A stretch of DNA of 64,000 nt from Petrotoga sp. 9PWA.NaAc.5.4. GTDB taxonomy: Bacteria > Thermotogota > Thermotogae > Petrotogales > Petrotogaceae. A program made the position numbers and the translations under genes. Below, one piece after another: positions 1-64,000 of this stretch (position 1 is the first letter of the stretch; each line of letters starts with the position of its first letter). The notes beneath the pieces are model-generated. The model did no database searches and was not told where the DNA came from. It saw only the letters and a list, made by a program, of their open reading frames with translations. Location: the NCBI RefSeq assembly GCF_002895485.1, contig NZ_AZRK01000013.1, forward strand, positions 1 to 64,000, read 5' to 3'.

Positions 1-16
1 AAAGGAGGAAATATCT

Positions 17-814
17 ATGTGGACAAAAGATGTTTTTGATGTTGAAAAACCTGTATTAGGAATGGTCCATTTTCTACCGCTTCCAGGTACTCCACTTTAC
101 GACTCTGATGGAGGAATAGAAAAAATTAGAAAATATGCTCTACAAGATGCACAAAATCTAGCTAAGGCGGGATTCGATGGTTTAGTCTTCAGTAATGAAG
201 GAGACAGACCATATTTAAGCAATGTATCAAAATTTGACGTAGCCTTAATTTCACGTTTGATTTATGAAACTTCTAACAAAGTTGGACTGCCTTTCGGCGT
301 ATCTGTACTTGCTGATTCTGAAGCAGCTTTTTCTGTTGCTGAAGCTGTAAATGCTAATTTCGTAAGAACATTCCTTTCTTGGGTATTTGTAACAGACTGG
401 GGAATTGTAGAACCACAAGCAGGAAAACTTCAGAGATTCAAGGCACAAATTAAGGGCAAAAGTAAGATAATAGCTAATATATCTGGACATTCAGTACCTT
501 TGGGAGAAAGAGATATTGGAGATATAGCAAAAGCTGCAATTTTTTTTGGACTAGCCGATGCAGTTTGTCTTGCAGGTACAACTGCTGGAGCTCCTGTGAA
601 TGAAGAAGATATTATTAAGTCAAAAAAGAAAGTGGGAGAAATTCCGGTATTTATTGGTACAGGTGTAAACATAAAAAATGTCGAAAAAATGCTCAGTATT
701 GGGGACGGAGTAATTGTAGGCACAAGTTTAAAAATTGATGGAGATACTTTTAAGCCAATCGACTTTGAGAAAGCATGCTCATTTGTAAAGGAAGTTAAAA
801 GAATAAGGGGTTGA
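17..814 (+). CDS. BtpA/SgcQ family TIM-barrel protein
   Basis: A 265-residue protein of the BtpA/SgcQ family, predicted to fold as a phosphate-binding TIM barrel. Family hallmarks seen are the N-terminal GMVHFLPLPG segment, the GFDGLVFSNEGD stretch near residue 55, and the late glycine-rich GTGVNIKNV / DGVIVGTSLK phosphate-site segments. The AAAGGAGG ribosome site at 2-9 supports the ATG at 17. It ends 4 bp before a sugar-type ABC ATPase, so it is co-transcribed with the importer; the operon may begin upstream of the window. Family members are linked to photosystem biogenesis in cyanobacteria (BtpA) and to sugar operons in enterobacteria (SgcQ). The context here favours sugar metabolism, but the reaction is unknown. 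Confidence 0.85.
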   Translation: MWTKDVFDVEKPVLGMVHFLPLPGTPLYDSDGGIEKIRKYALQDAQNLAKAGFDGLVFSNEGDRPYLSNVSKFDVALISRLIYETSNKVGLPFGVSVLADSEAAFSVAEAVNANFVRTFLSWVFVTDWGIVEPQAGKLQRFKAQIKGKSKIIANISGHSVPLGERDIGDIAKAAIFFGLADAVCLAGTTAGAPVNEEDIIKSKKKVGEIPVFIGTGVNIKNVEKMLSIGDGVIVGTSLKIDGDTFKPIDFEKACSFVKEVKRIRG

Positions 815-818
815 ACTT

Positions 819-2306
819 ATGGAAATCTTATCTACAAGAAATTTAACGAAAGAGTTTCCAGGAGTATTGGCACTTGACAAAGTAAATTTTAATTTAGAAG
901 AGGGAGAAATTCACGGCCTTGTTGGAGAAAATGGTGCAGGTAAATCGACACTTGTTAAAGTTCTATCTGGTGTATACCCACCCACCCATGGTGAAATATA
1001 TATAAAAGGTGAAAAAATAAGCTTTAATTCTCCAAAAGACTCTTTAAATTTGATAGGTGTTGTTTATCAAGAAAGAGAATTAATTCCTTATTTTAATGGT
1101 ATTCAAAACCTTTTTTTAGGTCAAGAAAAAAGTAGAATGGGTTTCTTATCAATTAAAGAAATGATGGAAGAAGCTTTGAATTTTGCAAAAAAATATGACG
1201 TTGAAGCAGACTTAAATACCCCAGTATCTCAACTTAATAGTGGAAAACAAGAGATGATAACTATTCTTAAGATTCTCTTTAGGAAACCAAAAATCATGAT
1301 TTTTGATGAACCTACTGCTCCTCTTAGTTTGAAAGAAAGTGAAACTTTGTTTAATCTCATAAGGCAGTTGAAAAAAGAAGGAATAACTATTCTTTACATT
1401 TCTCACAGATTGGAAGAAATCGAAAATCTATGCGATAGAATAAGCATTTTGAGAAATGGAAAAATGGTATGTACTGTTAAAAAAGGGGAATTATCCCAAA
1501 AAGAAATAATCGAATTAATGATCGACAAGGAATTTACTGATCAATACCCTATTATAGATAGAACAATCGGATCAGATTTACTTAACGTAAAAAACTATTG
1601 TTGCATCAAAAAAGGAATAGAAGACATTTCTTTTCATATAAGAGCTGGTGAAATTGTTGGTTTCGGAGGTCTTGTAGGTTCAGGAAGAACTGAATTAGCA
1701 AAAGCTATTTTTACAGGTACAAAAAAAGATCAGGGCATTGTCTATCTCGGTAATCAGAATTTGAAATCAAAAAAACCTTCACACAATATTAATCAGGGCT
1801 TAGTTATGGTACCTGAAGATAGAAGAAACGAAGGCACTCTTGTTCAATTATCTGTAAGTGAAAACTTATCTTTGCCTCATCTTAATAATATGAGTAGTTT
1901 TGGTTTTCTAAATTTCGATACCATAAAAGAACATGTCAGTAATATTGTAAAGGCTCTGTCTATTAAAATTTTCTCTCTTAAACAAAAAGTATGGACTCTA
2001 AGTGGTGGAAATCAACAAAAAGTTTCTTTAGGTAAATGGTTTGGCAAGGACGCAAAAGTATGGATATTTGATGAGCCAACTCAAGGTATCGATGTTGAAA
2101 GCAAAAGAGAAATATATTTAATCATGCAGAAGTTGGCAAAAGATGGTTGTGGAATTTGGTTTATAAGTTCAGATCTTAGAGAGTTAACGGCTATTTGTAA
2201 TAGAGTATATATAATGAAAGATTTCAAGATTGTTTCTGAATTCTCTAAACCATTTGATAGTAAGGCTTTATTATCTGCAATGTTAGGAGGGAATATAGAT
2301 GGATAA
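819..2306 (+). CDS. Sugar ABC transporter ATP-binding protein (RbsA/MglA type)
   Basis: A 495-residue cytoplasmic ATPase with two fused ABC domains, as in ribose and galactose importers. The first domain has Walker A GENGAGKST near residue 37 and Walker B ending FDEPT. Its signature segment is LNSGKQEM, where typical members have LSGGQ-like sequence. The second half has GLVGSGRTE as a degenerate Walker A, LSGGNQQK as signature and IFDEPTQGID as Walker B. One normal and one degenerate site is usual for this class. It overlaps the permease gene by 8 bp, so translation is coupled. The substrate is probably a monosaccharide; which one cannot be read from the sequence. Confidence 0.95.
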   Translation: MEILSTRNLTKEFPGVLALDKVNFNLEEGEIHGLVGENGAGKSTLVKVLSGVYPPTHGEIYIKGEKISFNSPKDSLNLIGVVYQERELIPYFNGIQNLFLGQEKSRMGFLSIKEMMEEALNFAKKYDVEADLNTPVSQLNSGKQEMITILKILFRKPKIMIFDEPTAPLSLKESETLFNLIRQLKKEGITILYISHRLEEIENLCDRISILRNGKMVCTVKKGELSQKEIIELMIDKEFTDQYPIIDRTIGSDLLNVKNYCCIKKGIEDISFHIRAGEIVGFGGLVGSGRTELAKAIFTGTKKDQGIVYLGNQNLKSKKPSHNINQGLVMVPEDRRNEGTLVQLSVSENLSLPHLNNMSSFGFLNFDTIKEHVSNIVKALSIKIFSLKQKVWTLSGGNQQKVSLGKWFGKDAKVWIFDEPTQGIDVESKREIYLIMQKLAKDGCGIWFISSDLRELTAICNRVYIMKDFKIVSEFSKPFDSKALLSAMLGGNIDG

Positions 2307-3255
2307 AGGTGCTCTTAAATTTCGAACTTTCTTTATAAAGTACGGAACCCTCTTGTCTGTTTTAATTTTATTGATTATATTTTCTTTGTTTGTTCCAAAT
2401 TTTTCAAATCCTCAAAATTTAATTAATATTTTGCGACAAATGGCTTTACTAACAATCATTTCTGAAGGATTTACTATGTGCTTAATCGTTGGCGAACTAG
2501 ATTTATCATTTGCAAATGTTGCAAGTTTAAGTAGTGTTGTTGTAGCTACTATGTTGGTTAATAAAGCTAATCCTTTGTCTGCAGTTCTCTTAACCTTATT
2601 AATAGGATTTGTTTTTGGATTAGCAAATGGTCTTTTGATAACAAAAGTTGGCATTTCAGCCATGATAGTTACTCTAGCTACTGGAATAATTGCTCAAGGT
2701 TTGGCTTTTATGTATACAAAAGGAGTTTCAGTGTATGGATCTATGCCTAAAGGATTTTTAACTCTGGGAAGAGGAAGTGTAGGACCTATTCCTTCATTAG
2801 TTATTATAATGGCTTTAGTTGTTGTTTTTTTCCATATATTAACAAATAGAACAAAGGTCGGAAAATACATGGAAGCAACTGGACAAAACCCTACAGCAGC
2901 ATATCTTGCCGGCATTTCGGTAAATCTATATAAAATTTTAGGCATGATTTTTTCCTCTCTTGGAGCAGCTTTTGTGGGAATTTTGTTAACTTCAAGATTG
3001 GGTTCTGCTACCCCTACTGGAGGGGCTGGTTTTTTAATGGACGGCTTTGCAACTTCCTTACTTGGAATGACTGTTTTAGGTCTAGGAAGAGCTAGTCCTT
3101 TTGGAACATTCATAGGAGCTTTACTTATTGGCCTTCTTAATAATGGTATGACTTTGCTAGGAGCACCATATTATATTCAAGATATAACCAAAGGTTCTAT
3201 TATAATACTCGCAGTAGCAATAACTTCTTCTCAAAGTAGAAAATTAGGAAAGTAA
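2299..3255 (+). CDS. Sugar ABC transporter permease (RbsC type)
   Basis: A 318-residue integral membrane protein of the BPD_transp_2 family that forms the channel for the ATPase encoded just upstream. About 8-10 hydrophobic segments are visible. The N-terminal half carries the family stretch GFTMCLIVGELDLSF, close to the GG(I/L)DLS motif of ribose permeases. Conserved glycine-rich loops (ATGQNPTAAYLAGI and TGGAGFLMDGFA) follow. The ATG at 2299 follows a good AGGAGG site inside the end of the preceding gene. Length is normal for the family. Confidence 0.94.
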   Translation: MDKGALKFRTFFIKYGTLLSVLILLIIFSLFVPNFSNPQNLINILRQMALLTIISEGFTMCLIVGELDLSFANVASLSSVVVATMLVNKANPLSAVLLTLLIGFVFGLANGLLITKVGISAMIVTLATGIIAQGLAFMYTKGVSVYGSMPKGFLTLGRGSVGPIPSLVIIMALVVVFFHILTNRTKVGKYMEATGQNPTAAYLAGISVNLYKILGMIFSSLGAAFVGILLTSRLGSATPTGGAGFLMDGFATSLLGMTVLGLGRASPFGTFIGALLIGLLNNGMTLLGAPYYIQDITKGSIIILAVAITSSQSRKLGK

Positions 3256-3275
3256 TTAATTTAGGAGGTGACGTT

Positions 3276-4196
3276 ATGGTTTGGAAAAAAGGTATGCTTC
3301 TTGTAAGTATTTTTATGTTTATTGTCATTTTTAGTTTTTCATCAGACATTACTGTCGGATTCATCGCAACAAATCTTGCTGCAGAAGCGCAAGCAAGAGT
3401 GGCAGAATCCTTTGATAAATTGGCAAAGGACAAAGGGTGGAAAACAGTAATTTTGAATTCTCAAGGTTATTACGAAACTCAAGCAAATCAATTAGAAAAC
3501 CTTGTCCAAATGAAAGTTGATGCTATTGTTATGGCAATGGCTCACCCTCTTGAGGTCAAACCCTCACTTGATAAAGCTATAAAAGCAGGTATTCCGATAA
3601 TAACTATAGACTCAGGCTACGTAGATGGAGTAGTTGCAGATATTACAGCCGATAATTTTGTAATAGGTGCTAAGATGTCAACATATTTGGTTGATTCTTT
3701 AGGAGGCCAAGGAAATATAATTGTCATAAAGTTTGAGCCCCACCATGGTACGAGAAAAAGAGGAAAAGTGCTAGATGTTGTACTTAGTGAATACCCTCAA
3801 ATAAATGTACTTGCAGAATATACATTAGCAGTAGGCGCAAATTTTGTAGAAAATACAAGATCAGCAATGGAAACATATGCTTTGAAATACGGGAAGCAAT
3901 TAGATGGTGTATGGTGTGCTTTCGATCAACTTGCATACGCTGCAAGTGACGTTTTACAAGAATATGGTTTAAATGATGTTATTGTTGTTAGTGCCGATGG
4001 AAATCAAGAAACCTTTCGGAGAATAAAAGAAAAAACTATGACGGCTACTGTAGCTCAACCTTTTGAAGAAATGGCTTCTAAAGCAATTTCACTAGTAGAA
4101 GACATTGTTGTGAAAGGTATGTCAATAGAACAAGCTGCTCCAAGAAAAATTATTTATCTTGATGCACCTTTAGTAGATTATTATAGTCTTCCATAA
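3276..4196 (+). CDS. Sugar ABC transporter substrate-binding protein (RbsB type)
   Basis: A 306-residue periplasmic binding protein of the Peripla_BP_4 (RbsB) family. A signal peptide (MVWKKGMLLVSIFMFIVIFS) is followed by the typical start TVGFIATNLAAE. Later segments such as VDAIVMAMAHP and IPIITIDSGYV match the inter-domain layout of ribose-type binding proteins. There is no lipobox cysteine, so it is probably secreted or anchored by the uncleaved signal. The AGGAGG site at 3264-3269 fixes the start. It is the last gene before a strong hairpin that could set its expression apart from the kinase gene downstream. Confidence 0.93.
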   Translation: MVWKKGMLLVSIFMFIVIFSFSSDITVGFIATNLAAEAQARVAESFDKLAKDKGWKTVILNSQGYYETQANQLENLVQMKVDAIVMAMAHPLEVKPSLDKAIKAGIPIITIDSGYVDGVVADITADNFVIGAKMSTYLVDSLGGQGNIIVIKFEPHHGTRKRGKVLDVVLSEYPQINVLAEYTLAVGANFVENTRSAMETYALKYGKQLDGVWCAFDQLAYAASDVLQEYGLNDVIVVSADGNQETFRRIKEKTMTATVAQPFEEMASKAISLVEDIVVKGMSIEQAAPRKIIYLDAPLVDYYSLP

Positions 4197-4204
4197 TAAT
4201 GAGA

Positions 4205-4246
4205 AATGATCGGCGGAATATTAAACATTCCGCCGATCATTAGTTT
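4205..4246 (+). terminator. 15-bp perfect hairpin between binding protein and kinase genes
   Basis: The arm ATGATCGGCGGAAT (4206-4219) and its exact reverse complement (4227-4240) form a GC-containing stem around a 7-base loop, extended by one A-T pair. Only a short T run follows (TTTT at 4244-4247). It is either an intrinsic terminator or a processing and stabilising hairpin that favours the transporter genes over the kinase. Confidence 0.7.
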
Positions 4247-4277
4247 TAAATTTATCAATAAAGATGGTGATAAACTT

Positions 4278-5735
4278 ATGTTTTATCTAGGTGTGGATGT
4301 AGGAACTTCAACAATGAAAGCAACCGTTTTAAATGAAGAAGGAAGAATAATTGTTAAAAAAGCTGTCCCTTGTGAGCTCTTAAATCCTAAACCCGGTTTT
4401 TTTGAAGTTGATGCCAACAAAAGTTGGAAGGAAGGATTTATAAAAATATGTGAATATATTAATAAGGAAGTCCCTTTGCAAAATATCAGATCAATATGTA
4501 TTAGCTCAGTCTGTGCATCTTTTGTGCCTGTAAATAAAAAATTAGATCCTTTATATAATGCGATATTATATGGAATTGATAGTAGAGCAATAAAACAAAT
4601 TGATAGATTGAATAAAATGTATGAAAAAAAATATCTTGTAGATTTATTGGGAGGAATTTTTACTACACATTCTGTTCTTCCCAAATTCCTATGGCTAAAA
4701 GAAAATAAACCAGAAATATGGGAAAAAACTTCTTTACTTCTTGAAAGCTCAAATTTTATTTCTTCTTGGTTAACTGGAAAAACTGCATGGGATTTTCCAA
4801 CAGCTTCGGGAGCTGGCCTAATAAACTTACAAGAAATTCGTTATGCCTCAGAAATTTTTAAATCTTGTGGATTTGATGAAAATAAACTTCCTCCGTTAAA
4901 ATGGCCTTTAGAAGTATTGGGAGAAGTTTCATATGAAGCTTCAAAAAAAACGGGATTGAAAAAAGGAACCTTCGTTCTTGTCGGCGCTTGTGATATTAAT
5001 GCTGAGCTCATAGCCTGTGGTGTTATCACTCCTGGAAAAATAGTAACAACATATGGCTCGACTACCAGTTTTATATTATTAACTGATCACATTTTAAAAA
5101 TAGAAGGTTTTAGAAATAGTCTTTCTTCTTTTAAAGATTTGCGAGTTTTGGGAGGGGCTACTTCTTCTGGTGCTCGATTTTTAAAATGGATGGGGAATCT
5201 ATTATCTATCTCAGTCCCTTTTGACACACAAAAGGGTTTTAAAAGGCCTACAGGTTTATTAATACATCCTTATTTAGATGGAGCAAGGACGCCATATGAT
5301 AATCCACAAGCTCGTGTCACCTTCTATGGAATGACGAGCAAAACAACTGCAGAAGAACTTTTCTTAGCTTCATTTGAATCCCTTGGGTATGAATTAGCAT
5401 CAATGATTAAGAAAATTAAAAGTAAATATTCTGTTTCAAATGAAATGCATAGCATTGGTGGATTATCCCATAATGATCTTTTGATGCAAATTGTAGCAGA
5501 TATTACAGGAATTCCTAATAAAATTCATCAGAATATCGATACCTCCTTTGGAGATGCTCTGATGGCAATGACAGTGGATGTATCCTTACTAAAAATACTT
5601 AAAATGGATTGCATTTCTAGAGAGATTTGCGAAAATAAAATATTTAGTCCTTCAGAATCCATACACGATGAATACATTAATTTATTAGAAAAATTCGAAA
5701 GATTGTATCTTTGTATAGAAACTTTTAATAAATAA
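4278..5735 (+). CDS. FGGY-family carbohydrate kinase
   Basis: A sugar kinase of about 485 residues related to xylulokinase and YgcE-like enzymes, which would phosphorylate the imported sugar. The N-terminal nucleotide-binding loop DVGTSTMKATVL and the C-terminal half (GGATSSGARFLKWM, then HSIGGLSHNDLLMQI with the adenosine-binding GG) are clear. The reading frame is open back to 4206, but those codons lie inside the upstream hairpin. The ATG at 4278, after GATGGTGATAA, begins exactly at the conserved N-terminus and is preferred. It is last in the operon; which sugar it acts on is unknown. Confidence 0.92.
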   Translation: MFYLGVDVGTSTMKATVLNEEGRIIVKKAVPCELLNPKPGFFEVDANKSWKEGFIKICEYINKEVPLQNIRSICISSVCASFVPVNKKLDPLYNAILYGIDSRAIKQIDRLNKMYEKKYLVDLLGGIFTTHSVLPKFLWLKENKPEIWEKTSLLLESSNFISSWLTGKTAWDFPTASGAGLINLQEIRYASEIFKSCGFDENKLPPLKWPLEVLGEVSYEASKKTGLKKGTFVLVGACDINAELIACGVITPGKIVTTYGSTTSFILLTDHILKIEGFRNSLSSFKDLRVLGGATSSGARFLKWMGNLLSISVPFDTQKGFKRPTGLLIHPYLDGARTPYDNPQARVTFYGMTSKTTAEELFLASFESLGYELASMIKKIKSKYSVSNEMHSIGGLSHNDLLMQIVADITGIPNKIHQNIDTSFGDALMAMTVDVSLLKILKMDCISREICENKIFSPSESIHDEYINLLEKFERLYLCIETFNK

Positions 5736-6146
5736 TTTAAACATTAATAATAACTTTCTACAAATAAATTGATTCTTCCCCAATTTCCAAAAAAATATAA
5801 TTATAATATATATTAATTACCAAGCGTAAAGGAAAGAGATGGAATACATGAAATTTAATAAAGTCAACATAGTTTTGTCGTAAAGGCCCATACAAATAAT
5901 TTAGGGCAAAGGATATTGAAGATATTGAATATACCTATTCCGAAAGTGATAACGCCCTATGAAGAATTCAAAGAAACATTGAAGATTTGATGCAAAAAAA
6001 CCAAAACGGCTATTAATAAAAAAAGAGGGATATGTAGCGACACTTTTGAAAATCCCTTCTTTCATTTGTTTATGACCATTTTATAATTATTACACCTTTG
6101 TAACTGTCAACCTCAGCAAAATATCTAACTCTCTTCGAAAATAAAA
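5736..6146 (+). other. Intergenic stretch with a possible degraded coding remnant
   Basis: No intact gene is seen. Between about 5845 and 6000 one forward frame gives a 35-residue stretch (KAHTNNLGQRILKIL... ending at a TGA near 5990) that reads like protein. It is preceded by stops and not followed by recognisable sequence, so it may be a decayed gene or mobile-element remnant; I cannot name the family. A 7-bp GAGGGAT/ATCCCTT hairpin lies near 6025-6060. TATA-like sequence near 5800-5815 could be a promoter, but nothing convincing follows. Confidence 0.3.
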
Positions 6147-6175
6147 AGCCAGGACTACTCTGGCTTTTTTGTTTA
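6147..6175. terminator. Bidirectional intrinsic terminator
   Basis: AAAAGCCAG and CTGGCTTTT pair around GACTACT, with a T run on the plus strand (6166-6171) and an A run on the left that gives a T run on the minus strand. It lies just beyond the mgsA stop, so it mainly ends the minus-strand M42-mgsA unit. Confidence 0.85.
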
Positions 6176-6193
6176 TTTATATATTTTTGAAAT

Positions 6194-6577
6194 CTATTTA
6201 TTTATTAATTTTTTTTCTATTTCTAACACAACTGCTTCTGCCGTAGCTAAGTTTGTGGCAAGTGGAATGTTGTGGACATCACAGATTCTAAGAACTGCAG
6301 AAACATCTGGTTCATGGGGTTGTGCAGTTAAAGGGTCTCTTAGAAAAATAACAAAGTCTACTTTTCCGGAAACAGCTAATGCACCTATTTGTAAGTCTCC
6401 CCCTAAAGGTCCAGATTCAAAAGTTTGAATATCTAAACCGATTTTTTCCTTTAATATTGTGCCAGTTGTTTTAGTAGCATATATTTTGCATTGTTTGAAA
6501 ACGTCTTTCCATTCCTTTACAAACATTACAAGATCTAATTTTTTCTTATCATGAGCAATCAAAGCTACATTAACCAT
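6194..6577 (-). CDS. mgsA: Methylglyoxal synthase
   Basis: A 127-residue enzyme that converts dihydroxyacetone phosphate to methylglyoxal and phosphate, a bypass of lower glycolysis used when phosphate is short. Family motifs are all present: ALIAHDKKK at the N-terminus, the TKTTG phosphate-binding segment, GPLGGDLQIGA with the catalytic aspartate, DPLTAQPHEPD, and the histidine in VHNIPLATN. Length is near the small-family size of about 130. A GGGGGAAA ribosome site precedes the ATG. It follows the M42 genes after a hairpin in the 63-bp gap. Confidence 0.95.
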   Translation of the reverse strand: MVNVALIAHDKKKLDLVMFVKEWKDVFKQCKIYATKTTGTILKEKIGLDIQTFESGPLGGDLQIGALAVSGKVDFVIFLRDPLTAQPHEPDVSAVLRICDVHNIPLATNLATAEAVVLEIEKKLINK

Positions 6578-6604
6578 GTTTTTCCCCCTACTATTTCCTT
6601 ACTT

Positions 6605-6630
6605 AAAATGGGGGGATTATTTTCCCCCTT
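6605..6630 (-). terminator. G5/C5 hairpin between M42 peptidase and mgsA
   Basis: On the minus strand AAAGGGGG pairs with CCCCCCATTTT around AAAATAAT. The T-rich tail is weak, so it may only partly terminate transcription between the M42 operon and mgsA. Confidence 0.5.
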
Positions 6631-6640
6631 TAATTGTTTT

Positions 6641-7642
6641 TTAAAATTCTGATTGACTCAATTTAGTAACCAATTTAACAACATTTTCTACATCATTATA
6701 AGAAACCATCTCATGTGGAGAATGTATATATCTTGTGGGTATAGAAATAGTACAGCTTGGAATTCCAGATTTTGTCCTTTGGTAACCTGCAGCATTCGTG
6801 CCACCAAAAGTTAAGACCTCAAGTTGATATTTTATGCCATTTTTAACAGCGGTATTCTTTATCCATTCCACAACTTCTCTATCGCTTACAGAATAATTGT
6901 CCTTTATTTTTATACATGGTCCTTTACCTAAGGACATACTCATTCTTTTCAATGCCTTAGGAGTATCAAGAGAATCCGTAACATCAATTGCAATAGCTCT
7001 ATCTACATCGTAATCGTAAGATGAGACAAATGAACCAACTAACCCCACTTCTTCTTGAACGGTAAAAGCAAATATAACATTATGAATATTATGGATATTT
7101 TTAATTGATTCAATTAAAATGGCGCACCCTATTCTATCATCCATTGCTTTTGAGACGCAGTATCTACCATAATCAACAAATCCATCCCAGAAGGTTCCGA
7201 AGGTGCCAATTGGGACAATTTTTTCTGCATCCTCTTTTGAGTCAACGCCTATATCTACATACATATTATCTAAAGATAAATTTTTATAATTTTCTTTCAA
7301 TTCTTTTTCAGTTTCACCTTCTATACCAACTACCCCTATTCTTCCATTAAAATTAAGCCTTGTACCTACAAGGTTAAGAGGATTTTGTCCACCTACTTGT
7401 TCTATTTTTAAAAATCCACCATCGAGTATGTGAGTAACTACTACACCTATTTCATCCATATGGGCATCAAACAATACAGTTTTGTTGGAAGTTCCTTTTT
7501 TTATAGCGATTAAATTTCCTAATTTATCGATTTTTATTTCATCCACATAATTTTCTATCTCTTTTTTTATGAATTCTCTGACAGCAGTTTCTCTACCACT
7601 TGGAGCAGATATTTCTGTTATATTTTTTATTAATTCTTTCAT
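6641..7642 (-). CDS. M42 family metallopeptidase (third of three)
   Basis: A 333-residue cytoplasmic dinuclear-metal aminopeptidase of the M42 (TET/FrvX/CelM-like) family. Metal and catalytic motifs are complete: DAHMDEIGVVV, MDDRIGCAI (bridging Asp), QEEVGLVGS (general base and ligand Glu), AIDVTDS (ligand Asp) and IHSPHEMV (ligand His). Members form tetrahedral dodecamers that trim short peptides after proteasome-like proteases. It is the last of three tandem paralogs, 31 bp after the second. Old names such as endoglucanase M are misleading for this family. Confidence 0.93.
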   Translation of the reverse strand: MKELIKNITEISAPSGRETAVREFIKKEIENYVDEIKIDKLGNLIAIKKGTSNKTVLFDAHMDEIGVVVTHILDGGFLKIEQVGGQNPLNLVGTRLNFNGRIGVVGIEGETEKELKENYKNLSLDNMYVDIGVDSKEDAEKIVPIGTFGTFWDGFVDYGRYCVSKAMDDRIGCAILIESIKNIHNIHNVIFAFTVQEEVGLVGSFVSSYDYDVDRAIAIDVTDSLDTPKALKRMSMSLGKGPCIKIKDNYSVSDREVVEWIKNTAVKNGIKYQLEVLTFGGTNAAGYQRTKSGIPSCTISIPTRYIHSPHEMVSYNDVENVVKLVTKLSQSEF

Positions 7643-7673
7643 TAAATTGCCACCTCACTTTAATTTTAACTAT

Positions 7674-8711
7674 TTAAAGAACTTTACTTAGAAAATAAGT
7701 GTCGATAATTAAATTTCTTACTAATTCAAAAGTATTTTCATAGTCTTTTAAGTTCATTATTGATTGTGGAGAATGTATATATCTACAAGGAACAGAAATC
7801 ACTCCTGCAGGTATTCCATACAACGTTTTAGCTAATTGAGCAGCGTCTGTTCCGCCCGCAGTTCTCATTTTATATTGAAAGGGTATATTTATTTTTTTTG
7901 CTGTTTCTACTATTGCATCAAAAATTTCTTTTTTAATAACTAAACCACTATGCATAAAAGTTATAACCGGTCCATTTCCCAAATGTGTGGCCCATTTATC
8001 TGGTGTGTTTTCTGGGTTATCTCCAGCGGTTGTACCTTCTAATACTATAGCAACATCTGGTTTTACTCTCGATGCTGCAACTCCTGTTCCTCTTAATCCA
8101 ACTTCTTCTTGCGTAGCAAAGTTAAAATAAATATCATAAACTGGTCTTTCATTACTATTATAAAAAAAATCTATGATATCAAGCATTATTGAACATCCTA
8201 CTCTGTCATCAAATGCTTTTGAAACAGCAAAATTTTCCTCTTCATAATAATTTGTATCAAAAATTACCATATCACCCAATCGAACTTTTTTTGATGCTTC
8301 TTCTTTACTCGAAAAACCAGCATAAACTTTGATATTTTCATATTTAATAACTTTGGAAGTATCTTTATCCAAATGAATAGGTGTCGAATTTACTATAGCT
8401 GGGATTTCCCCTTCTATTTTAAAACGTTGACTTTTTATGACTCTTGGATCCACTCCTCCTACTGGAGATATTCCAAAAGTACCATCATCGTTTATTTTTG
8501 TTATCATAAAGCCCACTTCGTCCATGTGAGCATCTATCATAATCTTTTTTGAAGAGTCTTTACCTTTTAAAAAACATATTAAATTTCCCAAATTATCTTC
8601 ATATGTTTCATCAACTTTATTCTCAACTTTTGATTTGATATATTGTCTTACTTTTTCTTCTCTTGAAGAAATACCCGGTAATTCTGTTAAATCTTTTAAA
8701 TACGTTCTCAT
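7674..8711 (-). CDS. M42 family metallopeptidase (second of three)
   Basis: A 345-residue M42 peptidase. Motifs are DAHMDEVGFMI, FDDRVGCSI, TQEEVGLRGTGV and IHSPQSIM. The fourth ligand position reads LEGTTAGD, with Glu where the third paralog has Asp; this subgroup change suggests a different specificity. Its start codon overlaps the stop of the preceding paralog by one base (TAATG), so translation is probably coupled. The three proteins are clearly homologous but well diverged, not recent copies. Confidence 0.93.
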   Translation of the reverse strand: MRTYLKDLTELPGISSREEKVRQYIKSKVENKVDETYEDNLGNLICFLKGKDSSKKIMIDAHMDEVGFMITKINDDGTFGISPVGGVDPRVIKSQRFKIEGEIPAIVNSTPIHLDKDTSKVIKYENIKVYAGFSSKEEASKKVRLGDMVIFDTNYYEEENFAVSKAFDDRVGCSIMLDIIDFFYNSNERPVYDIYFNFATQEEVGLRGTGVAASRVKPDVAIVLEGTTAGDNPENTPDKWATHLGNGPVITFMHSGLVIKKEIFDAIVETAKKINIPFQYKMRTAGGTDAAQLAKTLYGIPAGVISVPCRYIHSPQSIMNLKDYENTFELVRNLIIDTYFLSKVL

Positions 8712-9745
8712 TATTCATCATCTCCTCTTTTGAGACCGACGTTAAGAGCATATAATGACAATAATCTTGCACTTTCTTCTACATCTTTTATGTCTACTAC
8801 TTCATTAGGAGAATGCATATTCAATATAGGAACTGAAACAACGCCAGTTTTTATTCCTGTACTTACTATTTGTACGATATCTGCTTCTGTCCCACTTCTT
8901 CTTGAGATAGGATCTATTTGATATTTTATATTGTTATTTTCTGCAACTTTAATAAGATCTTCATATACACTTTTTGTCACCGGAATTCCTAAACTAATAA
9001 CTGGTCCTTCACCTAATTTAAAAGAACTAACATTTTCAGCAATGGTTTCACCAAAAGTTACATCAACAATAATAGCATAATCTGGTTTTAAGTATTCAGC
9101 ACTACCTTTAGCGCCAACTAAGCCAACTTCTTCTCCTTTATTGAAAGATAAAATAACTTCGCCCTTAAATTTTAAATTATGTAGATATTCTAAAGTTTTT
9201 ATAAGGACACAAACACCTACTCTATTATCCATAGACTTTCCAACGATTTTATTGTCTTCCAAATCTATTGCATTTATTTGTATAACTCCCATATCTCCTA
9301 CCGTAATGTCTTTGGTTCCTCCAGAAATAGAAAAATCAACAAAAAGTTCATCTAAAGATGGAGACTTTTCTTGATCTTCTTTTTTTTGTAAATGTGGAGC
9401 TAAAAAACCTATTATACCAATTTTTTCTTTTTTCTCCGTTTTGAAAACAACTCTTTTTCCTACAAGGGTTCTTGGATCTATGCCTCCAACTGAATGTATT
9501 CTAACAAAGTGTTCATCTATAATGTTTGATACGATAATCCCTATTTCATCTACATGAGAAAAAAAGGCAACTTTAGGAGTTCCCTCACCATATCTGACAA
9601 TCAAATTACCTATGCCTATTTTTTCTATTTTTAAGTCGGGACTTATATTATTTATGTATCTTTTAATTAAAGGAAAGACATTATTCTCAAAAGAAGAAAC
9701 TCCAAAAGAATCTGAAAGGTTTTTAATAATAGTCTTAGTTTCCAT
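8711..9745 (-). CDS. M42 family metallopeptidase (first of three)
   Basis: A 344-residue M42 peptidase, first in a three-gene run. It has FSHVDEIGIIV, SMDNRVGVCVL (DNR where the paralogs have DDR, keeping the first Asp), NKGEEVGLVGA, IVDVTFGET and MHSPNEVV. The GGAGG site at about 9752 precedes the ATG. Its 5' leader is a copy of the interspersed repeat described separately, in the same orientation as the gene. Three adjacent M42 genes could supply complementary exopeptidases, or mixed assemblies, for peptide use. Confidence 0.93.
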   Translation of the reverse strand: METKTIIKNLSDSFGVSSFENNVFPLIKRYINNISPDLKIEKIGIGNLIVRYGEGTPKVAFFSHVDEIGIIVSNIIDEHFVRIHSVGGIDPRTLVGKRVVFKTEKKEKIGIIGFLAPHLQKKEDQEKSPSLDELFVDFSISGGTKDITVGDMGVIQINAIDLEDNKIVGKSMDNRVGVCVLIKTLEYLHNLKFKGEVILSFNKGEEVGLVGAKGSAEYLKPDYAIIVDVTFGETIAENVSSFKLGEGPVISLGIPVTKSVYEDLIKVAENNNIKYQIDPISRRSGTEADIVQIVSTGIKTGVVSVPILNMHSPNEVVDIKDVEESARLLSLYALNVGLKRGDDE

Positions 9746-9764
9746 ATTTTCCTCCTTTTTATTA

Positions 9765-9889
9765 CTCTAATACTCACTTCAAAAATTCCAATTTCGTTAC
9801 TTGTAGCCAAGGGAGAGGGAGAGTGCTCCGCCCTGAACCCATTTTAAATTCAAAAGTTTATTTTTAAAAAATTCTTATTTCTAAAGTTC
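9765..9889 (-). repeat. Interspersed 5'-leader repeat, copy upstream of the M42 genes
   Basis: Read on the minus strand this matches the core GGGTTCAGGGCGGAGCAC followed by a CTCCC-type run, then GGCTACAAGTAACGAAA, and ends GAAGTGAGTATTAGAG before the SD of the first M42 gene. This copy is shortened and lacks the middle section of the full element. It fills the gap between minC and the M42 genes. Confidence 0.75.
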
Positions 9890-9898
9890 GTAATTACT

Positions 9899-10501
9899 CT
9901 ACAATTCAACTGGTTCTACTAAAGCCTTTTCTTCTTCTATTCTTATAGAAATAGGAGTTCTTGGCCATTCATAATTAAAAAAAGGAATGCCTGCAATTTC
10001 TACCAAAGGAGAGTTCATTTCATAAGCAATGATAAATACATTTTTTCTCTGTGTTAAACCCGCTCTTATAGTTCCGTATACTTTTCCGAATATTATTATA
10101 CTTCCACCAGCGTTTACCTCAGCACCTTGATTTACATTTCCAAAAACAATAATGTCCCCCGGATTTTGAATGATTTGTCCAGACCTCAAATGTTTCCTGT
10201 AAATTTGAGTACTAGAAAGGTTTAGCTCTTTATTTCCAACTTTTCCTTCGGGAATTTTTCCGAAATAAGCTCCTGCAACATTTAATTCAAAGTTTTTTGC
10301 ATATTTTATAATATTGTTCAAAAGATTATGTTGAGAGCCATCTTCAAAATATACATAAAAGCTATCACCGATATTAAAAAAACTTTTCATTTTTACTAGT
10401 TCTTTCTTAAAATAATTAAAAAGTTCTTTTTGAGTGTATCCTTTTGAAAAATAAAAAATAATGTCACCATCAATAATCTTAGCATACACGGGTTCTTCCA
10501 T
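9899..10501 (-). CDS. minC: Septum site-determining protein MinC
   Basis: A protein of about 200 residues that inhibits FtsZ assembly away from mid-cell together with MinD. The N-terminal FtsZ-inhibiting domain is about residues 1-95. The C-terminal half has the right-handed beta-helix repeats of MinC (GDIIVFGNVNQGAEVNAGG, then IIIFGKVYGTIRAG). The ATG at 10501 lies 6 bases after a run of seven G and is preferred over the frame's earlier start at 10534. Unusually it is not next to minD and minE, which lie 32 kb away on the other strand. Confidence 0.9.
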   Translation of the reverse strand: MEEPVYAKIIDGDIIFYFSKGYTQKELFNYFKKELVKMKSFFNIGDSFYVYFEDGSQHNLLNNIIKYAKNFELNVAGAYFGKIPEGKVGNKELNLSSTQIYRKHLRSGQIIQNPGDIIVFGNVNQGAEVNAGGSIIIFGKVYGTIRAGLTQRKNVFIIAYEMNSPLVEIAGIPFFNYEWPRTPISIRIEEEKALVEPVEL

Positions 10502-10616
10502 TGAAATCCCCCCCAATAACAAATTTTTCTCCAATAAAAAGTATCAGTTAAGACTATATATATAATAACACAATTTATAATTAAAATAATATAAATAGTT
10601 ATTAAAAAAATGATAA

Positions 10617-10645
10617 TTGACGACACTATAAAAATATGATACAAT
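10617..10645 (+). promoter_or_regulatory. Sigma-70-like promoter for yajC-secDF
   Basis: TTGACG (10617-10622), a 17-base spacer, then TACAAT (10640-10645). The predicted transcript starts near 10652 and has a leader of about 135 bases before yajC. Confidence 0.8.
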
Positions 10646-10685
10646 TAAACGGAAATAAGAAAGAACCATGTGATTTAACAATTCA

Positions 10686-10752
10686 AAAATTTTTTATTTT
10701 TTAAAATAAAAAATTTTGAGAAAGGGCTTAAAAAGCGAAGCCCTTTTGTGTT
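10686..10752 (+). terminator. Two leader hairpins, the second terminator-like, before yajC
   Basis: A perfect 15-bp A/T-only hairpin (10686-10700 with 10703-10717) is followed at once by AAAGGGCTT (10721-10729) pairing with AAGCCCTTT (10738-10746), then TGTGTTTTT. The second has the form of an intrinsic terminator inside the 5' leader, so it may attenuate sec operon transcription or end a short leader RNA. Confidence 0.6.
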
Positions 10753-10788
10753 TTTAAAATTTTATGAAAATATTTTGGAGGTGCATTT

Positions 10789-11205
10789 ATGTTAGAAAGG
10801 ATACCTGATTTTATAAACTTTGGACCTGCTGGCGCAGCTGATGCCGGTAATGTTGTTGAACAAGCACAAGCAGTTCCTACTGGTGGCGGAGGTTTTGGAG
10901 GAATACTTTTCTTTTTGGTTATCATAATTCTAATGTGGGTTATGCTATTTCTTCCACAAAGAAGACAAGAAAAAAAGCATAAGGAAATGGTCGCAAGTCT
11001 AAAGAAGGGTGATAAAATTGTTACTTCTTCCGGAATAATAGGAAAAATAATTTCTATTACAAACGATAGAATTAGAATTTTAACGGGGGAAAAAACAGAA
11101 ATAGATATTACAAAAAATGCTATTGCGGGAATACTTTCTAAAACATCTGCTGAGGAATCTGAGACAGAAGCTAAAGAAAGTAAAACCACCGAGGAAGAAA
11201 AGTGA
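10789..11205 (+). CDS. yajC: Preprotein translocase subunit YajC
   Basis: A 138-residue single-pass membrane protein that associates with SecDF. A glycine-rich N-terminus leads into one transmembrane helix (GGILFFLVIIILMWVMLFLP), followed by the conserved QRRQEKKHKEMVASLKKGDKIVTSSGIIGKI block that defines the family. The acidic tail (EESETEAKESKTTEEEK) is longer than in many YajC proteins. The TTGGAGGTG site before the ATG is strong. First gene of a yajC-secD-secF operon. Confidence 0.95.
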   Translation: MLERIPDFINFGPAGAADAGNVVEQAQAVPTGGGGFGGILFFLVIIILMWVMLFLPQRRQEKKHKEMVASLKKGDKIVTSSGIIGKIISITNDRIRILTGEKTEIDITKNAIAGILSKTSAEESETEAKESKTTEEEK

Positions 11206-11251
11206 GCCTTTTATTAATATTTTACCTTAATTTATAGAAGGGGTGGAAGAG

Positions 11252-12670
11252 GTGAGAAATCGCAAAGTAAGACTAATATTAAGTATAGTTGTTCTTGTTT
11301 TTGCTGTGTTAGGTATTCTTTTACCACTCTCTGAAACAAAAAACGATGTAAGTATATTTAAATATTTTTCAAATATAAATCTTGGTTTAGATATTCAAGG
11401 CGGGAGCTCTTTAGAATACAGTTTAGATCTTCCTGAGAATGTTGAAAGTCAAGAAGTTATTGATAATGTCATAACAGTTTTAAGAAGAAGGCTTGACAAT
11501 GCTGGATATACAGAAGCGATTGTAACAGAAGTCGTTTCTGGTTCAGAAAGGAGAGTTCGTGTTGAAATACCTGGTATCTCTGATACTCAAAGAGCCGAAG
11601 AACTTATTGGAAGTAAAGGTAAGTTATATTTTGCCGAAGTTATTGAAGTTATAGAATCAACGACTCCTCCACAAATCCCAAGAAACAGAATCGTTGCCTT
11701 GAACGGAGAGGAAGTTGAATTATATAGCTATGTAAGAGATAGTAGAAATCCGAACATTTGGTATAGAGTAAAAAATGTTTTTGAATTTGGAAACACCCCT
11801 TTTCAAATTACCGGATTGGACGTGACAGATGCGAGAGCATCGTTGAACCCTCAAGGAGCAGGTTTTGTAGTTAATCTTACCTTTAATGCCGAAGGTAGAA
11901 ATAAATTTGAACTTGCTACAGCCAATTTGATAAATAAACAAGTAGCAATAATTTTGGATAATGAAGTCATTATAGCGCCTGTTGTGAGAGAAAGAATATC
12001 AGAAGGAAGAGCAGAAATTAGCGGCATAGAAAGTATGCAAGAAGCTCAAAATATAGCTGTATTAATAAAATCTGGTAACTTACCAGTTGATTTAATAAAA
12101 TTTCAAGAAAGAACTATCGGTCCTACCCTGGGAAGAGATATAGTTACTACAATAGTAAATGCAGGTATTATAGGATTGATAATTGTCATGATTTATATGA
12201 TTGTAGTTTATCGCTGGATGGGAGTAATAGCAGATATAGCTCTTATATATAATACACTTTTACTTATGGGTGTTTTAAGTTGGACGGGAGCTATTTTAAC
12301 TTTACCTGGTATAGCTGGTATAATACTAACTTTTGGAACAACAGTAGATGGAAACATAATTATTTATGAAAGAATAAAAGAAGAGTTAAGAGTAGGGAGA
12401 CCCCCTTTAACTGCTGTAAAGTTTGGGTTTAATAAGGTTTTTTCTACTATATTTGACGCTAATTTAACAACTATTTTAGCTGGAATTGTACTTTATTTCT
12501 TTACATCTGGAAGTATTAGAGGTTTTGCAATAACTTTAGTTATAGGAGTGTTAGGTGCGATGTTTACAAATCTTGTTGTTACAAGAGTTATGTTGGAGAG
12601 TACGTCGCATTTTATAAAACCTGAAAAATATGTAAAAGGAATTGTTATTGAACAACGGGGGGATCAATAA
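11252..12670 (+). CDS. secD: Protein translocase subunit SecD
   Basis: About 472 residues. Membrane partner of SecYEG that uses the ion gradient to help release exported proteins. It has an N-terminal membrane helix, the D1 motif region (NLGLDIQGGSSLEY), a periplasmic P1 domain, and a block of membrane helices with GTTVDGNIIIYERIKEELR, the D4 signature. GTG codons occur at 11243 and 11252; AGAAGG at 11236-11241 is better spaced for 11252. Shorter than E. coli SecD, as usual outside the proteobacteria. The stop overlaps the secF start. Confidence 0.95.
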   Translation: MRNRKVRLILSIVVLVFAVLGILLPLSETKNDVSIFKYFSNINLGLDIQGGSSLEYSLDLPENVESQEVIDNVITVLRRRLDNAGYTEAIVTEVVSGSERRVRVEIPGISDTQRAEELIGSKGKLYFAEVIEVIESTTPPQIPRNRIVALNGEEVELYSYVRDSRNPNIWYRVKNVFEFGNTPFQITGLDVTDARASLNPQGAGFVVNLTFNAEGRNKFELATANLINKQVAIILDNEVIIAPVVRERISEGRAEISGIESMQEAQNIAVLIKSGNLPVDLIKFQERTIGPTLGRDIVTTIVNAGIIGLIIVMIYMIVVYRWMGVIADIALIYNTLLLMGVLSWTGAILTLPGIAGIILTFGTTVDGNIIIYERIKEELRVGRPPLTAVKFGFNKVFSTIFDANLTTILAGIVLYFFTSGSIRGFAITLVIGVLGAMFTNLVVTRVMLESTSHFIKPEKYVKGIVIEQRGDQ

Positions 12671-13596
12671 TGCCTAACTTAGATTTTGTTGGAAAAAGAA
12701 AGTTTTTTATTTATTTATCACTTATTTTAATAATTTTTTCAGTAATTTTGTTTTTTGTCAAAGGGTTTAATGTAGGTGTTGATTTATCTGGTGGAAGTGA
12801 AATAATAGTTTCTTTTGATAATGAGTATACTATAGATGAAATAAGAAGTGCTTTACAAAGTTTAAACCCAGCGTATGCAACTGCAAGGATTATAAAAACA
12901 GACTTAGGAACTGAGTCCAATAACAGAAGCTATTATGTCATTACTGTTAGCGATACTTTTCCAACATCTAATGAAAAACAATCATTTATAAACGGGTTAG
13001 AGAGTATCTTTCCGAACTCTGGTTTACAAGTTGAGCAATTTAACGATGTTTCTGGGTATGCCGCCACTGAGATTAGGTCTTATGCGTGGTATGCAATAAT
13101 TATAACCTTGGCTGTATTGTTAGTTTACATAACCATTAGATTTCAATTTTCTTTTGCACTTGGTTCAATAATAGCTTTAGCACACGATATCATAATAACT
13201 TTAGGTTTGTATTCTCTTTTTGGCATAGAAATCAATTTAACAGCTATAGCGGCGTTACTAACCTTGGTAGGTTATTCGTTAAACGATACCATAGTTGTAT
13301 ACGATAGAATTAGAGAGAACAGAGCCAAAAACAGGAACAACCCTATAGAAGATACGATTAATAAAAGTATTAACGAAGTAATAATAAGGAGTTTAAATAC
13401 TTCTATAACAACTTTCATAGTTGTATTCTTGATGTTACTGATTGGGGGAAGATCAATAGCTCCCTTTGCTTTTGGAATGACGGTAGGAGTTATAGTAGGA
13501 ACATATTCATCTTTATATATCGCAAGCCCTATCGTTATAGGTATGGTGAACAGATCTAATAAAAATAAAAAGGCGAAAAAAGCATATAATAAATGA
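12670..13596 (+). CDS. secF: Protein translocase subunit SecF
   Basis: A 308-residue partner of SecD. The N-terminal helix is followed by FNVGVDLSGGSEI, equivalent to the SecD D1 motif, a small periplasmic domain, and five C-terminal helices with the signature GYSLNDTIVVYDRIRENR. The start overlaps the secD stop (ATAATG), so the two are translationally coupled at equal dose. The lysine-rich C-terminus (NKNKKAKKAYNK) is typical of a cytoplasmic end. Confidence 0.95.
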   Translation: MPNLDFVGKRKFFIYLSLILIIFSVILFFVKGFNVGVDLSGGSEIIVSFDNEYTIDEIRSALQSLNPAYATARIIKTDLGTESNNRSYYVITVSDTFPTSNEKQSFINGLESIFPNSGLQVEQFNDVSGYAATEIRSYAWYAIIITLAVLLVYITIRFQFSFALGSIIALAHDIIITLGLYSLFGIEINLTAIAALLTLVGYSLNDTIVVYDRIRENRAKNRNNPIEDTINKSINEVIIRSLNTSITTFIVVFLMLLIGGRSIAPFAFGMTVGVIVGTYSSLYIASPIVIGMVNRSNKNKKAKKAYNK

Positions 13597-13612
13597 TACT
13601 AAATAGAAATAT

Positions 13613-13652
13613 AAAATAGTCCTCTTATTTTTTAGAGGACTATTTTAGTTTA
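13613..13652 (+). terminator. Intrinsic terminator after secF
   Basis: AAAATAGTCCTCT (13613-13625) pairs perfectly with AGAGGACTATTTT (13634-13646) around an 8-base loop, and a short T-rich tail follows. It separates the sec operon from the AlaX-like gene. Confidence 0.8.
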
Positions 13653-13677
13653 GACCGATTATGAGGAGGCGTATAAC

Positions 13678-14796
13678 TTGAAAGGTATGGTTAAAATAAT
13701 AGGCATAAAAAAAGAAAAAGATAAATATTATGTCGATATAGAAAATTCTCCTTTTTATCCTGATGGAAAAGGAGGTCAACTCGGAGATAGAGGGAAAATA
13801 GCCGAAGCTAATATATTGGAAGTAAAAGAGGGATATGTTGTTTTAGATAAAGAAATGAAAATAGGTGAATATGAATATGAAATAGATGAAGATAGAAGGT
13901 TTGATATTTCCCAGCAGCATACAGCGCAGCACATATTATCTGCTGCTTTCGAAGATATAGCTTCATTAAAAACAGAAAGTTTTAGAATGGATGAAGAATA
14001 TTCTACTATAGACTTGAATAGTACAAATATATCAGAAGAAATTTTAGAAAAGGCAGAAAATCTTTCAAATGAGATAATATCTCAATGCCTAAATGTTGAA
14101 GAAATAATGGTTGAAAAAGAAGATTTAGAAGATTTTAAATTAAGGAAGTCCCTTAGTGAAAAAGTTATTGGTAAAGTAAGACTTATAAAAATAAGTGACT
14201 TTGATATATCAGCCTGTGGAGGATTCCATGTAAAAAATACGGGCAATATAAACTTAGTAAAAATAATCAATACTGAGAAGGTAAAAGGAGATTTAACAAG
14301 AGTATATTTTTTAGCAGGTAAAAGAGCTTTAAAAGATTATTATCAAAAACATCTCATGCTACAAAGAATTTCTTTAAAATTAACTTCTGGACTTAACGAT
14401 TTAGAAAGAAAAATTGAAACTATGATTCAGGAAAATAAAGAAAATAAAAATCACCTGAAAAAGTTAGCTGAATATGCGGGAGAATATGTTGCAAAAGAAC
14501 TTATGAATAATCCCATTATTATTCGAAACAAGAAAATAGTATATTTTAAAAAAGAAAACGAAGCAGCAGATTTTTTAAATAATTTTATAGATCTGGATCA
14601 ATTCATGCTGATAGTAGAAGATGAAGAAAATCACACCTTTTCATTTTTTTCAAGGTCGTTTAGTTGTAAAGAGCTAATTGAAAAAATTAAAAATAAATAT
14701 GGGAATGAGATAAAAGGTGGAGGTAGTGAAGTAAGAGGGAATATAAAAGGGGAATTAAAAGTCGAAGATATTATAAAGGTTTTAAACGACTTTTAA
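13678..14796 (+). CDS. AlaX-like alanyl-tRNA editing protein with DHHA1 domain
   Basis: A 372-residue protein that matches the editing half of alanyl-tRNA synthetase and would hydrolyse mischarged Ser- or Gly-tRNA(Ala). The N-terminal beta domain (SPFYPDGKGGQLGDRG) leads to the zinc motifs QQHTAQH (HxxxH) and CGGFH (CxxxH). A coiled linker (about 230-270) and a C-terminal DHHA1-like domain ending GGGSEVRGNIKG follow. No class II catalytic core is present, so it cannot charge tRNA. The start is TTG at 13678, set 8 bases after GAGGAGG; an in-frame ATG at 13687 is the alternative. Confidence 0.88.
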   Translation: MKGMVKIIGIKKEKDKYYVDIENSPFYPDGKGGQLGDRGKIAEANILEVKEGYVVLDKEMKIGEYEYEIDEDRRFDISQQHTAQHILSAAFEDIASLKTESFRMDEEYSTIDLNSTNISEEILEKAENLSNEIISQCLNVEEIMVEKEDLEDFKLRKSLSEKVIGKVRLIKISDFDISACGGFHVKNTGNINLVKIINTEKVKGDLTRVYFLAGKRALKDYYQKHLMLQRISLKLTSGLNDLERKIETMIQENKENKNHLKKLAEYAGEYVAKELMNNPIIIRNKKIVYFKKENEAADFLNNFIDLDQFMLIVEDEENHTFSFFSRSFSCKELIEKIKNKYGNEIKGGGSEVRGNIKGELKVEDIIKVLNDF

Positions 14797-14812
14797 TTCC
14801 AAATATTTCTCT

Positions 14813-15490
14813 TTATTTTAATTTAATAATTTTTACAAAATAATCTTCAAAATTTTTCAAATCAGTTTCTTCTGAAAATATTACATTTGTATATGGGTCA
14901 AAAGTTTTTCCACTCGAATATAGTTTTGTATTTGGATCTATTTCAAGTAGCTTGTTAATTTCCTCTTCTTTCAAATAAATCGTTTTTGGAGAAATTTCTA
15001 CTTTTTCTCCTAAATTGTCTTGGATAAATTGGTCTAAAGAAATTTTTTCGTTTCCTTCATATATAACGTATTTTAAAACATCAATAAAAATTTCAGGGGG
15101 ATAACTTCCTGTTATTGCTCCAAAAGGATTTTGTTCTGAATCAAAAAATATAAAAGTGGGAGTATATCTTGCACCCAAAGCGTAAAACAACTGTCCGTGT
15201 GTATATTCATTGCCTTGAAAAATAGCCTTTTCGTTTGTTGGATATATTTCAACAAAGACATATTCTGTTCTTAGCCAATTTTGAACTTCTTCGTTTAAAA
15301 GAGTAGTTTGTTTGAATTGTTTACAAGCAGGGCATGTAGGAGTAGAAAACATTACAACAACGTTTTTATCAGTAAGTTTTGCCGCTGTAAAGGCATTGTT
15401 GAAATTATTGAGTACAAATTCCTCTAAAGGAACAGAAAATATAGATACAACACTAAAAATTAAAAACAAAGGAAGCAAAAACTTCTTCAT
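14813..15490 (-). CDS. Exported thioredoxin-like protein
   Basis: About 225 residues. A signal peptide (MKKFLLPLFLIFSVVSIFSV) precedes a thioredoxin fold whose active site is STPTCPACKQF (CxxC) near residue 50; the cis-proline segment is ARYTPTFIFFDS. A C-terminal extension of about 80 residues (after VIYEGNEK) is not typical of thioredoxin and I do not recognise it. The start at 15490 follows AAGGAGGTTTTTAAT. It lies directly after ccdA, which would deliver electrons to it across the membrane, so the pair should maintain disulfides or reduced thiols outside the cytoplasm. Confidence 0.88.
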   Translation of the reverse strand: MKKFLLPLFLIFSVVSIFSVPLEEFVLNNFNNAFTAAKLTDKNVVVMFSTPTCPACKQFKQTTLLNEEVQNWLRTEYVFVEIYPTNEKAIFQGNEYTHGQLFYALGARYTPTFIFFDSEQNPFGAITGSYPPEIFIDVLKYVIYEGNEKISLDQFIQDNLGEKVEISPKTIYLKEEEINKLLEIDPNTKLYSSGKTFDPYTNVIFSEETDLKNFEDYFVKIIKLK

Positions 15491-15491
15491 A

Positions 15492-16178
15492 TTAAAAACC
15501 TCCTTGCAAATTATTGAAAAAACCAAAAGATATTACTACTCCTACCACTATCAATAACATTCCTCCTACTATCCTCAAAGATTTTTCCCATTTTGGCTCA
15601 CCGATCGTTACTTTTGAGACTATCTTGCTCACTATTCCGCTTAAAAATAAGAAAGGAATTGAAATACCAAGCGAGTATACAAAAAGCAAAAGAGCTCCTC
15701 TTACGGCATTACCTGTTGTAGTTGCTAACGTAAGAATAGAAGCTAAGACCGGACTTGCGCATGGTATCCAAATCAATGCTATTAAAATTCCAAGTAAAAA
15801 GGTTGAAAAAAAGGAAGAACTTTTATTATATCTTTTTAAATCAATTTTTTGAGTAGTAAATAAGCGTATGTTAAAAATATAGAGTAACCCAAAAAATATG
15901 ATGAGGATACCTGCAATGATGTTTATTAGTATTTGATACCTTGCCAATATCATTCCTAAAGCTCCTGAAAGACTTCCTAAAAATGAAAAAAACAAAGAAA
16001 GTCCTATAAAAAATCCTACTCCTCTTTTTATAACAAGTCGAGTATTTGATATATCAGGTATAACGATTCCAAAAAATACCGGTATTAAAGGTAACACACA
16101 AGGGCTAAAAAAGGAAATTATACCTCCAAAGAGCGCTGTTATAAAACTCACAGATGTAGAAAATGATAAAGATTCCAT
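15492..16178 (-). CDS. ccdA: Cytochrome c biogenesis/thiol transporter CcdA
   Basis: A 228-residue membrane protein of the CcdA/DsbD-beta family with six predicted helices. The two redox cysteines of the family are visible in FFSPCVLPLIPVFFG and LIWIPCASPVLAS, each next to the conserved prolines. It passes electrons from cytoplasmic thioredoxin to the exported thioredoxin encoded immediately downstream, whose SD lies within the ccdA end. A promoter and a small inverted repeat lie upstream. No c-type cytochrome gene is seen here, so a general thiol-reducing role is more likely. Confidence 0.93.
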   Translation of the reverse strand: MESLSFSTSVSFITALFGGIISFFSPCVLPLIPVFFGIVIPDISNTRLVIKRGVGFFIGLSLFFSFLGSLSGALGMILARYQILINIIAGILIIFFGLLYIFNIRLFTTQKIDLKRYNKSSSFFSTFLLGILIALIWIPCASPVLASILTLATTTGNAVRGALLLFVYSLGISIPFLFLSGIVSKIVSKVTIGEPKWEKSLRIVGGMLLIVVGVVISFGFFNNLQGGF

Positions 16179-16212
16179 AAAAATACTCCCCCAAAGTTGT
16201 ATAATAAAAAGC

Positions 16213-16262
16213 TACCCTCACTGGGTATAAGAATTATATCATAATTTTTGCCTTATAATCAA
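16213..16262 (-). promoter_or_regulatory. Promoter with an inverted repeat near its start point, upstream of ccdA
   Basis: On the minus strand TTGATT (16257-16262), an 18-base spacer and TATAAT (16233-16238). Directly downstream, over the expected start, is TACCC-AGTGA-GGGTA (16213-16227), a perfect 5-bp inverted repeat. It could be an operator; the shape loosely recalls GC-box operators of CsoR-like metal regulators, but no regulator gene is near. Confidence 0.6.
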
Positions 16263-16406
16263 CAAAATAAATATGACAAAAATTATCTTTTTATTAAATG
16301 AGTTTTTCTTTTTGCAAAAATTTTGTTTTTCTTCTTTATCTTTGATTATGGATGATTATAAAAAATTAGAAGTGATTAACAGTAAATAGATAAGTTTTTA
16401 TCAATT

Positions 16407-16434
16407 TTGAATTTATACTATATACGGGTATAAT
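16407..16434 (+). promoter_or_regulatory. Probable promoter of the Mbx-like operon
   Basis: TTGAAT (16407-16412), 16-base spacer, TATAAT (16429-16434). Transcripts from here would have a leader of about 510 bases containing both upstream repeat copies. The stretch 16263-16406 is very A/T-rich, and I see nothing else in it. Confidence 0.55.
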
Positions 16435-16499
16435 GTATTTAATATAATGTTTTATTTTAAAATATAAGAGATTTTTTTCACAAATAAATTTAATAAATA

Positions 16500-16945
16500 T
16501 TTTAAAAACGAGAATTTTATAAAAACGGAGTTTTTGAATTTAAAATGGGTCCAGGGCGGAGTCCTCTCCCCCACCTTCGATACAAGTACCGAAGGAGTTA
16601 AAAAAATTCATAGTTAGTAAGTATTAGAGTTATGGAGGCATTTTTGAATAACTTTAAAGTTAAAAGATTGGCAAAACTTAGGTTTTGAAATTTCTAAAGT
16701 GGATAATAAAAATCATTAGAGACTTTAAAAACGAGAATTTTATAAAAACGGAGTTTTTGAATTTATAGCGGGTCCAGGGCGGAGCCTCTCCCCCACCTTC
16801 GATACAAGTACCGAAAAAGTTAAAGAAATTAGGAATTAGTAAGGATTAGAAGCGGGGAGGTATTTTGTAAAAAGTTAAACGCTGAAATATTTATAAAATG
16901 TGAAGTTTAGAATTTCTAAAGTGAGTAAAAAATCATTTAAAGGAG
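16500..16945 (+). repeat. Two tandem copies of the interspersed 5'-leader repeat
   Basis: Copy one is about 16500-16722 and copy two about 16723-16945, a period of roughly 223 bp. Both open with TTTAAAAACGAGAATTTTAT and carry GGGTCCAGGGCGGAG, CTCTCCCCCACCTTCG and TACAAGTACCGAA. Copy two ends GAATTTCTAAAGTGAGTAA right before the SD of the first Mbx-like gene. These are the most complete copies in the window. Confidence 0.8.
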
Positions 16946-16953
16946 GGGTAATA

Positions 16954-17439
16954 GTGAAAAAATTTATTTCTACGAGTATTGTTCTTTGGTTAATTTGGCT
17001 ATTTTTAACATCTTTTAACGTATCTGATCTAATCGTTGGCTTGTTAGTTTCTCTCGTATTAGCTTCAGTAATTTCTAAGTTTGTGAATTATGAATTTGGA
17101 ATTTCTGTGTTATATAAAGCAGTAATTTTCATATTTGTTTATATTCCTGTTTTTATTTATAGGATGTTTTTATCAAACATCGATGTAGCAAGGAGAGTGT
17201 TATCCCCAGAGATTCCTTTAAATCCAGGCTTTGTGAAAATTCCTATTGATTTAGAGAGTGAAGTAGGCAAGTTTACCCTTGCAAATTCTGTTACTTTAAC
17301 TCCCGGAACTTTATCTATCGATGTAGATGAAAATAATCTATATATACATTGGATTGATGTAAAAGGTAAAAATGAGGAAGAGTATAAAAAAAATGTCACA
17401 AAATCTTTTGAAAAAATTTTGGGGAGGATATTTAAATGA
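16954..17439 (+). CDS. MrpE/MbxA-like cation antiporter subunit
   Basis: About 161 residues, MnhE/MrpE family, first gene of a 13-gene operon. Two hydrophobic helices at the N-terminus are followed by the family segment LNPGFVKIPIDLESEVGKFTLANSVTLTPGTLSIDV. The frame is open from 16900, but the GTG at 16954 sits after AAAGGAGGGG and starts at the membrane segment. Part of the Mrp-type ion-translocating module. Confidence 0.92.
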   Translation: MKKFISTSIVLWLIWLFLTSFNVSDLIVGLLVSLVLASVISKFVNYEFGISVLYKAVIFIFVYIPVFIYRMFLSNIDVARRVLSPEIPLNPGFVKIPIDLESEVGKFTLANSVTLTPGTLSIDVDENNLYIHWIDVKGKNEEEYKKNVTKSFEKILGRIFK

Positions 17440-17687
17440 TTGAAATCATTGTATTTATTTTAATAGGTGTAGGGATTTTGTTCTCTATTTTGCGAATGAT
17501 TATAGGCCCTGCAGCCACAGATAGGGTAGTATCGTTAGATACCATGAATGTTATGATTACAGGGATATTGGTGCTTTTATCACATATTTTTAAGAGCGAT
17601 TTATACCTTGATATAGCCATTGTTTATGGAGTTCTTTCTTTTTTAGAAACTGTAGTAATCGCAAGATATTTGGAGGCGAAAAAATGA
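17436..17687 (+). CDS. MrpF/MbxB-like subunit
   Basis: An 83-residue three-helix membrane protein of the MnhF family (IGPAATDRVVSLDTMNVMITG, then DIAIVYGVLSFLETVVIARYL). It overlaps the previous stop by 4 bp and the next start by 4 bp, which is typical of Mrp operons. Confidence 0.92.
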   Translation: MIEIIVFILIGVGILFSILRMIIGPAATDRVVSLDTMNVMITGILVLLSHIFKSDLYLDIAIVYGVLSFLETVVIARYLEAKK

Positions 17688-18022
17688 ATATAATTGGGTA
17701 TATTTTGTTAATTATTGGAGGGGTATTTTATTTTTTAGGAGGACTTGGGATATTTAGGATGCCTGATGTTTTCAATAGAATACAGGCTGGTTCTAAAGCA
17801 ACGACTTTAGGTGCTTTTTCTTTAATTTTAGGAATCGGGTTTTTAAATCCAACATGGTTTATGAAAATAATTATATTAGTTGTTTTTATGACCATAACAA
17901 ATCCTGTTGGTAGTTCAACATTAGCGAGAGCTTCTTACTTACACAAGGCAAAAACAACGAAATTACAAAGAGATGATTTAAAGTTATTATATCAAGAGCA
18001 GGAGATGAGAAAAGATGATTGA
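17684..18022 (+). CDS. MrpG/MbxC-like subunit
   Basis: A 112-residue membrane protein of the MnhG family with three helices. The family core GGLGIFRMPDVFNRIQAGSKATTLG and the NPVGSSTLARASYLH segment are intact. Overlaps the next gene by 8 bp. Confidence 0.92.
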   Translation: MNIIGYILLIIGGVFYFLGGLGIFRMPDVFNRIQAGSKATTLGAFSLILGIGFLNPTWFMKIIILVVFMTITNPVGSSTLARASYLHKAKTTKLQRDDLKLLYQEQEMRKDD

Positions 18023-18260
18023 AATCATCAGTGTAATAATAGGTTTTCTGATGATCTTGTTTGCTTTAATGGCCATTGAATCAAAAAAAATGCTAAACTC
18101 TATTATTTTTCTTTCTATAACCTCTCTTCTTTCAGTAGTTGAATTTGTAATAATGAAAGCCCCTGATGTTGCAATAACTCAGGCTGTTATAGGTTCGGGT
18201 TTGATGACATCTTTATTCGTTTTTACTCTAATGTTTATGAAAAAGAGTGGTGAGAATTAA
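18015..18260 (+). CDS. MbxD-like (DUF4040, MrpA C-terminal) subunit
   Basis: An 81-residue membrane protein equal to the C-terminal part of MrpA (DUF4040). The key segment is MKAPDVAITQAVIGSGLMTSLFVF, typical of MbhD/MbxD. Having it as a separate gene next to an MrpB homolog matches the archaeal mbh and mbx arrangement rather than classical mrp. Confidence 0.9.
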   Translation: MIEIISVIIGFLMILFALMAIESKKMLNSIIFLSITSLLSVVEFVIMKAPDVAITQAVIGSGLMTSLFVFTLMFMKKSGEN

Positions 18261-18985
18261 TGAAGAAGTTTATTTCTGCATTGTTGACATTTGCAATAGC
18301 TTTCTTTGTATTTTCTTTACTTTTTGAATCACAGAATTTGTTTCCAAAATATGGGGAGAAAGATTTAAATAGTACAGTATCTCGAAGATATGTAGACAAA
18401 AGCGTAGATGAGAATAGACCCTATCCTGAAACAGGCTCAGCGAACATAGTTACTTCTATAGTGGTTAATTATAGATCATTTGATACTTTGGGAGAGATAA
18501 CTGTTTTATTTGTTTCTGCCTTAGGGGTTTCTTTACTTTTAAATATAGGTGGTGAAAGGTTAAAGTTCAGAATAAAACCTAATTTTATTTTGAGAGCAGG
18601 CGTAAGAATCATAACGGGAATAATATTAATTGTTGGTATATATATATTCATACACGGCCATTTAACACCAGGTGGAGGCTTCCCAGGAGGAGCTATGATA
18701 GCTTCTTCGATTTTATTGATGTATCTAAGTGATGATAATTTTAAAGAAAAAATGAATACTTTTAATATTCTTGAAGGAACTTCCGGAATTTTAATAATTG
18801 TTTTAGGATTAATTGGGTTGTTTGTGTTTAATTCATTTTTATACAACTTTTTACCTTCAGGGAAAATAGGAGAACTTTTCAGTGCAGGTTTAACCCCTAT
18901 TTTATATGTACTTATAGGTTTAAAAGTTGGGTCGGAGTTATCGAATATTATAGGTGACTTTCTTTCAGAGGGGGAAAAAGCATGA
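18260..18985 (+). CDS. MrpB/MbxF-like subunit with extended N-terminus
   Basis: A 241-residue membrane protein. The C-terminal part (about 105-241) is MnhB, with FIHGHLTPGGGFPGGAMIASS as signature. The N-terminal part (about 1-100, including VDENRPYPETGSANIVTSIVVNYRSFDTLGE) matches the MbhE-type piece of the MrpA tail. A single fused gene therefore covers the MbhE and MbhF functions. Confidence 0.9.
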   Translation: MKKFISALLTFAIAFFVFSLLFESQNLFPKYGEKDLNSTVSRRYVDKSVDENRPYPETGSANIVTSIVVNYRSFDTLGEITVLFVSALGVSLLLNIGGERLKFRIKPNFILRAGVRIITGIILIVGIYIFIHGHLTPGGGFPGGAMIASSILLMYLSDDNFKEKMNTFNILEGTSGILIIVLGLIGLFVFNSFLYNFLPSGKIGELFSAGLTPILYVLIGLKVGSELSNIIGDFLSEGEKA

Positions 18986-19317
18986 TTCAGTACTTATTTT
19001 TGGGATTATTTTTTATAGGAATATATGGGTTACTATCATCAAAAAATCTTATAAAAATGCTTATTTCTTTGAATATTCTTGAATTAGGTTTAAACCTTTT
19101 CATCATCTCTATTGGATATATAAAAGATGGTACGGCACCTATAATTACATTTGAATCTACAACTAATTACGTTGATCCTTTGCCTCAAGCTTTGGTCTTA
19201 ACAGCCATAGTTATAGGGTTTGGTATCACTGCTTTAGGTCTTACTTTTATAAGAAAAATATACGAAGAAAAAGGTTCTTTAGAGATAGATGAAATTAGAG
19301 GTGGTAAAGATGATTAA
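18982..19317 (+). CDS. MrpC/MbxG-like (NuoK-like) subunit
   Basis: A 111-residue three-helix protein of the NuoK/MnhC family (GLLSSKNLIKMLISLNILELGLNLFII and PLPQALVLTAIVIGFGITALGL). It carries the glutamate of the first motif (NILELG) associated with proton paths in NuoK. Overlaps both neighbours. Confidence 0.92.
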   Translation: MIQYLFLGLFFIGIYGLLSSKNLIKMLISLNILELGLNLFIISIGYIKDGTAPIITFESTTNYVDPLPQALVLTAIVIGFGITALGLTFIRKIYEEKGSLEIDEIRGGKDD

Positions 19318-20731
19318 TCCAATTCTTTTAATAGTTATACCTTTGCTTTTTGCATTTTTAGCAACGATTTTCAAGAAGTCTTCTAAATTTTTGTTGTTAA
19401 TGGCTTCTTTTTTAAATATTATATTTCTTCTTTTCGTTCAAAATGGAAGTTATGAAATTGGAGGGTGGCAACCACCTTTTGGTATCAATTTACTTGTAGA
19501 TAATTATTCATTTTTTGGGATAATCTTGGTAAATGTATTATTTTTGGTTTCTATCTTAGTTGGTTTTAAAAATATAAAGAGTTATTCTATAGTTTTATTA
19601 ATAGCTTTAGCAGGGTTGAACGGTATGATTCTTACTAACGACTTATTTAATTTTTATGTTTTTTTAGAAATAACAACCATCTCTGCTTACATACTCTCGA
19701 CGTTGCATAAAAAATTTCTTCATACTTTTAATTATTTAATACTAAGTTCTATAGGTTCAAGTTTATATCTATTGGGAATAATAGTGGTATATAACGTTAT
19801 AGGTAGTTTAAATATGGTAGATTTAGCCAATAATTTTATAAATCTGTCCTTAAATATCCAACTCTTAGTTACTATTCTTATCTTCGCGGGTCTTGCAGTT
19901 GAGGCAAAGTTATTACCTTTTAATGGATGGGTAAGAGGAATTTATTCAAATACAAATTCTTTAACGGCGCCTCTTTTTTCTGCCGTTTATGCATCAACTA
20001 CTTTGTTAATTTTTGGAAGATTTTTTTCTAATATACTTCAAATTTCAGGAACTTTATTCAACATAATTATTACGATCTCGTTCATAACTTTTATCTTTGC
20101 AGAGGTATCGGCATCATCTTCAAGAAATATGAGAGAGATTCTTACCTTTTCCAGTATTGGACAAGCGGGTTTAATAACGGGCTTGTTTCTAATGGGGGGA
20201 GGATATGCTGCAATTCTTCAACTGATTAATAAAGCTTTTGCTAAAACAATAATGTTCTCTACCGCTGCTAATATATATGATAATAATTCAAGCGATGCAA
20301 TAGATGCCTCTGCGGGTATTTTTAGGAAATACCCACTGGTAGGATTTGGTTTTACTGTCTCAGCTTTATCTTTGATCGGATTACCTCTATTTTTTGGATT
20401 TTACGCAAAATTTAATATAGTAAATATCGCTTTTTCTTCCAATTGGTATTTTCCTGTCTTAATACTTTTTGGTAGTTTGATTGAAGGTGTTTATTACATT
20501 AGGATGTTAGTTAAACTGTGGGTGCCTGGAGAAGAACATGAAGAAGCAACTGAAAAACTAACTACAAAATTTTCAATGAGCAAAATATTTGTTATAAATG
20601 TTTTAGCTGTAGTTATTGGTTTTTTATTGATAGTGGGAGGAATTTATCCAGAACTTTTTAGTAGCTTTGTAAATAATGCTTCTGAGACTTTAAGTAGTTT
20701 AATATCCTATATTCCACAGGGAGTGATATAG
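19310..20731 (+). CDS. MrpD/NuoN-like antiporter subunit (MbxH type)
   Basis: About 473 residues, a proton-conducting subunit with roughly 14 helices. It has the quinone-oxidoreductase core: FYVFLEITTISAYILS with the helix-5 glutamate, then FAGLAVEAKLLPFNGWVRGIYS and GQAGLITGLF. It begins at ATG 19310, inside the end of the mrpC-like gene and after GAGGTGG; the frame is open to 19289. First of two antiporter-like subunits in the operon, as in archaeal mbx (H and H'). Confidence 0.9.
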   Translation: MINPILLIVIPLLFAFLATIFKKSSKFLLLMASFLNIIFLLFVQNGSYEIGGWQPPFGINLLVDNYSFFGIILVNVLFLVSILVGFKNIKSYSIVLLIALAGLNGMILTNDLFNFYVFLEITTISAYILSTLHKKFLHTFNYLILSSIGSSLYLLGIIVVYNVIGSLNMVDLANNFINLSLNIQLLVTILIFAGLAVEAKLLPFNGWVRGIYSNTNSLTAPLFSAVYASTTLLIFGRFFSNILQISGTLFNIIITISFITFIFAEVSASSSRNMREILTFSSIGQAGLITGLFLMGGGYAAILQLINKAFAKTIMFSTAANIYDNNSSDAIDASAGIFRKYPLVGFGFTVSALSLIGLPLFFGFYAKFNIVNIAFSSNWYFPVLILFGSLIEGVYYIRMLVKLWVPGEEHEEATEKLTTKFSMSKIFVINVLAVVIGFLLIVGGIYPELFSSFVNNASETLSSLISYIPQGVI

Positions 20732-22573
20732 ATGGCTTTGAACTCTCTTTTATTAATTGGTCTACTTGCTTCGCTTTTAACTTTTGTTTTAACCAAAGTT
20801 AATAAAAAATTGGGTAGTTACTGTACAATCTTTTCAACGTTGTTTATTTTGATATTCTTATTTGGGTATATGAACGATGCCGGAAGCATTTTCAATTTAA
20901 TTAATTTTGGTGATTTTTCTTTGCAATTAGTTACTTCAAACTATGGATGGTATTTTTCCATAATAATGGTTTTAACTTATTTTCTTGTTTCTTTTTTCAA
21001 TCCTTATTGGGTAGAAAAGTTAATCAATCCCGCTTCGTACAATATGCTCTATGTGTTTTCTGTAGTGTCTACTTTAGGTGTTTTTTATGCCAAAGATTTT
21101 TTGACTCTCTTTATATTTTGGGAAATGGTAGTTTGGTCATCTTTGTTTATAATCCCTCTTGGTAAATCAAGAAAGGCATCGGTAGTTTACTACACTATCA
21201 GTACAATCGGTTCCTTTTCGATGTTTTTTGCGATAATGTATTTATACTCACTTTATCAGACTTTTGATATTAATACCATTTCGCAGAATTTAATCGATAG
21301 TCCTAACACAGCAATTATAGCTTATTTTTTAATCATAATAGCCGGTCTAACAAAACTTGGTATTTTCCCATTTCACACTTGGCTCCCAATAGCTCACGGG
21401 AATGCACCTAACACCTTCTCCCCTGTTCTATCAGGTGGATTGGTTAAAATGGGAGGGTTTATTGCTTTACTGATTAGTGCGGTTATTCCCACTTCGCAGA
21501 TATTTTCAAAACATATTAAAATAATTGGAGTTCCTTATGAAAATTACATAGTGATGGTGTTAGGAGCAATAAGTATAATAGTTGGAACCCTTATGGCAAT
21601 AAAGCAAGAAGATGCTAAAAGGCTTATTGCTTATTCAACAGTAGCAAATGGGGGATACATATTGATTGGTATATCTCTTTTAGATCAGGTGGGATTTGCT
21701 GGTGGAATGATGCATATTTTCAATCATGCAATGGCGTCAGCTGCCATGTTTTTAACGATTGGAGCAGTGGCTTATAGAACGGGAACGACCAATATGAATG
21801 AATTAGGTGGTTTGATAAAAAAGATGCCGGTAACCTTTGCTGCTTATTTAATAGCCATAATTTCAATGGCAGGGATTCCGCCTATGAGTGGATTTGCTTC
21901 AAAATGGTTAATATTCCAAGGATTAGCAAATAAGGGTCTTATGTTTATGGCATTTGCTGCCTTTTTTGGAAGCATAGGTTCTTTCATGTATGTTTTCAGG
22001 CCATTGGCTACCGTATTTTTGGGCCAATTGTCTCCAAAGTATAATGATGTGAAAGAAGTTCCATTTTTAATGCAAATTCCAATGTTTGTAATGTCATTGC
22101 TTACAATTTATTTTGGTGTAATGCCTTCTCATATGCTGGCATTTATATCAAAAATTCAAGGTTCTTTAAATATAACACCAATAACTATAGAAGGTTCAAA
22201 AATTTATTCTTTCAGCGGTATGTGGGATTCTATCGTTATAACATTAGTTTTTGTAATAGGTTTCATTATAGCAGCCGTGATTTTTTACACACATAAAAAA
22301 GCAGAACCTGTAGATCAGATGAATACCTACACAGCAGGTGAATTTATATACGATCCCGAATCTTACCATTACGCTAAAAGCTATTACGCGCCTTTTGAAA
22401 GGCTATACAAAAATCATCCGTCTATAGAAAAATTTTATGAAGCCATAGCTCTTAGGGTAAGTGAGTTTGGGCAACTTGTGAAAAGTTGGTTTTTCTCTTC
22501 AAATGTTTCTACAGGAGTATTTTGGATCTCAGTAATAATAACAATAGCCTTTTTCTGGGGTGATAAATTATGA
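20732..22573 (+). CDS. NuoL/MrpA-like antiporter subunit (second MbxH type)
   Basis: A 613-residue membrane protein and the second antiporter-like subunit. FIFWEMVVWSSLFII carries the helix-5 glutamate. AGLTKLGIFPFHTWLPIAHGNAP is the family signature with the conserved Lys and His residues, and GGYILIGISL / HIFNHAMASAAMFL follow. The C-terminal soluble tail (from about 525, YTAGEFIYDPESYHYAKSYY) resembles the tail of MbhH/HyfB-type proteins. It starts 1 bp after the preceding stop. Confidence 0.92.
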   Translation: MALNSLLLIGLLASLLTFVLTKVNKKLGSYCTIFSTLFILIFLFGYMNDAGSIFNLINFGDFSLQLVTSNYGWYFSIIMVLTYFLVSFFNPYWVEKLINPASYNMLYVFSVVSTLGVFYAKDFLTLFIFWEMVVWSSLFIIPLGKSRKASVVYYTISTIGSFSMFFAIMYLYSLYQTFDINTISQNLIDSPNTAIIAYFLIIIAGLTKLGIFPFHTWLPIAHGNAPNTFSPVLSGGLVKMGGFIALLISAVIPTSQIFSKHIKIIGVPYENYIVMVLGAISIIVGTLMAIKQEDAKRLIAYSTVANGGYILIGISLLDQVGFAGGMMHIFNHAMASAAMFLTIGAVAYRTGTTNMNELGGLIKKMPVTFAAYLIAIISMAGIPPMSGFASKWLIFQGLANKGLMFMAFAAFFGSIGSFMYVFRPLATVFLGQLSPKYNDVKEVPFLMQIPMFVMSLLTIYFGVMPSHMLAFISKIQGSLNITPITIEGSKIYSFSGMWDSIVITLVFVIGFIIAAVIFYTHKKAEPVDQMNTYTAGEFIYDPESYHYAKSYYAPFERLYKNHPSIEKFYEAIALRVSEFGQLVKSWFFSSNVSTGVFWISVIITIAFFWGDKL

Positions 22574-23472
22574 GTTACTTGATAGCATTATTGGTAATTA
22601 TCGTTGGTTTTTTATGGCAATTAAGCTTAGATGGGATTCAAAGAAAAGTTACAGCTAAGGTTCATAGAAGAGTGGGACCTCCATGGTACCAAACATTTAT
22701 GGATATATTTAAAGCGTTATCAAAATCATCCATATCCCATGGTTTTATATATGATTTTGGAGTTATGATGGCTTTAGGTGGAACAATAGCTACTTTTATG
22801 TTTTTGCCTTTTGGAAATATAGTGGCTTTTGAAGGTTTAGATAATTTCTTTGTGGTTGTTTATCTTTTAGCAGTAGGATCATTAGGTATGGCAATGAGTG
22901 CTTCTGGATCAGGAAATGCTTGGGCGGGTATAGGTATAATGAGGGCATTAACTCAAATGCTTGCCTATGAAGTTCCTTTTATGATTGTAGTATTTGCAAT
23001 GATACATGCATACGGCACTTCTTCTTTAAGTGAATTAGCCCATATACAACAAATAAATGGGATTTTAGGATGGCATATCTTTACCATGCCTCTTGGTGCA
23101 ATAGTAGCTTTTATCTCTCTTTTGGGTATGTTAACTAAAGTGCCTTTTGATACCCCCATAGCCCCAACAGAAATAGCTTCGGGACCTATGGTTGAATACG
23201 GAGGTAAACATTTCGGTATGTTGATGTTACAACATGAATTTGCTACTTTAGTAGAAGTAGGATTATTTGTGAACCTATTTTTAGGTGGAGGGAACTTATT
23301 GGAATATCTAATAAAATACTTTTTGGTCTATACATTAGTAACTTTAATATACAGTGTATCGGCTCGTTTTAGAATAGAAAACGTGGTTACATATTTCTAC
23401 AGAGTGCCAATCATTCTTTCTCTTATTCAAACAGCTATAGTGATTTTTACAGGACTGGGGGTGAACGTATGA
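22570..23472 (+). CDS. NuoH-like membrane subunit (MbxM)
   Basis: A 300-residue respiratory complex I subunit 1 homolog that anchors the peripheral arm. Conserved loops are GIQRKVTAKVHRRVGPPWYQTFMDIFKALSK, the SGSGNAWAGIGIMRALTQMLAYEVPF block, and PFDTPIAPTEIASGPMVEYGG with the acidic residues of the E-channel. About eight helices. Overlaps both neighbours by 4 bp. Confidence 0.93.
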   Translation: MSYLIALLVIIVGFLWQLSLDGIQRKVTAKVHRRVGPPWYQTFMDIFKALSKSSISHGFIYDFGVMMALGGTIATFMFLPFGNIVAFEGLDNFFVVVYLLAVGSLGMAMSASGSGNAWAGIGIMRALTQMLAYEVPFMIVVFAMIHAYGTSSLSELAHIQQINGILGWHIFTMPLGAIVAFISLLGMLTKVPFDTPIAPTEIASGPMVEYGGKHFGMLMLQHEFATLVEVGLFVNLFLGGGNLLEYLIKYFLVYTLVTLIYSVSARFRIENVVTYFYRVPIILSLIQTAIVIFTGLGVNV

Positions 23473-24056
23473 GTAACAAAGACCAAATAACAGAAGTAAA
23501 TATTTTCGAAGAAGATTTAAACGATACTACGACGTTTTGGGAAAAGATAAGGAATATATTTAGAGGAAAATCCCTTTGGATGCTTCACTATTGTACAGGT
23601 TGCGGAGCAGTTGAGTTACCTCCTACTATGACAGCAAGATTTGACATGGAAAGATTAGGAATGGGACCTATGGCAACTCCTCGTCAAGCAGACGTTTTAT
23701 TGATAACTGGTTATCTAAGCGTTAAAACATTAAGAAGAGTAATATACACTTACGAACAAATGATGTTTCCAAAATATCTTGTTGGATTCGGTTCTTGTAC
23801 TATAAATGGAGGAATATATTATGATTCTTATGCTGTGATAAATAGACTCGATTACTATCTTCCTGTAGATTTATACGTTGCAGGGTGTATGCCACGACCT
23901 GAAGCAATAATGAATACTTTTAAGACCTTAGAAAACATGATAACAAAGGGTGAAGCTAATGGATGGAAAAAATATGTAGAAAACTACGAATGGTACAGAA
24001 AAAACCAGATCCGTTCCTTAGGGGAGGTGTACGTAAAAGATGAATTTCACGAATGA
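23469..24056 (+). CDS. NuoB-like iron-sulfur subunit (MbxJ)
   Basis: A 195-residue subunit expected to bind the cluster nearest the membrane. The four cysteine ligands are visible as C42 and C45 (YCTGCGAVE), C110 (GFGSCTINGG) and C140 (VAGCMPRPEA). The CxxC spacing is the hydrogenase/Mbx form rather than the CC pair of true NuoB. Sits between the NuoH-like and NuoC-like genes, overlapping the latter by 17 bp. Confidence 0.93.
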   Translation: MSNKDQITEVNIFEEDLNDTTTFWEKIRNIFRGKSLWMLHYCTGCGAVELPPTMTARFDMERLGMGPMATPRQADVLLITGYLSVKTLRRVIYTYEQMMFPKYLVGFGSCTINGGIYYDSYAVINRLDYYLPVDLYVAGCMPRPEAIMNTFKTLENMITKGEANGWKKYVENYEWYRKNQIRSLGEVYVKDEFHE

Positions 24057-24582
24057 TTCTAAAAGTATTATAAGTATCTTAGAAAAAAGCTACGATATAA
24101 AAGAGTATTCTACGCCGAAAAATAATGAAATAAGTATTACCGTTGATCAAAACGATCTACCCGCTGTATTGACTTACTTAAAGAGTTTAGGTTGGAAACA
24201 GTTAAGCTTATTGACTTGTGTAGATTGGATAAAGGAAAACAAGTTTGAATTAGTTTATATATTATTCAATTGGACAAACGCTAAAACATTCATAGTAAGA
24301 ACCAAAATAGAAAGAGAAAATCCTCAATATATTAGTATAGTTAATATTTTCCCAGGTGCCAAGTACTACGAAAGAGATGTACATGAATTCTTTGGTGTAA
24401 AATTCGAAGGTAATGAGGATTCTGAAAAGCCGCTGTTTTTAGAGTTGTGGGATGATAAACCGCCTTTAAGAAAAGACTTTGATCCTTTGGAATATTCAAA
24501 AAGAAAATTTCCTGATAGACAGTACGATGTTGAAGTTGCGAAGAAAGTGGCAATAGAAGGTGAAAAAAGTGAAAGAACTTAA
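24040..24582 (+). CDS. NuoC-like 30-kDa subunit (MbxK)
   Basis: A 180-residue complex I 30-kDa subunit homolog. The signature near residue 105 reads FPGAKYYERDVHEFFGVKF, then LFLELWDDKPPLRKDFDP, which contacts the NuoD-like partner. Ribosome site GGGGAGGTG upstream. No cofactor ligands are expected. Confidence 0.92.
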   Translation: MNFTNDSKSIISILEKSYDIKEYSTPKNNEISITVDQNDLPAVLTYLKSLGWKQLSLLTCVDWIKENKFELVYILFNWTNAKTFIVRTKIERENPQYISIVNIFPGAKYYERDVHEFFGVKFEGNEDSEKPLFLELWDDKPPLRKDFDPLEYSKRKFPDRQYDVEVAKKVAIEGEKSERT

Positions 24583-25678
24583 ATTATACTTAGGGCCTAA
24601 TCATCCTGGTATGCATGGTAATTACAGTGTTCACATGTATGTAGATGGAGATACCATAGTTAGAGCAAGGCCTATGCCAGGTATGTTACATAGAGGGTTT
24701 GAAAAACTTATGGAAAGAAGATATTGGATGAATAATCTTGCATTAATTCCGAGGATATGTGTTCCAGAACCAGATATAAATGAAATGGTGTATGCTATGG
24801 CGATAGAAGAATTAACCGGAGTGGAAGTACCTGAAAGAGCTCATTGGATTCGAATGATTATCTTAGAATTGGCAAGAATAGCGAATCATTTGATGTCTTT
24901 GGGAGGTATAGGTGGACCAGTAGGTTTATATACGGGACCAAATTGGGGTCTTGCTGATAGGGATTTAATTTTAGATATATTTGAAGAAATAACAGGCGCA
25001 AGAATATACCATATGTACATAGTACCAGGTGGTGTTAGAAAAGATATAAACAAAGAAACGTTAGAGAAGATCAAAAGTTTTCTTGATTACTTGGAGAGCA
25101 GACTTCCAGAGTATGAAGATTTAATACTTAAAAATCCATTAGTCATTAGAAGAACAAAAGATAAAATATTATTACCTGCAGAGGTTGTTTGGGAATTAGG
25201 CGTTACTGGTATTGGAATGAGATCAGCTGTAGGAGAAGCCTATGATATAAGAAAAGTTGATCCTTACGCAAGGTATGATCAAGTTGATTTCTACGTTCCA
25301 ACTGCAAATTACTCTGATGGGTACACAAGACTCTATTTTAAATATATAGAAATATATCAGAGTATAAAAATAATAAGGCAAACAATAGAAAAGATGCCAA
25401 AAGAAGGAAAAGTATGGAACAAAATTTCTGTTGGAAATGCTTTACGATGGAGAGTGCCAAAAGGACAAGTTTATACACATATTGAATGTACCAGAGGAGA
25501 ATACGGGTATTACTTGGTTTCTGAAGGAGAAGATAAACCTTATAGGGTAGCTGTTAAAGGGGCTTCGTATCCCCAAGGATTATTGGGAGTGGAAAAATAT
25601 ATGCCTGGAATTAGAATTGAAGATGCAGCTCTTTGGATGGAAACAATGGGAGTATGTCCTCCTGAAATTGATCGATAA
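24569..25678 (+). CDS. NuoD-like catalytic-fold subunit without NiFe ligands (MbxL)
   Basis: About 369 residues, homologous to NiFe-hydrogenase large subunits and NuoD. The N-terminal LGPNHPGMHGNYSVHM, the MLHRGFEKLMERR block and EELTGVEVPERAHWIRMIILELARIANHL are conserved. The RxCGxC pair is replaced by PRICVPEPD (one Cys), and the C-terminal DPCxxC is replaced by MGVCPPEIDR, so no NiFe centre can form and it is not a hydrogenase. GTG codons occur at 24560 and 24569; AGAAGG spacing favours 24569. Confidence 0.9.
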   Translation: MKELKLYLGPNHPGMHGNYSVHMYVDGDTIVRARPMPGMLHRGFEKLMERRYWMNNLALIPRICVPEPDINEMVYAMAIEELTGVEVPERAHWIRMIILELARIANHLMSLGGIGGPVGLYTGPNWGLADRDLILDIFEEITGARIYHMYIVPGGVRKDINKETLEKIKSFLDYLESRLPEYEDLILKNPLVIRRTKDKILLPAEVVWELGVTGIGMRSAVGEAYDIRKVDPYARYDQVDFYVPTANYSDGYTRLYFKYIEIYQSIKIIRQTIEKMPKEGKVWNKISVGNALRWRVPKGQVYTHIECTRGEYGYYLVSEGEDKPYRVAVKGASYPQGLLGVEKYMPGIRIEDAALWMETMGVCPPEIDR

Positions 25679-25706
25679 TAGATAAAATTAATAAAAGAGG
25701 TGAACA

Positions 25707-27551
25707 ATGAAAATGAAAACACCTGAAAAAAGTTTTTTTGCTCCTGCAAAAGCGTGGAAGTATCTAACAAGAAAGCCTGTAACTATTCCCATGGATGACA
25801 TATTAACTACTCCTCGAGAAGCATCTGATAGGTATAGAGGATTTCATGTAAATGATTGGGAAAAATGCATAGGTTGTGGAACTTGCTCAAAAATATGTCC
25901 TACTGATGCCATAACAATGATAGAATTTAAAGAACTTCCAGACGTCGAAGGGTCCAAAGCAGAAAGACCTTCAATAGATTATGGAAGATGTAGTTTTTGT
26001 GGATTGTGTGTGGATATATGTACGACGGGTTCATTGCAAATGACAAAAGAATATTTACATATATCAAAAGATCCAAGCACCTTCTTTTTTATACCTACAG
26101 AAGATGGGATTCATAGAATGAAAAAATCACTTGGTTACGTTAGAGATGAAAATTCAGATCTACTTGGTTTAGAAAGAGAAGAAATGGAAATCGATCCACC
26201 AGAAGTCAGAAAAACATCCTTTATTGAAATGGTTAAGGGATTTTCAAAAGAGCAGGCGATAAAAGAGGCTTCTCGTTGTGTAGATTGTAGTATATGTGAA
26301 AAAACTTGTCCTGCACATATGAATATAGCAGATTATATAAGAGATATCTATATAGACGACCTTGAAACAGGGTTAAAAGATCTTTACAAGACCAATCCAT
26401 TGCCAGCAGTTTGTGGAAGAATGTGCACACACAAATGTGAAACTGTATGTTCCATAGGTCATAGAGGAGAACCCGTTGCTATTAGATGGTTGAAAAGATA
26501 TATAGTAGACAATGTTCCCCAAGAAAAATATAGAGAAATTTTGAATCAAGAAGTTATAAAAAGGGCAAACGCCAAAGTTGCTATAATAGGAGCAGGACCT
26601 GCCGGGCTTTCTGCTGCATACTTTCTATCTCTGATGGGATATGAAATAACCATATACGAAGAAAAAAACAGGCCTGGAGGAGTACTTAACTACGGTGGCC
26701 CTTCTTATAGATTACCGGATTATGCCTTTGAGCAAGATGTCAATTATATAAAATCTTTGGGAGTAAAAATAATAACAAACACAAAAGTTGGGAAAGATAT
26801 CACCTTAGAAGAATTAAGGGAAAAATGCGATGTAATATTCGCATCTACAGGATTTAACAAAGGGAGGAAACTGCCAATTGAGGGAGCAGACCACGAAAAA
26901 GTCTATGATTCCTTGACTATTTTAGAAGAAATGAAAAACTACGTAAGAGGAGAAGGATCAAAGCCATACATTCCTAAATCATTAGTGGTTATTGGTGGAG
27001 GAAATGTAGCAATGGATGTTGCAAGATCTATGCTTAGACTTCAAAACTTAGAAAATGGTGAATCGGAAGTTCATGTATTAAGTTTAGAAAGAACTTTCGA
27101 TGAAATGCCCGCAGACGAAGATGAAATTGTAGAGGGTAAAGAAGAGGGAGTAAACTTTCATCTTGGCTGGGGACCAGTAAAAGTAGTAGTTGAAGACGGC
27201 AAATTGAAAGGGGTACTATTTAAAAAATGTGTAGAAGTATTTGATGAAAATGGAAGATTTAATCCAAAATATGATGAATCAAAAACAATGATGGTTGAAG
27301 CAGACATGGTTGTTATGACCGTAGGACAAGCTCCAGATTATTCTTATTTACCAGAAGATATACAAAATAAAATAACGATAGAAAGAGGAAAAATCAAAAC
27401 AAACGAATACGGTCAAGTTAAAGGAGTACCTTGGCTGTTTGCAGGTGGAGATATAGTAAATGGGCCAGACATCATACATGGAATTGCTGACGGGCATCGA
27501 GCAGCACAAGGAATAGATAAGTATATAATGGAAGAAAAGATAGTTAAATAA
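25707..27551 (+). CDS. Fusion of MbxN-like 2x[4Fe-4S] subunit and NfnB/GltD-like flavoprotein
   Basis: A 614-residue protein, last in the operon. Residues 1-120 are a NuoI/MbxN-type two-cluster domain (C54, C57, C60, C64 and C95, C98, C101, C105). Residues about 185-250 have eight further cysteines (C191, C194, C197, C201, C236, C240, C244, C248) as in the N-terminal domain of GltD/NfnB. An FAD Rossmann motif GAGPAG (295-300) and an NAD(P) Rossmann VVIGGGNVAMD (about 427-437) follow. It would pass electrons between the membrane complex and NAD(P)H. It ends at a terminator. Reaction direction and donor are inference. Confidence 0.9.
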   Translation: MKMKTPEKSFFAPAKAWKYLTRKPVTIPMDDILTTPREASDRYRGFHVNDWEKCIGCGTCSKICPTDAITMIEFKELPDVEGSKAERPSIDYGRCSFCGLCVDICTTGSLQMTKEYLHISKDPSTFFFIPTEDGIHRMKKSLGYVRDENSDLLGLEREEMEIDPPEVRKTSFIEMVKGFSKEQAIKEASRCVDCSICEKTCPAHMNIADYIRDIYIDDLETGLKDLYKTNPLPAVCGRMCTHKCETVCSIGHRGEPVAIRWLKRYIVDNVPQEKYREILNQEVIKRANAKVAIIGAGPAGLSAAYFLSLMGYEITIYEEKNRPGGVLNYGGPSYRLPDYAFEQDVNYIKSLGVKIITNTKVGKDITLEELREKCDVIFASTGFNKGRKLPIEGADHEKVYDSLTILEEMKNYVRGEGSKPYIPKSLVVIGGGNVAMDVARSMLRLQNLENGESEVHVLSLERTFDEMPADEDEIVEGKEEGVNFHLGWGPVKVVVEDGKLKGVLFKKCVEVFDENGRFNPKYDESKTMMVEADMVVMTVGQAPDYSYLPEDIQNKITIERGKIKTNEYGQVKGVPWLFAGGDIVNGPDIIHGIADGHRAAQGIDKYIMEEKIVK

Positions 27552-27582
27552 AAAGGGGGCAGCGATGCCTCTTTTATTTTTA
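27551..27582 (+). terminator. Terminator of the Mbx-like operon
   Basis: An imperfect hairpin formed by AAAGGGGGCA (27552-27561) and TGCCTCTTTT (27566-27575) with G-U pairs, followed by ATTTTT. From 27583 to 27866 (about 285 bp) I see A/T-rich sequence with a TATAAT at 27783-27788 but no clear -35, probably the MFS promoter region. Confidence 0.75.
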
Positions 27583-27866
27583 AATTGATTTTATTCTCTC
27601 TTTTATTTATTTTCTACATAATTTATTGTAATTTATTTCAATGGAAAATATAGAAGACAGTTAATAAAAGAGAAAGTAGAACAAATTAGACTTTCACTTA
27701 TCATAGGTTTTAATACTTTATGTAGTTAGTTTGTTAATTTTAAATAAAGAGATAAATTTTTTTATAACTTGATTCAAGATGATATAATAATAAAAGCTAC
27801 AATGTAATTAGCCAATTATTAAAATATAATAAAAAAATTAAACCTACTAATATTCTGGAGGTTTGC

Positions 27867-29048
27867 ATGTTAGCTTTACTCGTAATCATTTACATATCTT
27901 TCATCAGTCTCGGCTTACCTGACTCCCTTTTGGGATCTGCTTGGCCAGTCATGTATAAAGATTTATCTGTTTCTGTTTCATATGCAGGAATCCTTTCAAT
28001 GATAGTCTCATTAGGAACTGTAGTTTCAAGTTTTTTGAGCGCGAGATTTATAAAAAGATTCGGAACGGGAAGAGTTACCTTAGTGAGTGTATCAATGACA
28101 GCTATCGCGTTAATTGGTTTTGGCTTATCTCATTCTTTTTTTCTTTTGTTGTTTCTTGCAATTCCTCTTGGATTAGGTGCAGGCTCAGTTGATGCTGCTT
28201 TGAATAACTTTGTTGCCTTGCATTATGAAGCAAAACACATGAATTGGTTGCATAGCTTTTGGGGAGTCGGAGTAACAACAGGACCTGTAATTATGTCTTT
28301 TTGGCTTGCAAAGAATAATAACTGGAATATGGGTTATATAACAATAGGCATCATTCAAAGTGTTTTAGTTGTTGTTTTAATAATATCTCTCCCACTTTGG
28401 AATAACTCACCAATAGAAAAAAAGAGAACACAAAACCATGGTAATAAAGGAGAAGATATTAAAGCACTTTCTTTATCTCAAATTTTAAAAATTCCAAAAT
28501 CTAAGATGGCATTACTTGCTTTTTTTTCTTACTGTTCTTTAGAATTAACAACCGGACTTTGGGCAAGCAGTTATGCGGTAAATAATTATGGAGTGTTATC
28601 AGAGATTGCCGCTTTTTGGACATCTGTTTATTATTTAGGAATCACTATAGGTCGTTTTTTTTCTGGTTTTATGTCCATTAGATTTTCAAACAAACAATTA
28701 ATCAAAATTGGTTTAAGTATTATTTTTGTTGGAATTACACTGATTATACTGCCTTTGCCCGTTTGGAAAATTCCTATTGGATTATCCTTTATAGGGTTAG
28801 GCTGTGCACCTATTTATCCTAGCATGCTTCATCAGACTCCCAGGATATTTGGTAAAGAACTTTCTCAGTCAATGATGGGTGTTCAGATGGCGTTTGCTTA
28901 TAGTGGTTCTACTTTTACACCCCTCTTATTTGGTTTAATTGCCGAGTATATTAATATTTCATTATTTCCTGCTTTTCTTTTGATATTGGCTTTTATTTTA
29001 TTATTTACAACTGAAATTGTAAATGGTAAAATTATTTTTGATGAATAA
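27867..29048 (+). CDS. Major facilitator superfamily transporter
   Basis: A 393-residue membrane protein with about 12 helices. It has the loop 2-3 motif ARFIKRFGTGRVTL and the GLGAGSVDAALNNFVALHY segment found in FucP/YbjJ-like sugar permeases or exporters. The CTGGAGG site upstream supports the ATG. It stands alone between a terminator and a repeat copy. The substrate is unknown. Confidence 0.88.
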   Translation: MLALLVIIYISFISLGLPDSLLGSAWPVMYKDLSVSVSYAGILSMIVSLGTVVSSFLSARFIKRFGTGRVTLVSVSMTAIALIGFGLSHSFFLLLFLAIPLGLGAGSVDAALNNFVALHYEAKHMNWLHSFWGVGVTTGPVIMSFWLAKNNNWNMGYITIGIIQSVLVVVLIISLPLWNNSPIEKKRTQNHGNKGEDIKALSLSQILKIPKSKMALLAFFSYCSLELTTGLWASSYAVNNYGVLSEIAAFWTSVYYLGITIGRFFSGFMSIRFSNKQLIKIGLSIIFVGITLIILPLPVWKIPIGLSFIGLGCAPIYPSMLHQTPRIFGKELSQSMMGVQMAFAYSGSTFTPLLFGLIAEYINISLFPAFLLILAFILLFTTEIVNGKIIFDE

Positions 29049-29075
29049 AATTATTTTTGAGTTTTATATTTTAAA

Positions 29076-29298
29076 GACTTTAGAAATGAAAATTTTTTAA
29101 TAATAAGCTTTTGAATTTATAAAGAGTTTAGGGCGTAGTCCTTTCGCTCTTTCCTGGCTACAAGTACTGAAAAGATTAAAGAAATTGGGAATTAGTAAGG
29201 ATTAGAAGCGGGGAGGTATTTTCTAAAAAGTTAAACACTAAGATACTTATAAAATATGAATTTCATAATTTTTAAAGGCAGTAATTTTATATTTAGGG
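29076..29298 (+). repeat. Interspersed 5'-leader repeat, copy upstream of the BMP gene
   Basis: Full-length but diverged. GACTTTAGAAATGAAAATTT opens it, then GTTTAGGGCGTAGTCCTTTC, CTGGCTACAAGTACTGAAA, GGATTAGAAGCGGGGAGG and AAAAAGTTAAACACTAAG. It ends in a TTTTTAAAGGCAGTAATTTT segment next to the SD. It starts within 30 bp of the MFS stop. Confidence 0.78.
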
Positions 29299-29310
29299 AG
29301 GAGATAAAGC

Positions 29311-30408
29311 ATGAAAAAGTTTACATCGATACTTTTATTTATGGTTCTTATTCTAACAAGCAGTTTTTCGTTTAAGGTCGTTATGGTTACTGATGCAGGT
29401 GGATTAGGAGACAAATCATTTAATGACGGAACTTGGGAAGGCATTCAAATGGCAGTAAGAGAGTTTAAAGGTGTTGAAGGTGACGTTATTATTTCTAAAG
29501 AACAGACTGATTATTTATCGAATTTGAGTAGAGCGGCTCAAAATGCTGATTTAGTTGTGGGAGTAGGTTTTTTAATGTCTGACGTACTTTTTAGTGTTGC
29601 AGCTCAATATCCAGATACATATTTCATCGGAATTGATATCGAACCTTCCCCAGGTCAAATTATTCCCGGAAATCTTGCTCTTTATACTTTTAAAGAAGAA
29701 GAAGCCGGCTTTTTATTAGGATATATTGCGGCTTCTATGTCAAAAACTAACAAAGTAGGCTTTATTGGAGGATTGGAAATTCCTCCAGTAAAAAGATATG
29801 AAATAGGTTATAAATCAGGAGTAAAAGCCTACAATGACATTAAAGGTAAAAAAGTTGAAGTTATAACGGGTTATGTAGGCAGTTTTACAGATGCTGGAAA
29901 AACAAAGCAAATAGCCCTTTCTCAATATAATCTGGGAGCTGACATAGTATTTACAGGAGTAACAACGGGAGCAGTTATAGATGCTGCAAAAGAAAAAGGT
30001 TCTTCTTTTTATGAACTACCAATGAATGCTCCATTACATCAAATAATAGATAAATACTATGAAAAAGGAATGGGATATTTTGTAATAGGGTATGATATGG
30101 ATCAAGATTTTATGGCTCCTGGCTATGTTTTAACGAGTTCGAGAAAAAAGGTAGATGTTGCAACTTTTGAAGGAATTTCATCCGCAATCTTTGACAGAGT
30201 TTTTCAATCAGGACATCACGTGTTAGGAATAGCTGATGATGCAGTAGGTCTTTCGCAAATGAAATATACAAAAGGGATGGTACCTAATGAGGCGATAGCT
30301 GAATTAGCTTATTTAGAAAAACTTGTTAAAGATAAAGAAATTTCTATCCCTAATAATGAATCTTCGCTAAATATATTTAACTTATCTCATATAACTTTTC
30401 CATTTTAA
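29311..30408 (+). CDS. BMP family substrate-binding protein (PnrA/Med-like)
   Basis: A 365-residue exported binding protein of the Bmp/PnrA family, whose members bind purine nucleosides or act as ABC binding components. A signal peptide (MKKFTSILLFMVLILTSSFS, no lipobox Cys) precedes VTDAGGLGDKSFNDGTWEG, the family hallmark; FTGVTTGAVIDAA and YFVIGYDMDQ follow. The GGGAGG site fixes the start. No ABC ATPase or permease gene is adjacent, so it must work with a transporter encoded elsewhere. Confidence 0.9.
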   Translation: MKKFTSILLFMVLILTSSFSFKVVMVTDAGGLGDKSFNDGTWEGIQMAVREFKGVEGDVIISKEQTDYLSNLSRAAQNADLVVGVGFLMSDVLFSVAAQYPDTYFIGIDIEPSPGQIIPGNLALYTFKEEEAGFLLGYIAASMSKTNKVGFIGGLEIPPVKRYEIGYKSGVKAYNDIKGKKVEVITGYVGSFTDAGKTKQIALSQYNLGADIVFTGVTTGAVIDAAKEKGSSFYELPMNAPLHQIIDKYYEKGMGYFVIGYDMDQDFMAPGYVLTSSRKKVDVATFEGISSAIFDRVFQSGHHVLGIADDAVGLSQMKYTKGMVPNEAIAELAYLEKLVKDKEISIPNNESSLNIFNLSHITFPF

Positions 30409-30429
30409 ATTCCTACATTAAAAAATTAA

Positions 30430-30466
30430 AATACTATAGACGTCTACATTGTCTATAGTATTTTTT
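30430..30466 (+). terminator. Terminator after the BMP gene
   Basis: AATACTATAGAC (30430-30441) pairs perfectly with GTCTATAGTATT (30451-30462) around GTCTACATT, and runs into six T. Confidence 0.88.
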
Positions 30467-30492
30467 AGGTTACTTCAGGTGTTAGCTTCAGG

Positions 30493-30518
30493 AAAAGGGC
30501 AATCGCCCTTTTTATTTT
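30493..30518. terminator. Convergent-gene terminator hairpin
   Basis: AAAAGGGC (30493-30500), loop AATC, GCCCTTTT (30505-30512). It overlaps the stop region of the minus-strand hydrolase and is followed by T-rich sequence on the plus strand. Confidence 0.7.
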
Positions 30519-31510
30519 TCAAACTTAGCGATATATTTAAGATTAATAAACTGGTAAGCTATTCCTTCAAATTTCATTTGATTCACAATGATATTAGAAA
30601 TCAATCTTTGAAAAGGTAACCAACTTATATGGTCTATAGGCAACACTATTTTGTTTGGTTTTCCTAAATTGAGCCAAAGTATTTTTCTTGTGCTTTTTGG
30701 TAAAGTCATATCAAAGGCAGCTTCCAAAAAAGTAACTTTTTCTCGTGGAACAAATTTAGCGTATATTGCCGGATCAACCTTTAATAAAGGATGAATATTA
30801 CTATTTAAAATTTCATCAACAGATCTAAACCTTTCTAATTCTTTAAAAGCATCATTAAAAGTTTTTATCAAAAGGTCTTTATTATCCAAAAAAGTTGATT
30901 CGTCTTTATTATTTAATAGCTCCCTTCTTGCATATTCGAGAGTGGGAGAATGCCAAATAAGTTCAGCCATGTTTCCACCACTGGCAATTATAAAATTATG
31001 ATTAATACTTGAGCTTAAAGCATTGACTATAACTGAAATCATACCTCCTAAACAATATCCGATTAAACAATTTTTTTCATGCCATAATTCATGTGCTTTA
31101 AGAAAATCCAATATAGTTAATATATCTACCACAGCATGTTCCCAGGTGTTTGAAATCTTTTCCATGCTATCAGAAAAGTAATTTTTCCCACTTGTAGAAC
31201 CATCTGATGTTCTTGTATAATTATCAGGAAGAATAGGAACAATTGCTCTAACGCCTAAATGAGAAAAATAACGACCTATTCTTAGAATATAGGTTATATT
31301 TTTAGTTCCCAATCCATGAAGAATTAAAACAGACCCAACAGCTTTTTGTTTAGGTTCAAAAAGATAAAGTTCTATCGTTTTAGTACCTTTTTTAGGAAAA
31401 CTATATAAAGAATCAAATTTTATTAGAGATTCTTTAAACATTTTTCCTTTATTTAAATATGCTTTTGAAAAATCTATCTCTTTCTTAACATAATTAAAAT
31501 TTACAGACAT
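30512..31510 (-). CDS. Alpha/beta hydrolase with GxCxG nucleophile motif
   Basis: About 332 residues, alpha/beta-hydrolase fold. The oxyanion region reads VLILHGLG and the nucleophile elbow is IGYCLGGM, with Cys in place of Ser, as in dienelactone hydrolases and PHA synthases. A later Asp (AAFDMTLP) and His (PIDHISWLP) could complete a triad. The ATG at 31510 is set 9 bases after AGGGA and preferred to a GTG at 31519. It lies 20 bp after another hydrolase, so the two are probably co-transcribed. The substrate is unknown. Confidence 0.75.
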   Translation of the reverse strand: MSVNFNYVKKEIDFSKAYLNKGKMFKESLIKFDSLYSFPKKGTKTIELYLFEPKQKAVGSVLILHGLGTKNITYILRIGRYFSHLGVRAIVPILPDNYTRTSDGSTSGKNYFSDSMEKISNTWEHAVVDILTILDFLKAHELWHEKNCLIGYCLGGMISVIVNALSSSINHNFIIASGGNMAELIWHSPTLEYARRELLNNKDESTFLDNKDLLIKTFNDAFKELERFRSVDEILNSNIHPLLKVDPAIYAKFVPREKVTFLEAAFDMTLPKSTRKILWLNLGKPNKIVLPIDHISWLPFQRLISNIIVNQMKFEGIAYQFINLKYIAKFEK

Positions 31511-31529
31511 TTTATACACTCCCTAAAAA

Positions 31530-32450
31530 TTAGTTTAAAACAACAGATTTTTCTTTCTCACAAACTTCCTTCATAAAATTCACTGTTTTTTCAACAAATT
31601 TTATCGTCAAAAAATCTTTTAACTCTAATTCAAAAGAATGATCTCCTTTAGGATGAATAAGTAAAGAAACATCGACTCCAAATTCTTTTAATTTTTTATA
31701 AAGTTTTATAGAAGAATCTACAGGAACAGTAGTGTCTTTTTTACCATGAACCAAAAGTGTTGGGATCATATATTTAGAGACATAATTTATGGGAGAATAC
31801 AATTTATAATCTTCTATTTTTCTTTTCGGAGATCCTTTCATAGTAGTAGTAATTGCAAACTTTGCAAAGAGTGATTCAACTTGTTGATTCCATAAGTCTA
31901 ATAGATCTGCTGGCGCATACCATGAAACTACTCCTGTTATACCTTGCATTTCCTCCCAATTATGATTAAAGGTATGATAAGCAGCATAATAAAGAGATAA
32001 TGTACCGCCTGCAGATGTTCCCATTAAGATAATTTTGTTTTTATCAATATTTAAATCCTTAGCATGAGTTTTTATATATTGCAAAGCGTTAGAATAATCT
32101 TCTATTAATGCTTCATATTTGTGAAAATAAGCATACCTATAATCAATGGAAACTACCGCAAATCCCCTACTGGCTAAAAATTTTGCCCAGGCAGTAGCAC
32201 TTGCCAACTTTCTACTTCCAGTTATCCAGCCTCCCCCATGTGCAAAGAAAACAACGGGAAAGGCATTTTTCTTTTTTGAAGGAAAATATATGTCAAATTT
32301 CAACGGAACTGTTTCTTCCTTATATACAAATGTATGAGGACCATTATAAGAATTTTTTTCACTTCTAATGGAAGACGTCCAAGTATTGATTTTCTTATTG
32401 TTTTCAAATTTAACAACAAAACAATAAAAAAAGCTAAAAGAAAATTCCAA
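31530..32450 (-). CDS. Alpha/beta hydrolase (BD-FAE-like), apparent frameshift near its N-terminus
   Basis: The C-terminal 270 residues are a clear esterase/lipase-type hydrolase. The oxyanion motif is FFAHGGGWITG, the nucleophile is MGTSAGGTLS, and Asp (HGKKDTTVP) and His (KGDHSFE) complete the triad. The frame can only be opened by a TTG at 32450 that has no ribosome site. Upstream, a frame with a basic N-terminus and a strong membrane helix runs from 32578 and overlaps this one. The two would join by a -1 shift at either of two seven-T tracts on the coding strand. The intact product would be a membrane-anchored esterase. Confidence 0.8.
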   Translation of the reverse strand: MEFSFSFFYCFVVKFENNKKINTWTSSIRSEKNSYNGPHTFVYKEETVPLKFDIYFPSKKKNAFPVVFFAHGGGWITGSRKLASATAWAKFLASRGFAVVSIDYRYAYFHKYEALIEDYSNALQYIKTHAKDLNIDKNKIILMGTSAGGTLSLYYAAYHTFNHNWEEMQGITGVVSWYAPADLLDLWNQQVESLFAKFAITTTMKGSPKRKIEDYKLYSPINYVSKYMIPTLLVHGKKDTTVPVDSSIKLYKKLKEFGVDVSLLIHPKGDHSFELELKDFLTIKFVEKTVNFMKEVCEKEKSVVLN

Positions 32451-32578
32451 AAAAACAAAAGAAATACAAAAATAGTTCCTATCAACTTAAAAAATTTTTT
32501 TAAAAATTTGACGTTAGATTTTGTTTTTAAATCTTTGTCTTCAACTTGTCCTTCCAAATTTTTCGAGATTTTAACCAC
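32396..32578 (-). pseudogene. N-terminal membrane-anchor part of the hydrolase, in a shifted frame
   Basis: A GTG-initiated frame (32578) encodes a basic start and the helix KLIGTIFVFLLFFWNFLLAFF, then loses sense where the hydrolase frame takes over. T7 tracts on the coding strand lie opposite 32426-32432 and 32449-32455. It could be a broken gene, a sequencing error in a homopolymer, or a slippage site. The ribosome site upstream is poor. Confidence 0.5.
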
Positions 32579-32679
32579 TCCATATTTATATTTCTTAAGG
32601 AAAAACTTTAAAATTTAATAAAAATGAATTTTTATTAATGAAATTATAGCATATTTTATTAAATAAAAGCAAAAAAATG

Positions 32680-32702
32680 AAAGACGGCATTCCGCCGCCT
32701 TT
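32680..32702 (-). terminator. Terminator of the small lysine-rich ORF
   Basis: On the minus strand AAAGGCGGC pairs with GCCGTCTTT (one G-U) around GGAAT, followed by CATTTTTTT. It lies 28 bp after the stop of the small ORF. Confidence 0.8.
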
Positions 32703-32729
32703 TTTATTACTTTTTAATCCTTAGTTTTA

Positions 32730-32879
32730 CTACTTTTTATCTTTCTTTTGATTGTCCTGTGGCTTACCTTTTTTATCTTTCTTATCTTTTTCAGGTTTTT
32801 TGTCCACAGTCCCGCCTCCCTTGGCATTTAGCCCTAATAATGGAAAAAATGGTAACACCATATTTTTTAATCTTTTCAT
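32730..32879 (-). CDS. 49-residue lysine-rich small protein, apparently leaderless
   Basis: The ORF starts MKRLKNMVLPFFPLLGLNAK and ends in a charged tail rich in Lys, Asp and Gly-Lys (PEKDKKDKKGKPQDNQKKDKK, last 21 residues less the final K shown split as PEKDKKDKKGK and PQDNQKKDKK). It has a short hydrophobic patch at residues 8-18. No Shine-Dalgarno sequence precedes the ATG, but a promoter (TTGCTT-17-TATAAT) ends 5 bases before it and a terminator follows, so it forms a complete transcription unit. I do not recognise a family. Confidence 0.6.
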   Translation of the reverse strand: MKRLKNMVLPFFPLLGLNAKGGGTVDKKPEKDKKDKKGKPQDNQKKDKK

Positions 32880-32884
32880 TAATT

Positions 32885-32913
32885 ATTATATCATACAATG
32901 GGATTCAAAGCAA
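32885..32913 (-). promoter_or_regulatory. Promoter of the small lysine-rich ORF
   Basis: On the minus strand TTGCTT (32908-32913), 17-base spacer, TATAAT (32885-32890). Only five bases separate the -10 box from the ATG at 32879, so the expected start point falls on or next to the start codon. Confidence 0.65.
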
Positions 32914-32951
32914 TTGATTTTCAAAAAAATTTTAAAGTCTAAAACATACAA

Positions 32952-34151
32952 TTATTCATTTTCTCCAAAAACAACTCGCCTATTAGCAACAAAAATATCT
33001 GATTCTAAATAATAATTTGTGAAAAAAATATATTTTTTATCAGGGGAGTAAGATGGATAAAAACAATCATTGGTCATTGATTTAGTCAAATTTCTTTTTT
33101 CTTCATTATTATATTCGTAAATATTGAAGTATCTCCCATCAAATTCAGAAAAAACCAATAAATTGGAACCATTAGACCAATTATCTGTTTGATTTTTAGA
33201 AGTTTTTATTAAAGGAAATATTTCATTATTATCATCTAAATAATACAAATTCATATCAGCATTATTTAAATCGACCCCATAAAAACTGATTTTGTTACTA
33301 TCCCACTTTACAGGTCTAAATTTTAAAATATCTTTAGAATCACTCAATTTTTCGAGTTTATTATAAAATAGATCATAAATCCAGATCTCCGTGTGTTGAT
33401 TAGTATCTTCTTCCATTGTAAATAAAATCAAGGTATTGTCATAAAAATAAGGCGAGTAAGCATTTTTGCCTGGAGGGTTCACTCTTGAAATTTCTTTGGT
33501 TTTAAGATTGTACAAAACAATATCCCATTTTCCAAACATACTTGTTTGAAAAACTAAAAAATTCTCATTAGGTGAGATGTCAGGAAAGTATTCAGCTGAA
33601 TATTCTAAAGAAATTTTTTCTTCTGTTCCTGTTTCAAAGTTAAATATATAAACTTCTCTATTACCTATATATCTATCACTTATGAAATATAGTTTATTGT
33701 TTTGAAATACTGGGTATTCATCTACTCCTTTCCAAAAGGTTAGCTGTAAAAAATCCCAGTTATCACTATACAAGAATCTTTGCATAGAAACTATTTCCAA
33801 AGCCTTTACAGAAAATTTTTCTACCCAATCAGCTGTTTCTAAATTTTTGTCAGAATAAGAAAAAGTTCCTCCATGGAAATATCCAAAGGCTGTAGTTACA
33901 TTTTCTTTGGAATTTGTATAAATATTTAAGACAACATCATAACCTTCAGATAAATTAGAATGCGAATTAATATCTTTAATTTCTGTATTGTACATGTAAC
34001 TTCCAACATTCTTGATTTTTTCTGCTATTTGTTTGCTAATCCATGTATTATCATTTAAATTTATAACCATCCTATCTTTAGATAGATTAGCAGATAGTCC
34101 CATGAAACTTATTATAAAAAATAGTAACATGCAAAATGTTTTTTTTCTCAT
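32952..34151 (-). CDS. Exported TolB-like beta-propeller protein
   Basis: A 399-residue secreted protein. A signal peptide (MRKKTFCMLLFFIISFMGLS) precedes an N-terminal domain of about 125 residues similar to that of TolB. At least four PD40/TolB-type repeats follow, with motifs such as YFISDRYIGNREVYIF, EYFPDISPNENFLVFQT and CFYPSYSPDKKYIFFTN. No tol or pal genes are near. The organism probably uses it as a periplasmic scaffold, but the partner is unknown. Confidence 0.85.
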   Translation of the reverse strand: MRKKTFCMLLFFIISFMGLSANLSKDRMVINLNDNTWISKQIAEKIKNVGSYMYNTEIKDINSHSNLSEGYDVVLNIYTNSKENVTTAFGYFHGGTFSYSDKNLETADWVEKFSVKALEIVSMQRFLYSDNWDFLQLTFWKGVDEYPVFQNNKLYFISDRYIGNREVYIFNFETGTEEKISLEYSAEYFPDISPNENFLVFQTSMFGKWDIVLYNLKTKEISRVNPPGKNAYSPYFYDNTLILFTMEEDTNQHTEIWIYDLFYNKLEKLSDSKDILKFRPVKWDSNKISFYGVDLNNADMNLYYLDDNNEIFPLIKTSKNQTDNWSNGSNLLVFSEFDGRYFNIYEYNNEEKRNLTKSMTNDCFYPSYSPDKKYIFFTNYYLESDIFVANRRVVFGENE

Positions 34152-34299
34152 AAGAATTTTTCACCTTAAGTTATTTAATTTTTTAAAATTATATCATAGT
34201 TTCGGTTTATTCAGAAAAGCATTAATTTAAGGAAACGTTTTCATAACTTTAAAATTTAAATGATAGAATATTTCAAAATTACACGAGGTGGTATAACTT

Positions 34300-35619
34300 A
34301 TGTTTATTGGATATCATATATTAATAAAATTCTTTAAAAATGGAGATATAAGTAACGACCTTCCTAAGGAAACTTACAAGTATTATGAAAAAAATGCAAT
34401 AAATGGTGATTTACAAGGAATAATTGAAGAATTAGATTATTTAAAAGATTTAGGAATAGATTTACTGTATCTGGGACCAATTTTTAAATCAGAAACAACA
34501 CATGGTTACGATGTAACAAATTATTTTTCAATCTCTGAAAATATTGCATGTTTAGCTCCTCAAGAAAGTAAAGCTGTTCTACAAAAACTAATCTCTGAAT
34601 CACATAAGAGGAAAATAAAAGTTATTATAGATTTAGTTTTAAACCATGCTTCTAAAAACTATGATTTTAATTCTATTCCAAAGGAATTAAAGGTAAAAAC
34701 AGAGCCGCCTCAATCTGTTCAAGAAGAAAGATGGCAAAAATCTTTTTTATTCTGGAATTTAAGTGATGAAGATACGCAGGAGTTTTTGATTAGAGTAGGC
34801 GAATACTGGCTTACAAATTTTGATTTAGGTGGATTTAGATTAGACCATGCTTTAGGGTTACCACTAAATTTTTTAGAGAAATTCAATAATAGAATGAGGC
34901 AGATAAGAGATGATGTAATAATAATTGGAGAAGTATGGGAGGATGAAGGAAATAAGCAGGAAAATTTTAATTTATTGAAAACATTTAAAGGTAGAGATGC
35001 CCAACGTTTTACCAGTTTATTTGATTTTGCTACTTATGATAGTATTAAAGAAATTTTAGGTAATAAAAAAGGGAATTTAGGTGATTTATATAATCAAATT
35101 ATAATGTCAAATAAATTGAATGAAAATGATTTTCAATTAACATACTTTATTGAAAATCATGATTTACCAAGATTTATAGATATATGTAAAGATACAGAAA
35201 CTTTTAAGATCGCTTTGGGATTATTAATGGCTTTAACAGGGAATGTTATTTTAGAATATGGAACGGAAATAGCTTTAAGTGGAGATCCGAGTATAGAACA
35301 TTTTTTCGAAAGTGGAAGAGTTGCTATGAAGTTTAAAGATAGTTGGACCGATTTAGAAAAAGAGATCTTTATTTACACAAAAAAATTAATAAATTTACGA
35401 AAAAACTATAGTTGTCTTTCAGAAGGGACATACAAACTTATAAGATGTGAAGAAGATTTGCTCATGTTCAATAAAAATCAAGATAATACAAATGAATTAA
35501 CTATAGCAATTTATTTAGGAAAAGAATCGTATAAATTAGAAAAAAAATTCAAAGATATAATAAGTGGTCAAGAATTAATGGCAATAAAAAAGGGAATTTA
35601 TTATTTGAGAGAAATCTAA
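34300..35619 (+). CDS. Glycoside hydrolase family 13 alpha-amylase-type protein
   Basis: A 439-residue cytoplasmic (no signal peptide) TIM-barrel enzyme of the GH13 superfamily. The four conserved regions are VIIDLVLNHAS, GGFRLDHALG (nucleophile Asp), IIGEVWED (acid Glu) and FIENHDLPRF (transition-state Asp). It would act on alpha-glucosides or short maltodextrins. The domain after the barrel is short (about 80 residues). The ACGAGGTGG site supports the ATG. Its last 4 bases overlap the convergent HAD gene. Confidence 0.92.
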   Translation: MFIGYHILIKFFKNGDISNDLPKETYKYYEKNAINGDLQGIIEELDYLKDLGIDLLYLGPIFKSETTHGYDVTNYFSISENIACLAPQESKAVLQKLISESHKRKIKVIIDLVLNHASKNYDFNSIPKELKVKTEPPQSVQEERWQKSFLFWNLSDEDTQEFLIRVGEYWLTNFDLGGFRLDHALGLPLNFLEKFNNRMRQIRDDVIIIGEVWEDEGNKQENFNLLKTFKGRDAQRFTSLFDFATYDSIKEILGNKKGNLGDLYNQIIMSNKLNENDFQLTYFIENHDLPRFIDICKDTETFKIALGLLMALTGNVILEYGTEIALSGDPSIEHFFESGRVAMKFKDSWTDLEKEIFIYTKKLINLRKNYSCLSEGTYKLIRCEEDLLMFNKNQDNTNELTIAIYLGKESYKLEKKFKDIISGQELMAIKKGIYYLREI

Positions 35620-36326
35620 AAAATTTCTTTAAGTTCAAAGAGATGATTTATTTTCACAATATCTTTTTCGTCAATTAAATTTGAATTAATTACATCATGA
35701 TTTTTAAACCATATGGCGTTAATACCAAATTTTAGAGCTGGAAGAATATCGTTCTCTAAATCATCACCCACGTATACTATTTCTTCTTTGGGTCTTGCCG
35801 CTTTGTAAACGGCATAATTAAATATTTTTTCATCAGGCTTTGGGAAACCTGTTTCATCAGATGTAACTAAAATGTTAAAATAAAAATCTATTCCAGAGTT
35901 TCTCATCTTAGCGATTTGAGTATCTTTAAATCCGTTTGTTATTATTCCGAGTTCGTAGTCACTTTTTAAATAATCTAAAATTTCCTTTGCTCCATCTATT
36001 AATTTACTTTGATTTGATAAACTGTTTAAATAAAAATCATTCATTTCTTCCACCAAATTTTCTCTATGTTTTACATTCAAAGAATTCAGAGTTATTTCAA
36101 ATCTCAAAACCTTTAATTCTTCTTGAGTTATCATTTTTTTTCTATAAATATCCCATAACTGTTTGTTAATCTTATGATATGAATAGATAAAATCTTCTAA
36201 AGGTATATTTTTTAATATATCATTATAGTGTTTATAAACTAGTTTTAAAGCTTCCTCTGAATTACTTTCAAAGTCCCATAATGTGTGATCTAAATCAAAG
36301 TAAATCATAGTTATATTTTCTTTCAA
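35616..36326 (-). CDS. HAD-superfamily hydrolase (YjjG-like nucleotidase)
   Basis: About 236 residues. HAD motifs are I FDLDHTLWDFE, II GIITNGF, III (K at FPKPDEKIF) and IV YVGDDLENDILPALKFG. The FDLDHTLWDFE and GFPKPD context is that of YjjG/YfnB-type 5'-nucleotidases. A TTG at 36326 lies 6 bases after GAGGTG; a GTG at 36335 and an ATG at 36308 are alternatives. It follows the chorismate mutase gene and is probably co-transcribed, perhaps for metabolite clean-up. Confidence 0.88.
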   Translation of the reverse strand: MKENITMIYFDLDHTLWDFESNSEEALKLVYKHYNDILKNIPLEDFIYSYHKINKQLWDIYRKKMITQEELKVLRFEITLNSLNVKHRENLVEEMNDFYLNSLSNQSKLIDGAKEILDYLKSDYELGIITNGFKDTQIAKMRNSGIDFYFNILVTSDETGFPKPDEKIFNYAVYKAARPKEEIVYVGDDLENDILPALKFGINAIWFKNHDVINSNLIDEKDIVKINHLFELKEIF

Positions 36327-36348
36327 CCATTTCACCTCTTTCCTTTTG

Positions 36349-36711
36349 TTATTTTTTTGTTCTTAAATTTTTTGCGTCATGTAAATAAACAAAATATTGG
36401 GTGCTGCTTTCACAAATAACCAGCACCCGTATAATTTTTTTTGGGGAATCTTTAAAAGAAGCTTCTTCCAAACACATGAATGGAACATTGTTGAGATCTA
36501 ACTTTTCTCTTAAAATAGTAGCAGGATTTAAACTCCTAATATCTGGTGTTAATGAGAAAATCACCGATATAATCCTGTTTATTTTATTTTTCGATATTAT
36601 TTCATTCCACAGTTCAATAACTTTTTCTGTTAATTCTAATGGATGATCTTCTTTTAAAGAAGTTGCTCCTCTTATGCCCACTATTTTATAGTCTTCTTCC
36701 ATCTTCCTCAC
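36349..36711 (-). CDS. aroH: Chorismate mutase, AroH type
   Basis: A 120-residue enzyme that converts chorismate to prephenate in Phe and Tyr synthesis. AroH-class features are VGIRGATSLKEDHP with the active-site Arg, VIFSLTPDIRSLNPATILREKL, and VPFMCLEEASFKDS with the Cys and Glu positions of the B. subtilis enzyme. Length fits the class. The start may be GTG at 36711 or ATG at 36702. The two small-enzyme genes form a minus-strand pair with no other aromatic genes nearby. Confidence 0.92.
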   Translation of the reverse strand: MRKMEEDYKIVGIRGATSLKEDHPLELTEKVIELWNEIISKNKINRIISVIFSLTPDIRSLNPATILREKLDLNNVPFMCLEEASFKDSPKKIIRVLVICESSTQYFVYLHDAKNLRTKK

Positions 36712-36819
36712 TTCTCTGAAATAATTTAATAACAGATTTGATTATATTTTATAAATAAATTAAATATAAACATTTCAAAATTTTAGAAGATATAACTTTA
36801 ATGTATGCTATTAACCCAT

Positions 36820-38889
36820 TCACTTGGTACTATTTTCTAAATTTAATTGACGTTTTACTTTTACTATCTTATAGAACTCTAATTCGTCTCCCTTTGAAAA
36901 GTCTTCAAAATTTTCAAACTGTATTCCACATTCTTTAGGGGCGTCTACCGAATTGACTTCATCTTTGTAATGTTTCAAGCTTGTTATTTTTACATCGGCA
37001 ATCAAACTTCCATTTCTATATATTCTTACCCCACCATTTTTCATAACTTGACCTTCGTTTAACTGAACTCCAGCTATTTTTCCTACACCTTTTATTTTGA
37101 ATTCTTCTTTTATAACTCCAGAACCTGTTATTTCTTCTTTTTCTTCCGGTTCAAGCATACCTTCTAAAGCTTTCTTCAGATCGTCAATTAAATCAAATAT
37201 TATACTGTATCGTCTAATTTGAATTCCTTCAGCTTCAGCCATTTTAAGAGCTTTAGAGTCTATTTTAACTCTAAATCCTAATATAATAGCATCTGAAGCA
37301 GATGCAAGCATAATATCACTTGTACTAATTGTTCCGATTCCTGCGTGAATTATATTAACCTCTATATCAGGATTTTCAAATTTTTGAATTGCGTTTCTCA
37401 AAGCTTCTATTTCACCGTAAGTACTTGCTTTCAATAAAATATTTAATGTTTTTTTCTCTTCTTTTTCCATCATTTGCATAATATCTTCGAGTCTAACATG
37501 CCTTTTAGATACATTTTGAGTTTTTTGCGTTTCTCTTTCAGCAACCTTCTCAGCAATTTCTCTAACTTCCTCTTTTGAATCTAAAACGTATAAAATCGAG
37601 TGCATACTTGGAACACCGTTAAAACCTACTACTTGAACAGGAGTTGAAGGAGAAGCTTCTTTTATTGACTGTCCTTTATCGTTTATCATTCTTCTTACTC
37701 TTCCATATGTTGCACCAGCAACAAAATCATCTCCGATTTTCAATATTCCATCTTTTACTATAACTGTTCCTAAGGGCCCCATAGCTTTGTCTATGCGACT
37801 TTCAATTATTACAGCCCTTGCGGTTCCATCAGGTATGCATTTTATATCTTGCATTTCAGCAACTAAGAGTATCATTTCCAAAAGATCATCTATTCCTTGA
37901 GATGTCTTTGCAGAAATAGGAACAGTTATAGTATCTCCTCCCCAATCTTCGGGAACGAGATTCAATTTAGAGATCATTTGTTGTTTAGTTAGGTCTACAT
38001 TTGCATTTGGTTTATCAATTTTATTTATTGCTACTATTACAGGGACATTCGCGCTTTTTGCATGATTATATGCTTCGATTGTTTGAGGCATTACTCCATC
38101 GTCTGCAGCAATCACTAAAATCACAATATCAGTTACTTGTGCCCCTCTTGCTCTCATTTCAGTAAAAGCTTCGTGACCCGGAGTATCTATAAAAGTTATT
38201 TTTTGATTTTTGTATTCTATTTGATAAGCTCCTATAGATTGAGTTATTCCCCCTTCTTCTTTTTCCGCTACATGTGTATGTCGTATTTTATCTAAAAGAG
38301 TTGTTTTACCATGATCAACGTGTCCCATTATTGTAACAACAGGAGGCCTATTAACTAATCTATCTTTTTCTTTTTCGTAAATCTCATTCCACCTTTTTGC
38401 TAAAATTTCTTCGATATCTTCTTCTCCTTCTTTTTCAGATAATTTTTGAGCCTTTTCAAAATTTAAAATAACATTATAATTAGAAGCTATCTTTTCAGCC
38501 ATTGGCTTTTCTAACTTTTGACCGGGCCTTAAGGCTATTCCTTTCATAAACATATCTGCGATTATTTGATTTTGTTCTAAGTTTAAAACCTCTGCCAACC
38601 TATCAAGAGTTAAATCTGCTTCTGAAATTGATGCTTCCTTTATTTCTTGTTCCTTAATTGATTCCTCTGATTTAGATTCGATTTCAACAGTTGATTTTTC
38701 TTTATTTTCACCTTTTTTTAATTGTCTTTCTTCCTCAATTAGTTCTCTAATAGTTTCCACTGTTTCTTCTTCCAAAGTACTCATATGACTTCGAACTTTT
38801 ATATCCAATTGCTCTTCTAAAAACTCCATGAGTTCCTTTGAGTTCATTCCTAAATCTTTTGCTAATTCGTATACTCGAGTCTTCGACAC
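36820..38889 (-). CDS. infB: Translation initiation factor IF-2
   Basis: A 689-residue GTPase that places initiator tRNA on the 30S subunit. The N-terminal IF2_N region (VYELAKDLGMNSKELMEFL) and a short acidic linker come first. The GTP-binding domain follows (G1 GHVDHGKTT, G3 DTPGHEAF, G4 NKID), then the C-terminal beta barrels and fMet-tRNA domain (CGIQFENFEDFSKGD). The start is a GTG that adjoins the previous stop, with GGAGGTGG inside the upstream gene. Neither nusA nor rbfA is next to it, unlike many genomes. Confidence 0.96.
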   Translation of the reverse strand: MSKTRVYELAKDLGMNSKELMEFLEEQLDIKVRSHMSTLEEETVETIRELIEEERQLKKGENKEKSTVEIESKSEESIKEQEIKEASISEADLTLDRLAEVLNLEQNQIIADMFMKGIALRPGQKLEKPMAEKIASNYNVILNFEKAQKLSEKEGEEDIEEILAKRWNEIYEKEKDRLVNRPPVVTIMGHVDHGKTTLLDKIRHTHVAEKEEGGITQSIGAYQIEYKNQKITFIDTPGHEAFTEMRARGAQVTDIVILVIAADDGVMPQTIEAYNHAKSANVPVIVAINKIDKPNANVDLTKQQMISKLNLVPEDWGGDTITVPISAKTSQGIDDLLEMILLVAEMQDIKCIPDGTARAVIIESRIDKAMGPLGTVIVKDGILKIGDDFVAGATYGRVRRMINDKGQSIKEASPSTPVQVVGFNGVPSMHSILYVLDSKEEVREIAEKVAERETQKTQNVSKRHVRLEDIMQMMEKEEKKTLNILLKASTYGEIEALRNAIQKFENPDIEVNIIHAGIGTISTSDIMLASASDAIILGFRVKIDSKALKMAEAEGIQIRRYSIIFDLIDDLKKALEGMLEPEEKEEITGSGVIKEEFKIKGVGKIAGVQLNEGQVMKNGGVRIYRNGSLIADVKITSLKHYKDEVNSVDAPKECGIQFENFEDFSKGDELEFYKIVKVKRQLNLENSTK

Positions 38890-39225
38890 CTATGAACCAC
38901 CTCCATCATCACTTATTTCACCCAATATAGCCTCGGCGAGACTCTCGTTGGTAATTCCAATTACACTTATGTTTTCTTTACCAATAATTTTAGAAATTTC
39001 ATATTTTGTTTTCTTAATTTCTATATATGAAACTTTAAAAATTTCGCATCTTTTTAAAACATCTTTTTTAACTCTTTCACCAACATCTATAGGTAATAAA
39101 ATTAATTTTTTCTTTTTATTTGATTTTAAATAATTTCTTATTCCAATTTTGCCATATACAATACCGTTAGATTTAGCAGCTATCTTAAGAAACCCTATAA
39201 TTTTTTCTTCTTTTGGTACAGTCAT
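38890..39225 (-). CDS. YlxQ-like L7Ae/L30e-family protein
   Basis: A 111-residue small protein upstream of infB, the position of ylxQ in Firmicutes and other phyla. The L7Ae/L30e fold is suggested by IGFLKIAAKSNGIVYGKIGIRNYL, LILLPIDVGERVKKDVLK and SVIGITNESLAEAIL. It probably binds kink-turn RNA on the ribosome. Its stop abuts the IF-2 start, so the pair is coupled. Confidence 0.78.
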   Translation of the reverse strand: MTVPKEEKIIGFLKIAAKSNGIVYGKIGIRNYLKSNKKKKLILLPIDVGERVKKDVLKRCEIFKVSYIEIKKTKYEISKIIGKENISVIGITNESLAEAILGEISDDGGGS

Positions 39226-39331
39226 TTCTTAAGAATGCTCCTTGTTAGAATTTTCTTACACCTTTAATTATAACATTAAATTAATTTCTTTCAAAGTATA
39301 ACTTTTTTAAGTTTTTAAAGTACCGATTAAT

Positions 39332-39354
39332 CAGATAAAAATTATCTGTATAAT
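39332..39354 (+). promoter_or_regulatory. TATAAT box next to a 7-bp inverted repeat, upstream of the serine genes
   Basis: CAGATAA-AAA-TTATCTG (39332-39348) is a perfect inverted repeat that directly abuts TATAAT (39349-39354). It would sit between the -35 and -10 positions and is a good candidate operator. The -35 itself (ATTAAT at about 39326) is weak, which fits a regulated promoter. Confidence 0.5.
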
Positions 39355-39431
39355 TTTAAGAAATATGTGGTAAAATTTTTAATAAAATAAGAATTTTTTC
39401 ACATTAAGTTCATAAAGAGGAGGGATATTTA

Positions 39432-40580
39432 ATGGCAAAGATGCTTAAAAAGAATTATTTGATGACACCTGGACCAACGCCGGTACCTGTTGATATCTTA
39501 TTAGAAGGAGCAAAAGATACAATCCATCACAGAACGCCACAGTATTTAGATATACAAAATAAAGCTTTAGAGAACCTTAAGTACCTTTTTCAAACTAAAA
39601 ATCTTGTCTATACGTTGGTATCTTCGGGTACGGGAGCAATGGAAGCGGCTGTTGCAAATTTAGTTTCTAAAGGTGATAAAGTTATAGCGGTTAATGGGGG
39701 AAAATTTGGTGAAAGATGGTGTGAACTTTGCGAAGCCTATGATGCAAATTTGGTAGAAATTGATATAGAATGGGGAAAATATGTAAGAGCAGAGCAGATA
39801 AAAGACGCTTTGGAAAAAAATCCTGACACAAAAGTTGTTTTCACTACTTTAAGTGAAACTTCTACTGGTGTTGTCAACCCGATAAAGGAAATAGCACAAA
39901 TTGTTAAAAATACACAAGCTGTATTAGTAGTTGATGCTATTTCTGGTTTGTTAGCAGAACCTTTAAAAATGGATGAATGGAATGTCGATGTTGTAGTATG
40001 TGGTGTTCAAAAAGGCTTTATGATGCCTCCGGGTTTAGCTATGATATCTTTAAGCGAAAAAGCTATGAAACTTGTAGAGAAAAGTAATAATCCACGTTAT
40101 TACTTCGATTTAAGAGCATATAAAAAGAATTATCCAGATTCACCTTATACTCCAGCTGTTAACCTAATGTATCAATTGCTAAAATCTACAGACATGTTAA
40201 AAGAAGAAGGAATAGAAAATGTCTGGGATAGACATAGAATAATGGCAGAAGCTACTAGAGCAGGAGTACAAGCGCTTGGATTAGAACTCTTCGCTGAAAA
40301 TCCTGGTAATGTTTTAACCGCAATAAAAATACCACAAGGAGTAGATGGTGGTAAATTAATAAAGTTTTTGAGAGATGATTGGGGAGTTGTTTTCACAGGC
40401 GGACAATCTCAACTCAAAGGTAAAATAATCCGAATTGCACATTTAGGATATATGTCAAAATTTGATATAATCACAGCAATAAGTGCATTGGAAATGTCGT
40501 TAGAGAAGTTTGGTTTCAAAGTTGAGCTTGGTAAAGGAGTAAAAGCAGCAGAAGAAGTTTTCGTAAAAGAGGGGGTGTAG
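39432..40580 (+). CDS. Class V aminotransferase (serine/alanine-glyoxylate type)
   Basis: A 382-residue PLP enzyme of the alanine-glyoxylate/serine-pyruvate aminotransferase family. The N-terminus MTPGPTPVP, the [12 protein letters not shown] cofactor loop and [18 protein letters not shown] with the Schiff-base lysine are clear; [13 protein letters not shown] is near the end. It precedes serA with a 4-bp gap. It therefore probably serves serine synthesis in place of classical SerC, or serine-glyoxylate exchange; this is inferred from context. Confidence 0.9.
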
Positions 40581-40584
40581 GAAA

Positions 40585-41517
40585 TTGAAAATACACATAA
40601 ATGATCCTTTAGATAAAGAGGCGTTAGAAAAGTTAAAAAGAGAACTTCCACAAGCGGAAGTTACATCAGAACACTTTGAAAAAGATATTCTAAAACAAAA
40701 AATAAAAGATTATGATGTTTTAATAGTTAGAAGTGCTACAAAAGTTACAAAAGAAATTTTAGAGCATGCAGATAAACTCAAAATTATTGGAAGAGCTGGC
40801 ATGGGTTTAGATAACATCGATGTGGAAGCTGCCAAAACAAAAGGGATAAAAGTGGTAAACACACCTGGTCAAAACGCTTTATCAGTAGCAGAATTAGTTG
40901 TGGGAATGATTTTAGATATTTATAGGTTTATAACAAGAGGTACAGTCGGACTTAGGGAAGGTAAATGGGAGAAGAAGGAGCTCGAAGGATTTGAGCTATC
41001 TGGCAAAACAGTTGGTATAATAGGGTTTGGATATGTAGGTAAACATTTAGCAAATCTTTTAAGGGGTTTTGGAACAAAAAATTTAATCTATGATGTAATA
41101 AAAGTATCTGATGAAGAATTAAAAAAATACAATGCTGTACAACTTCCATTTGAAGAAGTATTAAAAAATTCAGATATTATTTCTTTACACGTGCCGAAAA
41201 ATGAAAAAACTTTTCATTTAATAAGTGATCCACAAATAGATATAATGAAAGATAATGTTGTCATTATAAACGCAGCAAGAGGCGGTATTGTTGATGAAAA
41301 AGCTCTTCTAAAGTATTTAAAAAACGGTAAAATATTAGGAGTAGGATTAGATGTCTTTGAAGAAGAACCTCCAGCCAGTGATTTTTATAAAGAATTGCTG
41401 TCATTACCAAATGTAATTACTACTCCTCATATAGGTGCTTCTACAAAAGAAGCACAAGCAAGAGTTGGGATTAATATAATAGATAGAATTGTTGAAGAAG
41501 TAAGAAATCTAAAGTAA
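40585..41517 (+). CDS. serA: D-3-phosphoglycerate dehydrogenase
   Basis: A 310-residue NAD-dependent enzyme for the first step of serine synthesis. It has the Rossmann motif VGIIGFGYVGKHLANLL and the catalytic residues in INAARGGIVDEKAL (Arg), DVFEEEPP (Glu) and PHIGASTKEAQ (His). It ends after the catalytic core, so it lacks the ASB and ACT domains and may not be inhibited by serine. The start is TTG at 40585, set 6 bases after GGGGGTG. Confidence 0.92.
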   Translation: MKIHINDPLDKEALEKLKRELPQAEVTSEHFEKDILKQKIKDYDVLIVRSATKVTKEILEHADKLKIIGRAGMGLDNIDVEAAKTKGIKVVNTPGQNALSVAELVVGMILDIYRFITRGTVGLREGKWEKKELEGFELSGKTVGIIGFGYVGKHLANLLRGFGTKNLIYDVIKVSDEELKKYNAVQLPFEEVLKNSDIISLHVPKNEKTFHLISDPQIDIMKDNVVIINAARGGIVDEKALLKYLKNGKILGVGLDVFEEEPPASDFYKELLSLPNVITTPHIGASTKEAQARVGINIIDRIVEEVRNLK

Positions 41518-41712
41518 AGAAAATGTTTTTCATCATTTCTTAAAATTATTTTTAAAATTAAAATTATTTTTTTATGGTATAATATTTTTGTTTTGAATTT
41601 TAGATTATTTATTAATTGTAATGGCCTTAGAAATAAAGGCTGTGAAAAACGATTTTTGGGTTTTGGCATTTCTAAAGATAGTTATTACACAACAACGTAG
41701 GAGGTGTGGTAG

Positions 41713-41895
41713 GTGAAAATAATTATAGATAAGGAAGCTTGTATAGGGGATGGGATTTGTGAAAGTTTATGTCCAGATGTTTTCCAAATGAGCGACGATG
41801 GTAAAGCAGAAGTTATAGACGAACAAAGCGACGCTCCTTGCGTACAAGATTCTATTGACGCATGTCCAACTCAAGCTATAAGCATTGAAGAATAA
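41713..41895 (+). CDS. Single-cluster [4Fe-4S] ferredoxin with Asp in the ligand motif
   Basis: A 60-residue ferredoxin. The ligand loop is CIGDGICESLCP, with C10, C16 and C20 but D13 at the second ligand position, and C51 as fourth ligand. C43 is also present and could form a disulfide or lie free. The same Asp substitution is known in Pyrococcus furiosus ferredoxin. The GTG start at 41713 follows TAGGAGGTG. It stands alone and is a plausible partner of the Mbx-like complex and other oxidoreductases. Confidence 0.95.
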   Translation: MKIIIDKEACIGDGICESLCPDVFQMSDDGKAEVIDEQSDAPCVQDSIDACPTQAISIEE

Positions 41896-41924
41896 TTAAA
41901 CAAGTATAATATATTTTGGTTTAT

Positions 41925-41958
41925 AATAAATCGGGGAATTATCCCCGATTTATTATTT
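41925..41958 (+). terminator. Terminator after the ferredoxin gene
   Basis: AATAAATCGGGG (41925-41936) pairs perfectly with CCCCGATTTATT (41943-41954), loop of six bases, followed by ATTTA. Strong hairpin. Confidence 0.85.
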
Positions 41959-41973
41959 ACATTATATTTAATT

Positions 41974-42050
41974 TAGATACTTTATAAATGGAAATTTTTT
42001 AATAAATAGTATTTTAATTTATATGATTTCTAGACGGAGTTATTTCCTTT
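41974..42050 (+). repeat. Degenerate 5' half of the interspersed repeat, upstream of minD
   Basis: GATACTTTATAAATGGAAAT, then TTTTTTAATAA and AATTTATATGATTTCTAGAC, line up with the opening half of the other copies; the remainder is lost. It lies upstream of minD in the same orientation. A TATAAT at 42084-42089 follows. Confidence 0.45.
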
Positions 42051-42185
42051 ATAAATGTTTTTTTGTTTTAAGTTATTTTGTAGTATAATCAATTTAGTGA
42101 AATTATTATTTTTAGTTTGTTTTTCAAAATTATATTTGTTTAAATGTTAGATGGTGGGCAAAGTTTTCAAAGTGGAGGGGTTGAA

Positions 42186-43010
42186 ATGGAAAATACTAAA
42201 GTATTTGTTGTAACTTCGGGAAAGGGCGGAGTTGGGAAAACAACTATTGTTGCAAATTTAGGAGCGACTTTAGCTAAAAAGGGATATAATATTTGCCTTA
42301 TAGATGGAGATATAGGATTAAAAAATTTAGATATAGTTTTAGGATTAGAAAATAGGGTTGTTTATACAATAATAGATGTTGTAAATGGCAATAAACCTGT
42401 TATGGATGCCTTGGTTAAGCATAAACAGTTAAAGAATCTCTCTCTTTTAGCTTCATCTCAAGTGGCAAATAAAGACATGATTTCTCCTGAAGATATGGTT
42501 GAAATTGTTTCTCAGCTTTCTAAACATTTTCACTATATAATAATAGACTCTCCTGCGGGTATAGAGCGAGGTTTTAAAAATGCTGTGGTAGCTGCTCAAC
42601 ATGCTATTATTGTTACAACCCCAGATTTAACAGCTATAAGCGATGCTGATAGAGTGGTTGGTTTGCTTGAAAATCAAGGATACACGGAGAAAAACATCTC
42701 TCTTATTGTGAATAGAATAAAGCCAAAACTTGTTAAAAGAAATGAAATGCTTTCGGCAGAGGACATAAAAGATGCTTTGGCTTTGAATTTATTGGGAATA
42801 ATTCCTGATAGTGAAGAGATTTTAATATCTACCAATGAAGGTAATCCTCTCTCTGTCACTCAAGGGAACAGATTAAATAATGTTTTTAACAACATAAGCG
42901 ATAGGATTTTAGGCAAGGAAATTCCTTTAGAAAAAGATTTAAGTGAACTTGATCATGCGCCTGAAGGTTTCGTTGAATTTATAAAAAGACTTTTTCACAG
43001 GAGAGGGTGA
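42186..43010 (+). CDS. minD: Septum site-determining protein MinD
   Basis: A 274-residue ParA-like ATPase that carries MinC to the membrane. The deviant Walker A is VTSGKGGVGKTTIVANLGA, switch I/II are DGDIGLKNLDIVLGLENR and IIDSPAGIERG, and the C-terminal membrane-targeting amphipathic helix is FVEFIKRLFHRRG. The ATG at 42186 follows GGAGGGG and starts at the family N-terminus; the frame is open from 42144. It is followed by minE. Confidence 0.96.
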   Translation: MENTKVFVVTSGKGGVGKTTIVANLGATLAKKGYNICLIDGDIGLKNLDIVLGLENRVVYTIIDVVNGNKPVMDALVKHKQLKNLSLLASSQVANKDMISPEDMVEIVSQLSKHFHYIIIDSPAGIERGFKNAVVAAQHAIIVTTPDLTAISDADRVVGLLENQGYTEKNISLIVNRIKPKLVKRNEMLSAEDIKDALALNLLGIIPDSEEILISTNEGNPLSVTQGNRLNNVFNNISDRILGKEIPLEKDLSELDHAPEGFVEFIKRLFHRRG

Positions 43011-43017
43011 AGAAAAA

Positions 43018-43284
43018 ATGTGGCCCTTTACTAAAAAATCAAAGAAAACTCGAGAAACCGCTGTAAAGAGAATGAATTCTTTTTTGAATTCTTCAGAAAG
43101 AAAAAACAGTAAAGTTACACAGTTAAAGTTTGAAAATGTAGACGAGAAAGAATTAGATTACGTTATAAATTATATAAAAGATTATGCGGTTAAACATCTT
43201 TCAGTAAAAAAAGAAGATGTGAAGGTTCATGTTTCTAAAGATGGAAATTCTATAACCATTGTAGCTAATATTATATATCAATGA
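43018..43284 (+). CDS. minE: Cell division topological specificity factor MinE
   Basis: An 88-residue MinE. It has an N-terminal basic segment (MWPFTKKSKKTRETAVKRM), the alpha helix that binds MinD, and a beta domain with VKKEDVKVHVSKDGNSITIVANIIY. It drives the MinD ATPase cycle that sets mid-cell. Located 7 bp after minD, with GGAGAGGG as its ribosome site. Confidence 0.9.
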   Translation: MWPFTKKSKKTRETAVKRMNSFLNSSERKNSKVTQLKFENVDEKELDYVINYIKDYAVKHLSVKKEDVKVHVSKDGNSITIVANIIYQ

Positions 43285-43301
43285 AAAGGAGCCCATTATT
43301 A

Positions 43302-43700
43302 ATGACTTTTAGGTATTCTTTAATGACACATAAAAGAGAAGAACTAATAGATATATTGAGTTATGTTGAAGAAAGCATTCAAAAATCGAATATTGATGAT
43401 GGTATAGTTGTATTATTTGTACCACATACTACAGCAGCAGTTACAATAAATGAGAATGCTGACCCTTCTGTTAGAGAAGATATAATCCAGTTTTTATCGG
43501 AAAAAATTCCAAGAAGTAGAAATTATTCACATCTTGAAGGGAACGCAGATTCACATATAAAATCATCCTTAATATCGCCTTCTTTAAGTTTAATCTTAGA
43601 AAATGGCAAGTTAATATTAGGAACTTGGCAAACTGTTTATTTCTACGAATTCGATGGTCCAAGAAATAGAACTTTTTTTGTAAAAATTATAAGCTCATAA
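43302..43700 (+). CDS. YjbQ/UPF0047 family protein
   Basis: About 132 residues. YjbQ signature segments are VLFVPHTTAAVTINENADPSVREDI and YSHLEGNADSHIKSSLISPSLSL, then GTWQTVYFYEFDGPRNRTF. The family is annotated as secondary thiamine-phosphate synthase on the basis of complementation, but its true reaction is uncertain. The ATG at 43302 is 10 bases after AAGGAG; an ATG at 43281 overlaps the minE stop. Confidence 0.9.
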   Translation: MTFRYSLMTHKREELIDILSYVEESIQKSNIDDGIVVLFVPHTTAAVTINENADPSVREDIIQFLSEKIPRSRNYSHLEGNADSHIKSSLISPSLSLILENGKLILGTWQTVYFYEFDGPRNRTFFVKIISS

Positions 43701-43733
43701 AAATATATTCTTCTAACTAATAACTAACTAATT

Positions 43734-43763
43734 AACCGGTCAATATTTGGCCGGTTTTTTATT
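43734..43763 (+). terminator. Terminator of the minD-minE-yjbQ unit
   Basis: AACCGGTC (43734-43741) pairs with GGCCGGTT (43749-43756), one G-U, around a 7-base loop, then TTTTATTTTTT. Confidence 0.85.
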
Positions 43764-43930
43764 TTTTAGTAATATTTTAGAAATATGTAAGTAACTATTT
43801 TAGATGTATAATAATTATGATTAATTTAAAGTTTCTATTAAGTTATAATATAAACAATTTTATGAAATTTTCTTCACATAATGTTTCTAAAAGAAATTTT
43901 TTTCTTTGATTTTAAGGACAAAATATCTTA

Positions 43931-43980
43931 GGACGTTAGAAATGGGAAATTTTTGAGGAAGAGAACTTTGAATTTATAGT
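43931..43980 (+). repeat. Truncated 5' end of the interspersed repeat, upstream of livK
   Basis: GACGTTAGAAATGGGAAATT, then AACTTTGAATTTATAGT, match the opening of the repeat. The GGGTCCAGGG core and later parts are absent. From 43764 to 43930 I see A/T-rich sequence with TATAAT at 43807-43812 as the likely livK promoter. Confidence 0.45.
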
Positions 43981-44019
43981 CAATTTTGGTTCACAAAGAA
44001 TTTAACAGGAGGGAAAAGT

Positions 44020-45150
44020 ATGAAAAGACTTTATTTAATTCTTTTGTTGTTGGGCTTAGTTGTGAGCATATTTGGTCAAGAAGTTATTAAAATAGGGATG
44101 AATTTTGAGTTAACAGGCGCTGTTTCTGGTTATGGACAAATGTCAAGAGATGGAGTATTATTGGCTAATAAGTTAAAACCAACAGTTAATATTGGGGGTA
44201 AAGAAATCAAAGTAGAAGTTGTTGCGGTTGATAATAAGTCTGATAAATCTGAAGCTGCTAATGCAATAAGAAGATTGATAGATCGTGAAAAAGTAGTTGC
44301 AGTTATAGGTCCTGCAACGAGTTCAGCTGCATTATCAGCAGCGCCCATTGCCGAAGAAAGAAAAATTCCTATGGTTGTAAACACTGCTACAAACCCATTA
44401 GTGGCTCAAAATAGGACTTATGTGTTCAGGACATGTTTTGAAGATACTTTACAGGGTGCTTTGCTTGCAACGTTTGCCTGGGAAGATCTTGGTGTCAAAA
44501 ATGTAGCTATAATGGTTGATGTGGCACAAGATTACGTGGTGGGACTTTCTAACTATTTTAAAAGAAGCTTTGCTATGTATGGCGGAACTTTTTTTGAAGA
44601 ATACTATACAACAGGGGATCAAGATTTTACAGCACAATTAACCGATGCGCTTTCAAAAAATCCGGATGCTATATTTATGCCTGGTTATTACGCAGAAATC
44701 GCCCTTATTTGTAAACAAGCAAGGGAATTAGGTTTCACAGGGCCATTTTTTGCTGGTGACGGTGCAGATGCCCCAGAATTAATACAAATAGGGGGAGAAT
44801 ACGTTGAAGGCTTGTCTTACACAACTTATTTCCATGAAGATGCTGAATTATCGCCGGCGACCAAACCTTTCGTCGAAGCTTATCAAAAAGAATACGGAAG
44901 AAGAGCAGATGCTTTTGGGGCTTTAGCTTATGATGCATATATGGTAATTGTAGATGCCATAGAAAGAGCTCAGTCTACAGATCCTGTAAAAATCAGAGAC
45001 GAAATAGCAAAAACTAAAGATTTTCCGGGAGTAGCTGGAACTATAACCTATCCAGACGGTTCAGGAAATCCTATAAAACCTGCTGTAATTAATACTGTGC
45101 AAAATGGGGAATTTGTATTCAGAACCGTTGTTGAACCTGCTATTTTCTAA
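44020..45150 (+). CDS. Branched-chain amino acid ABC transporter substrate-binding protein
   Basis: A 376-residue LivK-type periplasmic binding protein. A signal peptide (MKRLYLILLLLGLVVSIFG) precedes GMNFELTGAVSGYGQMSRDG. The core VIGPATSSAALSAAPIAEERKIPMV holds the residues that bind the amino-acid alpha-carboxyl and amino groups. No lipobox. Strong CAGGAGG site. A stem-loop separates it from the permease genes, which would let it be made in excess. True substrate not determinable. Confidence 0.93.
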   Translation: MKRLYLILLLLGLVVSIFGQEVIKIGMNFELTGAVSGYGQMSRDGVLLANKLKPTVNIGGKEIKVEVVAVDNKSDKSEAANAIRRLIDREKVVAVIGPATSSAALSAAPIAEERKIPMVVNTATNPLVAQNRTYVFRTCFEDTLQGALLATFAWEDLGVKNVAIMVDVAQDYVVGLSNYFKRSFAMYGGTFFEEYYTTGDQDFTAQLTDALSKNPDAIFMPGYYAEIALICKQARELGFTGPFFAGDGADAPELIQIGGEYVEGLSYTTYFHEDAELSPATKPFVEAYQKEYGRRADAFGALAYDAYMVIVDAIERAQSTDPVKIRDEIAKTKDFPGVAGTITYPDGSGNPIKPAVINTVQNGEFVFRTVVEPAIF

Positions 45151-45156
45151 AATTAA

Positions 45157-45200
45157 TTTTTGCCATCTCTTATTTAATAGAGGTGGCAAAATTTGTTTTT
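45157..45200 (+). terminator. Stem-loop between livK and livH
   Basis: TTTTGCCATCTCT (45158-45170) pairs with AGAGGTGGCAAAA (45179-45191), one G-U, followed by TTTGTTTTTTA. It is a partial terminator or 3'-end stabiliser after the binding-protein gene. Confidence 0.75.
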
Positions 45201-45224
45201 TATTTTTAAGAAAGGGTGATTTAT

Positions 45225-46139
45225 TTGTCTATCCAAATATTTTTTCAACATTTAATGAATGCAATCTCCTTAGGTGGAATATATTCTCTCATAGCTATTG
45301 GGTATACTATGGTTTATGGAATTCTTAATTTAATAAATTTTGCGCACGGTGACATTTTTACTTACAGTATGTATTTTGCTTTCTATGCGGTGACTCTTTT
45401 TTTGTTTCCATGGTGGGCTGCTTTTATTTTTTCTTTGTTTGCTACAGCTATGTTAGGAGCCCTTATTGAGAGAGTAGCATATAGACCCTTAAGGAAAGCC
45501 AACGCTCCTAAAATTTCTGGTTTAATTACAGCTATCGGTATTTCTTTTTTTCTACAAAACTTTGCAATAGTTGTTTTTGGAGGACGAGCAAAATCTTTCA
45601 ATCCTCAAATAGGGGTTTATCCTAAACAATTTGCACAAGTGATAACTATAAGAAACATAAGAATACCTTTATTGACTTTTATTATAATAGGAGCTTCCAT
45701 TGTCTCACTTCTTTTATTAGTTTGGATAGTTTACAGAACAAAATCAGGTATGGCAATGAGAGCAGTATCTAAAGATATTATGGCTGCTAAATTGATGGGT
45801 ATTAACACTGATAGAACAATTTCTCAAACTTTTATGTTGGGTTCTGCTTTAGCGGCTGTAGGGGGGATTTTGTGGGCAATGAAATATCCTCAAATTTACC
45901 CATACACAGGAATGATACCCGGATTAAAAGCTTTCATAGCCGCTGTTGTTGGTGGAATAGGAAGTATCCCCGGAGCAATGCTTGGAGGATTTATATTGGG
46001 ATTGTCTGAAATAATGATTGTAGCTTTTCTTCCCGGATTGGCTGGATATAGAGATGCTTTTGCATACATTATATTGATCATTATTCTTTTGGTCAAGCCA
46101 AATGGCATACTTGGAGTTGAAATTGGAGAGAAGGTGTAA
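45225..46139 (+). CDS. livH: Branched-chain amino acid ABC permease LivH
   Basis: About 304 residues, BPD_transp_2 family. Signature segments are LMNAISLGGIYSLIAIGYTMVYGILNLINFAHGD and GIGSIPGAMLGGFILGLSE. A TTG at 45225 is set after AAAGGGTGAT, which fits better than the GTG at 45216 that lies within the ribosome site. About eight helices. Confidence 0.94.
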   Translation: MSIQIFFQHLMNAISLGGIYSLIAIGYTMVYGILNLINFAHGDIFTYSMYFAFYAVTLFLFPWWAAFIFSLFATAMLGALIERVAYRPLRKANAPKISGLITAIGISFFLQNFAIVVFGGRAKSFNPQIGVYPKQFAQVITIRNIRIPLLTFIIIGASIVSLLLLVWIVYRTKSGMAMRAVSKDIMAAKLMGINTDRTISQTFMLGSALAAVGGILWAMKYPQIYPYTGMIPGLKAFIAAVVGGIGSIPGAMLGGFILGLSEIMIVAFLPGLAGYRDAFAYIILIIILLVKPNGILGVEIGEKV

Positions 46140-46141
46140 CT

Positions 46142-47209
46142 GTGAAAAAAAATTTGAGTTTTAGAATAAAATTTATTCTAACTGTAAGTTTTATTTTTAT
46201 AATATATTTTTTACTTTTAATTGCAAATAATTTTGCCAGTGATTATGTAATTTTAATATTAAATCTTATGGCTATTAATATTATATTCGCTGTAAGTTTA
46301 ACGTTTATAAACGGAATAACAGGAATTTTCTCGCTTGGACATGTTGGGTTTATTGCAATAGGTGCTTATGTTTCTTCCCTTCTTACCCTTTCGCCCGCCC
46401 AAAAAGAAATGAGTTTTTTAATAAAACCTTTAATTTATCCTTTAAATTCGATTCAAATGCCGTTTCTTCCTGCAATCATTATTGCAGGGGTTATAGCAGC
46501 TGCGTTCGGATATTTAGTATCTGCTCCTTCTCTTAGGTTAATAGGAGATTATTTAGCTATAGCAACATTAGGACTTGGCGAAGTCGTTAGAATAATAGCA
46601 AACAATACATGGTCTATAACTAATGGAGCCCTTGGTTTGAAAGATATTCCTCAATACACAAATTTGTGGTGGACGTGGGGGGTTGCATTGATAACAATCG
46701 TTTTTATAGCGAGTTTAATAAATAGTAGTTATGGAAGAGCTTTAAAAGCGGTAAGAGAGGATCCTATAGCGGCTAAAGTCATGGGAATAAACGTATTCTC
46801 CCATCAAGTAGTAACTTTTGTAATAGGTTCATTTTTTGCTGGTGTAGGAGGAGCTCTATGGGCACATTTAATTACTACGATAGATCCTAAATCATTCATG
46901 TTTTCTAGAACTTTTGAGATACTCATTATGGTTGTCATAGGAGGTTTAGGAAGTATAAGTGGTGCTGTTATAGGAGCTTCCTTGTACACAGTGGCATTAG
47001 AATTTTTGCGTATATTAGAAGAACCGATTTCCATAGGTCCAATATATATACCAGGTATTCCTGGAATGAGGATGGTTGTTCTTTCGCTTGCTCTCATAAT
47101 AATCATGTTGTTTTGGAGAAGAGGAATTATGGGAAGAAACGAAATAACTTGGGATAATATATATAAAATTTTTTTGAAAATAAGGAAAAAAGAAGATTCG
47201 ATTACTTAG
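46142..47209 (+). CDS. livM: Branched-chain amino acid ABC permease LivM
   Basis: A 355-residue permease paired with LivH. The conserved parts are VSLTFINGITGIFSLGHVGFIAIGAYVSSLL, GDYLAIATLGLGEVVRI and GGLGSISGAVIGA. It starts with GTG at 46142, 2 bp after livH. The charged C-terminal tail is cytoplasmic. Confidence 0.94.
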   Translation: MKKNLSFRIKFILTVSFIFIIYFLLLIANNFASDYVILILNLMAINIIFAVSLTFINGITGIFSLGHVGFIAIGAYVSSLLTLSPAQKEMSFLIKPLIYPLNSIQMPFLPAIIIAGVIAAAFGYLVSAPSLRLIGDYLAIATLGLGEVVRIIANNTWSITNGALGLKDIPQYTNLWWTWGVALITIVFIASLINSSYGRALKAVREDPIAAKVMGINVFSHQVVTFVIGSFFAGVGGALWAHLITTIDPKSFMFSRTFEILIMVVIGGLGSISGAVIGASLYTVALEFLRILEEPISIGPIYIPGIPGMRMVVLSLALIIIMLFWRRGIMGRNEITWDNIYKIFLKIRKKEDSIT

Positions 47210-47258
47210 ATAATTGGGATTAAAAAAACTAAGTAAAAATTTAAAAGGAGTGCTCCTT

Positions 47259-48056
47259 ATGAACGAGTCTTATAATAACGAAAAGATTTTAGAATTTATA
47301 GATATTACTAAAAAGTTTGGTGGTTTGGTAGCTATAGATAATTTTAATGGTTTTCTTAGAAAAAGTGAACTTTTGGGTCTAATTGGTCCTAACGGCGCTG
47401 GAAAAACTACTCTTTTTAATTTAATAACAGCGATATATAAACCTGATATTGGGAAAATTTTATTTGAAAATCAAGATATATCTTCCAAAAAGCCTCACCA
47501 AATAACACAACTTGGAATAGCAAGGACTTTCCAAAATATAAGACTGTTTCAAGATATGAGCGTTTTAGAAAATGTACTTGTATCTCAGCATTTAAAATTA
47601 AAAAGTTGGTTGTGGCTTTTCAAAAGCATCTTAAAAACTCGCAGTTATTTAAGGATGGAAAGAAATATGCAAGAAAAAGCATGGGAACTTTTAGAAGAAA
47701 CTGGGCTATCACTATACGCAAACGATAAGGCAAGTTCGCTACCTTATGGTCTTCAAAGGAAATTAGAAATAGCTCGTGCGCTTGCAACAGATGCTAAAAT
47801 ATTGTTGCTGGATGAGCCTGCGGCAGGAATGAATCCCCATGAAACAAATGAGCTTATGGAATTTATAAAACATATAAAAGATAAATTTAATCTATCTATA
47901 ATAATTATCGAACATGACATGAAAGTAATTATGGGAATTTGTGAAAGAATTTATGTTATTGATTATGGTAAAAAAATTGCGGAAGGAACACCTGAAGAAA
48001 TACAAAATAACCCGTTGGTAATTAAAGCATACCTCGGCGAGGAGGTAGCTATATAA
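47259..48056 (+). CDS. livG: Branched-chain amino acid ABC ATPase LivG
   Basis: About 265 residues. Walker A GPNGAGKTT, a long LivG-specific insert (FKSILKTRSYLRMERNMQEKAWELLEE), signature SLPYGLQRKLEIARAL, Walker B LLLDEPAAGMN and H-loop IIIEHDMK. The ATG at 47259 follows AAAAGGAG; the frame is open from 47214. Confidence 0.94.
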   Translation: MNESYNNEKILEFIDITKKFGGLVAIDNFNGFLRKSELLGLIGPNGAGKTTLFNLITAIYKPDIGKILFENQDISSKKPHQITQLGIARTFQNIRLFQDMSVLENVLVSQHLKLKSWLWLFKSILKTRSYLRMERNMQEKAWELLEETGLSLYANDKASSLPYGLQRKLEIARALATDAKILLLDEPAAGMNPHETNELMEFIKHIKDKFNLSIIIIEHDMKVIMGICERIYVIDYGKKIAEGTPEEIQNNPLVIKAYLGEEVAI

Positions 48057-48057
48057 T

Positions 48058-48789
48058 ATGAGTGAAAAAGAAGCAGTTATTCTTAAAGTAGAAAATTTGA
48101 GCATTCATTATGGAGCTATTCATGCTTTAAAAGGAATTAGTTTCGAAATAAAGAGTGGGGAAATAGTTACATTAATAGGAGCTAATGGTGCAGGTAAAAC
48201 TACTTCTTTGAATGGAATTATGAATGTTATTAAAAAAAGTGGTGGCAAAGTTTTTTTCAATAATATTGATATTACAAATATAGAAACGCATGAAATTGTA
48301 AAACTTGGTGTAGCACTTGTACCTGAAGGAAGACACGTATTTCCAAACTTAACCGTTTTAGAAAATTTAAAGTTAGGCTCATATTCGAGAAAAGATAAAG
48401 AAAAGATAAAAGAAGATTTGGATTGGGTGCTCAAGTTATTTCCGAGATTAGGAGAAAGGTTAAAACAATTGGGAGGCACTCTTTCAGGTGGAGAACAACA
48501 AATGTTAGCTGTCGCAAGAGGTCTCATGTGCAGGCCGAAGCTATTGATGCTTGATGAGCCATCTTTAGGACTTGCTCCACTTCTTGTGAAAGAAGTACTG
48601 GAGACAATAATGAAAATACGTCAAGAAGGGGTAACCATACTTCTCATTGAACAAAACGCTTTTGGAGCATTGAAAATTGCTGATTATGGGTATGTTTTGG
48701 AAACAGGAAAAATTGTTTTGAAAGGATATGCGAATGAATTATTAGTAAATGATGATGTAAGAAAAACATATTTAGGTGTTACTACTTGA
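48058..48789 (+). CDS. livF: Branched-chain amino acid ABC ATPase LivF
   Basis: A 243-residue second ATPase. Walker A GANGAGKTT, LivF-specific LVPEGRHVFPNLTVLENL, signature LSGGEQQMLAVARGL, Walker B LLMLDEPSLGLAP and switch LLIEQN. It begins 1 bp after livG. It completes a full five-gene importer. The proline-oxidation genes downstream make proline or another amino acid a possible cargo, which is inference. Confidence 0.95.
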   Translation: MSEKEAVILKVENLSIHYGAIHALKGISFEIKSGEIVTLIGANGAGKTTSLNGIMNVIKKSGGKVFFNNIDITNIETHEIVKLGVALVPEGRHVFPNLTVLENLKLGSYSRKDKEKIKEDLDWVLKLFPRLGERLKQLGGTLSGGEQQMLAVARGLMCRPKLLMLDEPSLGLAPLLVKEVLETIMKIRQEGVTILLIEQNAFGALKIADYGYVLETGKIVLKGYANELLVNDDVRKTYLGVTT

Positions 48790-48810
48790 TGTTTTAAAGT
48801 TACTTTTATT

Positions 48811-48883
48811 CTCCATTAAGCGATTTTTAAGTTATTTACTTTAAAATATGACCGTAATATAAATATAATCTTACTTAATGGAG
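48811..48883 (+). promoter_or_regulatory. Promoter flanked by a 10-bp inverted repeat that covers a Shine-Dalgarno
   Basis: CTCCATTAAG (48811-48820) is the exact reverse complement of CTTAATGGAG (48874-48883), which contains the ribosome site of the Tyr-rich protein gene. TATAAT (48864-48869) lies between the arms. A read-through transcript from livF would carry both arms and could hide the site; one started at this promoter would not. Confidence 0.5.
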
Positions 48884-48892
48884 GTGTTAAGT

Positions 48893-49555
48893 ATGAAAAA
48901 AGTTTTAGGTTCGCTTTTTATGCTAATTTTAATAGGAATAGGAATTTTTGCTCAAGCACGACCGAATTCGAACACTTTGATGCAACAAAATTCTTTAGGC
49001 ATTCAAGAACAGCGGGTTCAATCACGTGATCGGTTACACACACAAGATATATACATGCAACAATTAAGAGAACGAGACATGATGGTACAAAGGATTTTCA
49101 ATCAAGATATTCAGCCAGTAACAGTCACAGGTGTTGTGAAAAGTATTATTGAAAAAGAAGCGGTAATAGAATTAAACGTACAAATTGACTCTGAAATCTA
49201 CAAAGTTATAGTATTAAAAACACTTTTGTCGGATATTAAACCAGAAGAAAACATTGAATTAACAGGGTATAAAATTTCAGTAAATGACATCAAGTACTTT
49301 TTAGCGAATGAAATTACGTACCAAAATGAAACTGTAAATATGCAAGCATTTAGAAAAAATTTCAGAACACAATTAAATGAAAACTATAAAAAGTATAGAG
49401 ATTATCAAAACTATCAAAAGTTCAAAGACTATCAAGATTACCAAAATTACAAAAGGTACAGAAATTATGAAGACTACCGAGATTATCAAAATTTTAGAAA
49501 TTACCAACAATATAATCGACAAAGATATCCTGAATTTCTGTATTATAACTATTAA
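48893..49555 (+). CDS. Exported protein with Tyr-rich repetitive C-terminus
   Basis: About 220 residues. A signal peptide (MKKVLGSLFMLILIGIGIFAQA) is followed by a Gln/Arg-rich part and a compact domain of about residues 80-140 (VTVTGVVKSIIEKEAVIELNV). The tail of about 58 residues (49381-49548) repeats short units of the type DYQNYQ, KYRDY and NYKRY. Such tails can bind metal, polysaccharide or other proteins. It has its own promoter and terminator. I do not recognise the family; the mature protein should be outside the inner membrane. Confidence 0.75.
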   Translation: MKKVLGSLFMLILIGIGIFAQARPNSNTLMQQNSLGIQEQRVQSRDRLHTQDIYMQQLRERDMMVQRIFNQDIQPVTVTGVVKSIIEKEAVIELNVQIDSEIYKVIVLKTLLSDIKPEENIELTGYKISVNDIKYFLANEITYQNETVNMQAFRKNFRTQLNENYKKYRDYQNYQKFKDYQDYQNYKRYRNYEDYRDYQNFRNYQQYNRQRYPEFLYYNY

Positions 49556-49570
49556 TCACATCGAAAGAAT

Positions 49571-49600
49571 AAAAAAAGGGGTTGTTTCCCCTTTTTTTAT
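49571..49600 (+). terminator. Terminator after the Tyr-rich protein gene
   Basis: AAAAAAAGGGG (49571-49581) pairs with CCCCTTTTTTT (49588-49598) around TTGTTT and ends in a T run. From 49600 to 49802 there is A/T-rich sequence with TATAAT at 49674-49679, the probable promoter of the proline operon. Confidence 0.85.
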
Positions 49601-49802
49601 TTTCTATTTAGATATTTATATAAATAGTAATTTTTAAAATTTAAAAAAATTAAGTTTTTTTCATGTAATCGGCTATAATCATGAAATTTTTTTCATAAAT
49701 GTCAATAACTAACTTTTTAAAAAAAAGAAATTTATGATTCAATTTAAATATAAGAACTAAACAACACTCTTTAAAAATGAAAGTGAGACAAGGAGGAAAG
49801 AT

Positions 49803-50117
49803 ATGAGGATAGAGCAACATCCAATCCTTGAATTTAAAAGAGGAAAGGTAGTAACTTTTTTTTACAATGGGAAAGAAATAACTGCTTACGAAGGAGAAAC
49901 TATTGCTGCTGCTTTATACGCTTCAGGGATTTATACATTTAGTTACAGTAAAAAATTAAACAGACCACGAGGTATCTTTTGTGCGATAGGGCATTGTTCT
50001 TCTTGCTTAATGGAAGTAGATGGTGTAGCAAATGTAAGAACGTGTGTTACACTTGTAAAAGAAGGGATGAAGGTAAAATCGCAAAATATGGATGTGACTA
50101 AACATGGACAATATTGA
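49803..50117 (+). CDS. [2Fe-2S] subunit of an amino-acid dehydrogenase (HcnA/SoxA-like)
   Basis: A 104-residue ferredoxin-like protein. The [2Fe-2S] ligands are in FCAIGHCSSC and the later RTCVTL; the fold start VTFFYNGKEITAYEGETIAAAL matches the HcnA/SoxA N-terminal domain family. It overlaps the next gene by 14 bp. Together with the next three genes it resembles the four-part dye-linked proline dehydrogenase of Thermococcales. Confidence 0.88.
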   Translation: MRIEQHPILEFKRGKVVTFFYNGKEITAYEGETIAAALYASGIYTFSYSKKLNRPRGIFCAIGHCSSCLMEVDGVANVRTCVTLVKEGMKVKSQNMDVTKHGQY

Positions 50118-51747
50118 AAATGTAGAATTGATAGTTGTAGGAGGAGGTCCAGCCGGTCTTTCCGCTGCCTTAGCGGCTTCTGATTATGGGATTAAAGTTG
50201 TTTTAGCTGAAGAAAGAGAATTTTTAGGCGGACAATTGATTAAACAAACACACAGATTTTTTGGTTCAGAAAAAGAGTATGCTGGCACAAGAGGCATAGA
50301 TATTTTGAAGAGATTAATAGAAGATGTGAAAAATAGAGAAGATATAAAAATATTAGCATCATCCAGAGTATTGGGCATTTATGAAGATAATGTTGTAACT
50401 ATTTTAAATAATAACAAAATGAAAAAGTATATTCCGCAAGCCATTATCTTAGCAACAGGTGCTTCTGAAAAGTTTTTAGCTTTTGAAAATAATGATCTTC
50501 CTGGCGTTTTTGGAGCTGGCGCAGTACAAACGCTTATGAATGTATATGGGGTATTACCTGCAAAGAAAATATTAATGGTTGGTTCAGGCAATATAGGTCT
50601 TATAGTTTCTTATCAATTGTTGCAGGCAGGAGTAAGTGTAGCGGCTGTTATTGAAGCTGCTCCAAAAATTGGGGGATATTCTGTTCATGCTTCGAAATTA
50701 AAAAGATTAGGTATTCCAATTCTTACTTCTCACACAATAAAAAAAGCAGTAGGAAACAAAAAAGTTGAAGGTGCAATAATATGTGAACTCGATAATAATT
50801 GGCAAGAAATAAAAGATACCGAAGAGTTTATAGAATGTGATGCAATTTGTTTATCGGTAGGTTTAACCCCTTTAATAGATCTTTTAAAACAAAGGAAAGT
50901 GAAAACAGTTTACGTTAGTGAATTGGGTGGATATATTCCCTTAAGGGACGAAAATATGGAAACTTCAATTATGAATTTATTTGTAGCGGGGGATGTTTCT
51001 GGTATAGAAGAAGCAACGGCAGCGATGATTGAAGGACAAATATCTGGATTAACGGTGGCGAAAAGAATAAATAAAAACCAAAAAGAGGAAATACAAAGAA
51101 AAATTGAAGAAGCAAAAAAAGAATTAGTATTGCTAAGATCAGGGCCTGTTGGGGAAAAAATAAGGAAAGGCCTTTCGAAAATAGGTTTAAATCACGGAGA
51201 AAATTATGATGAATCTATTTTAAAAGAGGAATTTGACATTTCTTACTTGATGAAGACAGGAGTCCCTTCAAAGGAAAACTTAGAAAGTAAATTTCCAAAA
51301 GATAAAAAAATATTTGATAAAGGACCAATTGCAATATCTGAATGTTTCCAAAAGTTTCCTTGTGATCCTTGCGTTAAAAGTTGTCCTTTTAATGCAATAT
51401 CCGAAAATGGGAATATTAACAATATCCCTTATGTTGACTTTGAAAAATGTACTGGTTGTAGAATATGCGTTAGTAAATGTCCCGGTTTAGCTATGTTTGT
51501 GGTGCATAAAAATTATACAGAAACCTCTTCATTGATTACAATGCCCTATGAGTTTCTTCCAAGACCTAAAAAAGGAGAGTTAGTTAATGTTTATGATAGA
51601 GATGGGAAAATAATCTGTGAGGGAAAGGTTATAAAAATATTAGACAGCAGTTTTCAAGACAAAACAGCTGCAGTTAGTGTAGAAGTTCCAAAAGAACATT
51701 TCTTAGAAGCGCGAAATTTCAAAGTGAGGTATTTAAAACATGAGTGA
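50104..51747 (+). CDS. FAD/NAD-binding and [4Fe-4S] alpha subunit of dye-linked dehydrogenase
   Basis: A 547-residue flavoprotein. The N-terminal FAD motif is VGGGPAGLSAALAASDYG, and the second Rossmann motif is LMVGSGNIGLIVSYQLL. The C-terminal part adds two iron-sulfur motifs (CDPCVKSCPF and CTGCRICVSKCPG). It is similar to HcnB/sarcosine-oxidase alpha fused with a ferredoxin, so electrons from the substrate-oxidising beta subunit could reach ferredoxin or NAD. Overlaps the next gene by 8 bp. Confidence 0.88.
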   Translation: MDNIENVELIVVGGGPAGLSAALAASDYGIKVVLAEEREFLGGQLIKQTHRFFGSEKEYAGTRGIDILKRLIEDVKNREDIKILASSRVLGIYEDNVVTILNNNKMKKYIPQAIILATGASEKFLAFENNDLPGVFGAGAVQTLMNVYGVLPAKKILMVGSGNIGLIVSYQLLQAGVSVAAVIEAAPKIGGYSVHASKLKRLGIPILTSHTIKKAVGNKKVEGAIICELDNNWQEIKDTEEFIECDAICLSVGLTPLIDLLKQRKVKTVYVSELGGYIPLRDENMETSIMNLFVAGDVSGIEEATAAMIEGQISGLTVAKRINKNQKEEIQRKIEEAKKELVLLRSGPVGEKIRKGLSKIGLNHGENYDESILKEEFDISYLMKTGVPSKENLESKFPKDKKIFDKGPIAISECFQKFPCDPCVKSCPFNAISENGNINNIPYVDFEKCTGCRICVSKCPGLAMFVVHKNYTETSSLITMPYEFLPRPKKGELVNVYDRDGKIICEGKVIKILDSSFQDKTAAVSVEVPKEHFLEARNFKVRYLKHE

Positions 51748-52027
51748 AGAAAAAATAATAATTTGCAGATGTGAAGATATAACTTTAGAAGAAGTTAGAG
51801 AAGCAATAAAGAACGGCTTTACTACCATTGAGGAAATAAAAAGAATATTAAGAACGGGAATGGGTCCTTGTCAAGGGAAAAGTTGTGGTTTATTGATTGC
51901 ACGTGAAATTTCGCAAATTACAGGTACCCCTATCGAAGAAATAGAGTTACAAAATATTAGGCCACCATACGGAGGGATTTTATTTAAAGAAATCTTAAAT
52001 AACGTAGGTGATAAAATTGAAAAATAA
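51740..52027 (+). CDS. BFD-like [2Fe-2S] subunit
   Basis: A 95-residue protein with four conserved cysteines in the BFD/NirB pattern (ICRCEDITLEEV and GMGPCQGKSCG). It binds a [2Fe-2S] cluster. In related enzymes the same domain is part of the alpha chain; here it is a separate gene that overlaps both neighbours. Confidence 0.88.
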   Translation: MSEEKIIICRCEDITLEEVREAIKNGFTTIEEIKRILRTGMGPCQGKSCGLLIAREISQITGTPIEEIELQNIRPPYGGILFKEILNNVGDKIEK

Positions 52028-53162
52028 GGCCAGTGTAGTTGTAATTGGAGGAGGGGTAGTAGGTTGTTCAATAGCTTATAATCTTGCTAAAAAGGGAATA
52101 ACTGATGTGGTATTAATTGAAAAATCTTTTCTTTCAAGCGGAGCCACTGGAAGATGTGGAGCGGGTGTTAGACAGCAGTGGGGCACAAAACAAAATTGTC
52201 TTTTGGCAAGAGAAAGCATCAGAATTTTTGAAAATTTTAAAGATATTCTCGAAATAAATAGAGACATAGAATTAAAACAAAAAGGATACTTATTACTCGC
52301 ATATTCAGAAAATGAGCTGAAACAATTTAAAAAAAATATAGAAATTCAGCACAGTCTTAGTATACCTTCAAGGTTAGTCACTCCTCAAGAAGCAAAAGAA
52401 ATTGTTCCTGGATTAAATATAGATAAGTTAGTAGGAGGGGCTTTTTGCTCTACCGATGGGCATGCAAATCCCTTTCAAGTGAATATAGGTTATGCCGAAG
52501 CTGCTGAAAGATTAGGAGTTGAAATAAATAAATTCACTGAAGTTAAAGGTATAAGGGTTAAAAACAATTCAATAATAGGAGTTGAAACTAACAAGGGATT
52601 TATAGAAACTTCAAAAGTAGTTGATGCAGCAGGGGGTTGGTCTCAACAAATAGCAAAATGGGTTGGGGTTGAGTTACCTATTTACTCGGAAAGACACGAA
52701 ATTTTAGTTACCGAACCTGTAAAACCTATGCTTGATCCAATGCTTATGTCTTTTTCTTTCAATATTTATTGCCAACAGACTCCAGAAGGAAGTTTTATTA
52801 TGGGTTATGGTCCAGAAAATGAACCTCCAAGTTATAACATGAATAGTTCTTGGAGATTTTTAGAAACAATGGCCCAAAAAGCAACGTTTCTATTGCCTTC
52901 GCTTAAAGATATACGAATAATAAGGCAGTGGGCAGGTTTATACAATATGTCTCCAGACAAACAACCTATAGTCTCTAAGTTAAATGAAGTTGAAGGTTTT
53001 TACGTTGCATGTGGTTTTAGTGGCCATGGTTTTATGCTTGCACCAGCGATAGGAATATTAATGGCGGATATAATAACTGAAAGTCAATTAACTTATGATG
53101 TTGTGTTGGATATTGAAAGGTTTAAAAGAGGGGAAGTAATTGCAGAACCTTCAGTAGTCTAA
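52017..53162 (+). CDS. FAD-dependent beta subunit, probable L-proline dehydrogenase
   Basis: About 381 residues, DAO family. The FAD motif is VVVIGGGVVGCSIAYNLAKKG, then SSGATGRCGAGVRQQWG, and the C-terminal CGFSGHGFMLAPAIG. This is the substrate-oxidising subunit of sarcosine-oxidase or PDH-type complexes. The P5C dehydrogenase next door points to L-proline (or hydroxyproline) as substrate. A TTG at 52017 after AGGTGAT is better spaced than the GTG at 52008. Confidence 0.85.
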   Translation: MKNKASVVVIGGGVVGCSIAYNLAKKGITDVVLIEKSFLSSGATGRCGAGVRQQWGTKQNCLLARESIRIFENFKDILEINRDIELKQKGYLLLAYSENELKQFKKNIEIQHSLSIPSRLVTPQEAKEIVPGLNIDKLVGGAFCSTDGHANPFQVNIGYAEAAERLGVEINKFTEVKGIRVKNNSIIGVETNKGFIETSKVVDAAGGWSQQIAKWVGVELPIYSERHEILVTEPVKPMLDPMLMSFSFNIYCQQTPEGSFIMGYGPENEPPSYNMNSSWRFLETMAQKATFLLPSLKDIRIIRQWAGLYNMSPDKQPIVSKLNEVEGFYVACGFSGHGFMLAPAIGILMADIITESQLTYDVVLDIERFKRGEVIAEPSVV

Positions 53163-53169
53163 CACATTA

Positions 53170-53490
53170 AATAAGTGTTTGAAGTTATAGCGGGTCCAGG
53201 ACGGAGCCCTCTCCCTCTCTGGCTACAAGTACCGAAGAAGTTAAAGAAATTTATATTTTGTAGAATTAGATAGGTACTTTAGAAATGAAAATTTTCAGAA
53301 AATAAGTGTTTGAAGTTATAGCGGGTCCAGGGCGGAGCCCTCTCCTTCTCTGGCTACAAATATCGAAGAAGTTAAAGAAATAGAGAATTGGTCAAAATTA
53401 GAATTGTGAAAGTATTTTATAAAAAATTTAATGCTAAAACATATATAAAATGGGGTTTTTATAATCTCTAAAGAGAGTAATCAAAAAATT
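53170..53490 (+). repeat. Two copies of the interspersed 5'-leader repeat before the ALDH gene
   Basis: A 5'-truncated copy (53170-53274) and a full copy (53275-53490) share ATAAGTGTTTGAAGTTATAG, GCGGGTCCAGG and TACAA at a period of 131 bp. The second ends ATAATCTCTAAAGAGAGTAA and TTTAAAGGAGG, the ribosome site of the ALDH gene. They fill the 345-bp gap in what is otherwise one functional operon. Confidence 0.82.
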
Positions 53491-53507
53491 TAAAGGAGGA
53501 ATTAACT

Positions 53508-55139
53508 TTGAATAACTCAATACCAATATTTGAAATGCCAGAAAATGAACCTGTTTTAAACTATGAACCTGGAAGTAAAGAAAAGGAAGAACTAAAAAGG
53601 AAGATTAACGAATTTAAAAATCAAAAAATCGAAATACCGCTAATAATAGCTGGAAAAGAAATAAAAACAGGTAATCTTGGAAAATGTGTAATGCCTCACG
53701 ATTATAAACATGTACTTGCAGAATACCATAAAGCAGGAGAAAAAGAAGTAAAAATGGCTATAGACGCAGCTCTGGAGGCAAAAAAAATTTGGGATGAATT
53801 CTCATGGGTCGATAGAATATCAATATTTAAAAAAGCAGGCGATCTCTTATCAACGACATGGAGGAGTACTTTAAATGCTGCAACGATGTTAGGGCAGAGC
53901 AAAAATGCATATCAAGCTGAAATAGATTCAGCTTGCGAGTTATCGGATTTTTTTAGATTTAATGCTTACTATGCGATGAAAATTTATTTAGATCAACCTC
54001 AATCATCTAAAGGAACGTGGAATAGATCAGAATACAGGCCGTTAGAAGGATTCGTTTTTGCTGTAACCCCTTTTAATTTTTCTTCTATTGCAGGAAACTT
54101 ACCTACAGCCCCTGCAATAATGGGAAATACAGTTTTATGGAAGCCTGCGTCTTCTGCTGTTTATTCAGCGTATTTCATAATGAAATTGTTAAAAGAAGCT
54201 GGATTACCTGATGGTGTAATTAATTTTATTCCAGGACCAGGTTCAGAAATAGGCAATTTGGTTTTAAAAGATCCAAATCTTGCGGGTATACATTTCACAG
54301 GGTCCACTTCAACTTTTCAAAACATGTGGGAAACGGTAGGGCAAAACATTAGAAACTATAAAACTTATCCACGAATTGTCGGGGAAACTGGCGGAAAAGA
54401 TTTTATAGTAGCTCATGAATCAGCGAATGTAGAAGCTCTTGTAACAGCTTTAATAAGAGGTGCCTTTGAATATCAAGGGCAAAAATGCTCGGCAGTCTCA
54501 AGAGCTTATATACCAAATAACATCTGGAAAGACGTAAAAGAAAAGATGATGCAAGATTTGAAAGATATAAAGATAGGCTCACCTGAAGATTTTACAAATT
54601 TTATGAATGCAGTTATAGACAAAAGTTCTTTTGATAAAATTAAAGCTTATATTGAATTTGCCAAAAATAGTGAAGAAGCAGAGATTATTTATGGAGGAAA
54701 TTGTGATGATTCGGTTGGTTATTTTATAGAACCTACAGTGATTTTAACGAAAAATCCAAAATTTAAAACTATGAAAGAAGAAATTTTTGGGCCTATCTTA
54801 ACAGTATATATATATGATCCCCAAAATTTTGTGGAAACTCTTAAATTATGCGATGAAACTTCTCCTTATGGATTAACTGGAGCTATATTTGCACAGGATA
54901 GAAAAGCTATCATTCAAGCAGAAAAAATTTTAGTGAATGCAGCGGGAAACTTTTATATTAACGATAAACCAACGGGTGCGGTTGTAGGGCAACAACCTTT
55001 TGGTGGAGCAAGAGCATCAGGAACAAACGATAAAGCAGGTACAATCATAAACTTATTAAGATGGACTTCTGTTAGAACTATAAAAGAAAACTTTGTTCCT
55101 GCGGAAAATTTTAAATATCCTTTTATGGAAGAAAAATAA
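53508..55139 (+). CDS. pruA: L-glutamate gamma-semialdehyde (P5C) dehydrogenase
   Basis: A 543-residue aldehyde dehydrogenase of the 1-pyrroline-5-carboxylate subgroup, giving glutamate from the proline-oxidation product. The nucleotide-binding part is FTGSTSTFQNMW, the base Glu is VGETGGKDF and the nucleophile Cys is YQGQKCSAVSRAY; the anchor FGGARASGTNDKAG near the end is typical of PruA. Length matches the monofunctional form. The start is TTG at 53508 after AAAGGAGG. Confidence 0.93.
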   Translation: MNNSIPIFEMPENEPVLNYEPGSKEKEELKRKINEFKNQKIEIPLIIAGKEIKTGNLGKCVMPHDYKHVLAEYHKAGEKEVKMAIDAALEAKKIWDEFSWVDRISIFKKAGDLLSTTWRSTLNAATMLGQSKNAYQAEIDSACELSDFFRFNAYYAMKIYLDQPQSSKGTWNRSEYRPLEGFVFAVTPFNFSSIAGNLPTAPAIMGNTVLWKPASSAVYSAYFIMKLLKEAGLPDGVINFIPGPGSEIGNLVLKDPNLAGIHFTGSTSTFQNMWETVGQNIRNYKTYPRIVGETGGKDFIVAHESANVEALVTALIRGAFEYQGQKCSAVSRAYIPNNIWKDVKEKMMQDLKDIKIGSPEDFTNFMNAVIDKSSFDKIKAYIEFAKNSEEAEIIYGGNCDDSVGYFIEPTVILTKNPKFKTMKEEIFGPILTVYIYDPQNFVETLKLCDETSPYGLTGAIFAQDRKAIIQAEKILVNAAGNFYINDKPTGAVVGQQPFGGARASGTNDKAGTIINLLRWTSVRTIKENFVPAENFKYPFMEEK

Positions 55140-55164
55140 AAAACCCGATTTTCGGGTTTTTTTA
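55137..55164. terminator. Shared bidirectional terminator
   Basis: AAAAAACCCGA and TCGGGTTTTTT form a stem with T runs on both strands. It ends the ALDH transcript and, on the minus strand, the tRNA operon. Confidence 0.9.
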
Positions 55165-55165
55165 T

Positions 55166-55240
55166 TGGAGCGGATAACGGGATTCGAACCCGCGACCCCT
55201 TGCTTGGCAAGCAAGTGCTCTACCGCTGAGCTATATCCGC
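55166..55240 (-). tRNA. tRNA-Gly (GCC)
   Basis: On the minus strand GCGGATA pairs with TATCCGC as acceptor stem, with AGCTCAGCGGTAGAGC (D arm), anticodon loop TTGCCAA, GGTTCGAATCC (T arm) and an encoded CCA. 75 bases. Confidence 0.97.
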
Positions 55241-55249
55241 ATATTATTT

Positions 55250-55337
55250 TGGTGCGCGAGGTGGGACTTGAACCCACACGGATTATTAATCCACAGGATT
55301 CTAAGTCCTGCGCGTCTGCCAGTTCCGCCACTCGCGC
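55250..55337 (-). tRNA. tRNA-Leu (TAG)
   Basis: On the minus strand the acceptor GCGCGAG pairs with CTCGCGC; anticodon loop CTTAGAA; a long variable arm (TGGATTAATAATCC), as expected for Leu; T arm GGGTTCAAGTCCC; encoded CCA. 88 bases. Confidence 0.96.
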
Positions 55338-55362
55338 TTTTTAATAAATAACATATAAAAAA

Positions 55363-55438
55363 TGGTGACCCGCCTGGGATTCGAACCCAGGACCCTTTGA
55401 TTAAAAGTCAAATGCTCTACCGACTGAGCTAGCGGGTC
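55363..55438 (-). tRNA. tRNA-Lys (TTT)
   Basis: On the minus strand the acceptor GACCCGC pairs with GCGGGTC; D arm AGCTCAGTCGGTAGAGC; anticodon loop ACTTTTAAT region with TTT; T arm GGGTTCGAATCCC; encoded CCA. 76 bases. First gene of the tRNA operon. Confidence 0.97.
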
Positions 55439-55479
55439 ACTATTGTTAGTATTTATATTATATTAAACTAACAGATATT

Positions 55480-55508
55480 ATTATATACATTAATCAATAT
55501 TTTGTCAA
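55480..55508 (-). promoter_or_regulatory. Consensus promoter of the tRNA operon
   Basis: On the minus strand TTGACA (55503-55508), exactly 17 bases, TATAAT (55480-55485). Both hexamers match the sigma-70 consensus perfectly, as expected for a stable-RNA promoter. Confidence 0.88.
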
Positions 55509-55550
55509 GCTTAAATTAAAAACAAAAAGTAAAATTGTTTTTAATATTAA

Positions 55551-56615
55551 TTATCTTTCTCCTTGTAAAAAGAATTTAGAAGAAAAAAACAAAAGTAAAA
55601 TTCCACTTGTAAATAAAATAATATTTATTGTTAGAAAATTATTAAAAGTTATTTGTTCAATTCCTGCAGAAAATCTAACAGAATCAACGACATATTTAAC
55701 TGGCAAAAAATTACTTATCCACCTGACTGAAATAGGTAAAAATTCTATTGGGAAATAAACTCCAGCGAAGAAAGTCATAGCAACATAAAGCAATGATGCC
55801 ACTTCACTTGTTACTGATGGTTCTTTAAATAAAAGTAAGAGTAATACACCAAAACCCATCATGCCTATAGAAGAACTTACAAAAACTAATATAAGATAAA
55901 CCCAATTAAAATCGAAGCGTAAATTAAACGCAAACCTAGCTAAGATAATTATAATAATTAAAGAAATAAAATTCAAAATCAATTTTGTAGATGATGCTGA
56001 CAAAGTAAATTCTAAAGGTTTCATGGGAGAAGTTTTTAATTTTTTTATCAATCCTAGTTTTTTGTATCTTCCGAAGACTATTATCATAGAAAACATGCCA
56101 CCGGATAATAGAGATAAGGCTATTACACCAGTTAAAATATAATCTAAAGGATTTTCTTCGTACTGCCCAGTCGAGGTTCTTATGAAATCTATTTTTATAT
56201 AATCTTCATTCACACCTGAAAGATATTTCTTTATAATATTTTGCAATTCTAATTTCAAAAATATAAGAGATTGATTAGTTATTTCAGATTCTTTTTGGAT
56301 AAAGGTTATTTCATTATTTTCTGCTAAAAACAGCCCTATATCGATTTTTCCTTCTTCTAAAGCTTTTGAAACGAGTAATTTTTCTTCAAAGATGTGCACA
56401 TTATAGGGAATTAATTCTATAAGCCTATTATCTATATTTCCAGATATTCCAACAGTATACTTATAATTTTGAGAAGATTCAGTGCCAAAAATCGTTCCAA
56501 ATAACAACAATAAAAGAATTGGTAAAAGAAGGGTAAAAAACAACTCCATCCAATTTCTAAAAGTTTCTTTATAAAATATAGTAAATAAAGAATACATTCT
56601 TTTATTTTTCACCAT
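55551..56615 (-). CDS. ABC-2 type transporter permease (second)
   Basis: A 354-residue membrane protein. One N-terminal helix (LFFTLLLPILLLLLFGTIFG), a large extracytoplasmic domain, then five helices ending with GVYFPIEFLPISVRWISNFLPVKYVVDSVRF, the ABC2_membrane signature. It overlaps the preceding permease by 14 bp. It forms an exporter with the paired permease and the ATPase; the substrate could be a drug, peptide or lipid. Confidence 0.9.
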   Translation of the reverse strand: MVKNKRMYSLFTIFYKETFRNWMELFFTLLLPILLLLLFGTIFGTESSQNYKYTVGISGNIDNRLIELIPYNVHIFEEKLLVSKALEEGKIDIGLFLAENNEITFIQKESEITNQSLIFLKLELQNIIKKYLSGVNEDYIKIDFIRTSTGQYEENPLDYILTGVIALSLLSGGMFSMIIVFGRYKKLGLIKKLKTSPMKPLEFTLSASSTKLILNFISLIIIIILARFAFNLRFDFNWVYLILVFVSSSIGMMGFGVLLLLLFKEPSVTSEVASLLYVAMTFFAGVYFPIEFLPISVRWISNFLPVKYVVDSVRFSAGIEQITFNNFLTINIILFTSGILLLFFSSKFFLQGER

Positions 56616-57744
56616 AAATCATCCCCTTATAACTTAAAGAGAAAATAAGAACTGAAGCTATCATCCAAACAACTGGAACAAGAATATTAGCAGGAAGAAG
56701 AGCAGTATTAGTCATTATCTTTCTCATTCCATCAACCAGATAAGTTACTGGATTAAAATATACGTACCATCTTATAATCCAAGGTGTGTTAGTTACCTCA
56801 AAATAGAAACCACTTAAAAATATAGTTGCTTGATAGATAATTTGAGATATAGCTCCTGCTGAAGACATATCTTTATACAAAGTAGAAAGAAAAAGCCCAA
56901 CACTTAAGATCACTAAGATAGAGAAAAAAGTGTAAAAAATAAAAGCAGGCTTATATATATAAGAACTGACATCAAATAGATACCCTTCAAAATACAGTAT
57001 AACTAAAGAAATTAGTAAAAGAATAATGTGAGAAAGTAAGAAACTTAAAAAGTATTCATTTCCCTTTATAGGAGAAGTTCCCAGTCTTTTAAAAATACCT
57101 TTTTCAACGTTGTATGAAAATTCGAAAGGGATATTAAAAACTGCAACTGTTAAAACAGACATGAGGATAATTGCAGGAAATAAAAAATCTCTATATCTAA
57201 AGGGTTGCTTTTCTTCAATACCCAATATTTCTTCTTTTATAATTAAATTCACTTCTGTTCCTCTTGTATGCATTATTATATTCACTTCGTCTATAAATAC
57301 TTTAAAAATATCTTTTGCGTACAAAGAAGCACTATCATTAGTGTAGTAAACTTGTAAGTTTGGAACAGTCAAGTCACTTAAAAAAAATTTGAGATTAAGA
57401 AGGTTGAAATTTTCGGGGAATACAACGAATGTGTTTATATTAGATCTTTTTAGATGTTCTAACCCTTCATTATAATTTGAGTATTCTCTGATTTTAAATG
57501 GAATATTGTTGGATGTTTCTAAAGAAAAAATGTCTTCAAAAGTAGTTTTTACAATACCTTCTAAAGGTTGTTCGTAGTATACTCCTATTGTGAAGTCCAT
57601 ATTGTTAGGATTTCCAATATTTTCAAATATACTGACAAATAAGATGAAAAACAATGTTGGAAATATTATGGTCCAAAATGGAATGGCGAACTCTCTTGAA
57701 GAATTAATAAAAAAAGCCTTTGTAAGATTTATTATTTTTTTCAT
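56602..57744 (-). CDS. ABC-2 type transporter permease (first)
   Basis: A 380-residue permease with the same layout as its neighbour: N-terminal helix FWTIIFPTLFFILFVSIF, a soluble domain of about 150 residues, and C-terminal helices with IFLSGFYFEVTNTPWIIRWYVYFNPVTYLVDGMR. It lies 10 bp after the ATPase gene. Confidence 0.9.
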   Translation of the reverse strand: MKKIINLTKAFFINSSREFAIPFWTIIFPTLFFILFVSIFENIGNPNNMDFTIGVYYEQPLEGIVKTTFEDIFSLETSNNIPFKIREYSNYNEGLEHLKRSNINTFVVFPENFNLLNLKFFLSDLTVPNLQVYYTNDSASLYAKDIFKVFIDEVNIIMHTRGTEVNLIIKEEILGIEEKQPFRYRDFLFPAIILMSVLTVAVFNIPFEFSYNVEKGIFKRLGTSPIKGNEYFLSFLLSHIILLLISLVILYFEGYLFDVSSYIYKPAFIFYTFFSILVILSVGLFLSTLYKDMSSAGAISQIIYQATIFLSGFYFEVTNTPWIIRWYVYFNPVTYLVDGMRKIMTNTALLPANILVPVVWMIASVLIFSLSYKGMIYGEK

Positions 57745-57754
57745 AATATCCCAC

Positions 57755-58684
57755 CTAATCTCTTAATTTCTTACCTGTCAGGCTTAAGAACACATCTTCT
57801 AAATTAGGCTTTCTTATAATCATATTTGATATATCGAATCCTTTTGTTTTTGCTACTTCAAATAGTGTGGTAAGAACACTTTCTACATCTTTTGTCTCGA
57901 TTGTATATGATCCTTCATTCTCGGTTATTTTGAAATATAAACTATTGAAGAAATCTTCTTTTATATCTTCAGATTTACCGTTAGAATTAATCTGGAAAGT
58001 GATTATAGAATTCATTTGTAAAGAATGAATAAGTTCTTTGAGTGTACCTTCTGCAATTATATGTCCTTGATCAAATATATATATTCTATCCGCTAAAAAT
58101 TCTGCTTCTTCCATATAATGAGTTGTCAATATTATTGTTTTTCCAGATTCTCTCATTTTTTGTATAATATACCAGGTTTTTCTTCTTGCTTGAGGATCTA
58201 AGCCTGTCGTAGGCTCGTCAAGGAAGACTAACTCAGGATCATTAATAATTGCGGTAGCAATGGCAAGTCTTTGTAATTGACCTCCGGATAGTTTTGATAT
58301 TTTGCTATTTCTTTTTTCCTCAAGGCCGAAATCAGAAATTAATTTTTCTATATCAACACTTTTCTGATACAAACCTGAAAATGTTTTTATTATTTCAACA
58401 ACTTTCAAGTTTTCAAAAAAATTCGATTCCTGTAATTGAACACCAATTTTCTCTTTTATTTTAGAATCTACTTTTTCGATTTTTTCACCAAAATAATAAA
58501 TTTCTCCTTCATCCTTATCCCTTAATCCTTCTATTATTTCAAGAGTCGTTGTTTTTCCCGCTCCGTTTGGTCCCAAAATTGCTATTATTTCTTCTTTCTT
58601 AACATGAAAAGATATATCATCAATAGCCTTAATATCTTTATAATACTTTTTTAAATTCTTAACTTCTAAGATATTTTCCCCCAT
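57755..58684 (-). CDS. ABC-2 exporter ATP-binding protein (DrrA/CcmA-like)
   Basis: About 309 residues. Walker A GPNGAGKTT, signature KLSGGQLQRLAIA, Walker B LVFLDEPTTGLDPQAR and H-loop ILTTHYMEEAE, with the extended C-terminal domain (after AEGTLKELI) found in DrrA-type ATPases. The ATG at 58684 follows AAGGAGG; the frame is open from 58708. First gene of a three-gene exporter whose leader holds two repeat copies. Confidence 0.93.
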   Translation of the reverse strand: MGENILEVKNLKKYYKDIKAIDDISFHVKKEEIIAILGPNGAGKTTTLEIIEGLRDKDEGEIYYFGEKIEKVDSKIKEKIGVQLQESNFFENLKVVEIIKTFSGLYQKSVDIEKLISDFGLEEKRNSKISKLSGGQLQRLAIATAIINDPELVFLDEPTTGLDPQARRKTWYIIQKMRESGKTIILTTHYMEEAEFLADRIYIFDQGHIIAEGTLKELIHSLQMNSIITFQINSNGKSEDIKEDFFNSLYFKITENEGSYTIETKDVESVLTTLFEVAKTKGFDISNMIIRKPNLEDVFLSLTGKKLRD

Positions 58685-58711
58685 AATAATTTCCTCCTTA
58701 ATAAACATTAT

Positions 58712-59035
58712 TACCCACTTCAGAAATTTTAAAACTCCGATTCTATAAATGTTTTGACGCTTAGTTTTTTCAAAAATACCTCCTCAACTCTAATCCTTGC
58801 AAAATATGAATTTATTTAGTTTTTCGGTACTTGTACCGAAGGAAGGGGGAGAGGGCTGTGCCCTGAACCCATTGTAAATTCAAAAGCTTATTTTTAAAAA
58901 AATTCTCATTTCTAAAGTTCTTATCTAATTCTACAAAATATGAATTTCTTTAGTTTTTCGGTACTTGTACCGAAGGAAGGGGGAGAGGGCTCCGATCTGG
59001 ACCCATTGTAAATTCAAAATCTCATTTTATGAAAA
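58712..59035 (-). repeat. Two copies of the interspersed 5'-leader repeat before the exporter genes
   Basis: Read on the minus strand, a full copy (58712-58920) and a shorter copy (58921-59035) have a period of about 134 bp. They carry the best-preserved core, including the perfect palindrome TTCGGTACAAGTACCGAA. The near copy ends TTTCTGAAGTGGGTAATAA before the AAGGAGG of the ATPase gene. They occupy nearly all of the gap to the divergent operon. Confidence 0.85.
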
Positions 59036-59119
59036 GTTTCAGTAGTAACGATTTTTTTATTAAACAAACCTAATTTTATCATATTCTCATATTATTTTTG
59101 GAGTTTATTAAAATAATAC

Positions 59120-59158
59120 TTGACATTTTCAAATTTATGTGTTATAGTTAACTATAAC
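59120..59158 (+). promoter_or_regulatory. Consensus promoter with an 18-bp perfect palindromic operator
   Basis: TTGACA (59120-59125), 17-base spacer, TATAGT (59143-59148). The palindrome GTTATAGTTAACTATAAC (59141-59158) covers the -10 box and start region and is its own exact reverse complement. It is the likely operator of the GntR-family regulator encoded in the same operon, giving autoregulation. Confidence 0.8.
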
Positions 59159-59181
59159 AATAAAATTCGGGAGGAATTTTA

Positions 59182-60159
59182 ATGAAAAACATAAACTATT
59201 TTTCAAAACTCGTCCTCGCTCTAATTTTTGGAATATTGGCTATCTTTATTCCCACACTCTTTTTGAAAGTTATTTTTTCAATATTAGCCATTATTTTACT
59301 TGCTTTAAACCTTAAAAGCTTTAAAATATTGTTTGTTATCTTAGCTGTGGTTGTTTTTATAATACCAATGAGTATTGTTTCAAGTTTTATTAATCTACAT
59401 AACTGGGGAGACTTATGGAACAATCTTCTTGAAAATGATGGACATTACTCTTGGAACTATGATTATAAAAATCAAGTTAATAATATGATAACTATTGAAC
59501 CTGATACTTATATTGAAAGTGCAGAGCATCTACAAATCAGAGGTAAGAATTATGAAATAATTTTTGATAATTCATCTGATCAAATATATATTCCGAACCA
59601 AGTCCATCAAAGAAGAAATCAAGATCTATTAACTTTAACTTATAACGGGAGAGAAAATGAAAAAGTAGTTATAGTTGTCGGATCAAAAAATCCTTACAAA
59701 AGTATAAAAATTGACTCAATAGGATTATTATCAAGGGGAGATCTTAAAGTAGAAAATTTTAATATAAACACTACTGGATTAAGTTTTAACACAACCGTTG
59801 AAGCATCTATTCTTTCCATAAATTCTACTGGAGTAAGCATTAATAATGATATATATGCTGATAACGTCGAGGTAAGATCTACAGGAGTTGAATGGATAGG
59901 ATCGATAGGTGCCAAAGAAATTAATATATTTGGTACTGGAATGCAAATCAATTTGTCAACAATAGGAGCAGAAAATATTTTCATCCAAGGAACTGCTATG
60001 CAAGTTACTATAAAATATCAAGATTATTGGTCAGGAACGAGAGATTTAACGTTAAGCGGGACTTATGGTGATGTAACAATATTAGAACCTTCAAAAAACG
60101 AGGGCAATTTGGATATAAATGCTACTGGTAGAATAAAGGTCAAAAGGCAAAAATATTGA
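59182..60159 (+). CDS. Membrane protein with toast-rack/DUF4097-like beta repeats (paralog A)
   Basis: A 325-residue protein. Residues 1-75 hold two or three hydrophobic helices (LVLALIFGILAIFIPTLFL and on), similar to LiaF-type membrane parts. After about residue 100, short beta repeats follow with recurring S/T-T-G units (INTTGLSFN, INSTGVSIN, VRSTGVEW), like DUF4097 putative adhesins. The N-terminus starts 14 bases after GGGAGG. It is first in an operon with a GntR regulator, membrane protein and ABC ATPase, and has a paralog at the end. An envelope-sensing role is inferred. Confidence 0.75.
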   Translation: MKNINYFSKLVLALIFGILAIFIPTLFLKVIFSILAIILLALNLKSFKILFVILAVVVFIIPMSIVSSFINLHNWGDLWNNLLENDGHYSWNYDYKNQVNNMITIEPDTYIESAEHLQIRGKNYEIIFDNSSDQIYIPNQVHQRRNQDLLTLTYNGRENEKVVIVVGSKNPYKSIKIDSIGLLSRGDLKVENFNINTTGLSFNTTVEASILSINSTGVSINNDIYADNVEVRSTGVEWIGSIGAKEINIFGTGMQINLSTIGAENIFIQGTAMQVTIKYQDYWSGTRDLTLSGTYGDVTILEPSKNEGNLDINATGRIKVKRQKY

Positions 60160-60172
60160 AAGGGATGCAAGT

Positions 60173-60541
60173 ATGTTCTATGAAGTTGACAAACACAGTG
60201 GAATACCGTCTTATATTCAAATAATGAATCAAATAAAAAAGGAAATAATAATTGGGAATTTAAAGAAAGGTGATAGTTTGCCACCTGTAAGAGAGCTTAG
60301 CAAAATTTTCAAAGTCAACGTAAACACTATTTTAAGGGCTTTAGAAAAGTTGGAATTGGAAGGGTATTTAGAAGCACAACACGGCGTAGGCTTTTTTATA
60401 TCTACGAATATAGATTTAAGAACGTCTATTTTTAACGAAGTAAGTAACTTTGTAGAGAAAATGAAAAAAGAGAATTTGGACTTAGAAACTGTTAAATTAT
60501 TATTAGAGGAGGCTTGGAAAAATGGACAATTTTCTGAATAA
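60173..60541 (+). CDS. GntR-family transcriptional regulator (YtrA subfamily)
   Basis: A 122-residue repressor. The winged helix-turn-helix (about 1-70) has the GntR signature IPSYIQIMNQIKKEII, GDSLPPVRELSKIFKVNVNTILRALEKLELEGYL. The short C-terminal helical region of about 50 residues is the YtrA type. Such regulators control ABC exporters in envelope-stress responses. The 18-bp palindrome at the operon promoter is its likely target. Confidence 0.9.
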   Translation: MFYEVDKHSGIPSYIQIMNQIKKEIIIGNLKKGDSLPPVRELSKIFKVNVNTILRALEKLELEGYLEAQHGVGFFISTNIDLRTSIFNEVSNFVEKMKKENLDLETVKLLLEEAWKNGQFSE

Positions 60542-61121
60542 AATGGAGGTTTTCTTTCACAAGGAATTCACTGAAAAAAGCGGAAGGATATTTTTGTTTG
60601 CTTTAATCTTTTTATTTGTTATACCTTTTAATGTTTCATTTTTATCTTTCTTTTTTATCTTTTTGTTTTTAACTAATATGCTTGGACATGATTTGAGAAA
60701 CAAAAAGTTTTCTCTGATAATCTCGTTACCTTTTTCTTATAAGGAAATTTTCTTTTCATCTTTTATTTTATCAATTCTTTTGATAGCAATTCCAGGTTCT
60801 ATCGGGTTAGCTTTTGTAAATTTTAGTGAATTTCTTGGATATTCAGCTTTTTTAAGAATCATTAGTGTAATAATTTTTGCGATGGCTTACTTTGCTATAA
60901 TTATAATTTCGGTAATTTTAGGTGGAGATTCTTTTGGGATGCCATTTTTAATATTCTTAGCTGATTGGATAATTGGAGGATTAGGATCTAATTATGTTGT
61001 TAACCCTTATAAGCTAATTAGCCCTTATCACCAAGGTAACCTTTGGGCAAGTCTTGTGTTTTCAGTATTTCTTTTATTCTTGTCTTTATACTTATTTGAA
61101 AAGAGAGGTGTTCAAAAATGA
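60522..61121 (+). CDS. Small ABC-2-like permease
   Basis: A 199-residue membrane protein with about six helices, overlapping the GntR gene by 20 bp and the ATPase by 4 bp. The DLRNKKFSLIISLPFSYKEIFFSSF segment resembles ABC-2 permease loops. It is probably the membrane half of the transporter whose ATPase follows. The sequence is otherwise not distinctive. Confidence 0.72.
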   Translation: MDNFLNKMEVFFHKEFTEKSGRIFLFALIFLFVIPFNVSFLSFFFIFLFLTNMLGHDLRNKKFSLIISLPFSYKEIFFSSFILSILLIAIPGSIGLAFVNFSEFLGYSAFLRIISVIIFAMAYFAIIIISVILGGDSFGMPFLIFLADWIIGGLGSNYVVNPYKLISPYHQGNLWASLVFSVFLLFLSLYLFEKRGVQK

Positions 61122-61948
61122 TAGTTGAGGTTAAAGATTTGGTAAAAAGTTTTAACTCAAAACCTGTTCTAAATAAAATTAATTTTAATGTAGAAGAAGG
61201 AGAAATATTTTCTATTATAGGTCCAAATGGTGCAGGAAAAACAACAACTCTTAGATGTTTGTATGGAGAATTAAAGCCTGACAGTGGAGAAATAAAATTA
61301 TTTTCTGAAAATATAAACTCAAAGGTAAAAACAAAAATTTCAGTGATGACAGAAGATAGACTGACTTTTTCCAATTTCAAAGGTAGTGATTATCTTAAAA
61401 TTTGGAGTATGCTTTATCCAAACTTTAATCAAGAAACATTTTCGAATTTCGTTTTGCATTATAATTTAGATATGAATCAAAAAGTAGAAAGATACTCTAT
61501 GGGTATGAAAACATTATTTTATTTGGCTTTGACTATATCAAGTAACGCCGATCTTTTACTTTTAGATGAACCGACACAAAACCTTGATCCAGTAATAAGA
61601 GCAGAAGCTTTAGGGATTTTAAGAAGATATGCGAACGAAACGAACAAAACAATTGTAATCTCATCGCACGAAATATATGAACTTGAAGAAATATCTACGT
61701 CATTTGCGATAATAAGGGAAGGAAAGATATTGTATGCTGATGATATTGATTCAGCAAAAGAAAAACATCGAATGATAAGAAAAGGAGAACCAATACCAAC
61801 TGGAGAAGTAATCACTAACTTTGAAGAAGAAGTATTAGTAAAAACAAACGAAGAAATTGGAAGATTCCCAACTTTCAATGAAATAGTTCTCGGTTATTTA
61901 AGAAGTACTCAAACATTTAGTCCCTTTGGTATTCAAAAATTAAAGTGA
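61118..61948 (+). CDS. ABC transporter ATP-binding protein (YtrB-like)
   Basis: A 276-residue ATPase. Walker A GPNGAGKTTTLR, Walker B LLLLDEPTQNLDP and H-loop VISSHEIYEL. The signature reads RYSMGMKTLFYLAL, a relaxed LSGGQ as in YtrB/BcrA-like proteins. The C-terminal extension of about 70 residues has no recognised domain. Part of the GntR-regulated unit. Confidence 0.88.
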   Translation: MIVEVKDLVKSFNSKPVLNKINFNVEEGEIFSIIGPNGAGKTTTLRCLYGELKPDSGEIKLFSENINSKVKTKISVMTEDRLTFSNFKGSDYLKIWSMLYPNFNQETFSNFVLHYNLDMNQKVERYSMGMKTLFYLALTISSNADLLLLDEPTQNLDPVIRAEALGILRRYANETNKTIVISSHEIYELEEISTSFAIIREGKILYADDIDSAKEKHRMIRKGEPIPTGEVITNFEEEVLVKTNEEIGRFPTFNEIVLGYLRSTQTFSPFGIQKLK

Positions 61949-61960
61949 GGGATGATAAAA

Positions 61961-62941
61961 ATGGGAAAGAATATTTACTTACGCAATTTAGTTATTTCTT
62001 TGATTTTTGCGGTATTAGCTTTTTTAATTCCGCTATTTTTTGTAAAGGTTATTTTTACTATTCTTGGGATTATTTTCTTAGCGGCAAATATGAAAAGCCA
62101 TAGAATTGCGTTTATAATTTTGGCACTAATTTTTTTCATAATTCCTCTAAGTGCAGGTTTTGTGGTTACAAGTTCAGGTTTCTCTTGGAACGACTATGTT
62201 AGATCTAACCTAAACAATACTATGGTTATTGAGCCAGATACGTATATCGATAGTGCAGAAAATATAAACATTCAAGGAGCTGGTGTCGAATTAATTTTTG
62301 ATGAAACGTCAGAAAAAATATATATTCCACATCAAGTTCGTCAAAGCAGACGAGAAAATACTTTATTTTTAACTTCGAATTTAAATAAAAAAATACGTAT
62401 TGTTGTCGGTACAAAGAACCCATATAAAAATGTAAGGATAAACTCTACTTCTTTGTCTACAAGTGGAACTTTAAAAACAGAACATTTTTATGCTGATACA
62501 ACAAGCTTAAAATTTAATGCTGATATTGAAGCAGCAAGTTTCTTTATCGATTCAACTTCCTTTTCTCTAAATACAGATTTAAAAGCTCATGAAGTTGACA
62601 TAGATGGGACTTCTATACATCTACTAGCCGACATCTATGCAAACGATTTAAATATAGATGGTACCACTATCAAATGGCATGGTTTTACTAACGCTACAAA
62701 TATTGATATAGACGGTACTACATTAGACATAGACCTAAATATTAACGGAAGTAAAAATATAGCTGTTGATGGGACTAACATAAATATCAAAATAAAATAT
62801 CAAGATACTTGGCAAGAGAAGAGGTATTTAAGAGTTGAGGGTACAATTGGAGATTTAGAGATTATAGAACCTTTATCAAATCAAGGGTATTTAGAAACTG
62901 TAACTGAGGGAAAAATAAGAGTAAAAAGAAACACTTATTAG
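61961..62941 (+). CDS. Membrane protein with toast-rack/DUF4097-like beta repeats (paralog B)
   Basis: About 326 residues, a diverged copy of the first gene of the operon. It shares the helical N-terminus (FAVLAFLIPLFFVKVIFTILG), the TMVIEPDTYIDSAENI block, and a ladder of units of the type INSTSLSTS, IDSTSFSLN, IDGTSIHLL, IDGTTIKWH and IDGTTLDID. The IDGT units are more regular than those of paralog A. The ATG at 61961 is 10 bases after GTGAGG; 61952 is possible. The role is not known. Confidence 0.75.
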   Translation: MGKNIYLRNLVISLIFAVLAFLIPLFFVKVIFTILGIIFLAANMKSHRIAFIILALIFFIIPLSAGFVVTSSGFSWNDYVRSNLNNTMVIEPDTYIDSAENINIQGAGVELIFDETSEKIYIPHQVRQSRRENTLFLTSNLNKKIRIVVGTKNPYKNVRINSTSLSTSGTLKTEHFYADTTSLKFNADIEAASFFIDSTSFSLNTDLKAHEVDIDGTSIHLLADIYANDLNIDGTTIKWHGFTNATNIDIDGTTLDIDLNINGSKNIAVDGTNINIKIKYQDTWQEKRYLRVEGTIGDLEIIEPLSNQGYLETVTEGKIRVKRNTY

Positions 62942-62979
62942 ATAATTTAGAAAAGAAGGTTTTTCAAAATTTATTTTGG

Positions 62980-63002
62980 GCAGGGCGTAAGCCTTGCTTT
63001 TT
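62980..63002 (+). terminator. Terminator after the GntR-ABC operon
   Basis: GCAGGGC (62980-62986) pairs with GCCTTGC (62991-62997), one G-U, around GTAA, then five T. The surrounding TTTTGGGCAGGGCG looks faintly like the core of the interspersed repeat. Confidence 0.75.
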
Positions 63003-63009
63003 CAAAGTA

Positions 63010-64000
63010 TTATATTTCTTCTAAAACATTTTTAAGCCATTTTTTACTTCTATACCTAAAAGAAAGAATCAACGCTTTTGTAACCTCTTCCATCATAGTT
63101 AAAAAATAAACAGTTGGAAAGTTTAAGTTTAAAATCAAACCTCCAATTGCTGCCAAAGGTACACCTATAAACCATAATGTTGATGCTTCAACTACAAATG
63201 AAAATCGTGTGTCTCCACCTGCCCTTAAAAATCCTACGACGTTCATTCCATTAAAGATCTTCACCGGTAAAAAACTCATAGAAATTATTATAGTAATTCT
63301 AACCATATCTTTAACTTCTTCTGAAACATCGAATAAATCAACAATAGAAAAAGTTATTAAAATACCTATTATTGCTGCTATTACGCTTACAAACTCTGCT
63401 AATTTCAATGCTTTTTTAGAAGTTTCATAGGCTTCTTCAAATTTTGATGTTCCTAAAATATTTCCAATAATTACAGATGCCGCATTTGCAATAGAGAAAG
63501 TGACCGAAGTAGCAAATCCCTCAATAGTAGACATAACCCTTTGTGCCGCTATAACACTCGTACTCATATGAGCATATATGACAGAATACATAGTAATACC
63601 TAAAGACCAAGCAAATTCATTAGCCATTGTAGGTAAAGCATAGTGAAAAAAGTTCTTTATAAATTTGGGTGTCAATTCTGAAACATGTCTAAAATAAGCC
63701 CTTCCAGGAAGTTTTCGCAAATAAACTATGAGAAGTGTTGCAACACAACCAATTGTTCTTGCTATTAAAGTACCTATAGCTGCACCCTTTATTCCCAAAC
63801 GAGGAAATCCAAAATTTCCAAATATAAGAGTATAATTAAGGAAAATATTTGTTGATAACTCTATAATAGTTATAATCAATGGTATATTAACTTTTCCTAT
63901 ACTTCTAAGTGAAAAAGAAAAAACCATACTTACTGCAAACAAAGGATAACTGAACGCAATTATTTTTAAATAAATTATTCCAGTAGAAACAACTTCCATG
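63010..64000 (-). CDS. MATE-family efflux transporter (N-terminus beyond the window)
   Basis: About 330 residues seen, lacking the first 110-130 of a typical 450-residue MATE protein because the window ends. The MATE fold is supported by FSFSLRSIGKVNIPLIITIIELSTNIFLNYTLIFG, GAAIGTLIAR and GMNVVGFLRAGGDTRFSF. It exports drugs or metabolites using an ion gradient. Convergent with the preceding operon. The methionine at 63999 is not necessarily the true start. Confidence 0.9.
   Translation of the reverse strand, partial: MEVVSTGIIYLKIIAFSYPLFAVSMVFSFSLRSIGKVNIPLIITIIELSTNIFLNYTLIFGNFGFPRLGIKGAAIGTLIARTIGCVATLLIVYLRKLPGRAYFRHVSELTPKFIKNFFHYALPTMANEFAWSLGITMYSVIYAHMSTSVIAAQRVMSTIEGFATSVTFSIANAASVIIGNILGTSKFEEAYETSKKALKLAEFVSVIAAIIGILITFSIVDLFDVSEEVKDMVRITIIISMSFLPVKIFNGMNVVGFLRAGGDTRFSFVVEASTLWFIGVPLAAIGGLILNLNFPTVYFLTMMEEVTKALILSFRYRSKKWLKNVLEEI

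Follow-up and report, generated by a model that had tools for sequence, protein, structure and literature searches.

Sequence inspection of the window, by which we mean the whole 64,000-nucleotide stretch of DNA analyzed, revealed a promoter, a 49-codon ATG frame and a hairpin terminator with a T tail, all on the minus strand between 32913 and 32671. The preliminary description had listed these three elements, and they are present as it gave them: the frame occupies 32730 to 32879, the TTGCTT-17-TATAAT promoter lies at 32913 to 32885, and an intrinsic terminator follows at 32702 to 32671. The promoter is composed of TTGCTT (32913 to 32908), a 17-nt spacer and TATAAT (32890 to 32885), with an extended TGA preceding the −10 element (TGATATAAT). 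Its predicted transcription start is at 32879 or adjoining it, on or next to the ATG. The terminator (AAAGGCGGCGGAATGCCGTCTTT followed by CATTTTTTT) has its stem at 32702 to 32680 and a T tail running to 32671, and it includes a shorter nested version of itself. No other terminator was found in 2.1 kb, in which shuffled sequence yields 0.5. Equivalent terminators follow the related genes in G003, G009 and genus g3.

Within the 49-codon frame, a Shine-Dalgarno (SD) sequence, AAGGGAGG (32822 to 32815), sits 7 nt 5′ of an in-frame GTG at 32807 to 32805. The locus had been said to have no ribosome site; this site contradicts that claim, and the frame that begins at the GTG is the part kept in relatives. 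The predicted microprotein gene runs from 32807 to 32730, translates to VDKKPEKDKKDKKGKPQDNQKKDKK, which gives a product of 25 aa, (V/M)DKKPEKDKKDKKGKPQDNQKKDKK, and ends in TAG. The TATAAT-to-start spacing, in-frame stops and leader identity point to a 5′ leader of about 72 nt (32808 to 32879), which would include the first 24 codons of the 49-codon ORF. ORFs of 15 to 30 aa with at least 44% lysine and an SD-type site occur once in the 64-kb window and not at all in 960 kb of first-order Markov sequence.

A protein search of 60 relatives with the 49-aa ORF returned the window only, plus four weak matches. Two of these four came from a single repeated element in G050, which contains a short K/D frame and does not resemble the family. 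A DNA search of relatives gave one meaningful match, in G003, and the remainder was AT-rich noise. The G003 locus reads promoter, leader, AAGGGAGGCTTGGCTA, ATGGATAAGAAACCTGAA and terminator, and its product is MDKKPEKKKDQGKKDKPKDSKKK. The window gene and its G003 counterpart were used to build a covariance model from sequence only, with which we scanned 103 genomes. The matches were G009 (E = 1e-40), contig C14 of the genome from which the window comes, which has a second copy of the gene (1e-15), and G012, which has a gene of genus g3 (8e-6); the G012-type locus was also found in G014, G016 and G018, at 0.001 to 0.003. The peptides read from these loci are MDKKSDKKKDQGKKDKPKNAPKKK, MYKKFDKKKDRSKKDKPKDNPKKE, MAEEKKKKQDKPKDKPKK and MAEEKKKKKDKPKDKPKK. 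A second model, built without any g3 gene, recovered all four g3 genes at about 1e-7. In the reverse test, a g3 model recovered G003 weakly (0.001) and did not recover the window gene; therefore, the link between the window and g3 rests mainly on the second model and the common layout. A pattern of SD, start codon and KP core returned the same gene set plus only two unrelated matches in the 103 genomes. Patterns for an MDKKPEK start matched, besides the true pair, ABC-transporter-like, FtsH-like and radical-SAM-like genes, and a weak model match at L095/L099 was discarded as lying inside a larger conserved reading frame.

Besides the window gene, the homologs are thus two genes in genus g4, four in genus g3 and the C14 copy. 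Together these are eight genes in seven genomes of three genera, each a short conserved frame behind an SD. The preliminary description had reasoned that a frame not conserved in near relatives would suggest a noncoding RNA; the frame from the GTG is kept in all seven other genes. Every homolog has GGAGG followed by a frame of 18 to 25 codons with 46 to 56% lysine, ending in a KKDKPKDxPKK-like motif, and all except the C14 copy keep a promoter 82 to 86 nt upstream and a terminator. The homologs in two other genera support the earlier picture of a very small, lysine-rich protein whose gene has a promoter and terminator of its own. The family is small, and similarity within it is easily inflated by the lysine-rich composition. 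By our genome comparisons, this predicted family is restricted to part of the Petrotogaceae, a few Petrotoga-like genomes, and was previously unannotated. Genes of 18 to 25 aa in this group escape an ordinary protein search. G022, from another family of the order, carries a stand-alone gene (L162:1545-1601) with GGAGG, the product MPGKNKKEKKTKKGKKDE (18 aa, 50% K) and a strong terminator. It had no credible DNA homolog in the 103 genomes and is therefore not counted as family despite its like layout. A repeated palindromic element with the core GTAGAGACGCCCGATATGGGCGTCT was seen beside the G003 homolog (L030, near 1301 to 1400).

The distance from TATAAT to the start codon is 83 nt in the window and in G003, 82 nt in G009, 85 nt in G012 and G014, and 86 nt in G016; the C14 copy, at 53 nt, is the sole outlier. 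TTGCTT with a TG-extended TATAAT also occurs in G014 and G016, and TTGATT occurs in G003 and G009, at an equal distance from the start codon. In-frame stops lie 2 (C14), 8 (G009), 11 (G016) and 21 (G003) codons 5′ of the conserved start, and in G012 the frame is open upstream but without an ATG. At the position of the window ATG, G003 has ATGGATCGAGTAAGTGTATAA (six codons and a stop) and G009 has ATGGATTGA (a two-codon frame). Because the first 24 codons of the 49-codon ORF are not conserved and most homologs have in-frame stops there, this region is best read as mRNA leader. The hydrophobic patch formerly assigned to the peptide falls in this untranslated leader, outside the conserved frame. 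Between the window and the other genera, the promoter, SD and ORF are mostly above composition-matched shuffles, whereas the leader and flanks are near background, and the ORF is the best-conserved segment. Substitutions fall at codon position 3 in 15 of 27 cases, a modest excess whose p value (0.014) is approximate because the sequence pairs share sequences.

The gene has a TolB-like gene on one side and an esterase gene on the other and stands alone between them. Each of the six g3 and two g4 genomes examined has these two genes close together, with no comparable ORF in between, and therefore orthologs cannot be located through the neighbors. In the window genome, an extra stretch of about 330 bases here carries the microprotein gene. 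The C14 copy and the g3 genes have a common neighbor, a divergently transcribed TPR-like protein (64 to 77% identity), and their site is therefore likely the older one. The C14 copy has kept the ORF and lost a recognizable promoter and terminator; in the window copy all parts are present, and it has the look of a second copy that has moved. G002 retains the flanks of the g3 site, and the gene is missing from the −10 element to beyond the terminator. The gene is dispensable, because it was lost in this g3 genome and not seen in another of the six, G008. Phage and plasmid records gave no match, and an origin from a mobile element or phage was rejected. It is comparison among genomes that establishes the predicted gene limits and start codon, the family, the loss and the change of place.

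The esterase gene itself has an apparent start at a non-AUG isoleucine codon (window 32567 to 32580, minus strand; L007 to L014). Eight relatives have a GGAG-like site, 8 nt and then ATA (ATT in L014), directly behind an in-frame TGA or TAA; L012 has no in-frame ATG, GTG or TTG ahead of the membrane segment. In the window, ATC stands at an equal spacing. A conserved AUA/AUU/AUC start, if true, would be unusual. The window esterase is also frameshifted at a run of seven A's (32353 to 32359, minus strand), where LPLEVKK gives way to NSYNGP in a different frame and the frame of relatives continues; this may be a sequencing error, decay or slippage. Directly after the microprotein terminator, window 32615 to 32672 (minus strand) holds a second promoter-like site, TTGCTT-18-TATAAT (TGC-extended), whose −35 begins in the T tail, and then a perfect 11-bp palindrome, TTAATAAAAAT-TC-ATTTTTATTAA, which is perhaps an operator for the esterase gene.

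Very probably, the gene is structured as laid out above, with GTG 32807 as its start codon. The locus had been described as probably leaderless, that is, as encoding a 49-residue protein translated from ATG 32879, and indeed the predicted transcription start coincides with that ATG and the frame is open from there through to the GTG. However, a leaderless mRNA has its start codon at the 5′ end and uses no SD, whereas here an SD exists downstream of the ATG, the conserved start lies 82 to 86 nt from TATAAT behind GGAGG, and stops interrupt the interval in homologs. The codons that only the longer protein would have are not conserved, as ATGGATCGAGTAAGTGTATAA and ATGGATTGA illustrate, and a multi-omic map of Thermotoga maritima detected no leaderless transcripts (PMC3636130). 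We consider the leaderless reading highly improbable, and since comparison with related bacteria puts the start of the 25-residue frame at a GTG within the longer ORF, preceded by a strong ribosome-binding site, the gene is predicted not to be leaderless. This removes a claimed exception in the Thermotogota, and makes known a small family of unannotated proteins whose predicted start codon is precise.

A small regulatory RNA of about 205 nt, in which the K-rich frame is incidental or secondary (a dual-function RNA), would also explain a stand-alone promoter and terminator, and the leader is well kept between G003 and G009 (0.88 identity). Between genera, however, conservation extends to the ORF and SD but not to the leader, third-position changes are in excess, and there is no Rfam match. 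Folding of the leaders was not better than that of shuffled sequences (z = 0.99, 0.86, 0.18 and −0.36), and therefore we claim no riboswitch; a conserved SD-sequestering hairpin was rejected as well, although short complementary GCC/GGC arms exist. A regulatory RNA thus appears improbable. The succession of short ORF, terminator and esterase gene in the same direction could be that of a leader peptide or attenuator controlling the downstream gene. This is hardly to be expected when the next gene varies from esterase (window) to response regulator (G003), LacI-like regulator (G009) and 968-aa protein (g3), and when a promoter-like site for the esterase itself lies beyond the terminator.

The microprotein gene would then be expressed from a conventional mRNA, with a vegetative extended −10 promoter, a leader of about 72 nt, a strong SD, a GTG, 25 codons and an intrinsic terminator. 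The strength of its promoter, SD and terminator would suggest steady expression. The predicted product of this free-standing gene is a 25-residue, lysine-rich, disordered, lineage-specific microprotein. The conserved peptides have a net charge of about +5 to +8, consist mostly of K, D and P, and have no hydrophobic stretch or core. Searches of Pfam, NCBIfam, PHROGs, PDB and Rfam matched no family. Type I toxins are hydrophobic membrane-spanning peptides, in contrast to these, which are 46 to 56% lysine. From this composition, we tentatively suggest that this cationic peptide might pair with a polyanion, RNA or the ribosome being the likeliest. We think it rather unlikely, but worth stating, that the genes represent an undescribed Petrotogaceae-specific family of highly expressed polylysine-like microproteins that serve thermophiles as a genetically encoded polycation for RNA, ribosomes or DNA, with a gene of similar stand-alone type, that for MPGKNKKEKKTKKGKKDE, in a neighboring family of the order.

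Thermus bTHX (Thx) is a basic ribosomal protein of about 26 aa from a thermophile. The window family resembles it in size, strongly basic character and thermophilic host. However, the family is K/D/P-rich, has no arginine in most copies, is found in some Petrotogaceae only, and matched nothing in Pfam or NCBIfam at E ≤ 1, a test of Thx membership weakened by the short length. Many described bacterial small proteins are hydrophobic membrane peptides, unlike the window peptide, which has no hydrophobic stretch. The gene does resemble those of unannotated bacterial small proteins (<50 aa) in being monocistronic, with a strong SD and a tiny frame conserved in a narrow lineage. In the same phylum, T. 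maritima has putative noncoding RNAs with ORFs under 40 aa and no peptide evidence (PMC3636130); these too are intergenic transcripts with tiny ORFs.
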